Shown one piece after another: positions 1-52,216 of a stretch of 52,216 nucleotides of DNA. How positions within the stretch are numbered: the stretch's first letter is position 1; each line of letters begins with the position of its first letter. Below the pieces are notes generated by a model, which did no database searches, had not been told where the DNA came from, and worked only from the letters and a program-made list of their open reading frames with translations. Where the stretch lies: assembly GCA_015488295.1 (NCBI GenBank), contig WFOC01000019.1, positions 1-52,216 on the forward strand. Direction: 5' to 3'. Origin of the DNA: Gammaproteobacteria bacterium. Lineage in GTDB: Bacteria > Pseudomonadota > Gammaproteobacteria > SZUA-229. The position numbers and the translations under genes were made by a program.

Positions 1-893
1 ATATTAGACATGCCCTGGCCGATAAATTCCTGGTTGGAATCGATGCGCTGGTTGGACTTGTTGGCCACCGCACGGCTGATCGACACCGCCTCGATCAGAC
101 CCAGTAGAGCGACAGCAAACGCTTCGGGAGCCAGCATTTTGATGGTGGTGATGGAAAAATCAGGGGTGGACAGCGGTGGCAGCTGTGCCGGAATTTCACC
201 AACCAGCTTGATACCATCGGTCGAGTCCTTGAATAAAATGGCGATGACACTGCCGACAATCATGCCGAGCAGCAGGTTCGGTGCTTTCGGCATAAACTTT
301 TTCGAAAGCAGTGCGGTTGCCAGCGTCGCCAGCGCGATGATAATCAGGTAGATATTAAACTGGTCGATGCCGGAAAACATATCGGCCCAGGTGTGCAAAA
401 AGGATTCGCCCTTGGGCACAAAAATACCGGTGATGTGCTTCAGCTGGCTGGTCGCGATAAGGATGGCGGCACCAGCCGTGAAGCCGATAACAACCGTGTG
501 TGAAACGAAATTAACCAGTGAACCCAGTCGTGCCAGGCCGAATGCCAGCTGGTAAACGCCGGCAAGAAATGTCAGCGTTAAAGTCAGTGACAGAAACTCC
601 GGTGTGCCCGGCGTGGCGTGGTGACTGATGGCGGAAAAGACCACGATGGAAATTGCCGTGGTCGGCCCCGACACCAGATGAAACGATGAGCCGAACAAAG
701 CGGCGATGATGGGTGTGACCATCGCCGTATACAAACCGTATTCCGGCGGCAGGCCGGCGATGGTTGCAAAAGCAACGCCCTGTGGCAGGACGATGACTGC
801 GCCGGTCAGGCCAGCGATAAAGTCAGCCTTGAGTGTTGCCGGGGTGACCAGTTTAAACCAGGCGAGGAAGGGGAAAATTGATTCTAATTTCAT
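1..893 (-). CDS. SulP family inorganic anion transporter (3' end truncated by window edge)
   Basis: Minus-strand translation from ATG at 893 reads MKLESIFPFLAWFKLVTPATLKADFIAGLTGAVIVLPQGVAFATIAGLPPEYGLYTAMVTP..., a typical SulP N-terminus; it runs off the window near an N-Q-E-F-I-G-Q-G-M-S-N motif. Confidence 0.88.
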   Translation of the reverse strand, partial: MKLESIFPFLAWFKLVTPATLKADFIAGLTGAVIVLPQGVAFATIAGLPPEYGLYTAMVTPIIAALFGSSFHLVSGPTTAISIVVFSAISHHATPGTPEFLSLTLTLTFLAGVYQLAFGLARLGSLVNFVSHTVVIGFTAGAAILIATSQLKHITGIFVPKGESFLHTWADMFSGIDQFNIYLIIIALATLATALLSKKFMPKAPNLLLGMIVGSVIAILFKDSTDGIKLVGEIPAQLPPLSTPDFSITTIKMLAPEAFAVALLGLIEAVSISRAVANKSNQRIDSNQEFIGQGMSN

Positions 894-970
894 TTGTTAC
901 CAGTATTTGTGAGTGATCCTTGATGCCATGTTTATGACATGACGTTTTTGCTAGCCGTGCTCGGTAGTCG

Positions 971-1210
971 TCAGTGGCTTAATGCTTTCAGTACAGCTTT
1001 GGGTTCTTTGGCAACCACATTAAGTAAAACCAGAGCAGGGCCCTGGGGGGTGCGGTCACCGCGTTCCCAGTGGCGTAATGTGCTAACGCTGATGCCAAAC
1101 GCCAGAGCGAATTCATTTTGAGACATGCCCGTTCGAGCTCGAATATTTTTTACATCAACAGGTGTAAATTCGCGGACTTTTGCCTTTTCGCGAACTATCG
1201 CTTTGCCCAT
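971..1210 (-). CDS. Helix-turn-helix transcriptional regulator, HigA/NadS-type antitoxin-like
   Basis: 79 aa ORF with XRE HTH pattern (IRARTGMSQNEFALAFGISVSTLRHWERGDRTPQGPA). Confidence 0.75.
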   Translation of the reverse strand: MGKAIVREKAKVREFTPVDVKNIRARTGMSQNEFALAFGISVSTLRHWERGDRTPQGPALVLLNVVAKEPKAVLKALSH

Positions 1211-1467
1211 TATTGTTCCCCATCGCTTGCCTCCATGATCTGGAGTAACGAAGTAAATTTGCGGAGCCTGTGTTCAATTTTGAACGCAGCTTCTCAGGTG
1301 GTTGGTACTGAAATTCAGGTCGTTCGACGTGGATTTTGCGCGACGAAGTCTAATCCATTGGATTACCTTTGTCAATGTGGGAGGCTTGCTGGGCCAATGT
1401 TCCGGCCGCTGAAGCAGGGGCTTAAAAGCCGGGCGGCAGCCGTTTTTACTGCCGCCTGGTGGGTTTG

Positions 1468-2910
1468 TTACAGTGCGGGAGAGTGAATCAGCATCATCTT
1501 TTCGATTTGCATATCGCGGAAAGTGTGAGGGATGCCGCCGACACCGTAGCCGGAATGTTTCAGCCCGGCGAATGGCATCCAGTCGACGCGGAAGGCAGTG
1601 TGGTCATTGACCATGACAGCGGAGGCTTCAAGCTGGTTGAAGGCGTGCATGCAGGTATCGATGTTGCTGGAAAATACCGCTGCCTGAAAAGCCACGTCCA
1701 GGCCGTTGGCGCGTGCGATAGCATCATCAATATCTTCATATTCATAAACGCAGATAACCGGGCCGAAGACTTCGTTTTGCGAGATGATGGCATCGTCCGG
1801 TGGATTGAGTAACACCGTGGCCTGGTAGCAGCTGTCAGAAATTTTTTCGCCACCGGTAATCAGTTCAGCACCTTTGTCGATGGATTCTTTTACCCACTTA
1901 TCAATGCGTTCTGTTTCGGTGTGGCGAATCAGCGGGCCGATGTCGGTATCGGCCAGTGTCGGGTCGCCGACCTTCATATTGTTGCCGGCCTCGGCAATTT
2001 TTTCCGCCAGTGTGCGGGCGATGCTTTTTTCCGCATATACCCGTTGCACCGAAACACAGACCTGACCGGCGTGATAGAAACCGGCTTTGGCTAATGCTGC
2101 CACGGTATTGTCGATGCTGGCATCCTGTGCCACGATGACCGGTGCCACGCCGCCGTGTTCCAGTGCGCAGCGGGTGCCGTTGGCCAGTTTCGAGCGCAGC
2201 ATCCAGCCCACCCGCGCACTGCCGATGAAGCTGAAAAAGCCGACACGGGGATCGGTGACCAGCTTTTCTGCAGCTTCGTGGTCGGTGGTAACGATGCCCT
2301 GGCACCAGCCTTCGGGCAGTCCGGCTTCGTATAAAATATTGATCAAGCGGAAGCAGGACAGTGGCGTGTCTTCCGCCGGTTTAATAATGACCGGGCAGCC
2401 GGCGGCTACTGCCGGGCCGATTTGATGCACTGCCAGATTGAGTGGATGATTGAAGGCGCTGACGGCGGCGACCACACCGATGGGTTCACGGGTGGTGAAG
2501 GCCAGGCGGTTCATTGAGGCAGCATTGCGGCGCATGGGGATTTCCTCGCCGTGTTCACTGCGAATGACTTCGACACAGTTTTTCATGCCGTCGATGGCAC
2601 GGGCGACTTCCACTTTGGAGTCGGCCAGCGGCTTGCCTCCTTCACGCGCGGCTTCAATGGCAAGTTCGTCAAAACGTGATTGCATGATGTCAGCAGCTTT
2701 TTCCAGAACATTGATACGCTGCTGCGCGCTCAGCCAGTTCTTTTTGTCGGCGAAAAGTTTGTGCGCTGTGGCCAGTGCAGTTTCCACTGCACTGGCATCG
2801 CCGGTTTCGATGGTCGCAATGTGCGCACCGTCATAAGGTGCGGTGACGTTGACAGTACCGGCAGCGGTGGCACCAGGAACGAGAAGTTTGAAATGGTCTG
2901 ACATGTTCAT
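1468..2910 (-). CDS. NAD(P)-dependent aldehyde dehydrogenase family protein
   Basis: 480 aa; ALDH motifs (AFNHPLNLAVHQIGPAVAAGCPVIIKPAEDTPLS, FIGSARVG, ALEHGGVAPVIV, AGQVCVSVQRVY, NEVFGPVICVYEY). Confidence 0.9.
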   Translation of the reverse strand: MNMSDHFKLLVPGATAAGTVNVTAPYDGAHIATIETGDASAVETALATAHKLFADKKNWLSAQQRINVLEKAADIMQSRFDELAIEAAREGGKPLADSKVEVARAIDGMKNCVEVIRSEHGEEIPMRRNAASMNRLAFTTREPIGVVAAVSAFNHPLNLAVHQIGPAVAAGCPVIIKPAEDTPLSCFRLINILYEAGLPEGWCQGIVTTDHEAAEKLVTDPRVGFFSFIGSARVGWMLRSKLANGTRCALEHGGVAPVIVAQDASIDNTVAALAKAGFYHAGQVCVSVQRVYAEKSIARTLAEKIAEAGNNMKVGDPTLADTDIGPLIRHTETERIDKWVKESIDKGAELITGGEKISDSCYQATVLLNPPDDAIISQNEVFGPVICVYEYEDIDDAIARANGLDVAFQAAVFSSNIDTCMHAFNQLEASAVMVNDHTAFRVDWMPFAGLKHSGYGVGGIPHTFRDMQIEKMMLIHSPAL

Positions 2911-2946
2911 TCTCTTTTTTTAAGGTTTAAAAACAAAGGAAAACTA

Positions 2947-3016
2947 TCCACAGATGAACACAGATAAAATATTTCAACCGTTTTTACATCTGTGTTTATC
3001 TGCGTTCATCTGTGGA
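2947..3016. repeat. Intergenic inverted repeat, tccacagatgaacacagataaa ... tttatctgcgttcatctgtgga
   Basis: Near-perfect complementary arms flanking a short spacer; second copy at 15099-15178. Confidence 0.85.
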
Positions 3017-3034
3017 CCAATAAGTTTTTTAGTT

Positions 3035-4687
3035 TTAAATCGGGCAACAAATATTACCCAGCCGTTCGGTTAATAATAAATTCTCACGGTAATCAATTGG
3101 CACTACGATCAGGCTGGGACCTTCTTCGGCAAATGCCTTTTCCAGGGTGTCAATCAGGTCGCGGCTGTTTTCAACCCTGTGTCCCGACCAGCCGAATGAC
3201 TCGGCCAGTTTCAGCCAGTCCGGATTGCCGAAGGACAGGTCGGTGTGTTTGCCGAATTCGTTCTGTTGTTTCCAGGCGATCAGGCCGTACTCATGGTCTT
3301 CCCAGATCATGGTAACGATGTTGACCTTGAGCCGTTTGGCGGTTTCCATTTCCTGCACGTTCATCAGATAGCCGGCATCACCGGAAATGGAAAGAATGCG
3401 TTTTTCAGGATGGATCAGTGCGGCCGAGATAGCACCGGGCAGGGCAAAGCCCATGGAGCAGAAGCCGTTGGGAATGAGGCAGGTATTGGGCTCGTGGCAT
3501 TGATAGTGGCGCGCAATCCACATTTTGTGTGCGCCGACATCGGACAGCAGGATGTCGTGCGGCCCCATAACCTGGCGGCAGTCCCACAGAACTTTTTGCG
3601 GGCGGATGCAGCCTTCGGTGTCGTCGTCTTTGTGCATGGCGATTTCCTGCTGCATGCTGAGGCGGGTGGCTTTCTGTTCATCGCGGTCGAATGTCAGGCC
3701 GCCGTTGGCATCGACACGCTGGTTCAGCATCCACAGTGTGTGCGCCAGATCACCGATCAGCTCGGTTTTAGGGTGGTAATCGGCATCGATTTCGGCCGGC
3801 AGGAAATCGGCATGGATGATTTGCCGCCTGCGGTTTTTGTTCCACAGGCGCGGGTGGTATTCCACCATGTCGTAACCCAGGGTGATGACCACGTCGGCAT
3901 TTTCCAGGGTGCAGGCGACCACATCACGTGCCTGCAGGCCAACGGTGTACAGGCAGTAGTCGGCATCCATATCGACACAGCCCTTGGCCATGAAGGTGTT
4001 GATGACACCGATGCCGGTTTTTTCACAGAACAGGCGCAGCTGCTTGCTGGCGCGGCGACGGATGCAACCGTTGCCGGCGAGGATGATCGGGTTCTTTGCT
4101 TTTTTCAGTAATTCAAACGCCTGGTTGACGATTTTGTCGTCAGCCACCGAGCGGCGAAAACGATACGGCTCCATTGGCTCGGTGGTGGTTGGCAGTTTGG
4201 CGATGTCTTCCGGCAGTTCGATGTGGACTGCGCCGGGTTTTTCCGAGCGTGCCAGACGCACCGCCTTGCGGATGATTTCCGGGATGTTGTCCTGATGCAA
4301 AACCGTGGTGGCCCATTTGGTAACCGGCTCGAACATTTTCACCACATCCATGATCTGATGGGATTCTTTGTGCAGGCGTTGTGATGAGCCCTGGCCGGTG
4401 AGCGCCAGCATGGGGGCATGGTCCATATTGGAATCAGCAACGCCGGTAATCAGGTTGGTGGCACCGGGGCCGAGTGTGCCCAGGCAGCCGGCGGCATTGC
4501 CGGTGAGACGGCCATAGATTTCGGCCATGAATGCTGCGCCCTGTTCATGTCGGGTAAGAATAAATTTAATCTTTTCTGATTTTTCCAGTGAGATCATGAA
4601 GTCGGCATTTTCCTCGCCGGGTACGCCGAAGATATATTCGATGCCTTCTTCTTCCAGGCATTTCACAAACAGATCGGATGCTTTCAT
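3035..4687 (-). CDS. Acetolactate synthase large-subunit-like thiamine pyrophosphate enzyme
   Basis: 550 aa; TPP enzyme motifs (MKASDLFVKCLEEEGIEYIFGVPGEENADFM, RHEQGAAFMAEIYGRLTG, GPGATNLITGVADSNMDHAPMLALTGQ, ISGDAGYLMNVQEMETA). Confidence 0.88.
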   Translation of the reverse strand: MKASDLFVKCLEEEGIEYIFGVPGEENADFMISLEKSEKIKFILTRHEQGAAFMAEIYGRLTGNAAGCLGTLGPGATNLITGVADSNMDHAPMLALTGQGSSQRLHKESHQIMDVVKMFEPVTKWATTVLHQDNIPEIIRKAVRLARSEKPGAVHIELPEDIAKLPTTTEPMEPYRFRRSVADDKIVNQAFELLKKAKNPIILAGNGCIRRRASKQLRLFCEKTGIGVINTFMAKGCVDMDADYCLYTVGLQARDVVACTLENADVVITLGYDMVEYHPRLWNKNRRRQIIHADFLPAEIDADYHPKTELIGDLAHTLWMLNQRVDANGGLTFDRDEQKATRLSMQQEIAMHKDDDTEGCIRPQKVLWDCRQVMGPHDILLSDVGAHKMWIARHYQCHEPNTCLIPNGFCSMGFALPGAISAALIHPEKRILSISGDAGYLMNVQEMETAKRLKVNIVTMIWEDHEYGLIAWKQQNEFGKHTDLSFGNPDWLKLAESFGWSGHRVENSRDLIDTLEKAFAEEGPSLIVVPIDYRENLLLTERLGNICCPI

Positions 4688-4929
4688 AGGGTTCCCTGAT
4701 GGTTGTTGTTGTGCGGGTGATTGTTATGAGAGTAACAGTTTTTATTAGTTCCGTTTGGTTCATCTGTGTTTGGTTATGGGCGGTCAGGTTTGGGTATGGT
4801 GGTCGTGGTGTACCTTATACCGGCTGGCATAAGCTGCCTGCAAAATTTGTTCGGGCTTGCGGTACGGGCGTGGCTCTGTGGTATTATTGTTGTATAACTT
4901 TTCAGGAAACTGCCCAGGAGATTACTGCC

Positions 4930-5457
4930 ATGCGGACACAGAATCTAAAACTTCAGCTCATCACCATTTCAGGCATCATCTTTGCGCTGGCAATGTTTCG
5001 TTTGTTACCGCATTTGCCGAATGTTTCGCCGGTGGCGGCCATGGCCCTGTTTGGTGGCGCTTATTTTGCGGACAAACGCGTGGCATTTGTTGTGCCTTTC
5101 GCGGCGTTGTTTCTCAGTGATCTGGTGCTGGGGCTGCATAACTCCATGGTTTTTGTTTACGCCGGCTTTGCCCTCACCGTGGCGATTGGCTTTTTGCTGA
5201 AGAACCGGGTTTCCGTGACCAACACGGCATTTGCCATGGTGGTTTCGTCCGTGCTGTTCTTTCTGCTGACAAATTTCGGTGCCTGGATGATGTCCGGTAT
5301 TTATCCGCAAACAGCTGCAGGTTTGATGCAGGCTTATGTGGCGGGCATTCCTTTCTTCCAGAATTCTTTATTGGGCAATCTGGTATTTGCTGCGGTAATT
5401 TTCGGCGGTTATCATTTGCTGCAGGAAAACGTACCCGTTCTCAAGAAGCAGTTTTAA
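4930..5457 (+). CDS. DUF6580-like integral membrane protein (putative transport S-component-like)
   Basis: Internal ATG at 4930 gives MRTQNLKLQLITISGIIFALAMFRLLPHLPNVSPVAAMALFGGAYFADKR...; hydrophobic with the family-like FRLLPHLPNVSPVAAMALFGGAYF pattern. The upstream part of the longer ORF (4699) is unlikely to be coding. Confidence 0.7.
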   Translation: MRTQNLKLQLITISGIIFALAMFRLLPHLPNVSPVAAMALFGGAYFADKRVAFVVPFAALFLSDLVLGLHNSMVFVYAGFALTVAIGFLLKNRVSVTNTAFAMVVSSVLFFLLTNFGAWMMSGIYPQTAAGLMQAYVAGIPFFQNSLLGNLVFAAVIFGGYHLLQENVPVLKKQF

Positions 5458-5513
5458 ATTGTGAATGTTTAATTTTGAATTAAAAACTCACAATTAAACA
5501 TTAAACATTGCTT

Positions 5514-6287
5514 TTAAGGCTTAAGGCCAACGCCCAGGCGCAACAGTCGCAGTGCAAAATAATACAGCACCACGATAAACGCGATGATGATAATGAACGC
5601 GTTTGCTACCTCGATATCACTCACCCCCAGTATGCCGTAATGAAACGCGTTCACCATGTACAGAATGGGGTTGGCCAGTGAGACCTGCTGCCAGATTTCA
5701 GGCAGCATCTTGATTGAATAAAAAACCCCGCCGAGATAGATCAGCGGGGTTAAGACAAAGGTCGGGATGATGGTGATGTCATCAAAACTTCTGGCGTAGG
5801 CGGCGTTGATGAAGCCGGCCAGCGAGAATAAAACCGAGGTCAGGATCACCACCGAAAAAGTTACCAGATAGCTGTGAACCTGCAGGTCTGAAAAATACAT
5901 CGATACCACGGTTGCGACAAAACCGACGATCAGGCCGCGGGCGACACCACCGGCAACAAAGCCGAGCAGGATGATGTTGTTCGGCAGCGGCGAGACCAGC
6001 ATTTCTTCCACGCTGTGATGAAATTTGGCGCTGAAAAAAGATGACACCACGTTGGCGTAGGAATTGGTGATCACCGCCATCAGGATCAGGCCGGGCACGA
6101 TGTAATCCATGTATTTGTAACCGTTGATGTCGCTGATCTGGCTGCCGATGACCTGGCCGAAAATAATAAAATACAGCGCGATGGTGATTGCTGGCGGCAG
6201 GATAGTCTGTATCCAGATGCGGATGAAGCGCAGGTATTCCTTGATGAAAATGGTCTTCAGTGCGACCATCTGCTGGCTGAAATTCAT
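5514..6287 (-). CDS. ABC-2 type transporter permease (YadH-like)
   Basis: Start at MNFSQQMVALKTIFIKEYLRFIRIWIQTILPPAITIALYFIIFG; membrane-spanning, adjacent to and overlapping the ATPase gene. Confidence 0.88.
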   Translation of the reverse strand: MNFSQQMVALKTIFIKEYLRFIRIWIQTILPPAITIALYFIIFGQVIGSQISDINGYKYMDYIVPGLILMAVITNSYANVVSSFFSAKFHHSVEEMLVSPLPNNIILLGFVAGGVARGLIVGFVATVVSMYFSDLQVHSYLVTFSVVILTSVLFSLAGFINAAYARSFDDITIIPTFVLTPLIYLGGVFYSIKMLPEIWQQVSLANPILYMVNAFHYGILGVSDIEVANAFIIIIAFIVVLYYFALRLLRLGVGLKP

Positions 6288-7225
6288 GTCCGGCTTCCTT
6301 CTTGATTGCTGTTGTTTTTGTTGTTTGTCATCGAGATGAACAGCTGTTCCAGCCGGTTGGTTTTGTTCTTCATGCTCACCACTTCGATGTCGCATTTATG
6401 CAGTGCCTGAAAAACGTCGCTGATGTTCTGCTGTTGATTGATGTCGACTTCCAGCGTGGTTTCATCGATCAGCCTGACCACGTGTGCGCCACAGTCGGGC
6501 AGGGTATTGATGGCCTTGCTCAGATACAGGATAAAGGTTTCGACGTGCAGCCGGTCCAGTAGCGAGCGCATCTGTGTTTGCTCGATGGTGATGCCGTGGT
6601 CGATGATGGCGATGTTGTTGCACAGGCTTTCGGCCTCTTCCAGATAGTGCGTGGTGAGGATGATGGTGGTGCCTTCCTCGTTGACCTGTTTTAAAAACTT
6701 CCACATGGAATGGCGAATCTCGATATCGACACCGGCGGTGGGCTCGTCGAGGATAAGTAATTTTGGCCGGTGCATCAGCGCGCGTGCGATCATCAGCCGC
6801 CGCTTCATGCCACCGGAAAGCTCTTTTGCTATGTCGAAACGCTTGTCCCACAGGTCGAGCTGTTTCAGATAGGTCTCGGCGCGGTGGCTGGCTTCCTTGC
6901 GGTTGATGCCGTAGTAGCCGGCCTGGTTAATCAAAATTTCGCGGATTGGTTCGAAGATGTTGAAATTGAATTCCTGTGGCACCAGGCCGATGTGCATGCG
7001 TACACCGGCAGAGTCTTTGTCCAGATCGTGACCGAATACCTCGACCTTGCCGGCGGTTTTGGTGACCAGTGAGCAGATGATGCCGATAGCGGTAGATTTA
7101 CCGGCACCGTTGGGACCGAGCAGGGCAAAGAAGTCCCCCTGTTTCACCGTGAGATCGACACCTTTAAGCGCATTTACGCCATTTTTATAGGTCTTTTGTA
7201 GATTTTTAATGTCCAGTGCGTTCAA
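6284..7225 (-). CDS. ABC transporter ATP-binding protein (YadG-like)
   Basis: 313 aa; Walker A GPNGAGKST, signature LSGGMKRR, Walker B LLILDEPTAG. Confidence 0.93.
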   Translation of the reverse strand: MNALDIKNLQKTYKNGVNALKGVDLTVKQGDFFALLGPNGAGKSTAIGIICSLVTKTAGKVEVFGHDLDKDSAGVRMHIGLVPQEFNFNIFEPIREILINQAGYYGINRKEASHRAETYLKQLDLWDKRFDIAKELSGGMKRRLMIARALMHRPKLLILDEPTAGVDIEIRHSMWKFLKQVNEEGTTIILTTHYLEEAESLCNNIAIIDHGITIEQTQMRSLLDRLHVETFILYLSKAINTLPDCGAHVVRLIDETTLEVDINQQQNISDVFQALHKCDIEVVSMKNKTNRLEQLFISMTNNKNNSNQEGSRT

Positions 7226-7392
7226 TGTATGGTGTCTGCGGTGGTTATTCGGGTTGTTTTATGGGGCGCTGTGATGTTACAGTATTCGCATTAGTAATAC
7301 GACCGTCTAACATTTTTCTGTGCAAGTATTTTCAGTGCTCTGCCGTCAGGTATAGGCGTTCGCATCGTTTTCAATGTTGGTGAGTGATTTTT

Positions 7393-7965
7393 ATGGGTAC
7401 TAAAGGTGAAGGTAATCGACAGCGCATCATTGATGCAGCGGATGATCTTTTTTACAGACGTGGCTACAACCAGACTTCTTTTCAGGATATTTCTGATGCC
7501 ACCGGCATTCCACGTGGCAACTTTTATTACTACTTCAAAACAAAAGATGAAATTCTTAATGCGGTTGTTAACTCTCGCATTGCCGGTTTAAACACCATAT
7601 TAAATCAGTGTGAACTTGAAACTGATGATGCCAGGGAGCGTCTGCTGTTGTTTAGCGATATGCTGGATTTCAGGCGTGATGATGTGGTTCAGTCGGGTTG
7701 CCCGATTGGCAGTCTCAGTTCTGAGCTGGCGAAAGATGATACTGAATTGCACGAGGTTTCCCGTCAGGCATTTGTGCTGTTGCGTGACTGGATCAGGTTA
7801 CAGTTTGAAACGCTGGGTCTAGGCAATGCTGACGATCTGGCGATGGATCTGCTTGCCAGAATGCAGGGGGTGACGGTGATGGCCTGTGCCTTTAAAGATG
7901 TCGAATTTGTTAAACGCAGTCATCAGGAAGTCAAAGACTGGATCAAGGCAAAAACATTGAATTGA
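7393..7965 (+). CDS. TetR/AcrR family transcriptional regulator
   Basis: MGTKGEGNRQRIIDAADDLFYRRGYNQTSFQDISDATGIPRGNFYYYFKTKDEIL: classic TetR HTH. Confidence 0.92.
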   Translation: MGTKGEGNRQRIIDAADDLFYRRGYNQTSFQDISDATGIPRGNFYYYFKTKDEILNAVVNSRIAGLNTILNQCELETDDARERLLLFSDMLDFRRDDVVQSGCPIGSLSSELAKDDTELHEVSRQAFVLLRDWIRLQFETLGLGNADDLAMDLLARMQGVTVMACAFKDVEFVKRSHQEVKDWIKAKTLN

Positions 7966-7986
7966 AAAAATTATTGAGGGGCTGTC

Positions 7987-8427
7987 GTGGATATGTCTAT
8001 TAAAGATGCTTATATAGCAGCGTTTAGAGGTAACTTTACTTCGACTATGCGCTGGCATGATCTGGATGCATTCTGGGACGTGCTAAAGGCTCAGGCGGAT
8101 GATAACTGGTATATTTATGCTGTTGGTGAGGCCGTGCCGGAAGCTCCTTCAGATAAAACACAGCTGTTGAATTTTATCGAGAAGATTGACGAGTTGCTGC
8201 GCAAGGAACATGACGAAGATTATTGCGGCATCGTTTATGTTGATAATAAGGAAGCGCCTGCATTCATCAAGATTTTTGATCCGAATAATCTTGGTGTCAG
8301 CTGTGGTTTCAGTGAAAACCCGCCGCTGCCGGGCTGGATACTGTCCAGAATTCAGCCGGTTGAGCTTGAAGCCGCCCTGAGGCCGCCGAAAAACCGGCAA
8401 CGCTGGTGGCAACAGCTGTTTAACTAA
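7987..8427 (+). CDS. Conserved hypothetical protein
   Basis: 146 aa ORF directly downstream of the tetR-type gene; non-repetitive, codes through to a plausible stop. Confidence 0.7.
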   Translation: MDMSIKDAYIAAFRGNFTSTMRWHDLDAFWDVLKAQADDNWYIYAVGEAVPEAPSDKTQLLNFIEKIDELLRKEHDEDYCGIVYVDNKEAPAFIKIFDPNNLGVSCGFSENPPLPGWILSRIQPVELEAALRPPKNRQRWWQQLFN

Positions 8428-8503
8428 TTTCAGAATTTTTGTGGCAAAGTTTTTAAACTTTAGTAGTATAGGCGACCAGCGTTTAAACTTTTAAGGGGGC
8501 AGC

Positions 8504-8704
8504 ATGGATAAAATGGAGCCGTCTATGAAGGCTTTTTTTTTGTTTGTAGGTCTTATCCTGTGGGCAGGAATCTGGCTGACCGGTTTTGATGTAATTCACT
8601 GGCTTTTATATCTGCCGGCCACGTTTTTTCTTATTTCTGCCATTATCGGCATCTGTCCGGGGTTGCTTTTCTTTAGAGAAATCTTCCGTGAAAAACAACC
8701 TTAG
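8504..8704 (+). CDS. Small hypothetical membrane protein
   Basis: 66 aa with two hydrophobic segments; aaggggg RBS-like sequence upstream. Confidence 0.5.
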   Translation: MDKMEPSMKAFFLFVGLILWAGIWLTGFDVIHWLLYLPATFFLISAIIGICPGLLFFREIFREKQP

Positions 8705-8762
8705 CCCGGTTCTTTCATATTCCCGATAACGCCTTTTTTGTGACTGCTGGCTACAGGCGATG

Positions 8763-9545
8763 TCAAGCCTGTTTTTGTTCTGTTCCTAAAACTATTCCAT
8801 ATTGCTGTAATTCCTGCAATGCAGCCAGTCCACCCTGTTTTACAACTTCAGGCCTGGGGTGTTGCATCTCTTTGCTGATGTGTTTGATTGCATCCAGACC
8901 GGTATATGATGTGTTTTCCTGCAGCAGGCTGATCAGTCGTGCGCTGACCTGATTGATTTCAAGAAAGTGAACTTCGTCATTGCGGTTGCGATAAACCACC
9001 AGGTAAGTGGCCTGTGCGGGGACTTCTTTCGGCAGCTTGTCCGGCCCCATGGTGTGCACCGGAAACTGATAGACCAGCGGCCAGGCCAGTGGTGAAAATA
9101 CCGGACGGCGTGCGAGCAGGTCGCCATTGGCATCGATGTTTTCCATGCTGATGGTTTCATCGGATACGTGCAGCGCCAGCTCTACCCATTCGTAATGCGC
9201 CAGTTCGACCAGGCTGGCGGGGAGGCCGGCGGGATCATTTTCATCGGGCAATCGTTCGTTTTGCAGGTAATCGATAAATTCCTGCGTAATTTCGAGAAAG
9301 TAGGGGGAGCGGCTTCGGTGTCTGGCAAAAAAATCACGCACCATCCGGTGCCAGTTTTTATCATCATAGATTTCACGCAGCACAGGAAAACCACTGGCGA
9401 TAAAACTTTCGATGTTGTTATACAGCAGGTCACGATAGATCGCCATGCGCCGGTCTTCGATACCTTCGGGTATGGCGTTCTTTTTCGGGTCGCGCAGGTG
9501 TGCGGTAAATGCGAACTGGTGTTTTGTGAAAGCAGGTAACGTCAT
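8763..9545 (-). CDS. hvfC: HvfC-type RiPP maturation partner (DUF2063 family)
   Basis: MTLPAFTKHQFAFTAHLRDPKKNAIPEGIEDRRMAIYRDLLYNNIESFIASGFPVLREIYDDKNWHRMVRDFFARHRSRSPYFLEITQEF: DUF2063 N-domain hallmark; directly downstream of the DUF692 gene. Confidence 0.88.
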   Translation of the reverse strand: MTLPAFTKHQFAFTAHLRDPKKNAIPEGIEDRRMAIYRDLLYNNIESFIASGFPVLREIYDDKNWHRMVRDFFARHRSRSPYFLEITQEFIDYLQNERLPDENDPAGLPASLVELAHYEWVELALHVSDETISMENIDANGDLLARRPVFSPLAWPLVYQFPVHTMGPDKLPKEVPAQATYLVVYRNRNDEVHFLEINQVSARLISLLQENTSYTGLDAIKHISKEMQHPRPEVVKQGGLAALQELQQYGIVLGTEQKQA

Positions 9546-9550
9546 GGTGT

Positions 9551-10423
9551 TTATGCCGGCATGCTTTTTGTAGCTGGTGGTGCCTGCCACCGGCTTTGTG
9601 TTTCGGCGATCTGTTTGACTTCGAGCAGTAACTCGGGCACCGCGGGAATATTGAAATCACGTTCCAGCAAGGTCGGGAATACGCCGAAGTGCTGGTAGGC
9701 TTTTTGCAGAATATGCCACACCGGGTCGATGACATCAGCGCCGTGGGTATCCACGATTAAATCTTCGGCTTCATTATAATGCCCGGCGATGTGTGCGTAA
9801 CGAATGCGTCTGGCGGGCAGTTGTGTTAAAAATTCGATAGCATCGTAACCGTGGTTGATCGAGTTTACATAGATGTTGTTCACGTCCAGCAGCAGGCCGC
9901 AGTCAGCTTCGTCCAGCACGGCGTTAATGAATTCGATTTCGCGCATCTCCGAACCCGGTGCCGGTGTGTAATACGAGGCGTTCTCCATGGAAATTTCCTG
10001 TTGCAGAATATCCTGCACCCGGCGGATGCGTGCAGCGACATAATGTACCGCTTCTTCGGTGAATGGAATTGGCAGCAGGTCGTACAGGTGGCCATTGTCG
10101 GAACAGTATGTGAGGTGTTCTGAATAATGTTTAACACCGTGTGTTTTCATAAAAGCACCGATGTCCCTGACAAAACTTTCATCCAGCGGTGCCGGGCTGC
10201 CGATTGATAAGGAAAGCCCGTGGCAGAGAAAATTATATCGCTCGGTGAACTGGCGGAATTTTTTGCCGAGGCTGCCGCCGACGTTGATCCAGTTCTCCGG
10301 TGCAACTTCCATAAAGTTGACTGGTGACAGATTATCGGCCTGCATCGCTGTCAGCATCTCATCGAGTTTTTCTCTGCGCAGTCCCAGGCCTGCACCGGAA
10401 ACGGGGTATTGTTGCTTTGTCAT
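9551..10423 (-). CDS. hvfB: HvfB-type MNIO (DUF692) RiPP-modifying oxidative enzyme
   Basis: 290 aa; DUF692 motifs (MEVAPENWINVGG, CHGLSLSIGSPAPLD, YSEHLTYC, LLLDVNNIYVNSINHGYDA, YAHIAGHY, DTHGADVIDPVWHIL). Confidence 0.92.
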   Translation of the reverse strand: MTKQQYPVSGAGLGLRREKLDEMLTAMQADNLSPVNFMEVAPENWINVGGSLGKKFRQFTERYNFLCHGLSLSIGSPAPLDESFVRDIGAFMKTHGVKHYSEHLTYCSDNGHLYDLLPIPFTEEAVHYVAARIRRVQDILQQEISMENASYYTPAPGSEMREIEFINAVLDEADCGLLLDVNNIYVNSINHGYDAIEFLTQLPARRIRYAHIAGHYNEAEDLIVDTHGADVIDPVWHILQKAYQHFGVFPTLLERDFNIPAVPELLLEVKQIAETQSRWQAPPATKSMPA

Positions 10424-10444
10424 CGTTCTTTTCTGCTCAGACTT

Positions 10445-11053
10445 TTATTGCCCGCACGGTTTAAATTTTTTGCTGATCAGGTAATCGAGGCTGGCTTTGC
10501 CCGGGCCGATGAAAAACAGCACCAGCAGCATGATGGAATAGGTAGCGGCAAACTCGATGCCGTTGTTCAATATAACAAAGTTCCCGTTTTCGGTCAGCCA
10601 GTCGTAATTGCCGTGTTCACGTAAAATATCTTTGGCGATGTCCAGGCGCTCGATGGCACCGGCGGTTCGGTCGCTGGCAAAAAAACCGGAACCTTCAGCG
10701 ATAGCCAGCCAGCCGTTTTGCAGATGCACGCTGACCGCAGCGACAACCATGGTGATGAACAGCGGGATAGATGCCCAGCGTGTCGCCAGACCAAGCAGTA
10801 ACAGGATGGCTCCACCGACTTCAGTTAGTGTTGCCAGCCATGCCATTAATGCGGGAAAGGGCAGGCCAAGCCCCCAGTCCGGATTACCAAACCAGGCGAT
10901 GATGCTATCCATATCGGCCAGTTTTTTTGTTCCGGCCATCCAGAAAATCGGCACCAGATATAAACGCAGTGCAAGCGGTCCAAGAAAATCAACGGTACGT
11001 GTTGCGTCGAGAAGTGACTGTGCCTTGCAGCCGAAAGATATGAGCTTGTTCAT
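10445..11053 (-). CDS. hvfX: HvfX-like DoxX family membrane protein of the RiPP cluster
   Basis: 202 aa, DoxX-like (ALRLYLVPIFWMAGTKKL, LTEVGGAILLLLGLATRWASIPLFITMVVA), adjacent to the hvfB-like gene. Confidence 0.82.
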   Translation of the reverse strand: MNKLISFGCKAQSLLDATRTVDFLGPLALRLYLVPIFWMAGTKKLADMDSIIAWFGNPDWGLGLPFPALMAWLATLTEVGGAILLLLGLATRWASIPLFITMVVAAVSVHLQNGWLAIAEGSGFFASDRTAGAIERLDIAKDILREHGNYDWLTENGNFVILNNGIEFAATYSIMLLVLFFIGPGKASLDYLISKKFKPCGQ

Positions 11054-11152
11054 AGTTTTGCTGTCCCTGAGAATTTATTGCGCGCCAGGATGGTTAAGCA
11101 GTTGACCGCGCATTGCGCCTGATAGTTCACAAACGTGTATAAAAAGCCGGCT

Positions 11153-12655
11153 TTATGCTTTCGGGGTTTTGTCCGGATAAATATCAGCCAGCATGGTAGA
11201 GGTGCCGTTTTGCTGCACGATGCGTACGTGCCGCCGGCTTAGTTCGCGTGGTTGATGTACGCCGCAGGAATGCGCAATGATGCCGACTTCGTAACTGATG
11301 TTTTTGATGTAATTGGCGATGCGAGTTGATTTTTGTTCGGCGACCAGGCCGCGTTGCAGTTTTTTATCGTGTGTGGTGATGCCGGTGGGGCAGGTGTTTT
11401 GATGACATTGCAGCGCCTGAATACAGCCCAGTGAAAACATAAAGCCGCGTGCTGAAGTGATAAAGTCTGCGCCGACACACAGTGCCCAGGCGACTTCTGC
11501 CGGGTTAATCAGCTTGCCCGAGGCGATGACTTTGATTCTGTCACGCAGGCCCGCTTCATGAATTTTATCGATGACGCGAGGCAGGCTTTCGTTAATTGGC
11601 ATGCCAACGTAATCAATCAGGCTCATGGGTGCGGCACCGGTGCCGCCGTCGGCGCTGTCGATGGTAATGAAATCGGGCGCGAATTCCTTGCCGCGTTTAT
11701 TGACTGCAGCGAGAAATTCGCCCATCCATATTTTGTCACCGATCACGGCTTTGAAACCGACCGGTTTGCCGGTGACTTTACGCACGTGGTTGATCATGTC
11801 GATCAGGTCATCGTTGTTTTCAATCTCCGGGTGACGGTTCGGGCTGATGGAATCCTCACCCATCGGAATGCCGCGAACGTTTGCGATATCCGCGCTGACT
11901 TTGGCCGCGGGCAAAATACCGCCTTTGCCGGGTTTTGCACCCTGTGACATTTTTATTTCGAACATGCGTACGGTTTCATGGGCAGCAATCTCGCGCAGCT
12001 TTTCATCGGACAGGTTGCCGTCCTTGTCGCGCACACCGTATTTTGCCGTGCCGATCTGAAACACGATGTCTGCGCCGCCTTCCAGGTGATACGGTGATAG
12101 TCCGCCTTCACCGGTGTTTATCCAGGCGCTGGCTTTTTTCGCGCCGTAAGACAAAGCCTGTATCGCGGGTTTGGAGATAGCGCCGTAACTCATGCCGGAG
12201 ATATTAAAAAATGAATGTGCGGTATAAGGTATGTCGGCTGTTTTTTCGCCGATGATAACCGGCTTGCAGTTGACGGCTTCTTTACCCAGTGTGGGGAATG
12301 CGGTGTTGACAAAAAGCACCGAGCCGGCGGGTCTCAGGTCGCGTGTTGAACCGAAGGCAACAATATTTTCAATGTCCTTGGCTGCGCGATACACCCATGA
12401 TCGCTGTGCACGATTGAAAGGCATTTCCTCGCGATCCATGCTGAAAAAATACTGGCGAAAGAAAGTGCCGATGTGTTCAAAATAATAGCGGAAGTGGCCG
12501 ATGACAGGGTAGTTTCTACGAATTGTCTGTTTGGTCTGGGTGACATCGGCGATGTAAACACCGATAAGAAACAGAATGAAGATGCCGGCTGAAAAAATAA
12601 AAATGGTTGCCATCCAGCCTATTACTTCATGTCCAAACGCTTCCCCGGAAAACAT
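11153..12655 (-). CDS. FMN-binding glutamate synthase family protein, N-terminally membrane anchored
   Basis: 500 aa; GltB FMN-domain motifs (NISGMSYGAISKPAIQALSYGAKKA, NTGEGGLSPYHLEGGADIVFQIGTAKYGVRD, SQGAKPGKGGILPAAKV, ITIDSADGGTGAAP, CHQNTCPTGITT); hydrophobic N-terminal helix WMATIFIFSAGIFILFLIGVYIA. Confidence 0.92.
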   Translation of the reverse strand: MFSGEAFGHEVIGWMATIFIFSAGIFILFLIGVYIADVTQTKQTIRRNYPVIGHFRYYFEHIGTFFRQYFFSMDREEMPFNRAQRSWVYRAAKDIENIVAFGSTRDLRPAGSVLFVNTAFPTLGKEAVNCKPVIIGEKTADIPYTAHSFFNISGMSYGAISKPAIQALSYGAKKASAWINTGEGGLSPYHLEGGADIVFQIGTAKYGVRDKDGNLSDEKLREIAAHETVRMFEIKMSQGAKPGKGGILPAAKVSADIANVRGIPMGEDSISPNRHPEIENNDDLIDMINHVRKVTGKPVGFKAVIGDKIWMGEFLAAVNKRGKEFAPDFITIDSADGGTGAAPMSLIDYVGMPINESLPRVIDKIHEAGLRDRIKVIASGKLINPAEVAWALCVGADFITSARGFMFSLGCIQALQCHQNTCPTGITTHDKKLQRGLVAEQKSTRIANYIKNISYEVGIIAHSCGVHQPRELSRRHVRIVQQNGTSTMLADIYPDKTPKA

Positions 12656-12771
12656 TTTCGCCCCTGTTTTTATAATTTTTGAATCTGGTTTTTTATTTTA
12701 TTGCTTGTTTGATAATAGATGGTTTTTCAGGAATATTATAATGGCATGGTTTTTTTGTATTAAGGTTGTGC

Positions 12772-12806
12772 AATAAAAAAGCCCCGTGTACCGAGGCTTT
12801 TTTATT
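12772..12806 (-). terminator. Rho-independent terminator-like hairpin just downstream of the RiPP precursor gene
   Basis: aataaaaaagcc-ccgtgtaccga-ggcttttttatt: 12 bp complementary arms, A/T tracts on both sides (bidirectional form). Confidence 0.75.
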
Positions 12807-12833
12807 ATTCAGATTGTGCTGGTCGAAGCAGGT

Positions 12834-13163
12834 TTACATGTTACCGCCGCATTTGCCTTCGCCGCATTTACCTTCTTTTTTCATTTTCATTTTTTTGCTT
12901 TCGCCGCCACATTTTCCGTCCATCTCTTTTTTGTGGGCTTCACCGCATTTGGCTTCTTTGGCTTTTTCTTTCTTCATCTTCATTTTGCCTTCGCCACATT
13001 TACCTTCGCCGCATTTGCCTTCAGCAACCTGCATGTATCCTCGTTCCATGTTCTGCATGCCGAATGGGTTTGTATCAGCGTTAGCTACAGGTGATGCTGC
13101 CATTGCTGCAACAAAAGTTGTGCCCAGAGCAGCGGACAGTGATTTTTTCATAGTGTTTTTCAT
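12834..13163 (-). CDS. hvfA: HvfA-type RiPP metallophore precursor with EGKCG repeats and Sec signal peptide
   Basis: 109 aa: MKNTMKKSLSAALGTTFVAAMAASPVANA signal, then NPFGMQNMERGYMQVA and core EGKCGEGKCG...EAKCG...DGKCG...EGKCGEGKCGGNM; same strand as hvfX/B/C-like genes. Confidence 0.9.
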   Translation of the reverse strand: MKNTMKKSLSAALGTTFVAAMAASPVANADTNPFGMQNMERGYMQVAEGKCGEGKCGEGKMKMKKEKAKEAKCGEAHKKEMDGKCGGESKKMKMKKEGKCGEGKCGGNM

Positions 13164-13232
13164 TAAGTCTTTCTCCTAGTGTTGTAAGTCACCTGTAAAA
13201 AAGGGTAACTGAGTCTACAGTGTTAACGACTT

Positions 13233-13261
13233 CAAAGACAATACGGTTTTTTGATAGTTCA
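13233..13261 (-). promoter_or_regulatory. Candidate ECF-sigma-type promoter upstream of the precursor gene
   Basis: Minus strand: GTGAACTATCAAAAAACCGTATTGTCTTTG; GAACT-like -35 and TCT-containing -10 with about 16 nt spacing, about 70 nt before the ATG. By eye only. Confidence 0.3.
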
Positions 13262-13292
13262 CCGGTTTTTTTAAAATCGCATGAATATTTTG

Positions 13293-13721
13293 TCATTTAT
13301 TAATCAATTTTTTGAGGCATTCTAAATAGGCTGCTTCATCGGGCGTGGTCTGATTTCGCTGTGCCAGCCACAGGGCTTCGCCCAGGCATTCCATCATTTC
13401 ATGTTCGGCATCGTGCGGGCCGCCGTAGCGCAGGCATAATTTCTGGTAGCAATCGTGGATACCGTCGGGGCGGTTAGTGCTGATCTGCTCGTGCAGTGCA
13501 ATATGCATGCTCATGTGCAGGAAAGGGTTGCTCTCGCCGGTCTCGGCAGAAAAATCTTTATTGATGCTGTCTTCATCTTCAAGCAGCTGGTGATACTCCG
13601 GGTGCATCTCGACAATGTTGCCGACAACTTCCTGCATTGGATCCATCGGCAGCCTGTTTTTTTTCAGTTGCCAGCAGCTGAGATAGACCTGGCGTAATTC
13701 GTTTCTGTTGTTGCCGAACAT
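13293..13721 (-). CDS. DUF1841 family protein
   Basis: 142 aa; MFGNNRNELRQVYLSCWQLKKNRLPMDPMQEVVGNIVEMHPEYHQLL...NPFLHMSMHIALHEQISTNRPDGI is characteristic; lies near nth. Confidence 0.87.
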   Translation of the reverse strand: MFGNNRNELRQVYLSCWQLKKNRLPMDPMQEVVGNIVEMHPEYHQLLEDEDSINKDFSAETGESNPFLHMSMHIALHEQISTNRPDGIHDCYQKLCLRYGGPHDAEHEMMECLGEALWLAQRNQTTPDEAAYLECLKKLINK

Positions 13722-14062
13722 AATGAGGGCGTTTTTGTTGTTGGGAAGCCTGAATTGTATTTTGATTTAGTTTTGATTGCCAGTGCCGTTTAAAGAAGCG
13801 TGCGGAAAAAAAGGGCCAGATACTGGAAATACAAGGTGCAGGAAATAAAAATAGCTGAAAAAAAGCCTGTTTGAATACACGAAAAATTCCCTGTAAAAAC
13901 GCGGGTAATGTGTTTGAGTGAATGATATATTCATGGCCGTGCAGCATTTGTTCTGTGACAGAACAACTGAGCGCTGCCTAACTTGTTTGTTAAGGCATTA
14001 AGTGCCGATAAAAGCAAAGTATCTGTGTGGTTTCGGTGAGACATGAAAACAGTTTTTTGCAT

Positions 14063-14446
14063 ATGAAAAAAATAATACGTCATTATCTGCTTGTTATCGG
14101 TGGCTGGATCTGTGTTGTGCTGGGCCTGATTGGTGTGGTGTTGCCGGTGTTTCCCACGACTCCGTTCCTGATTGTTGCACTGGCGTTTTTTTCAAAAAGC
14201 TCGCCGCGCTTTCATCGCATGCTGCTGAATAATCGCTGGTTCGGGCCGGTTTTAAAGCAGTGGGAAGAAACAAAAACCCTGTCACGAAAAGTGAAGTACA
14301 AGGTTTATTTTCTGGTTGTTGTAGCCTTTTTAATATCGATTTCCATTCTTCATGGCAGAGTGCAGCTTCAGTTGTTACTGGTTGCTCTGGCGGCTGTTCT
14401 ACTGTTTTTTATCTGGCGCATCAAGGAAGACCCTGCGCAGGACTAG
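14063..14446 (+). CDS. YbaN/DUF454 family inner membrane protein
   Basis: MKKIIRHYLLVIGGWICVVLGLIGVVLPVFPTTPFLIVALAFFSKSSPRFHRMLLNNRWFGPVL: DUF454 pattern. Confidence 0.88.
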   Translation: MKKIIRHYLLVIGGWICVVLGLIGVVLPVFPTTPFLIVALAFFSKSSPRFHRMLLNNRWFGPVLKQWEETKTLSRKVKYKVYFLVVVAFLISISILHGRVQLQLLLVALAAVLLFFIWRIKEDPAQD

Positions 14447-14449
14447 CGC

Positions 14450-15082
14450 TTATTCTGTTTTGTTTCTGTACTCGCACAGGTCTTCAATAAGGCATGAACC
14501 GCACCGTGGTTTGCGTGCGATGCAGGTATACCGTCCCAGCAGAATCAGCCAGTGGTGTGCGTCTACCAGAAATTCTTCTGGAATAAATTTCAGCAGTTTT
14601 TTTTCAACTTCCAGTACATTTTTTCCCGGCGCAATCTTTGTGCGGTTTGAAACGCGGAAGATGTGTGTGTCGACAGCCATGGTCGGGTGGCCGAAGGCGG
14701 TGTTGCGTACTACGTTGGCAGTTTTTCTGCCGACACCGGGCAGGGCTTCCAGTTTTTTCTGATCGTCGGGCACGATGCTGTTGTGTTCGTCGATTAATAT
14801 CCTGCAGGTTTTGATGATGTTTTTTGCTTTGCTGTTGTACAGGCCGATGGTTTTTATATATTCCTTCAGGCCGTCTTCGCCGAGCGCATAAATAGCTTCA
14901 GGTGTGTTGGCCACCGGGAAAAGTTTTGCCGTGGCGAGGTTAACGCCTTTGTCGGTGGCCTGTGCGGACAGAATAACCGCGATCAGTAATTCAAAGGTGG
15001 AATTAAAGTTGAGTTCGGTGGTGGGTTTCGGGTTATCTTTTCGCAAGCGGGAAAAGATTTCATGGCGCTTTGTTTTGTTCAT
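14450..15082 (-). CDS. nth: Endonuclease III
   Basis: MNKTKRHEIFSRLRKDNPKPTTELNFNSTFELLIAVILSAQATDKGVNLATAKLF...LPGVGRKTANVV, CX6CX2CX5C-type FeS C-terminus (CIARKPRCGSCLIEDLC). Confidence 0.96.
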   Translation of the reverse strand: MNKTKRHEIFSRLRKDNPKPTTELNFNSTFELLIAVILSAQATDKGVNLATAKLFPVANTPEAIYALGEDGLKEYIKTIGLYNSKAKNIIKTCRILIDEHNSIVPDDQKKLEALPGVGRKTANVVRNTAFGHPTMAVDTHIFRVSNRTKIAPGKNVLEVEKKLLKFIPEEFLVDAHHWLILLGRYTCIARKPRCGSCLIEDLCEYRNKTE

Positions 15083-15098
15083 GAGAAAAACTATTTTT

Positions 15099-15178
15099 TC
15101 CACAGATGAGCGCAGATGAACACGGATAAAAGCTTAAAGCTGTTTTTAAATCTGCGTTTATCTGTGTTCATCTGTGGA
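15099..15178. repeat. Second copy of ccacagatgaacacagataaa inverted repeat
   Basis: tccacagatgagcgcagatgaacacggataaa ... tttatctgtgttcatctgtgga between nth and rnfE. Confidence 0.85.
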
Positions 15179-15210
15179 TTAATGTTTTTTAATTTTAAAG
15201 TGTGAATCAC

Positions 15211-15906
15211 TTAATTTGCGACAGGTTCAATGCTCTGAATAGTCACAGTCTGCCGTGTGCGCTGGCGTTTATCGATGATGTTTTTAAGTGCGATGAGCAA
15301 ACCCAGGCCGATGAACGCACCGGGTGGTAACACGGCAAGCAGGAAGCCGGGGTAGTCTTCGCTGAAAGTGATGGTCATGGCGTGTCCGATGTCGCCGAAC
15401 ATAAGTTGTGCGTTGGCGAACAGGGTGCCGAAGCCGATGATTTCACGCATGCCGCCAAGTACCATCAGCACCAGGGTAAAGCCCAGTCCCATCATAAACC
15501 CATCGAGTGCGGAATCCAGCACATTGTTTTTTGATGCGAAGGCTTCGGCACGGGCGATGATGGAACAGTTGGTGACAATCAGCGGAATGAAGATGCCGAG
15601 TACCAGATACAGCTCGTGGAACCAGGCGTTCATACTGAGTTCGATAGCGGTGACGATGGAAGCGATGATCAACACAAAAATGGGAATGCGGATTTCAGGT
15701 TTCAACCAGGGGCGTGCCAGAGAAACGATGCTGTTGGACAGCACCAGTGTGATCAGTGTTGCTACGCCGAGTCCCAGACCGTTGATGATGGTGCCGGTAA
15801 CCGCGAGCAGGGGGCACAGACCGAGTAACTGAACCAGGGCAACGTTGTTGTTCCACAGTCCGTTTTTGCTGATGTTTAATGCCTGGCTTGTTTGATCGTT
15901 GCTCAT
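15211..15906 (-). CDS. rnfE: Electron transport complex subunit RnfE
   Basis: 231 aa; [39 protein letters not shown]; in the rnfABCDGE order. Confidence 0.96.
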
Positions 15907-16574
15907 GATTTTTTTACCGGCTCGCTGGTTTCTTTATCAGTGGCTTGTTTGCTAAACAATGTTTCCTGATGCTGGTCGAAGTATAACAAAGCGTTGTGCA
16001 CGGCTTTCACTACCGCGCGCGGGGTGATGGTGGCACCGGTGAACTGGTCGAAGACACCGCCGTCACGTTTTACTTTCCAGCCGTTTTCATTCGGGTTGCT
16101 GAGTGATTTATTATTAAAGCCCAGTATCCAGTTTGAGCGTGAAATATCAACAACATCACCAAGACCGGGTGTCTCACGGTGTTTTATTACACGTACGCCG
16201 GATAGTGTGCCGTCAGCTTTTACGCCAACCAGCAGCTGGATGGAACCGTTGTAACCGTTGGGTGCAATGCTGGTAAAAACCACGGCGACATTTTTGTTAC
16301 CTTTTCTGGCGCGATAGGCCAGTGAGTCTTCTTTGGTGTTGAGCAGGTAATCAGGTTTGATGACGATGGTGTCGAGCAGCAGGTTGTTATCATAAATATC
16401 TGCCGGGATGATGTTGTTTAATTTACGCAGCAGGGTGAGTTCTTCATTGTGCTTGATAGCCTCTTTGGTTTTGTTGAATGTCAGGCCGACAAGTGCAGCG
16501 CCCAGTGCGGCCACCAGCATGAGCAATGATGCGGTTATGGCAATATTTTTTATTTGTTGGCTGGAAAAATTCAT
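15903..16574 (-). CDS. rnfG: Electron transport complex subunit RnfG (FMN-binding)
   Basis: 223 aa; FMN-attachment region [26 protein letters not shown] (S/T-GAT motif). Confidence 0.95.
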
Positions 16575-16589
16575 ACTGGTTTCGGGGTT

Positions 16590-17648
16590 TTATTTATCCG
16601 GGTCGCCGTACACTTTTGGCTGTGTGTAATAGTCGATCAGTGGCGCTGCCATGTTCATCAGTACCACGGCGAAAGCGATGCCGTCCGGGTAGCCGCCCCA
16701 GCTGCGAATGATGTATACCAGCGCGCCGATGCAGGCACCGTAGATCCAGCGACCTCTTGGTGTGGTGCTGGCAGTGACCGGATCGGTGGCGATAAAAAAG
16801 GCGCACAACATGGTGCCGCCGCTGAAAATATGAAACAGTGATGAGCTGTTGGTGGCGTAATCCATCACGGCAAAAATATTAGAGATAAAAATCAGGCTGA
16901 TCAGAAAAGCGGTGGGGATGCGCCAGTCGATGACATTTTTTTTGATCAGCCAGATGCCGCCGCCAAGAAATAAAAGATTGATCCACTGCCAGCCGGTGCC
17001 GCTGATGCTGGAAAACAGCGGGCTGTATTCGACGTTGTTGCGGGTTTCGATCACGTCATGAAACTGGTTGAGCTGGGTCTTGATCAGGTCAATCGGTGTG
17101 GCCATGGAAATACTGTCGATGCTTGCGCCACCGGGAAGCTGCCCCAGAAACACCCAGTTGAAAGTGGTGCTGAAATCCGGCCAGCCGCTGCTATCTCCAA
17201 GCGTAACGCCCAGCGGTGCTGACCACATGGTCATCTCGCGCGGGAATGAGATCATAACCACGATATAACCGACCATGGCCGGGTTAAACGGGTTGAAGCC
17301 CAGACCACCGTACAGATGTTTGGCCATGGCTATTGCAGAAATGGAGGCGATGACGGTGATCCACCACGGCGCTAACGAAGGCAGCGCCAGTGCCAGCAGG
17401 CAGGCAGTGAGCAGGGCGCTGCCATCCAGTAGCGAATCGGTGACATTGCGTTTCCGCAGTTTAAGAATGATGGCTTCGGTGCTCAGGCAGACGCTGATGG
17501 CGATCAGCAGGTTAAACAAAACGCCCCAGCCGAAAAAGTAGATAGCTGCCAGGGTGCCGGGAATCAGCGCGTACAGCACGTTGTACATCATGTCCTGAAC
17601 GGAGATGTCCTGCTTGATGTGCGGCGATGGTGTGCGTTTGAATAACAT
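16590..17648 (-). CDS. rnfD: Electron transport complex subunit RnfD
   Basis: 352 aa; LFKRTPSPHIKQDISVQDMMYNVLYALIPGTLAAIYFFGWGVL, FNPFNPAMVGYIVVMISFPREMT, SGGTMLCAFFIATDPVTASTTPRGRWIYG. Confidence 0.96.
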   Translation of the reverse strand: MLFKRTPSPHIKQDISVQDMMYNVLYALIPGTLAAIYFFGWGVLFNLLIAISVCLSTEAIILKLRKRNVTDSLLDGSALLTACLLALALPSLAPWWITVIASISAIAMAKHLYGGLGFNPFNPAMVGYIVVMISFPREMTMWSAPLGVTLGDSSGWPDFSTTFNWVFLGQLPGGASIDSISMATPIDLIKTQLNQFHDVIETRNNVEYSPLFSSISGTGWQWINLLFLGGGIWLIKKNVIDWRIPTAFLISLIFISNIFAVMDYATNSSSLFHIFSGGTMLCAFFIATDPVTASTTPRGRWIYGACIGALVYIIRSWGGYPDGIAFAVVLMNMAAPLIDYYTQPKVYGDPDK

Positions 17649-17652
17649 TTAT

Positions 17653-19281
17653 TTATTCCGCCTCTTTGTTTTTATTTCTTTCGGCTTTCTTTGCCTGCGC
17701 ACGGGCGATGGCTTCGGCGATAACGGCGCGTTTGTTATCGGTGTCACTTTTTGATTTACCATTTTCAGAATCGCTGGCGGCGGCATCGTCTGCTTTCTTC
17801 TTTAACAGCTCGCGTTTTTTGCGCAGTTTTTCTTCGCGTTCCTGTTTTATTTTTTCCAGCCGGCGCTGGTGTGCTTCGTGGCGCTCGCGTGAGATGTCGG
17901 AAGCGCGGCGTTCACGTTCCTGCTGCCATATCAGGGTTTTTGCGTGACGGTAATACTGTACCAGAGGAATGTCGCTGGGGCAGACATAGGCGCAGCAGCC
18001 GCATTCGATGCAGTCGAACAGGTTGTGTTCCTGCAGGCGGTCAACATTGTGGCTGCTGGCGTACCAGTATAGCTGTTGTGGCAGCAAGCGTACCGGGCAA
18101 ACCTCGACACATTTGCCGCAGCGGATGCAGGGCATGTGTTTTTCTTTGTGCGGGTTGTCTTCTTTTGCTGTGACCAGCAGACAGTTGCTGGCTTTGACCA
18201 CGGGCAGGGCATCGGTGTTGAGAGAAAAGCCCATCATCGGACCGCCCATAATAAGTTCGTCGCTGTTTTCTGTGTAGCCGCCACAGTGTTCGATGCAGGC
18301 CTGCATTGGTGTGCCGATCAGGACTTCGATGTTCTGTGGTTTTTTTACGCCGTGACCGGTGACGGTGACGATGCGAGAGATCAGTGGTTCAGCGTGATGT
18401 ATCGCGCGGTGGACGGTGTAGGCGGTGGCGACATTGTGGCACAGTATGCCAAGCTCTACCGGGTAATGGCCTTTTGGCACTTCCTTGCCGGTGATGATTT
18501 GTATCAGTTGTTTCTCGCCGCCGCTGGGGTATTTGGTAGGGATAACCTGAATGCTGAAAAAGCCGGTGCCATCCTGATCGATGGCTGACTGCATGGCGGC
18601 AATGGCTTCGGGTTTGTTGTCTTCAATAGCAATGATGCAGCGCCGGGCCTTGATAATGTGGCCGATAATGTCTGCGCCGGAGATAATTTCTCCGGCACGC
18701 TCGCGCATCAGCATGTCGTCGCAGGTGATATAGGGTTCGCATTCCACGCCGTTGAGCAGCAGGGTGTTAACGTCGGTTTCAGTCTGCTTGACTGAGGACG
18801 GGAAGGTTGCGCCCCCCAGGCCAACAATGCCGGAATCACGTATGATTTTGCGTAGATCGGATGAGTTTTTGTGGTTGTACTCAGCGCCCAGTGGCTGACG
18901 TTCCTGCCACTCATCCTTAAAGTCGTTTTCAATAAAGACACACAGATCAGATAAGCCGGAAATGTGCGGGACTTCATGCTGTGCAATATCGGTGACGGTG
19001 CCGGAGACCGGTGCATGTACAGCAGCGCTTAACAGGTCGCCGGGGCGGGCCAGCATTTGCCCTTTCAAAACCCGGTCGCCGACTTTTACCATCGGCTGGC
19101 TGATGACACCGATGTGCTGCTGTAACGGCACAATATATTGCTTGCATGGTTCCATGTCAGCAATTGGTTTTGTTGTAGACAGGCTTTTATATGCGTCCAG
19201 AGTCAGGCCGCCATTAAATTTACTCAGGTGCGGGGTGATGGTGGCTGCGCTGTTGTGTTTCATCTTAATGGATTCTGTCAT
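17653..19281 (-). CDS. rnfC: Electron transport complex subunit RnfC
   Basis: 542 aa; GLGGATFPSSVK, two [4Fe-4S] motifs CIRCGKCVEVCPVRL and CIECGCCAYVCPSDIPLVQYYRHAK, charged Ala/Lys-rich tail. Confidence 0.96.
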   Translation of the reverse strand: MTESIKMKHNSAATITPHLSKFNGGLTLDAYKSLSTTKPIADMEPCKQYIVPLQQHIGVISQPMVKVGDRVLKGQMLARPGDLLSAAVHAPVSGTVTDIAQHEVPHISGLSDLCVFIENDFKDEWQERQPLGAEYNHKNSSDLRKIIRDSGIVGLGGATFPSSVKQTETDVNTLLLNGVECEPYITCDDMLMRERAGEIISGADIIGHIIKARRCIIAIEDNKPEAIAAMQSAIDQDGTGFFSIQVIPTKYPSGGEKQLIQIITGKEVPKGHYPVELGILCHNVATAYTVHRAIHHAEPLISRIVTVTGHGVKKPQNIEVLIGTPMQACIEHCGGYTENSDELIMGGPMMGFSLNTDALPVVKASNCLLVTAKEDNPHKEKHMPCIRCGKCVEVCPVRLLPQQLYWYASSHNVDRLQEHNLFDCIECGCCAYVCPSDIPLVQYYRHAKTLIWQQERERRASDISRERHEAHQRRLEKIKQEREEKLRKKRELLKKKADDAAASDSENGKSKSDTDNKRAVIAEAIARAQAKKAERNKNKEAE

Positions 19282-19284
19282 CGC

Positions 19285-19845
19285 TTAGAGTGCATGAGGA
19301 GCAACGTGTTCAGCTTCGGGTAATTCAGCGACCCATTCACGCACTGTTGGTTCAACTTCAAAGACATGAATACAGTCTACCGGACATGGTGGAATGCACA
19401 GGTCGCAGCCGGTGCATTCGGATTCGATCACAGTGTGCATCTGCTTGGCCGTGCCCAGAATGGCATCGACCGGGCAGGCCTGGATGCACAGTGTGCAGCC
19501 GATGCAAACCTGTTCGTCGATGCGTACGATGGTGCGTGTCTTTTTGGCGACACCGTTTTCAGCATTGAGGGGTTTTGCTTCAACCCCCAGCAAATCAGCC
19601 AGTGCGATGATGGTTGCCTCGCCACCGGGTGGGCACTGGTTGATGTCGGCTTCGCCTTTGGCCAGCGCTTCGGCGTAAGGGCGGCAGCCGGGGTAGGTGC
19701 ATTGGCCGCATTGTGTTTGCGGCAGCAGGGCATCAATCTTGTCGACCACCGGGTCGCCTTCCACTTTAAAACGCACGGCGGAGTAGGCCAGTATTAATCC
19801 AAAAATACTGGCGATAACAGCGAGTGTGATGATGACGGTTAACAT
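19285..19845 (-). CDS. rnfB: Electron transport complex subunit RnfB
   Basis: 186 aa; [55 protein letters not shown]. Confidence 0.96.
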
Positions 19846-19867
19846 GGCTGAATTTAAATCTGAGCGT

Positions 19868-20449
19868 TTAGACTTTGATCAGTCCGGCGAAGCCCATAAA
19901 AGCGAGCGACATGATGCCGGCGGTGATCAGGGCAATGGACGTTCCCTGAAAGGCTTCCGGCACGTCGGCAACGTTGATGCGTTCACGCAGGGCGGAAAAT
20001 AAAATCAGTACCAGTGAAAAACCGACCGCTGCACCGAAGCCATAAAACAGGGATTGCAAAAAGCCATGTTGCTCCTGCACGTTGAGTAGAGCAACACCGA
20101 GTACCGCGCAGTTGGTGGTGATCAATGGCAGAAAAATGCCGAGCACGTTGTATAGCAGCGGGCTGGTTTTGTGTACCACCATTTCGGTGAACTGCACCAC
20201 CACCGCGATGACCAGAATGAACATGATGGTGCGCATGTATTCTAGATTCAGCGGTGCCAGGATGTATTCGTTGACCAGATAACTGCTGACTGATGACAGT
20301 GTGAGTACGAAGGTGGTAGCCAGTGCCATGCCCATGGCCGTTTCCAGTTTTCGTGAGACACCCATGAACGGACACAGGCCGAGAAATTTGACCAGCACGA
20401 AATTGTTAACCAGTATGGTGCTCAGCAGGATGAGGGCGAATTCTGTCAT
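19868..20449 (-). CDS. rnfA: Electron transport complex subunit RnfA
   Basis: 193 aa; [46 protein letters not shown]. Confidence 0.97.
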
Positions 20450-20580
20450 GCGCGCATTCTAGCAGATTGCGCTCCGGTATTTTATTGATTTAAGTTATGA
20501 AAAACTGAATAGAATCAATAAGGAAAGTAAGTTTTTATGACAATTCTGACAAAGGTGTGTGCTTTGCATTACTCGTTGCA

Positions 20581-21909
20581 TTACCCGCCACTGGCATGCT
20601 GTAATTCTGAGTCTTCGATACTTTGCAGATCGGCGGATACCTGGTTGCGGCCGTTTTTCTTGGAATTATAAACGGCGCTGTCTGCAGCCTTGTAGAGTTT
20701 GTCGAAATCTTCGCCGTGCTGTTTTATCAATGAAGCCACGCCGATGCTGGCGGTGACTCTGAGACCGGAGGGTTTTGCCAGTTCGATCATGGAGCGGATG
20801 TTTTCGCCTTTGTGCATGGCATCGTAGATGGTGCAGTGTGGCAGTAATACTAGAAATTCTTCGCCGCCGATGCGTGACACGATGTCGCCCTGGCGGCAGC
20901 TGGACATCAGGATTTTTCCGACTTCAGAAAGCACGATGTCACCGGTGGTGTGTCCGAATGCGTCATTGACGTTTTTAAAACGGTCAAGGTCGAGAATCAT
21001 GACGCTTAACGGGTAGTTGTAACGCAACGCGTCCTTGATATATTTCGGCGCGTAATCTGACAGGCTGTGCCGGTTGTGGCAGGTGGTCAGCTGGTCGGTC
21101 ATGGCGATGTTAAATAATGCGCGTTGTTGCTCGCGTACCTGGTCGGCCAGACGCTTGTTGATGATTAAATTATTCACTCGCGCTGCCAGTTCTTCTTCGA
21201 TGGGTGGTTTGGTAACGTAATCGTTGATACCGGCGTGCAGCAAATCGATACGCATCTGTGCTTCATCGTGGCCGGTCATGGCCAGAATAGGAATTTTTGC
21301 AGAGTGTGTGTTCGAGGCACGAATCATGCGCACCAGTGACAGCCCGTCCATGGTGCCTTCCAGCATGACATCGGTAATGAGCAGGTCATATTCATTATCG
21401 GTGAAGGCGTGAAAGGCTTCCTCGGCAGTCGCAAAGTGCGTAATCTCAAGGTTCAGTTTTTTCAGGTACTTGGTAACGATGTGTGCCACCGAGGCACTGT
21501 CTTCCACGTACAGCACACGGCCGCCCTGAATATCAAACTTCTGTTCGCCCTGAATGTAATAGCGGATGCTGGACTTCAGGTAGGTAATGTTGGTCTTTGG
21601 AAAAATATCCTTGATGCCGGCCGAACGTGCATTTTTCAGCAGGGTTTCGTTGGGCTCCGAGGTGAGCAGGATGACCGGTGTTTGCAGTTCTGAATTTTTA
21701 CAGTATTCAATAAATGCCGAGCCGCTGTTGTCGAAGATGTGCTGTGAAGCAATGATTAGATCGTATCGGGTTTCATCACCGGTGTTAGCGATGAGTTCCA
21801 GACCTTCTTCGCCGGTGCGTACACAGCTAACAGTGCAATCGAGCTCGATGAGTAGATCGCGCAGGATTTTCTGGAATAGCCGGCCGTTTTCGAGGATAAG
21901 TACTTTCAT
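20581..21909 (-). CDS. Response regulator diguanylate cyclase with two receiver domains
   Basis: 442 aa; two REC-like domains (KVLILENGRLFQKILRDLL...; GRVLYVEDSASVAHIVTKYL...DLLITDVMLEG), GGDEF-type motif RIGGEEFLVLLP. Confidence 0.9.
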   Translation of the reverse strand: MKVLILENGRLFQKILRDLLIELDCTVSCVRTGEEGLELIANTGDETRYDLIIASQHIFDNSGSAFIEYCKNSELQTPVILLTSEPNETLLKNARSAGIKDIFPKTNITYLKSSIRYYIQGEQKFDIQGGRVLYVEDSASVAHIVTKYLKKLNLEITHFATAEEAFHAFTDNEYDLLITDVMLEGTMDGLSLVRMIRASNTHSAKIPILAMTGHDEAQMRIDLLHAGINDYVTKPPIEEELAARVNNLIINKRLADQVREQQRALFNIAMTDQLTTCHNRHSLSDYAPKYIKDALRYNYPLSVMILDLDRFKNVNDAFGHTTGDIVLSEVGKILMSSCRQGDIVSRIGGEEFLVLLPHCTIYDAMHKGENIRSMIELAKPSGLRVTASIGVASLIKQHGEDFDKLYKAADSAVYNSKKNGRNQVSADLQSIEDSELQHASGG

Positions 21910-22043
21910 TGACTAACAGTATATATAGTCAATAAATAAACTTTTACACATTATGACAAAGTGTCATTTATTGCGGATGTACGGAAGTTTTGTAGGGGCT
22001 TTTTTGCTTTTTAAAAACCAGTCTAATTTATGGCGGATGTTTT

Positions 22044-24104
22044 TTATTTTACCTTCATGCCCGGCACAGCGCCGTCATCGGGGTTGAGGATAAATAAATC
22101 CTTGCCACCGGGTCCAGCGGCAAGAACCATGCCTTCGGATAAACCAAAACGCATCTTGCGCGGTGCCAGGTTGGCCACCATGACGGTGAGCTTGCCTTCC
22201 AGGTCTTCCGGTTTGTAAGCCGATTTGATGCCGGCAAAAACATTTTTGCTCTGGCCGCCTAAATCCAGTGTCAGCTGTAGTAACTTGTCCGCGCCTTCGA
22301 CGTGTTCGGCTTTGACGATTCTGGCGATGCGTAGATCGATTTTGGCGAAGTCGTCGAAGCTGATTTCATCGGCGATGGGGTCGTCAGCCAGCGGGCCGGC
22401 CTGTTGAGCAACCTGGGTTGTTTCTTTTACTGGCATGCTTTCGGTAGATGCTTCAGTCATGGCTTCGATCTGCTCTTTTTCGATACGGGTGAGTAGTGGT
22501 TTGAATTTGTTGATCTTGTGCGAAAGCAAAGGCTGCGCGATGTTTGCCCATGTCAGCTCGGTGTTTAAAAAGGCTTCTGATTTTTCAGCAGTGGCTGGCA
22601 GGATGGGTTTTAAATAAGTCATCAACAGGCGGAACATGTTCAGCCCCTGGCTGCAGATTTTTTGCACTTCATCTTCGCGGCCTTCTTCCTTGATCAAAAC
22701 CCAGGGTTTGTTTTCGTCGATATAAACGTTGGCTTTGTCGGCCTGTGCCATGATCTCGCGCACGGCTTTGTTATATTCGCGGTTTTCGTAAAATTCGGCG
22801 ATCTGTTCACCGGCGGCGACGATGTCGTTGTACAGCTCTGGCTCAGGCAGTTCGGCGGACAATTGTTTGTCGAATTTTTTGGTGATGAAACCGGCGCAGC
22901 GACTGGCGATGTTGACCACCTTGCCGACCAGATCGGAGTTCACGCGCTGCATGAAATCTTCCAGATTCAGGTCGATGTCATCGACCCCGGAAGACAGTTT
23001 GGCGGTGTAGTAGTAGCGTAAATACTCCGGGTTTAAATTTTCCAGGTAAGTGCGCGCTTTAATGAAGGTGCCGCGTGACTTTGACATTTTCTGACCGTTG
23101 ACGGTAAGAAAGCCGTGACAGAAAACCGCGGTCGGTTTGCGATAACCCGCGCCGTCCAGAACTGCTGGCCAGAATAAAGTATGAAAGCGGGCGATGTCTT
23201 TGCCGATGAAATGGTACAGCTCGGTTTTGCTTTCGTCAGCATCACCGGCGCGCCAGTAGTTATCAAAGTTGACCTTGTTATTGTCGCAGAAGTTTTTGAA
23301 GCTCGCCATGTAACCCATGGGTGCGTCCATCCACACATAAAAATATTTGCCTGGCGCATCAGGGATTTCAAAACCCCAGTAAGGTGCGTTGCGTGAGATG
23401 TCCCAGTCTTTTAAACCTTCTTCAAACCATTCGTCGAGTTTATTGGCGACTTCTTTTTGCACGTGACCTTCTTTCAGCCATTGCTGCAGCATGTCGGAAA
23501 AATCACTGAGCTTGAAAAAATACTGTTCGGAATCTTTTTCAATCGGTGTTGCGCCGCTGACCGCTGATACCGGGTTTTTCAGTTCGGTTGGGTCATAAGT
23601 GGCACCACAGACTTCGCAGTTGTCGCCGTACTGGTCATCCGCGCCGCATTTCGGGCAGTTGCCCTTGATGAAGCGATCCGGCAGAAACATCTCGGCTTCC
23701 GGGTCGTAAGCCTGCTTGATGGTTTTGGTGTGGATGTGACCTTCGTCGCGCAGCTTGAGATAAATGCTGGAAGCAAACTCGCGGTTTTCATCGGAGTGGG
23801 TACTGTAATAATTATCGAAGTCGATGAGAAAATCAGCGAAGTCAGCTTCGTGTTCTTTTTTGGTGGCGGCGATCAGTTCTTCCGGCGTGATGCCGTCCTG
23901 ACGTGCGCGCAACATGATGGGGGTGCCATGAGCATCATCGGCGCAGACGTAATAACAGGTATTGTCGCGCAGGCGCTGGAAGCGTGCCCAGATGTCGGTC
24001 TGGATATATTCCACCAGGTGGCCGAGGTGAATCGGGCCGTTGGCGTAGGGCAGGGCGCTGGTGACCAGAATCTTGCGTTCTGAATCGTTGGACTTATGGC
24101 TCAT
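22044..24104 (-). CDS. metG: Methionyl-tRNA synthetase
   Basis: 686 aa; [33 protein letters not shown], zinc-binding [32 protein letters not shown]-terminal tRNA-binding domain [32 protein letters not shown]. Confidence 0.97.
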
Positions 24105-24205
24105 GTTTAAAGAAAACGGGCTGGATTATAAAGGGCGCACAATTTAGCATTTTGCCGGGTTTATTGCACGAAAAACCCTGTTCGTCGTTGTCAGCGGCCA
24201 TGCAG

Positions 24206-24356
24206 GTAGGGTGGGCACGTTATTTGTGCACACGGGAAAATATCGACCCATACCGCGTGGGCCCGCGTGGGCAAAAAAATTTGCCCACCTTACGGTTTAG
24301 CTTTGGCTGAAACAACAAAATACCGCGTGGGCACAAATAACGTGTCCACCCTACGG
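24206..24356. repeat. REP-like nested inverted repeats (GTGGGCACAAATAACGTGCCCACCCTAC family)
   Basis: gtagggtgggcacgttatttgtgcac (24206 on) and gcgtgggcacaaataacgtgtccaccctacgg (to 24355) are inverted copies; between them gcgtgggcaaaaaaatttgcccacc forms its own hairpin. Confidence 0.85.
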
Positions 24357-24571
24357 GTTGGGTTTGCTCGCATGATCAGGACTTGAAAACAGACAATCTG
24401 CCCACATATCAAGCAGCCTACCTACTTAGGGTTAGTGTGCCTCCCCTGAAAAGCTAAGGTTAAATCAGTGACTTATTACTGTAGAATACGGCATCCAGAA
24501 TTTACACACATATTTTTAGACATAAACTTTCGGCACGTTGTTTGAAGTCGCCGACCGATGCGGAGTTCGCC

Positions 24572-25660
24572 ATGAGCGTTACAAAAGAACAAGTTGAATC
24601 AGCCCTTAAACAATATATCGACCCTTATCTTGAAAAAGACCCCGTTACTGCCGGTGTGGTAAAAGACATCGCCATTGACGGTGGCGACGTGAAAGTCAAA
24701 ATTGTACTGGGTTATCCGGCCTATGGCTTTGTCGATAAACTGTCTGACGAACTGAAAGCCAAAATTGAAGCCGTTGACGGCGTATCTTCAGCAGAAGTTG
24801 ATGCCAGCTGGGAAATCGGCAGCCACAGCGTGCAGGGCGGCATGAATCCGCTGGAAGGTATCAAGAACGTTATCGCGGTTGCTTCCGGCAAGGGCGGCGT
24901 GGGTAAATCAACGACCGCCGTCAACCTGGCGCTGGCATTGCAGAAAGAAGGCGCACGCGTCGGTATTCTGGATGCTGATATTTACGGCCCGAGTATTCCG
25001 CGTATGTTAGGTATTGAAGGCAAACCGGAATCATCTGACGGCAAATCACTGGAGCCAATGGGTGGCCACGGTTTGCAGGCCATGTCGATTGGTTTCATGA
25101 TCGACGAAGAAACACCGATGATCTGGCGTGGTCCGATGGTGACACAGGCGCTGGAGCAGCTACTGCGTGATACCCGCTGGAAATCACTGGATTACCTGAT
25201 CATCGATCTGCCTCCCGGCACCGGTGATGTGCAATTAACGCTGGCGCAGAAAGTGCCGGTCAGTGGCGCGGTTATTGTGACCACACCGCAGGACATCGCC
25301 TTACTGGATGCCCGTAAAGGCCTGAAGATGTTTGAGAAGGTTGAAGTGCCCGTACTGGGTGTGGTTGAAAACATGAGTATTCACATCTGTTCTGAATGTG
25401 GCCATGCCGAGCATATCTTCGGTCAGGGCGGCGGTGAGAAAATGTGTGAATTGCACAATGTTGATTTCCTTGGCGCTTTGCCGCTGGATATTGACATCCG
25501 TATCAATGCTGACGATGGTCACCCTTCTGTGGCAGACGATCCTGAAAGCAAGGCTTCGCATATCTATCGTGACATCGCACGTCGCACAGCGGCCAAACTT
25601 TCGCTGAAAGCAAAAGACTATTCTGCCAAATTCCCGAATATTGTTATTCAGAATAATTAA
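24572..25660 (+). CDS. apbC: Iron-sulfur cluster carrier protein Mrp/ApbC
   Basis: MSVTKEQVESALKQYIDPYLEKDPVTAGVVKDIAIDGGDVKVKIVLGYPA; deviant Walker A ASGKGGVGKSTTAVNLALAL; CSECGHAEHIFG. Confidence 0.95.
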   Translation: MSVTKEQVESALKQYIDPYLEKDPVTAGVVKDIAIDGGDVKVKIVLGYPAYGFVDKLSDELKAKIEAVDGVSSAEVDASWEIGSHSVQGGMNPLEGIKNVIAVASGKGGVGKSTTAVNLALALQKEGARVGILDADIYGPSIPRMLGIEGKPESSDGKSLEPMGGHGLQAMSIGFMIDEETPMIWRGPMVTQALEQLLRDTRWKSLDYLIIDLPPGTGDVQLTLAQKVPVSGAVIVTTPQDIALLDARKGLKMFEKVEVPVLGVVENMSIHICSECGHAEHIFGQGGGEKMCELHNVDFLGALPLDIDIRINADDGHPSVADDPESKASHIYRDIARRTAAKLSLKAKDYSAKFPNIVIQNN

Positions 25661-25680
25661 AGTCGTTTTTGTCTTTTTTG

Positions 25681-25710
25681 AAAAAAGCAGCCTGATGGCT
25701 GCTTTTTTTA
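25681..25710 (+). terminator. Rho-independent terminator downstream of apbC
   Basis: aaaaaagcagcctgatggctgctttttttat: strong short hairpin plus T tract. Confidence 0.85.
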
Positions 25711-25790
25711 TGCCTGTTTTCGTTGCTGTCGGGGATAAATAATATATAGTCCGTTGACGTTCATATCTATTGCAGCACCGGAGCAATCAC

Positions 25791-26387
25791 ATGGAAACCT
25801 CAACTATCGTAACCTGGATCATCATCAGCCTGGCTGTGTTTTATGTTATCAGTATTTTCAATCAGCTGGTGTCACTGAAAAACCGCTATAAAAATGCTTT
25901 TGCACAGATCGAAGTACAGTTAAAACGTCGTTACGATTTGATTCCCAATTTGATCGAGACCGCCAAAGGTTATATGAAGCATGAGCGTGAGACGCTGGAC
26001 GCGGTGATCAGCGCACGTAATGCTGCATCGAGTGGCCTGGAAGCAGCAAAAAACAATCCCGGTGATGCTGACGTGATGGGTATTCTGTCGCAGGCTGAAG
26101 GCAAGTTATCCGGTGCGCTTGGCCGCTTTAATATGGTGATGGAAGATTATCCTGACTTAAAAGCCAATCAGAACATGATGCAGTTAAGCGAAGAGCTGAC
26201 CAGCACGGAAAATCGGGTGGCGTTTGCACGGCAGGCATTTAATGACAGCGTGATGCAATACAACACCTATAAACAGTCTTTTCCGCAAAACCTTCTTGCC
26301 GGACCGTTTGGTCATGCCGCCGATGCCAGCCTGCTGGAATTTGAAGACAGTGCCGAGATACAGGCCGCACCGAAAGTCGAGTTTTGA
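25791..26387 (+). CDS. LemA family protein
   Basis: [79 protein letters not shown]. Confidence 0.95.
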
Positions 26388-26441
26388 ACTGTAAGTTTTA
26401 AGTTGTTAATTTAGATGTCTACTTATAACTTTCTTTAATCT

Positions 26442-28403
26442 ATGAATTTCTTCGAAGCACAGGATTCTGCACGACGCAGCACCACGTTGTTGATTTTACT
26501 GTTTGTGCTGGCGATTGTTTTTTTGCTGGTGCTGAGTAATTTGCTGGTTTTTGAACTGCTGTATTTTGTTAAATATGGTGAGCTGACACTTTCATTATCG
26601 CAGCTGAAATTTGTATTTGATGGCAGTCTCAGCCTGGTTCTCAGTGCGGCGATTCTGTTATTTATTCTTCTTGGCAGTCTTTATAAACGGGTGCAGCTTT
26701 CTTCCGGTGGTTCGGTTATCGCGCAACATCTTGGTGGTGTCATCATTCCGCGCAGCAGCACTGATCCGCTGCATAAAAAAATATTAAACGTGGTAGAAGA
26801 AATGGCGATTGCTTCGGGTTCGCCGGTGCCGCAGGTTTATCTGTTAAACGAGCCGGGCATTAATGCTTTTGCGGCGGGCTGGAAAACCACCAGTGCAGTT
26901 ATTGGTATCACCCAGGGAGCGCTGGAAAGATTGAATCGTGATGAGCTGCAGGGTGTGATCGCGCACGAGTTCAGCCATATTTTTAATGGCGATATGCGAC
27001 TGAATATTCGCCTGATTGCGATCCTGCATGGCGTGTTGATGATTGGCATGCTGGGTGGAATGATTTTGCGTTCTTTACGTTATGTCAGAACGTCGAGAAA
27101 TAATAAAGGTGGCGGCCAGGCTGTTTTAATCATTCTGGGTATTGGTGGTGCGCTTGCTGTGGTGGGTTATTCCGGTACTTTTTTTGGTAACTGGATCAAG
27201 TCGTTAATCAGCCGTCAGCGGGAGTATCTGGCTGATGCGTCAGCGGTGCAGTTTACCCGCAGCAAGGAAGGCATTGCCAATGCGCTGAAAAAAATTGGTG
27301 GTGCGGTGCCCGGCTCGGTCATACAGGCCGCTTCAGTGGATGAATACAGCCATGCTTATTTTGCCAAAGGTGAAAGCGGCGTGCTGAGTTTTTTTTCATT
27401 CTCAACACACCCGCCATTGAAGCAGCGAATACTTCGTATCGATCCGGCCTGGGATGGCAAATACACGCTTGATGAAAAAACTGATTTTTCGGAAAGCGTG
27501 GAAAATAAAAAGGATGGCTCTGAGCATTTGAGAACAAAAGTGGCTACGGCGGTTATGAGCAGCGGTGGTTTTGCTTTGAATGATGCGATGAATGCACTGG
27601 ATAATATCGGTGATGTTTCAAAAGAACAGGTTGATGCAGCAAGTCTCTGGCGGCAGCAAATGCCTGACGCTGTGTTGGCGCAGGCAGAAAACCCTTACGG
27701 TGCGCAGGCGCTGATTCTGGCGATGTTGCTGGATAAAAAGGCGGATATTGCGAACAAACAATATGCCGTGCTGAATAAAACCGTCGGTAAATCACACGCG
27801 GAAACTGTCCGCCAGCTGCGCCATGATATTGATAAGCTGTCGCCGGGGCAGACTTTGCCACTGATTGATCTGACCTTGCCAACGTTACGTGAGATGACGG
27901 TTGAACAATATCAGCGATTTAAGCACTGTCTTGAGCAGCTAATAAAAGCCGATAAGAAAGTTGACCTGCGTGAGTGGATTATCCAGCGCATGGTGTTGCA
28001 GCATCTTGATGAACAATACGGCCGTCGTAAAAAACCAATTGCAAAATATTTTGTGCTGGGTTCAGCAAAGCCGGCCGCTGAGTTAATGCTGTCGTTGCTG
28101 GCCAGTCTTGAACACAGGGATCAGGTGCTGGCAAAGCAGGCTTTTGATGCGGCCAGGCACTCTGCTGGTATCGGTGCCTTAAGATTTCTGGCAAAAGATG
28201 CCATATCGCTCGAAGGCCTGAATGCAGCAATGGATGAGTTGGCCTTTCTCAAGCCACCGCTTAAAAAACGTTTTCTGCAGGCCTGTGTTAACTGCATCTC
28301 ACACGATGGCAAAGTGACGATACAGGCTTATGAATTGACCCGCGCTATTGCCAGCTGCCTGGATTGTCCGATGCCGCCGGTGTTGATTAATCAGGTCGCC
28401 TGA
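26442..28403 (+). CDS. M48 family (HtpX-like) metallopeptidase with C-terminal extension
   Basis: 653 aa; zinc motif VIAHEFSHIFNGD, AFAAGWKTTSAVIGITQGAL, SRQREYLADASAVQFTR; downstream of lemA, a common pairing. Confidence 0.92.
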   Translation: MNFFEAQDSARRSTTLLILLFVLAIVFLLVLSNLLVFELLYFVKYGELTLSLSQLKFVFDGSLSLVLSAAILLFILLGSLYKRVQLSSGGSVIAQHLGGVIIPRSSTDPLHKKILNVVEEMAIASGSPVPQVYLLNEPGINAFAAGWKTTSAVIGITQGALERLNRDELQGVIAHEFSHIFNGDMRLNIRLIAILHGVLMIGMLGGMILRSLRYVRTSRNNKGGGQAVLIILGIGGALAVVGYSGTFFGNWIKSLISRQREYLADASAVQFTRSKEGIANALKKIGGAVPGSVIQAASVDEYSHAYFAKGESGVLSFFSFSTHPPLKQRILRIDPAWDGKYTLDEKTDFSESVENKKDGSEHLRTKVATAVMSSGGFALNDAMNALDNIGDVSKEQVDAASLWRQQMPDAVLAQAENPYGAQALILAMLLDKKADIANKQYAVLNKTVGKSHAETVRQLRHDIDKLSPGQTLPLIDLTLPTLREMTVEQYQRFKHCLEQLIKADKKVDLREWIIQRMVLQHLDEQYGRRKKPIAKYFVLGSAKPAAELMLSLLASLEHRDQVLAKQAFDAARHSAGIGALRFLAKDAISLEGLNAAMDELAFLKPPLKKRFLQACVNCISHDGKVTIQAYELTRAIASCLDCPMPPVLINQVA

Positions 28404-28556
28404 ACCGGGCACGGCCGCTTGCTGGCAGGGGCTTTTAAATTCTGCATTTTTAAAAAATCAGCTCAAGACTTTGTGATGCCTGTCGATATGTAGCATAAGT
28501 TTAAATATACCGGGAGATGTTAAGGCGACATCGCACCTGGATCTTCGTGTTGCAAA

Positions 28557-30698
28557 GTGAATCCTTCAATTATACAAGACAGTAGTCGTTCAATCCGGAA
28601 GCAGGCATTTGTTCTGAGTGTTTTTACTGTTGCTGCTCTGGCCGCCCTGGTGGGGTATTCATGGTACTGGAACACCAATAATATCTACAATGAAAAAATC
28701 AATCTGGCGCTGACAGAAGCCCGATCTAACTGGAACAAGGATGCCTCGCTACGGCGTTGGGCGGCGCATCATGGCGGGCTTTATGTGCCGCCGAATGAAC
28801 GAACCCCGCCCAACCCTGCCCTGAAGCATCTGCCTCACCGTGATGTTGTAACCACGGACGGGCAGAAGCTGACCTTGATGAATCCAGCTTACATGATGCG
28901 GCAGATGGCTGAAGAGTTTGAGGAAGACTTTGGTGTTAAAGGCAAGGTTACCGGCAAGCTTCAGCTTAACCCCATCAATAAACCGGATGAATGGCAGTTG
29001 AAAGTGCTGAACATTTTTGAGTCGGGCAAGACGGATGAAGTGTATGAACAGCAGATGATTGATGGGCAGCCTTATCTGCGTTATATGAAAGCAATGTATA
29101 TGACGGAAGGCTGTGTTAAGTGTCATGGTATTCTGGGCTTTAAAGATGGTGATCTTCGTGGTGGTGTGAGTGTTTCCATTCCTCTGACCCGGTACTTTAC
29201 AGCGGCCAGTGAAACCAATGATAGTGTCCTGTTTACACATGTTTCTGTATTACTGGTCGGGGTTATAGCCATCATTGCTTTTGCCTGGCTGTTTTCCCGG
29301 TTGTTAATTAGCACAACAAATGAAGCGTTGCATGATGGTCTGACCAGGCTGCCGAATATCCGTCTATTCAAAAACCGGCTGGAACAATCTTTCAAGCAAT
29401 ACCAGCGGGACCCGTCGTCAATCTTTGCAGTATGCTTTCTTGATCTTGACCGTTTTAAAAATCTTAATGACAGCCGTGGCCATAAAGTTGGAGACAAACT
29501 GCTGGTTTCCCTGTCACACCGACTGTCGAAATTGCTTCGCCCGGGAGACACGCTTGCGCGCATGGGCGGTGATGAATTTACGCTGTTGCTTTGTGACATA
29601 AGCAGTGTTGATGAAGCGCTGAATATTACCAGACGTTTTCTAGCCTCGTTTAAAGAACCCTTTTATATCGACAATGATGAAATTTACACAGATGCCAGTA
29701 TCGGCATTTGCATGGTGACAGATGAATACAGCGATATTGAAGACATGATACGGGATGCGGATATTGCCATGTATCGTGCCAAGTCGTCGGGAAAGGGGCG
29801 AGTTGATGTGTACAGTCCGGAGATGCATGAGTATGCGATGGAAACCATGCAGATAGAAAATGATCTGCGTGCAGCGATTCAAAAAGGCCAGCTGGAAGTT
29901 TATTATCAACCGATAGTCAATGTCGCAAATTCCCGCATCGATGGCTTTGAAGCACTTTTGCGCTGGCACCATCCGGTGATGGGCGATGTTTCTCCTGAAC
30001 GCTTTATTTCTGTTGCAGAAAGTTCCGGGCAGATAAAAGAAATTGGCAAATGGGTGCTTGAACAGGCATGTGTGCAGATCCGTGAGTGGAGCCTGCAATT
30101 CTGTCTGGATAATGAATTCACTATTTCAGTCAATCTCTCCGGTACGCAACTAACCGAGCAGGGTACCCAGGAAATGATCAGCGAGGCATTGCGTCAGAGT
30201 CGCCTAAAGCCGTCGAAACTGCATCTGGAAGTCACAGAAACTGCGCTGATCGGGCACAAGACGTATGCAAAGCAGGCGGTGAAAAATATTCGTGAACTCG
30301 GCGTTTCTATTAGTATCGATGATTTTGGTAAAGGCTATTGCTCGCTTGCCTATCTGCAGGAATTTGAATTCGATACCCTGAAAATCGATAAGGATTTTGT
30401 GCAGGATATGGGCGTGGACGGGAAGGGGCTGCAACTGGTCAGGGTGTTAATGATGCTGGCTCGTGATCTGGATATGAAACTCATTGCTGAAGGCGTGGAG
30501 ACAGAAGAACAGTTCAACCGCCTGAGCGCAATGAAGTGCCCTTTTATTCAGGGTTATTATTTCTCCCGGCCGGTTAGTGCAGAGCAGGTGAAAGCGATGC
30601 TCGATGAAGGTTGTCACATAAATGTTAACCGCTTGCTGAAAAAAAACTTACCATCTCAGATTGTGTCTCAGGTGGCATCCGGGCCGCATCAAAAATGA
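28557..30698 (+). CDS. GGDEF-EAL domain protein with N-terminal periplasmic c-type haem (DUF3365/Tll0287-like) sensor
   Basis: GTG start; TM segments, TEGCVKCHG (CXXCH), GGDEF motif RMGGDEFTLLL, EAL motif GFEALLRWHHPVMG. Confidence 0.9.
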   Translation: MNPSIIQDSSRSIRKQAFVLSVFTVAALAALVGYSWYWNTNNIYNEKINLALTEARSNWNKDASLRRWAAHHGGLYVPPNERTPPNPALKHLPHRDVVTTDGQKLTLMNPAYMMRQMAEEFEEDFGVKGKVTGKLQLNPINKPDEWQLKVLNIFESGKTDEVYEQQMIDGQPYLRYMKAMYMTEGCVKCHGILGFKDGDLRGGVSVSIPLTRYFTAASETNDSVLFTHVSVLLVGVIAIIAFAWLFSRLLISTTNEALHDGLTRLPNIRLFKNRLEQSFKQYQRDPSSIFAVCFLDLDRFKNLNDSRGHKVGDKLLVSLSHRLSKLLRPGDTLARMGGDEFTLLLCDISSVDEALNITRRFLASFKEPFYIDNDEIYTDASIGICMVTDEYSDIEDMIRDADIAMYRAKSSGKGRVDVYSPEMHEYAMETMQIENDLRAAIQKGQLEVYYQPIVNVANSRIDGFEALLRWHHPVMGDVSPERFISVAESSGQIKEIGKWVLEQACVQIREWSLQFCLDNEFTISVNLSGTQLTEQGTQEMISEALRQSRLKPSKLHLEVTETALIGHKTYAKQAVKNIRELGVSISIDDFGKGYCSLAYLQEFEFDTLKIDKDFVQDMGVDGKGLQLVRVLMMLARDLDMKLIAEGVETEEQFNRLSAMKCPFIQGYYFSRPVSAEQVKAMLDEGCHINVNRLLKKNLPSQIVSQVASGPHQK

Positions 30699-30823
30699 GT
30701 TAAGCCTTCAGTGATTATCGGGCTGGATTATAGACGCTGTCCATATTCTTCTGTTCTTCGCCAGCGCTGTCTTAGTCTGGTACAATTCCCCCGTTTTTTA
30801 TATCTCAAAATACGGGGTAAGAA

Positions 30824-31390
30824 GTGAGCATCAAATCTGATAAGTGGATACGCCGAGCGTCTGAAAAGGGCATGATTGAACCGTTTGAACCGGGTCAGGT
30901 AAAAACCAATGCGGCGGGTGATCGACTGATCTCTTACGGCACATCCAGTTATGGTTATGACGTGCGTTGCTCGGATCATTTCAAGATTTTTACCAACATC
31001 AATTCTGCGGTGGTTGATCCGAAAGATTTTTCTGAACACAGTTTTGTCGACTTTGTCGGCGATGTTTGTATTATTCCACCGAACTCTTTTGCGCTGGCGC
31101 GCACCATCGAAAACTTCAAGATTCCGCGAAATGTTTTGACCATCTGCCTGGGTAAGTCGACTTATGCGCGCTGTGGCATCATCGTTAATGTGACTCCGCT
31201 GGAACCTGAGTGGGAAGGACATGTCACGCTGGAATTTTCCAATACCACGCCACTGCCGGCAAAAATTTACGCCAATGAAGGCGTGGCGCAGATGCTGTTT
31301 TTTGAGTCCGATGAAGTCTGCGAAACCTCTTATGCTGACCGTGGTGGTAAATATCAGGGGCAACAGGGTGTCACCCTGCCCAAAGCCTGA
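30824..31390 (+). CDS. dcd: dCTP deaminase
   Basis: 188 aa, GTG start; [27 protein letters not shown]...SSYGYDVRC...[53 protein letters not shown]. Confidence 0.97.
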
Positions 31391-31412
31391 TCTTTACGCC
31401 GGGTTTGTGTAA

Positions 31413-32093
31413 ATGAAAATATTTTTTATTGGTTTTGCACTGGTGGCCGTTTTGCTGGCGGCGTATCCATTTTTTGATTCTTTCAAAAAAAATGAGCAAC
31501 TGATTGGCCTGCCATGGCAGATCAATATTCTGAATGATAATTCTACAGAAGTGTTTGGCCTGAATATTGGCCACAGCCGCCTGGCTGATGCGATAGAAAA
31601 GCTGGGCAGTGATATGGAGCTGGCTATTGTTACTGCCACTTCCGCCTCCAGCGATGAGGATGAAGTTGGCAGCCTGGAAATGTATTACGGCCATTACCGT
31701 GCTGGCCTGTTGTCGGGCAAGCTGGTTCTGCAAACAGATATCGACGAGCAGCGTATAAAACGCTGGCGTGACAACGCGCTGCGTTCGGAGTACATGGCAT
31801 CGGGGCTGGCCAAAAAATACACGCTTTCACCCGATAATCTGGTCGAGGTTCTGGACGAAGTCATCGTTAGCCTTACTTTTATTCCAGCGGTGAACCTGGA
31901 TGAAGAAGTGATACTGGCGCGTTTTGGTGAGCCTGAAGAACGCATTCAGCTGGCTGGGGTGACGCATTTTTTATACCCGGAAAAAGGCCTTGATATTGCT
32001 GTTCACGAGAATTCGAAAGAAGTGTTTCAGTATGTTAAACCAGAAGCTTTTCAACAGCTTGTGGCTCCGCTCAAAACTGAGCAGGCTCAGTAA
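31413..32093 (+). CDS. Hypothetical protein with N-terminal membrane/signal segment
   Basis: 226 aa intact ORF; MKIFFIGFALVAVLLAAYPFF hydrophobic N-terminus. Confidence 0.75.
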   Translation: MKIFFIGFALVAVLLAAYPFFDSFKKNEQLIGLPWQINILNDNSTEVFGLNIGHSRLADAIEKLGSDMELAIVTATSASSDEDEVGSLEMYYGHYRAGLLSGKLVLQTDIDEQRIKRWRDNALRSEYMASGLAKKYTLSPDNLVEVLDEVIVSLTFIPAVNLDEEVILARFGEPEERIQLAGVTHFLYPEKGLDIAVHENSKEVFQYVKPEAFQQLVAPLKTEQAQ

Positions 32094-32234
32094 GCCAGAG
32101 CGGGGTGATTTTCTGCCCTGGCAGATTATTTGCCGGATAATTCTTGATAGCCTGGTTTTTCGATCTGGGTCAAAGCATTTTTCATCAAAATCATTATCAT
32201 CCCGGCAAGCTGAGATGATAACGAGAATTTTTTT

Positions 32235-32504
32235 GTGAAGCCCAAAACCCCTGAAGCAATGCAGCAATTAATCCAGCAGGTGCGCGAAACCCTGCCGTTT
32301 GCCACGCCACAGGGTTATGTGTGCGCGGATGAATGCAAGGGCTGCTCGCTCAAACTGCTGGAATTTCTTGATCTGGAACTGATGGACTGGGAGGATCGTT
32401 TGCAGCAGGGTGAAGTGCCTACTCTGGGGGATGTTCAGCGGATGGCGAAAATCAGCCGCAGGGTATACAAGGTGCTGGATAAGAATGGTGTGCTTGAGGT
32501 TTGA
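32235..32504 (+). CDS. Conserved hypothetical protein with Cys motif (CADECKGC)
   Basis: 89 aa, GTG start; PFATPQGYVCADECKGCSLKLLEFLDLELMDWEDRL. Confidence 0.75.
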   Translation: MKPKTPEAMQQLIQQVRETLPFATPQGYVCADECKGCSLKLLEFLDLELMDWEDRLQQGEVPTLGDVQRMAKISRRVYKVLDKNGVLEV

Positions 32505-32513
32505 GAGCTGTCA

Positions 32514-32632
32514 GGAAAAGAAGTTGGCAGTTTGCAGTCGGCAGTTTGCAGTAAAAGAAAAATATCATTTTTTTGTGCGGCAGGCCACGACTTCTATGCG
32601 CTTTTGCTTTTTACTGCCAACTTCGCTTTTGA
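32514..32632. repeat. Heptameric (TGGCAGT-like) repeat element with inverted ends
   Basis: gaaaagaagttggcagtttgcagtcggcagtttgcagtaaaag ... ttttactgccaacttcgcttttg; units of about 7 bp and complementary ends. Confidence 0.65.
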
Positions 32633-32657
32633 CTCAACAGCAGAAACACCGGCATAG

Positions 32658-33311
32658 TTACCTGAAACTGCATATCTCCCAGCCTTTCTCCAGCGCCGTT
32701 GCTTTCAATTCATCATCTGGATCAACCGCAACGGGTGTGGTGACAATTTCCAGCAGTGCCAGGTCATTATGCGAATCACTGTAAAAGGTACTGCCTTCCA
32801 GACTGTGCGAGGTGTTTTCCAGCCACTGCTTTAGTCGGGTGATTTTTCCTTCCTGAAAACAGGGGGTGCCGGCGACTCTGCCGGTGTATTTACCGTCGAT
32901 GATTTCGGGTTCGGTGGCGATCAGGTGATCAACCTGAAACGCTTTGGCGATGGGGCCGGTAACAAAACTGTTGGTGGCGGTGATGATGAGGGTGACATCT
33001 CCCTGTTCACGATGCTTTTGAATCTGCGCCTTGCCTTTATCCGTCATCGCCGGTGTTATGTGTTTTTTCATGAAGGCCCGGTGCAGCTCATTCAGTTTTT
33101 CGGTGGGAAATTGTGTCAACGGTTTCAGCGAAAAGGCGAGAAATTCGAAAATATCCAGCGTGCCTTTTTTGTATTCATCATAAAAACGCTGATTGGCAGC
33201 ATCGTAAGTGGCTTTGTCTACCAGGCCGTTGTCGACCAGAAAACAGCCCCAGAGAAAATCGCTGTCATCGGCCAGTAGAGTGTTATCAAGATCGAACAGT
33301 GCTAATGCCAT
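32658..33311 (-). CDS. HAD-IB family hydrolase (SerB-like phosphatase)
   Basis: MALALFDLDNTLLADDSDFLWG; HAD motif II IITATNSFVTGPIAKAF; motif III/IV FYSDSHNDLALLE. Confidence 0.92.
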   Translation of the reverse strand: MALALFDLDNTLLADDSDFLWGCFLVDNGLVDKATYDAANQRFYDEYKKGTLDIFEFLAFSLKPLTQFPTEKLNELHRAFMKKHITPAMTDKGKAQIQKHREQGDVTLIITATNSFVTGPIAKAFQVDHLIATEPEIIDGKYTGRVAGTPCFQEGKITRLKQWLENTSHSLEGSTFYSDSHNDLALLEIVTTPVAVDPDDELKATALEKGWEICSFR

Positions 33312-33479
33312 TTTTATAGTTTATTGAGTGGGTGAGAAAGGTTAGCGATAATACTGATTTTTCGCACAATAATAAAATTTTTAGAGCGATTAAACTTTAA
33401 ATATTATGGTGGTCTGTTATTATCAATGTAACAAAAATTTTAGTGGTGCGCGATTATCAGTGATGGTCGGCGCACCTGG

Positions 33480-33959
33480 ATGGTATCCCAGGTGATTGAT
33501 TCTAAAGGTTTTAGAGCAAACGTTGGCATCATCCTGAGTAATTCCGATGGTAAAGTGTTCTGGGCGCGTCGAGCCGGTCAAAATAACTGGCAGTTTCCTC
33601 AGGGAGGCATCGATAAAAATGAGTCGCCAATAGAAGCCATGTATCGTGAGCTACAGGAAGAAACAGGATTATTGCCCCGGCATGTAGAAGTTATCGGCAA
33701 AACAAATGACTGGTTGCGTTATCGCATTCCCGAGCATCTTTTGCGCCGACGATCCAAACCGCTGTGTATTGGCCAGAAGCAGATCTGGTTTTATCTCAGG
33801 CTGATTGGTCGTGAAAGTGATTTTAATCTGTGTTGCAGTGATAAGCCCGAGTTTGATAGCTGGCGCTGGGTGGATTACTGGGAGCCGGTGGATGAGATCG
33901 TGGCTTTCAAACGCAAGGTTTATAAACAGGCGCTGAGTCAGCTTGAGCAGTACGCTTAG
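33480..33959 (+). CDS. rppH: RNA pyrophosphohydrolase
   Basis: 159 aa; GFRANVGIILSNSDGKVFWARRAGQNNWQFPQGGIDKNESPIEAMYRELQEETGL (Nudix box). Confidence 0.96.
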   Translation: MVSQVIDSKGFRANVGIILSNSDGKVFWARRAGQNNWQFPQGGIDKNESPIEAMYRELQEETGLLPRHVEVIGKTNDWLRYRIPEHLLRRRSKPLCIGQKQIWFYLRLIGRESDFNLCCSDKPEFDSWRWVDYWEPVDEIVAFKRKVYKQALSQLEQYA

Positions 33960-33960
33960 G

Positions 33961-34055
33961 GGAAGTTGGCAGTCGTCAGTTTGCAGTTATCAGTGAAAAG
34001 CAAAGCCGTTTTAAATTGGTGGTGTTTTTCAAAATCACTGTCAGCTTTGCTTTAA
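33961..34055. repeat. Second TGGCAGT-like heptameric element with complementary flanks
   Basis: gaagttggcagtcgtcagtttgcagttatcagtgaaaagcaaagc ... atcactgtcagctttgctt, in the convergent gap between rppH and hemJ. Confidence 0.5.
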
Positions 34056-34474
34056 TAAGGCTGCAATTCAACCAGTAAAACCACTGCGATCAGCACGATT
34101 ACCGGGAATTCATTAAACCAGCGATACCAGACATGGCTGTGTCGGTTGTTGTCGTTTTTAAAGTCGATCAGCAGTTTCCAGCAGTAGATGTGGTAAATCA
34201 CCAGTATTGTCACCAGGGCTAATTTGGCTTGCAGCCAGAAGGCAGAAAGCACGCTGGCACCCATCAGGTGAATCAGCCAGAATCCCAGAGCAATCGTAAT
34301 AATCGCGCCGGGTGTGGTGATGCCGTGAAGCAGTTTTCGTTCCATGATTTTAAAACGTTGATTGCTGGCATCGTCTTTGGCATCGGCATGGTAGACGTAG
34401 AGTCTGGGCAGGTAGAATAAACCGGCAAACCAGGTCACCATGAAAATAATATGGAAGGCTTTAACCCACAGCAT
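34052..34474 (-). CDS. hemJ: HemJ-like protoporphyrinogen oxidase (CopD/UPF0093 family)
   Basis: MLWVKAFHIIFMVTWFAGLFYLPRLYVYHADA...FKIMERKLLHGITTPGAIITIALGFWLI. Confidence 0.93.
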   Translation of the reverse strand: MLWVKAFHIIFMVTWFAGLFYLPRLYVYHADAKDDASNQRFKIMERKLLHGITTPGAIITIALGFWLIHLMGASVLSAFWLQAKLALVTILVIYHIYCWKLLIDFKNDNNRHSHVWYRWFNEFPVIVLIAVVLLVELQPY

Positions 34475-34515
34475 TTGTAGTACCGCTATAATTGAACAGG
34501 TTCGGGCATAGTACA

Positions 34516-34548
34516 GTGAAAAATGAAAAATGAAAAATGAAAAATGAA
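34516..34548. repeat. Heptanucleotide tandem repeat (TGAAAAA)n upstream of argC
   Basis: gtgaaaaatgaaaaatgaaaaatgaaaaatgaacaaag: four near-perfect 7 bp units. Confidence 0.85.
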
Positions 34549-34584
34549 CAAAGTAATATCAAACATAAGAATGGCAGGTGATAA

Positions 34585-35619
34585 ATGTTAGCGGTTGGTG
34601 TTGTTGGTGGAACCGGGTATACCGGGGCTGAATTATTACGTCTGCTGGTGGTGCATCCGCAGGTCGACCTGAAATATGTGACTTCGCGTTCAGAAGCCGG
34701 CATGAAAGTGGCTGATTTGTTCCCGAATTTACGTGGTTTTACCGAGGTGTGCTTTACTGAGCCGGCGGTTGAAACGCTGTCCGAGTGCGACCTGGTATTC
34801 TTTGCCACGCCTAATGGCACAGCCATGAAGATGGTGCCGGCACTTATCGAAAAAGGTGTGCGGGTTATTGATCTGGCAGCCGATTTTCGTTTGCAGGATG
34901 TCTCTGTCTGGAAACAGTGGTATGGCATGGATCACGCCTGCGCCGATGTGCTGGCAGAAGCGGTTTACGGCCTGCCGGAGATCAATCGCGCGGCTATCAA
35001 AACTGCCCGTGTAGTGGCGAATCCGGGGTGTTATCCAACGGCGACGACGCTGGGTTTTCTGCCGTTAATCGAAAATGCCTTAATCGATGATCAGTACCTG
35101 ATTGCTGATGCGAAGTCCGGCGTTAGCGGTGCCGGGCGTGGTGCCAGCGTGGCCACGCTTCAGGCCGAATCTTCAGAAAATTTCAAACCATATGCGGTTG
35201 ATGGTCACCGGCACCTGCCGGAAATCAGGCAAACACTGGCGACAGTTGCCATGCATGATGTTGGCTTGACCTTTGTACCGCATCTGGTGCCGATGATCCG
35301 CGGTATCGAAACTACGCTGTACGCCACCAAACTCTCTGACGCAACAATCGATTTACATCAACTGTATGCAGACTGTTATGCCAATGAGCCTTTTGTGGAT
35401 GTTCTGCCGCAGGGTGTGATGCCGGAAACCCGTTCGGTGAAAGGTGCAAATACCTGCCGCATTTCAGTATTTCAGCCACAGGGTGGTGACACTATTGTGG
35501 TGTCATCGGTGATTGATAATTTGGTAAAAGGTGCAGCCGGGCAGGCTGTTCAGAACATGAACATTATGTTTGAACATGAAGAAACCCTGGGCCTTAACCA
35601 GGTGGCACTGCTGCCGTAA
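34585..35619 (+). CDS. argC: N-acetyl-gamma-glutamyl-phosphate reductase
   Basis: 344 aa; [69 protein letters not shown]. Confidence 0.97.
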
Positions 35620-35636
35620 GGCAGAGATATATCTGT

Positions 35637-36368
35637 ATGAAACCCTTGCTAACGCACACCATCATTACTATACAGCGGCCGTCCCTCTGGTTGTTCAGTC
35701 TGGTCGCTATACTTTGCCTGGTCATGTTGTCGCTCTGGTTTTCTTATGAATATGGTCGCAATATTGCTGGTTATGACAGCGCCCGCGCCGATGCGTACAT
35801 CAGTCAGTTGCAGGCACAATTAGACGAAGCGCAGGCTGAAATAGTGGAAAGTAACCGGCAAGCGACTATGCTTAAACGTAATAGCCGGATCGACGGTGAC
35901 GCATCTACACAGCTAAAAGAGACTTTGGCGCAGGCGCAAAGTGAAGTGCTGGAACTAAAAAAGGAATTATCGTTCTATAAAAGCATTGTTGCACCCGAGC
36001 AGGGTAGCCGCAGCGTTGCGATACAGAGTATTCAACTGAAGCAGAATGCTGCCGGTGACTATGATTACAAAATCATGGTCAGCCAGCGAGGCAGGAATGA
36101 TCGTTTTGCACGAGGAACCATCGATGTCACCATCGAAGGCCTGAAAGAAGGGCAGCCGGTAACTTTAAAGTTAGCGGATGTTTCAAATGAGACAAAAAAG
36201 CCGATGAAATTTGGTTTTAAATATTTCCAGAATTTTGAAGGGGTGATGACATTGCCCGAGGCGTTTCTACCGGAGACCATCCGGGTAAAAGTGAAACCCA
36301 AGTCTGGAAAAATTAAAGCCATCGATGAACAGTTCGCGTGGTCTGATTTGACCGCCGGGGGAGCTTGA
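35637..36368 (+). CDS. DUF6776-like inner-membrane coiled-coil protein
   Basis: 243 aa; TM helix then coiled coil (QLQAQLDEAQAEIVESNRQATMLKR) and C-terminal beta domain; immediately upstream of the bactofilin gene. Confidence 0.78.
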   Translation: MKPLLTHTIITIQRPSLWLFSLVAILCLVMLSLWFSYEYGRNIAGYDSARADAYISQLQAQLDEAQAEIVESNRQATMLKRNSRIDGDASTQLKETLAQAQSEVLELKKELSFYKSIVAPEQGSRSVAIQSIQLKQNAAGDYDYKIMVSQRGRNDRFARGTIDVTIEGLKEGQPVTLKLADVSNETKKPMKFGFKYFQNFEGVMTLPEAFLPETIRVKVKPKSGKIKAIDEQFAWSDLTAGGA

Positions 36369-36369
36369 T

Positions 36370-36816
36370 ATGTTTGGTAGTAAAAAAATTAAATCATCCA
36401 AAATCGATACATTGATTGGTCAGGGTGTAGAAGTAACGGGTGATATTAAATTTCAGGGTGGACTGCACCTCGACGGTAAAATTACAGGTAATGTGACCAC
36501 GGCAGACAGTGCCGAAGGTTCGGTGCTGGTGATCAGTGAGCGCGGTTGTGTTGAAGGTGACGTACACGTGGCTTACGCGGTGATCAACGGTGAAGTGGTT
36601 GGTAACGTCTATGCTTCAGAAAAGCTGGAGCTGTCTTCTAAGGCGCGTATCTCGGGCAATGTGGAATACAATCTGCTGGAAATGGCCAGCGGTGCCGAGA
36701 TTAATGGCCAGATGCTGCATAATTTAGGTGAGAAGAAGCGGCTGGAGCACCAGACAGAAGAGACCGCATCGGCAAATGTGCATCATCTGGATGATGCCGC
36801 CGCTGCGCAAAGCTAG
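36370..36816 (+). CDS. Bactofilin (polymer-forming cytoskeletal protein)
   Basis: DTLIGQGVEVTGDIKFQGGLHLDGKITGNVTTADSAEGSVLVISERGCVEGDVHVAYAVINGEVVGNVYASEKLELSSKARISGNVEYNLLEMASGAEINGQM. Confidence 0.94.
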   Translation: MFGSKKIKSSKIDTLIGQGVEVTGDIKFQGGLHLDGKITGNVTTADSAEGSVLVISERGCVEGDVHVAYAVINGEVVGNVYASEKLELSSKARISGNVEYNLLEMASGAEINGQMLHNLGEKKRLEHQTEETASANVHHLDDAAAAQS

Positions 36817-36975
36817 ACCGCCTGTTTGACAGCGTGAGCGCAGATCTGCACTCACGCTGCACGGGTCAAAATCACTGTTCGCCCTGTTTATATACCTAAT
36901 GTGAATACTTGACTAAATTACTAGGTTAATTTAGCATGATCCGATAGTTCAGATAATGTTAATAGGTCGTTTCCG

Positions 36976-37350
36976 ATGGATATTCAAATTAGTTTTACAC
37001 CAAAACCCAAGGTTATTGAGGGCGCAACGGTCGGTTTTACCGATGCCGCCGCTATCAAGGTAAAAGCCCTGGTCGAAGAAGAGAAAAACCCCAACCTGAA
37101 ACTGCGCGTGTCAGTCGATGGTGGCGGTTGTTCCGGTTTTCAGTACGGCTTTGCTTTTGATGAAAATATTAATGACGATGATACCGTTGTTGAAAAACAC
37201 GGTGCCACCATGCTGGTTGACGTAACCAGCATGCAATACCTGAATGGCTCGGAAGTTGATTATCTGGAAGGCCTGGAAGGTGCGCGTTTTGTGGTGAATA
37301 ACCCCAACGCTAAATCAACCTGTGGTTGTGGCTCGTCGTTTTCGGTTTAA
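36976..37350 (+). CDS. erpA: Iron-sulfur cluster insertion protein ErpA
   Basis: A-type carrier: [43 protein letters not shown]...[11 protein letters not shown]. Confidence 0.95.
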
Positions 37351-37378
37351 TATGTAAGCCATTCTTTTTGATATAAGG

Positions 37379-37417
37379 AAGGCATCTGATCTATCTAAAT
37401 CAGGTGCCTTTTTTATT
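37379..37417 (+). terminator. Rho-independent terminator downstream of erpA
   Basis: aaggcatctgat-ctatctaa-atcaggtgccttttttatt hairpin plus T tract. Confidence 0.88.
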
Positions 37418-37672
37418 TGCCAGAGTGTCAGCCATGTTTCAAACGCTGGCAAAATTCGTATTATTCCCATGTTTTTAAAAAGGCCTGTGGGGTGCTGCTC
37501 AATAACCTGACTCCGCGTTATTGTTTCTTGTCAGGCAATAATCATGCTTTTAAAACAATGCCTTGATTCAGCTTATTGGGCTGGCCAGAATTTATGATAA
37601 TTAATCAGAGTTGCCTTAAAATACACCTCTATATTTTGTTAAGCTATCGGTCTAATTTTTCAGGATGCTGTT

Positions 37673-38830
37673 ATGAGTAGTGAATATTTACCTGGTCTTG
37701 CGGGCGTTCCCGCCACCAAATCAAACATTTCGTCAATCGATGGTGAAAAAGGTATCCTCGCTTATCGTGGTTACGATATAAAAGAGCTGGCGGACAAAAG
37801 CACTTTCGAAGAAACCGCCCTGTTGCTGCTTGATGGTCAATTACCATCACAGGCCGAGCTGGATGATTTTGACTGCCAGCTACGCTCTGAACGCCGTCTG
37901 AAATACAAAATTCGTACCATCATGAAAAACCTGCCGACCTCCGGCCACCCGATGGAAATGCTGCAAACCTCGGTTGCCAGTCTGGGCATGTTCTATGGCG
38001 GTGAAGAAGTGCTGTCTGACGGTATCAGCGGCAACGATGTTGAATACATTCATAGCATGTCGGTAAAAATCATTTCACGCATGGCCACTATTGTGGCGAT
38101 GTGGGAACACGTGCGCAATGGTTACGACCCCATCGAGCCGCGCGATGATCTGAGCCATGCGGCCAACTTTCTGTACATGCTCAATGGCAAGGAGCCTGAT
38201 GAGTTGTCAGTCAGGATCATGGATGCCTGCCTGGTATTGCATGCTGAACACACGATTAATGCCTCCACTTTTGCTGCCATGGTTTGTAGCTCCACACTGG
38301 CCAGTCCGTTTCTGGTTATTGCGGCAGCCATCGGTACCCTGGCGGGACCGCTGCATGGTGGTGCTAACCAGCGTGTGGTTGAAATGCTAAGAGAAATTGG
38401 TGAGCCGGCAAATGCCAGAGGCTGGCTGAAAAAACAGCTGGCGGCAAACAAGGTTGTCTGGGGAATGGGGCACCGCGAATACAAAACCAAAGATCCGCGC
38501 GCCACCGTGCTGCAAAAGCTGATGGTCGAATGGGGTGAATCAAAGGGCAATCTGAGCCGTGAGTTTGAAACCGCGCTGGTGCTGGAAGAAGCCTGCGAAG
38601 AAGCGCTGGGGCCAAAAGGCGTGTACCCGAATGTGGATTATTATTCCGGCATTCTGTATACCGAGATGGGCATCGCGCCGGATCAGTTTACGCCGATTTT
38701 TGCGGTGTCACGTGTTGCTGGCTGGCTGGCGCATTGGCGTGAGCAGTTGTCAGATAACCGTATCTTCAGGCCAACACAGATTTACACCGGTGAAAAGCTT
38801 CGCAGTTATGTGGATATGCCTCAGCGTTAA
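37673..38830 (+). CDS. Citrate synthase family protein (short, approximately 385 aa type)
   Basis: LPGLAGVPATKSNISSIDGEKGILAYRGYDIKELA; LHAEHTINASTFAAMV; GPLHGGANQRVVEML; GMGHREYKTKDPRA. Confidence 0.93.
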   Translation: MSSEYLPGLAGVPATKSNISSIDGEKGILAYRGYDIKELADKSTFEETALLLLDGQLPSQAELDDFDCQLRSERRLKYKIRTIMKNLPTSGHPMEMLQTSVASLGMFYGGEEVLSDGISGNDVEYIHSMSVKIISRMATIVAMWEHVRNGYDPIEPRDDLSHAANFLYMLNGKEPDELSVRIMDACLVLHAEHTINASTFAAMVCSSTLASPFLVIAAAIGTLAGPLHGGANQRVVEMLREIGEPANARGWLKKQLAANKVVWGMGHREYKTKDPRATVLQKLMVEWGESKGNLSREFETALVLEEACEEALGPKGVYPNVDYYSGILYTEMGIAPDQFTPIFAVSRVAGWLAHWREQLSDNRIFRPTQIYTGEKLRSYVDMPQR

Positions 38831-39951
38831 GCCTGTTTGGTCGCCGGGGTTTTTTCGCCAAGAATAACCGCGTTTTTTGCGCCCGTGACCGAAGGCAGGT
38901 TGCCGGGCAGTTGCTGCTCGTACCGGTAAGCCAGCCAGGCAAACGCCATCGCTTCTACCCAGTCAGGGTGAACGCCCAGCTTTTCAGTTGTTGTTAGCGG
39001 GCATTTTGTCAGCGCCTGTAATCGAGCCATTAATTCCTGATTGTGTACACCGCCGCCGCAAATATAGATTTCGTCGCTCGAGGCTGCGTATTGATTGATG
39101 GCGCGAATGATGGAGGTGGCGGTGAGGTCGCACAAGGTGCTCTGTACGTCAGCGACAGGCATCTCATCTTTGATAAACGACTTCAGCCATGCCAGATTAA
39201 AATACTCAAAACCGGTGCTTTTCGGTGGCGCGAGCTGAAAATAATCATCCATTAATAATCTGGCCAGCAGGCTCGCGCTGGTTTTCCCCTGACCGGCGAG
39301 TGCACCGTCTGCGTCGTATTTTTTTTGCTGGTGAAGCGTTATCCAGGCATCCATCAGCGTGTTGCCCGGGCCGCAGTCAAAGCCGGTGACTTTCTGGCTT
39401 TCTCCGGCAGGTAATACGGTGATATTTGCAATGCCGCCGATATTGACGATGACGCGGTTGATGGTTTCATGCTGAAAAACAGCCTGGTGAAATGCCGGGG
39501 CAAGTGGTGCGCCCTGGCCGCCTGCCTCAATATCGGCTGTGCGGAAATTTGAGATAACATTGATGCCGGTGAGTGCTGCCAGTTTTTCTGCGTTGCCGAT
39601 CTGTAATGAAAATGGCTCGGTGATATCCGGATGGTGGCGAATGGTCTGACCGTGATTGCCAATGGCGAGAATGTCTTCGGGTTTATATGCGGTGCTTTTT
39701 AGTAATTCAGAACAGGCATCGGCAAAAATTTCGGCGGTTTGTTCGTCCAGCCTGGACAGTGTGTCCAGTTCATCATCGGGCAGCTCGCGTGCTGTGATCA
39801 GAGCCTGCTGAATATCATTCGGCCAGGCATGGCTGTGTGCGGTGATGAGGGCGGGTTGAGGGAGCGAGAAATCGACCAGTGCGGCATCGATGCCATCCAT
39901 GCTGGTGCCGGACATCAGGCCGATGTATAGCTCAGGCGATGATGGCGGCAT
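38827..39951 (-). CDS. anmK: Anhydro-N-acetylmuramic acid kinase
   Basis: 374 aa; LYIGLMSGTSMDGIDAALVDF; GNHGQTIRHHP; GGIANITVLP; GFDCGPGNTLMDAW; ICGGGVHNQELM. Confidence 0.96.
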   Translation of the reverse strand: MPPSSPELYIGLMSGTSMDGIDAALVDFSLPQPALITAHSHAWPNDIQQALITARELPDDELDTLSRLDEQTAEIFADACSELLKSTAYKPEDILAIGNHGQTIRHHPDITEPFSLQIGNAEKLAALTGINVISNFRTADIEAGGQGAPLAPAFHQAVFQHETINRVIVNIGGIANITVLPAGESQKVTGFDCGPGNTLMDAWITLHQQKKYDADGALAGQGKTSASLLARLLMDDYFQLAPPKSTGFEYFNLAWLKSFIKDEMPVADVQSTLCDLTATSIIRAINQYAASSDEIYICGGGVHNQELMARLQALTKCPLTTTEKLGVHPDWVEAMAFAWLAYRYEQQLPGNLPSVTGAKNAVILGEKTPATKQA

Positions 39952-39964
39952 CTTTGTGGCCGGA

Positions 39965-41374
39965 TTATTCTGTTATGTCGGCCAGCGCAACCTGCTGTGA
40001 GCGCGCTAACAGATCAAGCTGGGCAAACACCGGTGTGGTGGTTAATTCGAAATCTGCCATGTAACGCTTCGGTACCGGGTTGGAAACCGGCAGGCGAACT
40101 GTCAGAGGGTTTCGGTGTGTGCCGTTGACGCGAAACTCGTAATGTAAATGCGGGCCGGTGGCCAGGCCGGAGCTGCCAACGTAAGCGATGGTTTGTCCCT
40201 GTTTTACCTTGCTGCCAACGCGAAGTTTGCGGTTATAGGCGTTCAGGTGGGCATAAAGTGTGGTGTATTTGCTGCCGTGTTGCAGAATCATTACCTTGCC
40301 GTAACCGCCTTTTTTACCTTTGAAAATGACCTTGCCGTCACCTGCTGCCTGAATCGGTGTGCCGCGTTTGGCTGCGTAATCAACGCCTTTGTGCGAGCGG
40401 AATTTATGCAGCACGGGGTGGTAGCGGTTGACGGTGAAGCGTGAACTGATGCGTGTGAAATTCACCGGTGAACGCAGGAAGGCCTTGCGCATGCTCTTGC
40501 CGTCAGGGGTGAAATATTCGCTGACGTTGGTCTGCGGGTTGGTGTAACGCACGGCGCGATAGGTCTGGCCGTCGTTGATAAATTCTGCGGCTAAAATATT
40601 GCCGTCAGAAATTTTTTCGCCATTGCGGTACAGCTCTTCGTACAATACGGTGAAGCTGTCGCCCTTGCGGATGTCCAGTGCGAAGTCGATGTCCCAGCCG
40701 AAGATGTTGGCCAGCTCCATGATGATGTTCTGCGAGATGCCGGCATCCTGTGCGGCCAGAAACAGCGAAGAATCGATGGTGCCGCTGGCGTGTGCTTCGC
40801 GGGTTTCGATGTGGTGGTTATAGGTTTTTGCAAGCAGCTTGCCGTTTTTACGTTCGACCATTAAATAGGATTTGTGGTCGATGTCGTAACGTAATGCCTG
40901 TAAAATCCCCTTGTCGTCAGACAGTACACGGATGATGTCTTTGGGGAAGATGCGCTTCAGCGTTTTAACTTCATCGCCGGATTTCATTAGCTCATCGAGC
41001 TGCTGCGGTTTGATGTTCGCGCGCTTGAAAAGACGGGCAAGGTTATCACCGGATTTTACTTTATACTCTCGCCACTTTTTTGGTGCAAGATTGTTGGCAT
41101 CGTCGAGAATTTCCTGTCGAGCCTGTAACTCAGGCAGGGTGAGAGAAAAGCTTTCACGTGCCAGTTGTTCAGAAGATTTCTTGACGGGCTTGAAATCGGG
41201 AAGTGATTCAGTCGCGATTTCAGTGTTTTCACCCGTCTCGGTATTGGTGCTGGCGATGACTGCGCTGATGCCTGCGAAGGCGATGGCGACCAAAATCCAG
41301 CGTAGACGAAAGTGCCCGTGTGCTTGCTGTGATGCTGATAGATTGGGGCGAAAATCTTTACTAATCAATGACAT
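39965..41374 (-). CDS. Peptidoglycan DD-metallopeptidase family protein (LysM-like/OapA + M23)
   Basis: 469 aa; M23 motifs HKGVDYAAKRGTPIQAAGDGKVIFKG, GLATGPHLHYEFRVNG; LysM/OapA-like WREYKVKSGDNLARLFKRANI. Confidence 0.93.
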   Translation of the reverse strand: MSLISKDFRPNLSASQQAHGHFRLRWILVAIAFAGISAVIASTNTETGENTEIATESLPDFKPVKKSSEQLARESFSLTLPELQARQEILDDANNLAPKKWREYKVKSGDNLARLFKRANIKPQQLDELMKSGDEVKTLKRIFPKDIIRVLSDDKGILQALRYDIDHKSYLMVERKNGKLLAKTYNHHIETREAHASGTIDSSLFLAAQDAGISQNIIMELANIFGWDIDFALDIRKGDSFTVLYEELYRNGEKISDGNILAAEFINDGQTYRAVRYTNPQTNVSEYFTPDGKSMRKAFLRSPVNFTRISSRFTVNRYHPVLHKFRSHKGVDYAAKRGTPIQAAGDGKVIFKGKKGGYGKVMILQHGSKYTTLYAHLNAYNRKLRVGSKVKQGQTIAYVGSSGLATGPHLHYEFRVNGTHRNPLTVRLPVSNPVPKRYMADFELTTTPVFAQLDLLARSQQVALADITE

Positions 41375-41565
41375 TGGTGTTCGTTTTTTTATCGAAAATG
41401 ATACATCTGAATGTAGTTATAAATGCCTGTCCGGTCAATATAAACGCAGGCAAATTGTTATTATTTTTAAGCGCTTATTACATACTCCTTGAGGAGTAGT
41501 TGAGAAACTATCCAAGCGCAGGTATCTTATACACCTTTTTTGGGTAACACCAGTCGGAAAATTGC

Positions 41566-42765
41566 ATGAAATCGATAGAACAACAACTTGAAGTAATTCA
41601 GCGTGGCGCGGACGAGATCCTGGTAGAAAAGGAGCTGGTTGCCAAACTGAAAGAAGGCCGGCCGTTACGCATCAAAGCAGGCTTTGACCCGACTGCGCCG
41701 GATCTGCATCTGGGGCACACCGTGCTGATCAACAAACTGCGCCAGTTCCAGGATCTTGGTCACGAAGTTCTTTTCCTGATCGGGGATTTTACCGGTATGA
41801 TCGGCGACCCTACCGGCAAGTCTGCCACCCGTCCGCCATTGACACAGGAAGATGTCGAACGCAATTCCGAGACTTATCAGCAGCAGATTTTCAAGATTCT
41901 GGACAAAGAAAAAACCCGGGTCGTGTTCAACTCGCAGTGGATGAGCAAGATGAGCAGCGCCGACATGATCAAGTTGGCGGCCAGCAGCACCGTGGCGCGT
42001 ATGCTGGAGCGTGATGATTTCAGCAAGCGTTATAAAGGCGGGCAGTCGATTGCTATCCATGAGTTTCTGTATCCGTTGATCCAGGGTTATGATTCTGTCG
42101 AGATGCGCGCTGATGTCGAGCTCGGCGGCACCGACCAGAAATTCAACCTGCTGATGGGGCGGCAGTTACAGGAGCAGCACGGCCAGAAGCCACAATGTGT
42201 GCTGACCATGCCAATTCTGGAAGGGCTGGACGGTGTGCAGAAAATGTCCAAGTCGCTGAATAATTATATCGGTATCGCGGATGATCCCAAAGACATGTTT
42301 GGCAAGATTATGTCGATTTCTGATGATCTGATGTGGCGCTATTTTGAGCTGCTCAGTTTCCGGCCGATGAGCGAGATCGAAGGCTTCAAGCAGGAAATGG
42401 CGCAGGGTAAAAATCCGCGTGACATTAAATTCCTGCTGGCCGAAGAAATCATCGCGCGTTTTCACAGCGAAGCAGAAGCCACCGCGGCGCGTGAAGGTTT
42501 TATCGCACAGTTTGCCAAAAATCGCATTCCTGATGATATTCCTGAATTTGATTTTGAAGTACCGGACGAAGGTTATGCCATTGCCAACCTGCTGAAAGAT
42601 GCCGGCCTGTGCTCCAGCACCAGTGATGCCATGCGTATGATCCAGCAGGGTGCGGCCAAAATTGATGGTGAAAAAGTGGCGGATAAATCAGTGAAAATCC
42701 AGAAAGGTACCGACGCTGTGTTTCAGGTCGGCAAACGCAAATTCGCCCGGGTGCGCGTTAGCTAG
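41566..42765 (+). CDS. tyrS: Tyrosyl-tRNA synthetase
   Basis: 399 aa; [56 protein letters not shown]-terminal S4-like domain. Confidence 0.97.
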
Positions 42766-42926
42766 AATCCGCTCATGTGTTGGAAAAAGTGCAACTGTAC
42801 TACATTCAACTGACACATTCAGGCGATCACGAGCATAGTAGACAGGTGCTTTATTGAATCAGTACCGGTGGCTTTATTTTTCTTTTTTTACTGATTCTGT
42901 TCTCTTCGCAGAATAGCTGCGCGCGC

Positions 42927-43154
42927 TTGCTGGAGGCGCAGATGTTTTGCTTTGCCGGCCATCTGTTGCCCGCGCAATTTACATCAAATCACTTTTGTGC
43001 TGTCCAGCTGGACGAAGCTTGCCTGCAGGAGCCGGAAGGCATTTTTGTGTTTCGTTTTTTTAACAAAGCCTTGCAGAAAAATCCTGACAAACGTTACGTC
43101 AGCGGTGCCGAGGTGGTGGTCGCGCTCAAACGTGAAACCTGGGGTGTGTCGTAG
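42927..43154 (+). pseudogene. Possible remnant of a Ser/Thr protein kinase C-lobe (very low support)
   Basis: 75 aa ORF containing FFNKALQKNPDKRYVSGAEVVVALKRE, resembling the kinase subdomain XI pattern (ALxKxPxxRYxSGxExxxAL) without the rest of a kinase. Confidence 0.3.
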
Positions 43155-43163
43155 CTTCTGGTT

Positions 43164-43262
43164 TTACAGGTTGAAGATCTGCTGGATTTTTTGCATTGAA
43201 ATATCAAAGCTGGATTTTATGAAGCAGCAGATTTCGTTATAGGCGTATTTAAGAATTTCCAT
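43164..43262 (-). CDS. Possible 32 aa small ORF
   Basis: Minus-strand MEILKYAYNEICCFIKSSFDISMQKIQQIFNL* preceded by ggagaaaaggaa; not in the supplied ORF track because of its size. Confidence 0.25.
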   Translation of the reverse strand: MEILKYAYNEICCFIKSSFDISMQKIQQIFNL

Positions 43263-43292
43263 TTCCTTTTCTCCATTGTTTGGTGCATTTGT

Positions 43293-43325
43293 CACCGGCA
43301 AAACATTCCCTGTTTTTTGCCGGTG
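43293..43325. terminator. Terminator-like inverted repeat downstream of glnS
   Basis: caccggcaaaa-cattccctgtt-ttttgccggtg: perfect 11 bp arms. Confidence 0.6.
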
Positions 43326-43405
43326 ATGCAAACTTTAATGAAGCTCGGAATTTCCTGCTATCAGCCAGGGCTGGAAAACCCTGTAGGAAAAAACTGATAG
43401 TGGTT

Positions 43406-45079
43406 TTACTGGTTTTGTTTGTCGATCTTTGCCCAGGTATCGCGCAGTGTCACCGTGCGATTAAAGGTCAGTGTTTCGGCTTTTGCTTCCTTGACGAAAT
43501 AGCCGGTACGCTCGAACTGGTACGGCGTTTCTGTGTTCGCCTCTGCCAAGCAGGCTTCCAGCTTGCAGTTGTTCAGTACGGTCAGTGATTCCGGGTTTAA
43601 ATGCTCGGTAATGTCGTCGCTTGCCGCCGGGTTGGGGTGGGTGAACAGGCGGTCGTACAGGTTGATGTTTGCGTCCACGGCGTGCTCGGCAGACACCCAA
43701 TGGATGGTGCCTTTGACTTTTCTGCCATCGGGTGATGAACCGCCTTTGGTTTCAGGGTCGTAGGTGCAGATCAGTTCGATGACTTCGCCGTTTTCATCTT
43801 TTACAAAATCGGTGCAGGTGATGTAGTAGGCGTAACGCAGGCGTACTTCGCGGCCGACAGACAGGCGGAAGAATTTTTTCGGTGCGTCTTCCAGAAAGTC
43901 ATCGCGCTCAATGTAGATGACTTTGGAAAAAGGAATCTTGCGCGTGCCCATGGCTTCTTTCTGTGGATGGTTTTTTGCGGTTAGCTCTTCGACCTGGCCA
44001 TCGGGGTAATTTTCGATGGTGACTTTCAGTGGTTTCAACACGCCCATGACGCGCACAGCGTGTTCATTCAAATCTTCGCGGATGCTGTTTTCCAGCACCG
44101 CAACTTCGATGAAGCTGTCTTTTTTGGTAACGCCGATGCGGTCGCAGAAATCACGGATGGAAGCCGGCGTATAACCACGACGGCGCAGACCGGAGATGGT
44201 CGGCATGCGCGGGTCATCCCAGCCGTCGACGTGTTTGTCTTCGACCAGCTGGTTCAGTTTGCGCTTGCTGGTGATGGTGTATTTGAGCTGCAAACGGGCG
44301 AATTCGATCTGCTGTGGGTGGCAGGGTGTTTTGACCTGATCCAGCACCCAGTCGTACAGTGGGCGGTGGTCTTCGAATTCCAGCGTGCATAAGGAGTGTG
44401 TGATGTTTTCCAGCGCATCCGAGATGCAGTGGGTGTAGTCGTACATCGGGTAGATCGGCCACTCGTCACCGGTGCGCTGGTGATGGGCTTTTTTGATGCG
44501 ATACAGTGCCGGGTCACGCATGTTGATGTTGGGCGAGGCCATGTCGATTTTGGCGCGCAGTAAATATTTGCCGTCTTCGAATTCGCCGGCGCGCATGCGT
44601 GCAAACAGGTCGAGGTTTTCTTCGATGCTGCGGTTACGGTCCGGGCTTTCCTTGCCGGCTTCGGTCAGACTGCCGCGGTATTCGCGCATCTGTTCCGCGC
44701 TCAGTGAATCGACATAGGCCTTGCCCTGTTTGATCAGCTCCACCGCGTAGTCGTACAGCTGCTGGAAATAATCCGAGGAGTGGTACAGGCCGGCCCACTC
44801 AAAACCCAGCCACTTCACATCTTCGATGATGGCGTTGACGTACTCGATGTCTTCTTTTTCCGGGTTGGTGTCATCAAAGCGCAGATTGCACCGGCCTTTA
44901 AAATCTTCTGCGACACCGAAGTTGAGGCAGATGGATTTGGCGTGACCGATGTGCAGATAACCGTTTGGCTCCGGCGGGAAACGGGTATGAATACTTTTAT
45001 GTTTGCCCGAATCCAGATCACTCTGGATGATGTTGCGGATAAAATTTGTCGGGGTGGTGACTTCGTCTTCAGCTGACAT
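43406..45079 (-). CDS. glnS: Glutaminyl-tRNA synthetase
   Basis: 557 aa; [69 protein letters not shown]-terminus. Confidence 0.97.
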
Positions 45080-45273
45080 AGAGTTGTACTGTTTTTGGTG
45101 ATAAATCAGCCGCGTATTCTAACGCTGAAACGGGTTTTTTGCTGAGAAATATTCTGCTACGGGAACAGGCAGTGATTGGCAGGTGTTTTTTTGAGGTTTG
45201 TGTAGAGTGCAGGCAAAGCAGGCGGAATATTCTGCTTGCTTTGCCTGGTTTGTGTGTGTCGGGCAGGAGCTGT

Positions 45274-46740
45274 TTAAATGCTTATAGTGATTTCTGTAGA
45301 GTACTGGCTTTCACGTCCGCTGGTGTCGATGGTGGTTACAACCAGATAATAGGTGGCGGAAGAAAGGTTGTTGAGTGTGTAACCGGTGGCTGAACCATTA
45401 TTGACGGTGGTGCTGTTTGGATACTGGCCAGGTGTTGTGCCGTAGTAAATTTTGTAGCTGGCGATGGCGGACAGGGACAGGGCGCTATTGTCTTCACGCG
45501 CAACCGGTGCGACCCAGGAGAGAGTGATGTTAGCTGTTGCGATGTTTTCATCGACACCGATAATGGTGATGCTTACAGTGTGCGTGGTTCCATCGATGCT
45601 GCTGACAGTCAGGCTATCGGTTAATGTTGCGCCGGTCGCCAGGTTCTGAATGGCGACTTGCGAGTTGCTTGTGGCATAGCTCCAGTTGCCGGCAGTGTCG
45701 ATGACAAGGCTGCCGTAGTTGCCATTGATGGTGTTCGCGATAAAGGCGGCTTCGCCGGCATCCGGATCTGTGATGTCCAGTTTGGCAGCGACTTCCAGCA
45801 GGTTGTTATTATCCGGGTCGATGTCTTCAGTTACGCTGCCAGTGCTGGTACCGCTGATGATGGCGGGGGTATTGGTGGCGACTTCATCTACACCGAGGAT
45901 GATGATGGTTATGGTGTGTGTAGTTCCATCGATGCTGCTGACGGTTATACTGTCTGTCAGTGATTTTCCTGTATCAAGGTTCTGGATGGCGGCCTGGTTA
46001 TTGTTGGCGCTATAGTGCCAGTTTCCATCGGTATGAATAACGATATTGCCGTAGGTTCCAGTGATGGTGTTGGCGATAAAAGACGCTTCGCCGGGGTCGC
46101 TGTCGCTAATATTTAGTTTGGCGCTGATTTCTAGCAGGCCGTTATTATCGGGGTCAAAATCTTCTATCACGGTACCTGAGTTGATTCCGCTAATTACAGC
46201 AGGCTGACTGGGGGGCGGGGTACCGGCTTCGTCAACGCCGATGATGGTTATAGTGATGGTGTGGTTGGCACCGCCAATGTTGCTTACAGTGAGATTGTCA
46301 GTCAGTGTTTCGCCTGCGGCAAGGTTTTGAATGATGGCCTGGGAGTTGTCAGTGGTATAGCGCCAGTTACCGCTGCTGTCGATGTTGAGGTTACCGTAGT
46401 TGCCGATGATGGTGTCGGCAATAAAGCTTGTGTAACGGCTGTCTGTATTGATAATGCTCAGTTTTCCGGTGACTGCAAGCAGGTTGTTGTCCGGGTTGTT
46501 ATCTTCTATGACGCTGCCGCTATCTGTGCCGCCGAATATAACGGTGCGGCTGGAGTTTGTTTCGTCTATAGCTGTTTGTCCGTCCTGCTCAATACTGCCT
46601 GTTGAGGCGTTGACCTGGTCTTCAGTGCTGCATGCAGAAATTTGCAGTGCTAAAAATAAAACAGACAGCGTTGAGATAAAACGGGGTCTCTGGATACGGG
46701 AAAATATCATGGTGCTCATTAACCTATGGGCGAAACGCAT
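45274..46740 (-). CDS. Lipoprotein with three VCBS-type repeats and C-terminal fibronectin type III-like domain
   Basis: Lipobox LQISAC; three units like GSVTEDIDPDNNNLLEVAAKLDITDPDAGEAAFIANTINGNYGSLVIDTAGNWSYATSN...GTTHTVSITIIGVDE; C-terminal ATYYLVVTTIDTSGRESQYS. Confidence 0.88.
   Translation of the reverse strand: MRFAHRLMSTMIFSRIQRPRFISTLSVLFLALQISACSTEDQVNASTGSIEQDGQTAIDETNSSRTVIFGGTDSGSVIEDNNPDNNLLAVTGKLSIINTDSRYTSFIADTIIGNYGNLNIDSSGNWRYTTDNSQAIIQNLAAGETLTDNLTVSNIGGANHTITITIIGVDEAGTPPPSQPAVISGINSGTVIEDFDPDNNGLLEISAKLNISDSDPGEASFIANTITGTYGNIVIHTDGNWHYSANNNQAAIQNLDTGKSLTDSITVSSIDGTTHTITIIILGVDEVATNTPAIISGTSTGSVTEDIDPDNNNLLEVAAKLDITDPDAGEAAFIANTINGNYGSLVIDTAGNWSYATSNSQVAIQNLATGATLTDSLTVSSIDGTTHTVSITIIGVDENIATANITLSWVAPVAREDNSALSLSAIASYKIYYGTTPGQYPNSTTVNNGSATGYTLNNLSSATYYLVVTTIDTSGRESQYSTEITISI
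45547..46542 (-). repeat. Three tandem approximately 105 aa VCBS repeats within the lipoprotein gene
   Basis: Repeated GSVIED..DPDNN...GNY...GNW.Y...IQNL..G..LTD.(L/I)TVS...H(T)ITI.I(I/L)GVDE pattern. Confidence 0.85.
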
Positions 46741-46923
46741 CGGTCAGCAAGAGTCGTGCTCTTGTTGAAGTGCAATTATTAACGGGAGTTAAGATTTAGT
46801 TTTGGAGCATTTAGAAATCGATTGACCTGGACTTTCAGGTGATGAAAGCATGGCGCGGTCAAATGATGCCGGGATTCTACTATGTTCTAGCGAACAGAGG
46901 AAGTTTTTTGTTGCGCATATGAC

Positions 46924-46949
46924 AGTTTTGTCACCAAAATGACAAAACT
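46924..46949. promoter_or_regulatory. Perfect palindrome AGTTTTGTCA-ccaaaa-TGACAAAACT in the gap between the two VCBS genes
   Basis: 10 bp arms, 6 bp spacer; function (operator or terminator) unknown. Confidence 0.45.
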
Positions 46950-46991
46950 TTATTGTTTACATAGCGTGCATTTTTGTGGTGATACCCTGTC

Positions 46992-48098
46992 TTAAATAGC
47001 GAGCATGACTTCTGAGGAGTGCTGGCTTTCTCGGCCACTGGTATCAATGGTGGTTACAACCAGGTAGTAGGTGGCTGAAGATAAGTTGTTGAGAGTGTAA
47101 CCTGTGGCAGCGCTATTGTTGATAGTGGCGCTGTTTGGATACTGTCCTGGTGTTGTGCCGTAATATATTTTGTAGCCTGCAATCGCTGATAAAGATAAGG
47201 CGCTGTTATCTTCGCGCTCAACTGGCGGGGTCCATGAAAGAGTAATGTTAGCTGTTGCGACATTTTCATCTACACCGACAATGGTGATTGTTACGACGTG
47301 CGTTGTGCCGTCGACACTGCTGATGGTCAGGTTATCGGTGAGTGTTGCACCGGTTGCCAGGTTCTGGATGCTTGTCTGTGTGTTACTGGCGGCATAGCTC
47401 CAGTTACCGGCTGCATTAATTGTAAGTCCACCGTAGTTGCCGTTATATGTGGTTGCGATAAAGATGGCTTCGCCGGCATCGGGGTCGGTAATATTTAACT
47501 GGCCGCTAACCTCTAACAGGTTATTGTTGTTCGGATCGACATCTTCAGTTACGTTGCCGGTATTTGTGCCGCTGATTACGGCTGGATTGTTTGGCGGGGT
47601 GCCAGTGCTGGTACTTGTATCAATAACACCAATAATAGTGATTTCAATGATGTGTGTTGTTCCGTCAGTGCTGCTGACGGTGATGTTATCTGCAAGTGTT
47701 TCGTTGCTGTTCAGGTTCTGGATACTGTTCTGGCTGTTGTCAGCGACATAGCGCCAGTTTCCATCAGCATCTATTTCAAGGGTACCGTAGTTGCCAGTGG
47801 TTCTTTTTGCAAGAAAAGAGGTTTCGCCTCCGTCGTTGTCAATGATGTTTAGTTTGCCTGTAACCTCCAGCTGGCCGTCATTGTCAGGGTCGACATCCTC
47901 TATAACGCTACCAGTGTCTACGCCATAAATGACGGCGGCACTGCTGGTGTTGGTGACTTCTGTTGTCGGGTTTGAGCCAATATCAGGAGAAATTGCTGTT
48001 GCGAGCTCTTCAGTGCCGCAAGCAGTTATTTGCAGTGTTGCTAACAGGATAAAAAGTGTTGATGTGAAACGGCATTGAAATAAACGAACGGTGATCAT
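46992..48098 (-). CDS. Paralogous lipoprotein with two VCBS-type repeats and C-terminal fibronectin type III-like domain
   Basis: Lipobox LQITAC; two VCBS units; C-terminal domain nearly identical to the 45274-46740 product. Confidence 0.88.
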   Translation of the reverse strand: MITVRLFQCRFTSTLFILLATLQITACGTEELATAISPDIGSNPTTEVTNTSSAAVIYGVDTGSVIEDVDPDNDGQLEVTGKLNIIDNDGGETSFLAKRTTGNYGTLEIDADGNWRYVADNSQNSIQNLNSNETLADNITVSSTDGTTHIIEITIIGVIDTSTSTGTPPNNPAVISGTNTGNVTEDVDPNNNNLLEVSGQLNITDPDAGEAIFIATTYNGNYGGLTINAAGNWSYAASNTQTSIQNLATGATLTDNLTISSVDGTTHVVTITIVGVDENVATANITLSWTPPVEREDNSALSLSAIAGYKIYYGTTPGQYPNSATINNSAATGYTLNNLSSATYYLVVTTIDTSGRESQHSSEVMLAI

Positions 48099-48599
48099 TG
48101 GTGCTCTCCAACTACAGGCAGCAGATGTTGCGACAGTGAGAGCGAGGCTCGCACTGGGTGCCTTTAAAAAATACGGGAATATATTTGTTAAGTTTTTTAG
48201 AACAGTTAGAGATCGATGGGTGAGGTGTGTTATGCGTTTAAAGTCATGGTGCTACCAATCGATGAAGAAACTATAGCATAGTGTAAAAAATACTGAACGT
48301 TTTTTGTTGAAAAAATGACATGATTTGTTGCTCAGGCAACATTCTTCTGTTGCGCGGATATTTTTATTTTAATTAAATCATGCACTTGTTTTGAAATATG
48401 GGCTCTTCTGTGTTTTGTTTAAAAATGAGCGTGTTGAGTAAAAAATAACCAGTTATGCGGCTTGTTTGATTTGTAGCAGCCGCTGATTTTGGCGGGGTTG
48501 GGTGGAGGGCAGGTGCTCTGGTTGAAAATCCGGGGTGGATGGGAGCGTAACAGCGGCTGTGCTGTGTTATAAAGTGCCTTTTTTGTTGAGAGAATTGTT

Positions 48600-49472
48600 G
48601 TGATAAAACGGGTGGGTGCCAGTTTCCTGCAGGCAGATAGTTTGGCTGCTGCGGTTGTGTCAAAGCTTGATGTAGCGCTGGATGTGGTTGTGCATCAGTC
48701 GATTGATTCGACAAATAGCTGGTGTCTGCAGCAGAGCGGGTCAGGAAGAGCCTTGCCCTTTGCCTGCTTTGCTGAAGAGCAGACTTCGGGCAGAGGGCGG
48801 CGTGGAAAGCGCTGGCTTATGTCATCGAATAATATTGCGATGAGTCTGGCGTGGCCGTTTGTGTTGCCGGAGCAGCCGCTGCACTTGCTGCCGCTGTCTA
48901 TCGCACTGGCAATTGTGGCAACACTGGAAAATTTTGGTGTAAAGCAGGTGCAGATAAAATGGCCTAATGATGTTTATGTGCAGGGCAAAAAAATTGCCGG
49001 TATCCTGATTGAAACGCAGCCGGTGAAAAGTGTGCGACTGGATAATAATGTTGCTGGAAAACAGGTTGCAGTGATTATCGGTTTGGGTTTGAATTACGAG
49101 ATGCTGGGCAGTGCGCGGGTAGACGGTAATGAACTGTTGCTGCTAACCGATCTTTGCGAGCAGATTGCATTGCAAAAAACAGCGCTAGTGCCGGAGAGGC
49201 ATGTTGTCGCTTCCGAGCTGCTGTGCAATGTTGTTGCTGTGTGCCGGGACTTTATGCGGGTATCTGAAGAAAGTCTGAAAAAATTTCGCCGCTCATACGA
49301 TTTTTGTAAACAGAAACAGGTTGATATTATTCTCGATAAAGAAACTTTGTCAGGCATTGCTCAGGGTGTTAATGATGCTGCTGAACTGCTGGTGCTGATT
49401 GATGGTGAGTTGCGTGCTTTTAGTAGCGCAGAGGTGAGTGTGCGGCCGGGTGAAGCGGCGACCATGTCATGA
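48600..49472 (+). CDS. birA: Biotin--[acetyl-CoA-carboxylase] ligase
   Basis: GTG start; HQSIDSTNSWCLQQ, CFAEEQTSGRGRRGKRWLM, QIKWPNDVYVQGKKIAGILIETQ; no N-terminal HTH. Confidence 0.93.
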   Translation: MIKRVGASFLQADSLAAAVVSKLDVALDVVVHQSIDSTNSWCLQQSGSGRALPFACFAEEQTSGRGRRGKRWLMSSNNIAMSLAWPFVLPEQPLHLLPLSIALAIVATLENFGVKQVQIKWPNDVYVQGKKIAGILIETQPVKSVRLDNNVAGKQVAVIIGLGLNYEMLGSARVDGNELLLLTDLCEQIALQKTALVPERHVVASELLCNVVAVCRDFMRVSEESLKKFRRSYDFCKQKQVDIILDKETLSGIAQGVNDAAELLVLIDGELRAFSSAEVSVRPGEAATMS

Positions 49473-50239
49473 TATTAACCGTCGACATCGGTAACAGCCG
49501 AATCAAGTGGGCTTCATGGAAAGCAGAAGAAATTGTTGCGAGTGGCGCGGCTTCCTGTGCGCTGGATAAATGTGCTGATACTTTCGATGCGTTATTCGCT
49601 GCACTGGAAAAGCCTGAGCATATATTCGTTGTATGTGTTGCTGATGGCGCATTGCAGCAGGCTTTGAGTGAGTGGTGTCAGCAACATTGGCAGTGTGATA
49701 TTGCAATTCTGAAAACTGAAAAGCAGTTTGGCGATATAACAAATGCCTATCAGGATCCGGCGCAGCATGGTGCGGACCGGTGGGCAGCAGTGGTCGCGGG
49801 TTATCAAAAATACCCCGGTTTTTCACTTTGTGTTATCAGTGCAGGAACCGGTGTTACGTTTGATTTTATTGATAAAGACGGGCAGCATCTGGGTGGTTAT
49901 ATTCTGCCTTCATACGTTACCATGCATAAGGCCTTGCTGGCGGATACGGCAAATGTGGAGTCTGCGTTTGATGTACAATTTGACGCTGACTGCGTGCCGG
50001 ACAACACCGATGATGCGGTTAATCAGGGGTTGCATAAATTATTGCGAGCCGGTATTCGAGAAATTTGTCAGTTTGCAGAGCAGAAAATGGATTCCCCGAT
50101 GAAAATAATTATTAGTGGCGGTTTTGCAGAAACTGTTCTTGCTTACCCTGATATGCCGGAAATGCAGCATGAACCTGATCTGGTTATGCGGGGGCTGTAT
50201 CGCATCATGACGCAGCGTGGATCCTGGGTGGGGAAATAA
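49469..50239 (+). CDS. coaX: Type III pantothenate kinase
   Basis: MILTVDIGNSRIKWASW; YQDPAQHGADRWAAVVAGYQ; VISAGTGVTFDFIDKDGQHLGGYILPSYVTMHKAL. Confidence 0.95.
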   Translation: MILTVDIGNSRIKWASWKAEEIVASGAASCALDKCADTFDALFAALEKPEHIFVVCVADGALQQALSEWCQQHWQCDIAILKTEKQFGDITNAYQDPAQHGADRWAAVVAGYQKYPGFSLCVISAGTGVTFDFIDKDGQHLGGYILPSYVTMHKALLADTANVESAFDVQFDADCVPDNTDDAVNQGLHKLLRAGIREICQFAEQKMDSPMKIIISGGFAETVLAYPDMPEMQHEPDLVMRGLYRIMTQRGSWVGK

Positions 50240-50240
50240 T

Positions 50241-51137
50241 ATGCGCTGGTTGTTTTTATTTGTACTCTCATTAAATCTTGCTTATATCGGTCTGGAAATG
50301 AGTCGGCCGTCATCTGCTGATTATGATGATGTGCCGGCGTTAAAAAATGTGCAGACCATCGTGCTTCTCAGTGAGCTGAAGTCGCAGCCGGGCACGGAAC
50401 AGGCAGAACAGGCAGAACAAAGTGAAAAGGCGGCAGGTGCCGAGGCAGTAGAAAGTTTATCGGCGGCTTCTGCTGAACAGGTTGTTGCTGTAAATACTGT
50501 CTCTGAACAGGGGGTTGCCGAGTTGCCGGAAAAGGCAGAAACGCCAGGAGTGGTTTCACCGTCTCCGGTGGTATCGATGCCCGCAAAAGATGCTGTGGAA
50601 GAGTCGGTGAGTGCTGTCCGGGAAGAGCCGGCCGGGCCGGCAGAGGAAGTGCAGCAGCAGAGTGCCAGTTGTTTTACCATGGGGCCGTTTCGTAATCTGG
50701 CCAGGCTGCGCAGTCTGACGCGTGATATCAAGTCTTATGTGGTTGAAGCTGATTTTCGTGGAGGTGAAGAAAAAGAGCTAAACCTGTACTGGGTTTACGT
50801 AAAGCCGGAGAAAAATCGAGCGCAGGCAATCAAGACTGGCAAGCAGCTAAAAGCAAAAAAAATAAAAGATTTCTACGTAATTCGTGATGGTGAAAAGATT
50901 AACGGTCTTTCGCTGGGGTATTTCAGGAACAAAAACAGCGCCTACCGGCTGGCCAAAAAAGTCAGGGGGCTTGGCTTTGATGTGACTGTGGAGCCGGTTT
51001 TTCGGACGCACATTGTTTACTGGCTGGATTACCGGTTGGCTGCAGGTGTAACTATCCCCGAATCTGTTTTTGAGCCATACACCCGTTTGACTAAAAAAGA
51101 AAAGGTGAGTCGACAGCCTCGTGATTGCGCTGGCTGA
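50241..51137 (+). CDS. SPOR-like domain membrane protein
   Basis: Start MRWLFLFVLSLNLAYIGLEM; low-complexity Ala/Glu linker; SCFTMGPFRNLARLRSL...YWVYVKPEKNRAQAIKTGKQLKAKKIKDFYVIRDGEKINGLSLGYFRNKNSAYRLAKKVRGLGFDVTVEP. Confidence 0.85.
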   Translation: MRWLFLFVLSLNLAYIGLEMSRPSSADYDDVPALKNVQTIVLLSELKSQPGTEQAEQAEQSEKAAGAEAVESLSAASAEQVVAVNTVSEQGVAELPEKAETPGVVSPSPVVSMPAKDAVEESVSAVREEPAGPAEEVQQQSASCFTMGPFRNLARLRSLTRDIKSYVVEADFRGGEEKELNLYWVYVKPEKNRAQAIKTGKQLKAKKIKDFYVIRDGEKINGLSLGYFRNKNSAYRLAKKVRGLGFDVTVEPVFRTHIVYWLDYRLAAGVTIPESVFEPYTRLTKKEKVSRQPRDCAG

Positions 51138-51262
51138 TATTCCATAAATTCCCGGTTCTGCCCCGGGCTTGCCCGGGAAACGGAATAATTTCAAAAAAAA
51201 GTCTGTATTTCCTGTAAATCGTATTGCTTTCAGCGGGTCGATTCCCTACAATTGCGCCCCTT

Positions 51263-51338
51263 GCCGGTGTAGCTCAGTTGGTAGAGCGCCTCACTTGTAA
51301 TGAGGATGTCGTGGGTTCAACTCCTGTCACCGGCTCCA
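51263..51338 (+). tRNA. tRNA-Thr (anticodon TGT)
   Basis: gccggtgtagctcagttggtagagcgcctcacttgtaatgaggatgtcgtgggttcaactcctgtcaccggctcca; full cloverleaf with CCA. Confidence 0.96.
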
Positions 51339-51567
51339 GAAAATATGCCCGCAGCCCCTGCAAGTAAAAATGAGGCTGCGGGCGTTTTCATTCTGCGCCT
51401 GTTTTTGTCGAAATTGGCAAAATACCAACACAGGTCAGAGGCTAAAATTTGTATGTTTTAGCATTATAGCGCTGTACTGAAAAATATTTGTCGCATCAGT
51501 ACGTTATGTTGGCATGTTGTGGTTGACACATGGCTTGCGCTCAAGCAAAATACGCGGCTTGATTTTT

Positions 51568-51652
51568 GGAGGGGTTCCCGAGCGGTCAAAGGGGGCAGAT
51601 TGTAAATCTGCTGGTTCTACCTTCGGAGGTTCAAATCCTCCCCCCTCCACCA
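51568..51652 (+). tRNA. tRNA-Tyr (anticodon GTA)
   Basis: ggaggggttcccgagcggtcaaagggggcagattgtaaatctgctggttctaccttcggaggttcaaatcctcccccctccacca; class II long variable arm. Confidence 0.96.
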
Positions 51653-51702
51653 AAAGTTTGGAGTATTCCTCATAAGTGAGGTCGCTCGCAAAAAAAGTAA
51701 AT

Positions 51703-51776
51703 GCGGGTGTAGTTCAATGGTAGAACTTCAGCCTTCCAAGCTGAATACGTGGGTTCGATTCCCATCACCCGCTCCA
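51703..51776 (+). tRNA. tRNA-Gly (anticodon TCC)
   Basis: gcgggtgtagttcaatggtagaacttcagccttccaagctgaatacgtgggttcgattcccatcacccgctcca. Confidence 0.96.
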
Positions 51777-51785
51777 GATTTGGTG

Positions 51786-51812
51786 CGCCAGGTTTGCCAG
51801 GTTTGCCAGGTT
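51786..51812. repeat. Short tandem repeat (gccaggttt)x3
   Basis: gccaggtttgccaggtttgccaggttt between tRNA-Gly and tRNA-Thr. Confidence 0.9.
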
Positions 51813-51874
51813 TGATAGGGCCCACGTTGACAGAGCTGTATAAAGTGAGTCAGGCAGGGTGTTTAAGGGTTTTG

Positions 51875-51950
<76 letters not shown>

Positions 51951-52058
51951 TTGTTTTTAAGGTTGCAGTTTTTAATGCTGTGAATGCTTAAGTAAAGAAA
52001 GTTTGTTTTTAAATATTGTTTGTTAATTTGATTATTACCTCCGGGGGAGACACTCGAC

Positions 52059-52216
52059 ATGTCTAAGGAAAAGTTTGAAAGAACCAAGCCACACGTAAAT
52101 GTAGGCACAATTGGTCACGTAGACCACGGAAAAACAACGCTAACAGCGGCATTAACGAAAGTCATGGCAGAAGCTATGGGTGGAGAAGTTAAAGCATTTG
52201 ACGAAATAGATAATGC
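52059..52216 (+). CDS. tuf: Elongation factor Tu (5' part, truncated by window edge)
   Basis: [52 protein letters not shown]; gggggag RBS upstream. Confidence 0.97.

Follow-up and report, generated by a model that had tools for sequence, protein, structure and literature searches.

An FMN/GltS-like flavoprotein gene linked to hvfX in oxazolin-type metallophore clusters of Gammaproteobacteria

MNIO metallophore clusters occur widely among Pseudomonadota, where one such cluster is a virulence factor. Two described systems stand closest to the locus treated here, oxazolin from Haemophilus influenzae (hvfABCX) and fontiphorin from Fontimonas thermophila. Like our locus, both have an EGKCG precursor with a Sec signal, an HvfB-type MNIO, a DUF2063/RRE protein and HvfX (PMC13097082, PMC13419390). 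The modification made by HvfBC in these relatives has been assigned as 5-thiooxazole, and HvfABC suffice for it in E. coli (PMC13097082, PMC13419390). The enzyme pair needs a reductant, which was DTT in vitro, its activity requires a mixed-valent diiron state, and HvfX has been called uncharacterised (PMC13419390). The bufferin clusters (DUF2282 precursor, BufABC plus DoxX) share the MNIO, DUF2063 and DoxX genes.

The window, by which we mean the whole stretch of DNA that was analysed, is 52,216 nucleotides long and comes from a Gammaproteobacteria bacterium. A sequence-only reading of it had placed five genes in a row on the minus strand, and all five open reading frames were confirmed in the order hvfA, F, hvfX, hvfB, hvfC. 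F is our label for the FMN/GltS-like gene between hvfA and hvfX (11153..12655). The EGKCG-repeat precursor peptide is encoded by hvfA (12834..13163), a DoxX-like membrane protein by hvfX (10445..11053), the MNIO (DUF692) peptide maturase by hvfB (9551..10423), and its DUF2063/RRE partner by the adjacent hvfC (8763..9545). The start of hvfC is the ATG at 9545; the mechanically listed reading frame begins at an upstream GTG, 9590. Measured against the NCBIfam equivalogs, HvfB scores 431.7 bits (NF003818, cut-off 360), HvfC 314 bits (NF050145, cut-off 142) and HvfX 231.5 bits (NF050144, cut-off 80), and hvfB is the sole MNIO gene of the host assembly. Since all three proteins pass their cut-offs and the precursor pattern is common to family relatives, the locus is, on the strength of its sequence, an oxazolin-type (EGKCG) MNIO RiPP metallophore cluster, which bears out the Hvf assignment made earlier. 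The same reading called the gene order unusual, and there we disagree: A-(F)-X-B-C is the norm in the family, and relatives without F read A-X-B-C.

The window nevertheless departs from oxazolin and fontiphorin in its gene order, in the presence of F between the precursor and hvfX, in a terminator added after hvfA and in two ECF-type promoter candidates. It differs from bufferin in its EGKCG-type precursor and in its MNIO, which scores as HvfB and reaches 259.5 bits with the BufB model, below the cut-off of 310. Directly upstream and on the same strand lie rnf, nth and DUF1841 (13293-19281, minus), the gene for the DUF1841 protein (13293..13721) being a conserved flank between nth and hvfA. 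Beyond hvfC, again on the minus strand, come an acetolactate synthase large subunit of the PRK08322 type at a distance of about 4 kb (3035..4687; 737.6 bits, cut-off 509) and an aldehyde dehydrogenase of unassigned substrate at about 6 kb (1468..2910); in other loci both genes recur beside F. An ABC-2 type exporter (ATPase plus permease, 5514-7225, minus) and a TetR-like regulator (7384-7965, plus) sit between hvfC and the acetolactate synthase gene. They could encode an exporter of drugs or metals and its regulator, and the exporter ATPase gene turns up again past the cluster in many loci of the family.

The HvfA precursor passes the KCGExKCG domain model (38.6 bits, cut-off 19.5), stays below the cut-off of the full-length HvfA equivalog (40.8 bits against 95) and has no Pfam match. 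Its Sec-type signal ends in ANA before DT, an AxA-type site, and four of its six cysteines lie in exact EGKCG motifs. The HvfA proteins of family relatives have a signal peptide, the conserved mature start NPFGMQ..L..GYMQ.AEGKCG, and then cysteine repeats. By analogy with the described systems, HvfA here is probably a secreted, copper-binding peptide. The oxazolone or thioamide groups once expected at its cysteines have been replaced by the 5-thiooxazole assignment (PMC13097082, PMC13419390), and the mass shift of -4 Da per Cys that went with them stays valid for the new structure.

What kind of protein is F? It is 500 aa long and matches Pfam Glu_synthase (PF01645) with 297.5 bits, covering only the central FMN/Fe-S part of GltS, residues about 850-1190; against the GltB equivalog it scores 140.8 bits, with a cut-off of 1047. 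What it has in common with glutamate synthase (GltB and the ferredoxin-dependent GltS) is the FMN barrel, the three cysteines of the cluster and a portion of the substrate pocket. However, glutamate synthases have about 1,500 residues, whereas F has no glutaminase (class II amidotransferase) domain by Pfam, NCBIfam or alignment to GltS, no GltD partner gene beside it, and a membrane helix at its N-terminus. C411, C417 and C422 of F are invariant and align with C1137, C1143 and C1148 of Synechocystis GltS (1llw/1ofd), which we take to be the ligands of its [3Fe-4S] cluster. At what are presumably the substrate-site positions of GltS, K241, R261 and E183 are kept in F, and I247 and K244 are changed. 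The hydrophobic N-terminal helix is followed by basic residues, which points to anchoring in the membrane, with a cytoplasmic domain. We thus predict from these features a membrane-anchored FMN/[3Fe-4S] flavoprotein. The AlphaFold2 model is used for the fold alone because its mean pLDDT is moderate (73.7) and it is poor at the cofactor loops; a Foldseek search with it ranks glutamate synthases first. Proteins of the same layout, an N-terminal helix plus a Glu_synthase domain, are numerous in the class as the stand-alone "FMN-binding glutamate synthase family protein", but the ortholog group of F differs from these in being linked to MNIO metallophore genes.

We believe it very probable that this link is functional. 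Among 369 genomes drawn evenly from Gammaproteobacteria, F occurs in 127, hvfB over its cut-off in 117 and both in 57 (odds ratio 2.5, p = 1.5e-4). F and hvfB lie no more than 7 kb apart in 26 of the 57 genomes with both, on the same strand in all 26, and these genomes span 15 family codes; the chance expectation, by our own estimate for genomes of about 3 Mb, is well below one. A search for F beside Hvf genes in relatives, proposed in the sequence-only reading, is therefore strongly positive. That reading had wavered between an added redox component and a simple insertion, and recurrence in many families favours the first over the second. In the order to which the window belongs, 27 of 54 genomes carry an F ortholog, which adjoins hvfX in 25 of 26 distinct loci and shares the strand of hvfB/hvfC where these are present. 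The F paralogs of this order, of about 42% identity, include one in the host itself (G000:C88, 42%). None of them shares its contig with an hvfB gene, and the link is therefore particular to the ortholog group of the window's F.

Within hvf loci the steadiest neighbour of F is hvfX. The two genes are adjacent in 48 of the 57 loci with hvf linkage, across at least six gene orders, which include A-F-X-B-C, A-B-C-F-X, A-B-C-X-F, A-B-F-X-C, A-B-C-ALS-ALDH-F-X and A-ALS-F-X-B-C. F also stands alone in many genomes (72 unlinked loci), and no HvfX-like gene was detectable at any unlinked F locus. Most hvf clusters of the class carry no linked F, and many have hvfX without F, some of them from the family of the window; G010, a close relative, has the cluster and lacks F. 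A quick tree of 137 F proteins needs 13 changes of hvf linkage, at least five of them forced by starred branches, and the 26-row clade of the window is entirely hvf-linked. The long branches of L162 and L182 meet in this tree and many forks are open, so the count of independent linkage origins is uncertain.

The promoter layout sets F apart from its neighbours. An intrinsic terminator, a hairpin plus T run, directly follows hvfA on the minus strand (12777..12801), between hvfA and F; such terminators follow hvfA in 26 of 31 family loci, against 33 of 620 shuffles (5%). We searched for the ECF-type motif GAACT-N14..18-GTC, and it yields ECF/sigma-E-like promoter candidates for hvfA (13237..13260, minus, GAACT-N16-GTC) and for hvfX-B-C (11104..11128, minus, GAACT-N17-GTC). 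Of the family loci, 21 of 28 have the motif ahead of hvfA (shuffled, 0.4%) and 30 of 39 have it ahead of hvfX (0.7%). None of 25 has it ahead of F, it precedes neither hvfB nor hvfC, and it is nearly absent from other families (hvfA 1 of 21, hvfX 3 of 28). Both sites remain candidates identified solely by motif position and conservation in the family; as a window-wide signal the motif was rejected, with 4 matches against 4.4 expected. The host has RpoE over cut-off. F has a sigma-70-like promoter candidate of its own just past the hvfA terminator (12735..12763, minus, TTAATA-N17-TATAAT), which with 10 of 12 matches is the best in the region, where sites of this kind are about as frequent as in shuffled sequence. 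Because the ECF-type motif precedes both hvfA and hvfX and not F, the gene lies between two seemingly co-regulated units. An unrelated promoter for F had been named as evidence against its involvement, and our results go part of the way there, since F lacks the motif of its neighbours and has a site of another type. At L152, L153, L154 and L158 the conserved hvfA promoter region overlaps, by eye, a Fur-box-like sequence, for example GAGAATGATTGTCATTATT in L154; iron control would be added there.

Loci that have lost part of the cluster are informative. Four loci from sister genera (L142-L145) read A-F-X and have no hvfB or hvfC, and in three of these A-F-X genomes (G050, G052 and G027, all about 99% complete) nothing in the whole genome matches MNIO or DUF2063. 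At L142 the genes past X resemble, by eye, those past hvfC in the window, which suggests an otherwise syntenic locus that lacks B-C; L145 stops at a contig edge. KCG motifs are fewer or more variable at L143 and L145, as if the substrate motif were relaxing. A second kind of locus comes from Colwellia sp. MB3u-41 (L241), where F and a Na+/H+ exchanger gene come after the genes for a DUF2282 bufferin precursor, BufB, a DUF2063 protein and DoxX. F therefore accompanies the DoxX gene in both metallophore families.

Because F pairs with X, A-F-X loci persist without B-C, F also lies beside the bufferin DoxX, and HvfBC need a reductant (PMC13419390), we tentatively favour a redox partnership: F would be an accessory partner of HvfX in the metallophore cluster, a reading in which our belief and our doubt are close to balanced. 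Accessory is the proper word because HvfBC modify HvfA in E. coli without F. As in its relatives, HvfBC would convert the cysteines of Sec-exported HvfA to copper-binding 5-thiooxazoles. F, facing the cytoplasm, would take electrons from a cytosolic donor, for which ferredoxin and the neighbouring Rnf complex are candidates; ferredoxin is one because Rnf genes are nearby and F is homologous to the ferredoxin-dependent GltS. As a redox pair with HvfX, F would exchange electrons with HvfX or the quinone pool. The pair would then support the metallophore system, for example through reduced precursor thiols or MNIO iron, or through the handling of copper stress, and would not itself install the thiooxazole. 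Linkage, variation in gene order, the pattern of loss and the promoter layout are observed, the cofactors are predicted, and the electron path and substrate are inferred. Against this partnership, F has none of the ECF-type promoter candidates that precede hvfA and hvfX, F also stands alone in many genomes, many hvf clusters carry X without F, and HvfABC function in E. coli without F (PMC13097082, PMC13419390).

The most serious alternative is metabolic. F would belong to a metabolic or pH/redox stress module with acetolactate synthase, aldehyde dehydrogenase, the Na+/H+ exchanger and DoxX. It would act on a small metabolite, for example an amino acid or an oxo acid, and the module would lie beside hvf genes because copper or related stress calls for both. 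We consider this possible but rather unlikely. It stays alive because these three enzymes and transporters recur beside F. Genes for the PRK08322-type acetolactate synthase and the aldehyde dehydrogenase are found next to F both within hvf clusters (L138-L141, L163-L165, L167, L178) and outside them, and both are on the strand of F in the window. In 23 loci from other groups, in and outside hvf clusters, the exchanger gene comes after F and shares its strand (L160, L161, L164-L167, L177-L179, L181, L183, L190, L191, L209, L217, L222, L231, L235, L239, L241, L256, L262 and L273). The partly kept GltS pocket would suit a small metabolite too. Since F occurs alone, or with acetolactate synthase or aldehyde dehydrogenase outside hvf clusters, its basic reaction need not concern the metallophore. 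Against a metabolic module, no gene stays closer to F in hvf loci, or does so more regularly, than hvfX, which is detected at no unlinked F locus; the sister genera retain F with hvfA and hvfX after the loss of B-C, and F has neither a glutaminase domain nor an adjacent GltD gene. A common context for stand-alone F was sought and rejected: the 68 distinct unlinked loci have none, and acetolactate synthase, aldehyde dehydrogenase or the exchanger is present in a minority. An F paralog of 40% identity adjoins a PRK08322 acetolactate synthase at G039:C22 and G041:C224, so the pairing of a GltS-like protein with this enzyme may predate the hvf link. In Thiodiazotropha and related symbionts (L185, L207, L210) an acetolactate synthase-F pair is divergent from a BufB/BufC-type MNIO cluster.

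F might instead be a maturation factor proper, which either reduces the iron site of HvfB in vivo or tailors the peptide as an enzyme. The need of HvfBC for a reductant and a mixed-valent diiron state (PMC13419390) makes a cluster-encoded, predicted FMN/Fe-S electron carrier a candidate for the first of these roles. We nonetheless find the idea improbable, given that HvfABC suffice in E. coli, that a linked F is missing from most hvf clusters of the class, and that F is retained with hvfA and hvfX in genomes without an MNIO.

The position of the locus must be considered as well. The rnf-nth-DUF1841 neighbourhood of the window is common to L123-L176, L217, L222 and L276, which include relatives without F. 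The rnf-nth genes precede 30 of the 57 hvf loci that bear F, against 0 of 72 unlinked F loci. The locus is therefore old at this site in several families, its interior has been rearranged and F has been kept, and for the same reason the families do not count as fully independent cases. Rnf may supply electrons, or the rnf neighbourhood could be only old synteny. That shared site, together with the F-less cluster of G010, is what would let F be a chance insertion hitch-hiking at an old syntenic position with no functional tie to the cluster, and we regard this as very improbable because F stays there though the internal order differs between families, the linkage is found at other sites too, the F tree forces at least five of its 13 changes, the Colwellia bufferin cluster is a separate case, and no F paralog of the order is on an hvfB contig.

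The cluster type is already known; as far as we found, a GltS-like partner of such clusters is apparently undescribed. None appears in the main texts of the two cluster surveys or in a full-text search, and the papers found on copper stress and glutamate synthase deal with other systems. If F is the accessory redox partner of HvfX that we favour, the metallophore clusters have a conserved flavin/Fe-S partner of HvfX which is common to the oxazolin and bufferin types and persists after the MNIO is lost. The role of HvfX and the in vivo reductant of the MNIO then become directly testable through F, and the conserved promoter pair with the precursor terminator gives a testable model of regulation. 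A bolder and doubtful idea, which we think has little chance of being right, is that F and HvfX form a redox system acting on EGKCG cysteine peptides without any MNIO. If that were true, the A-F-X loci of the sister genera would be a second use of the same metal-binding precursor from which the thiooxazole step has been lost, and the flavoprotein/DoxX pair would be what remains at work there.
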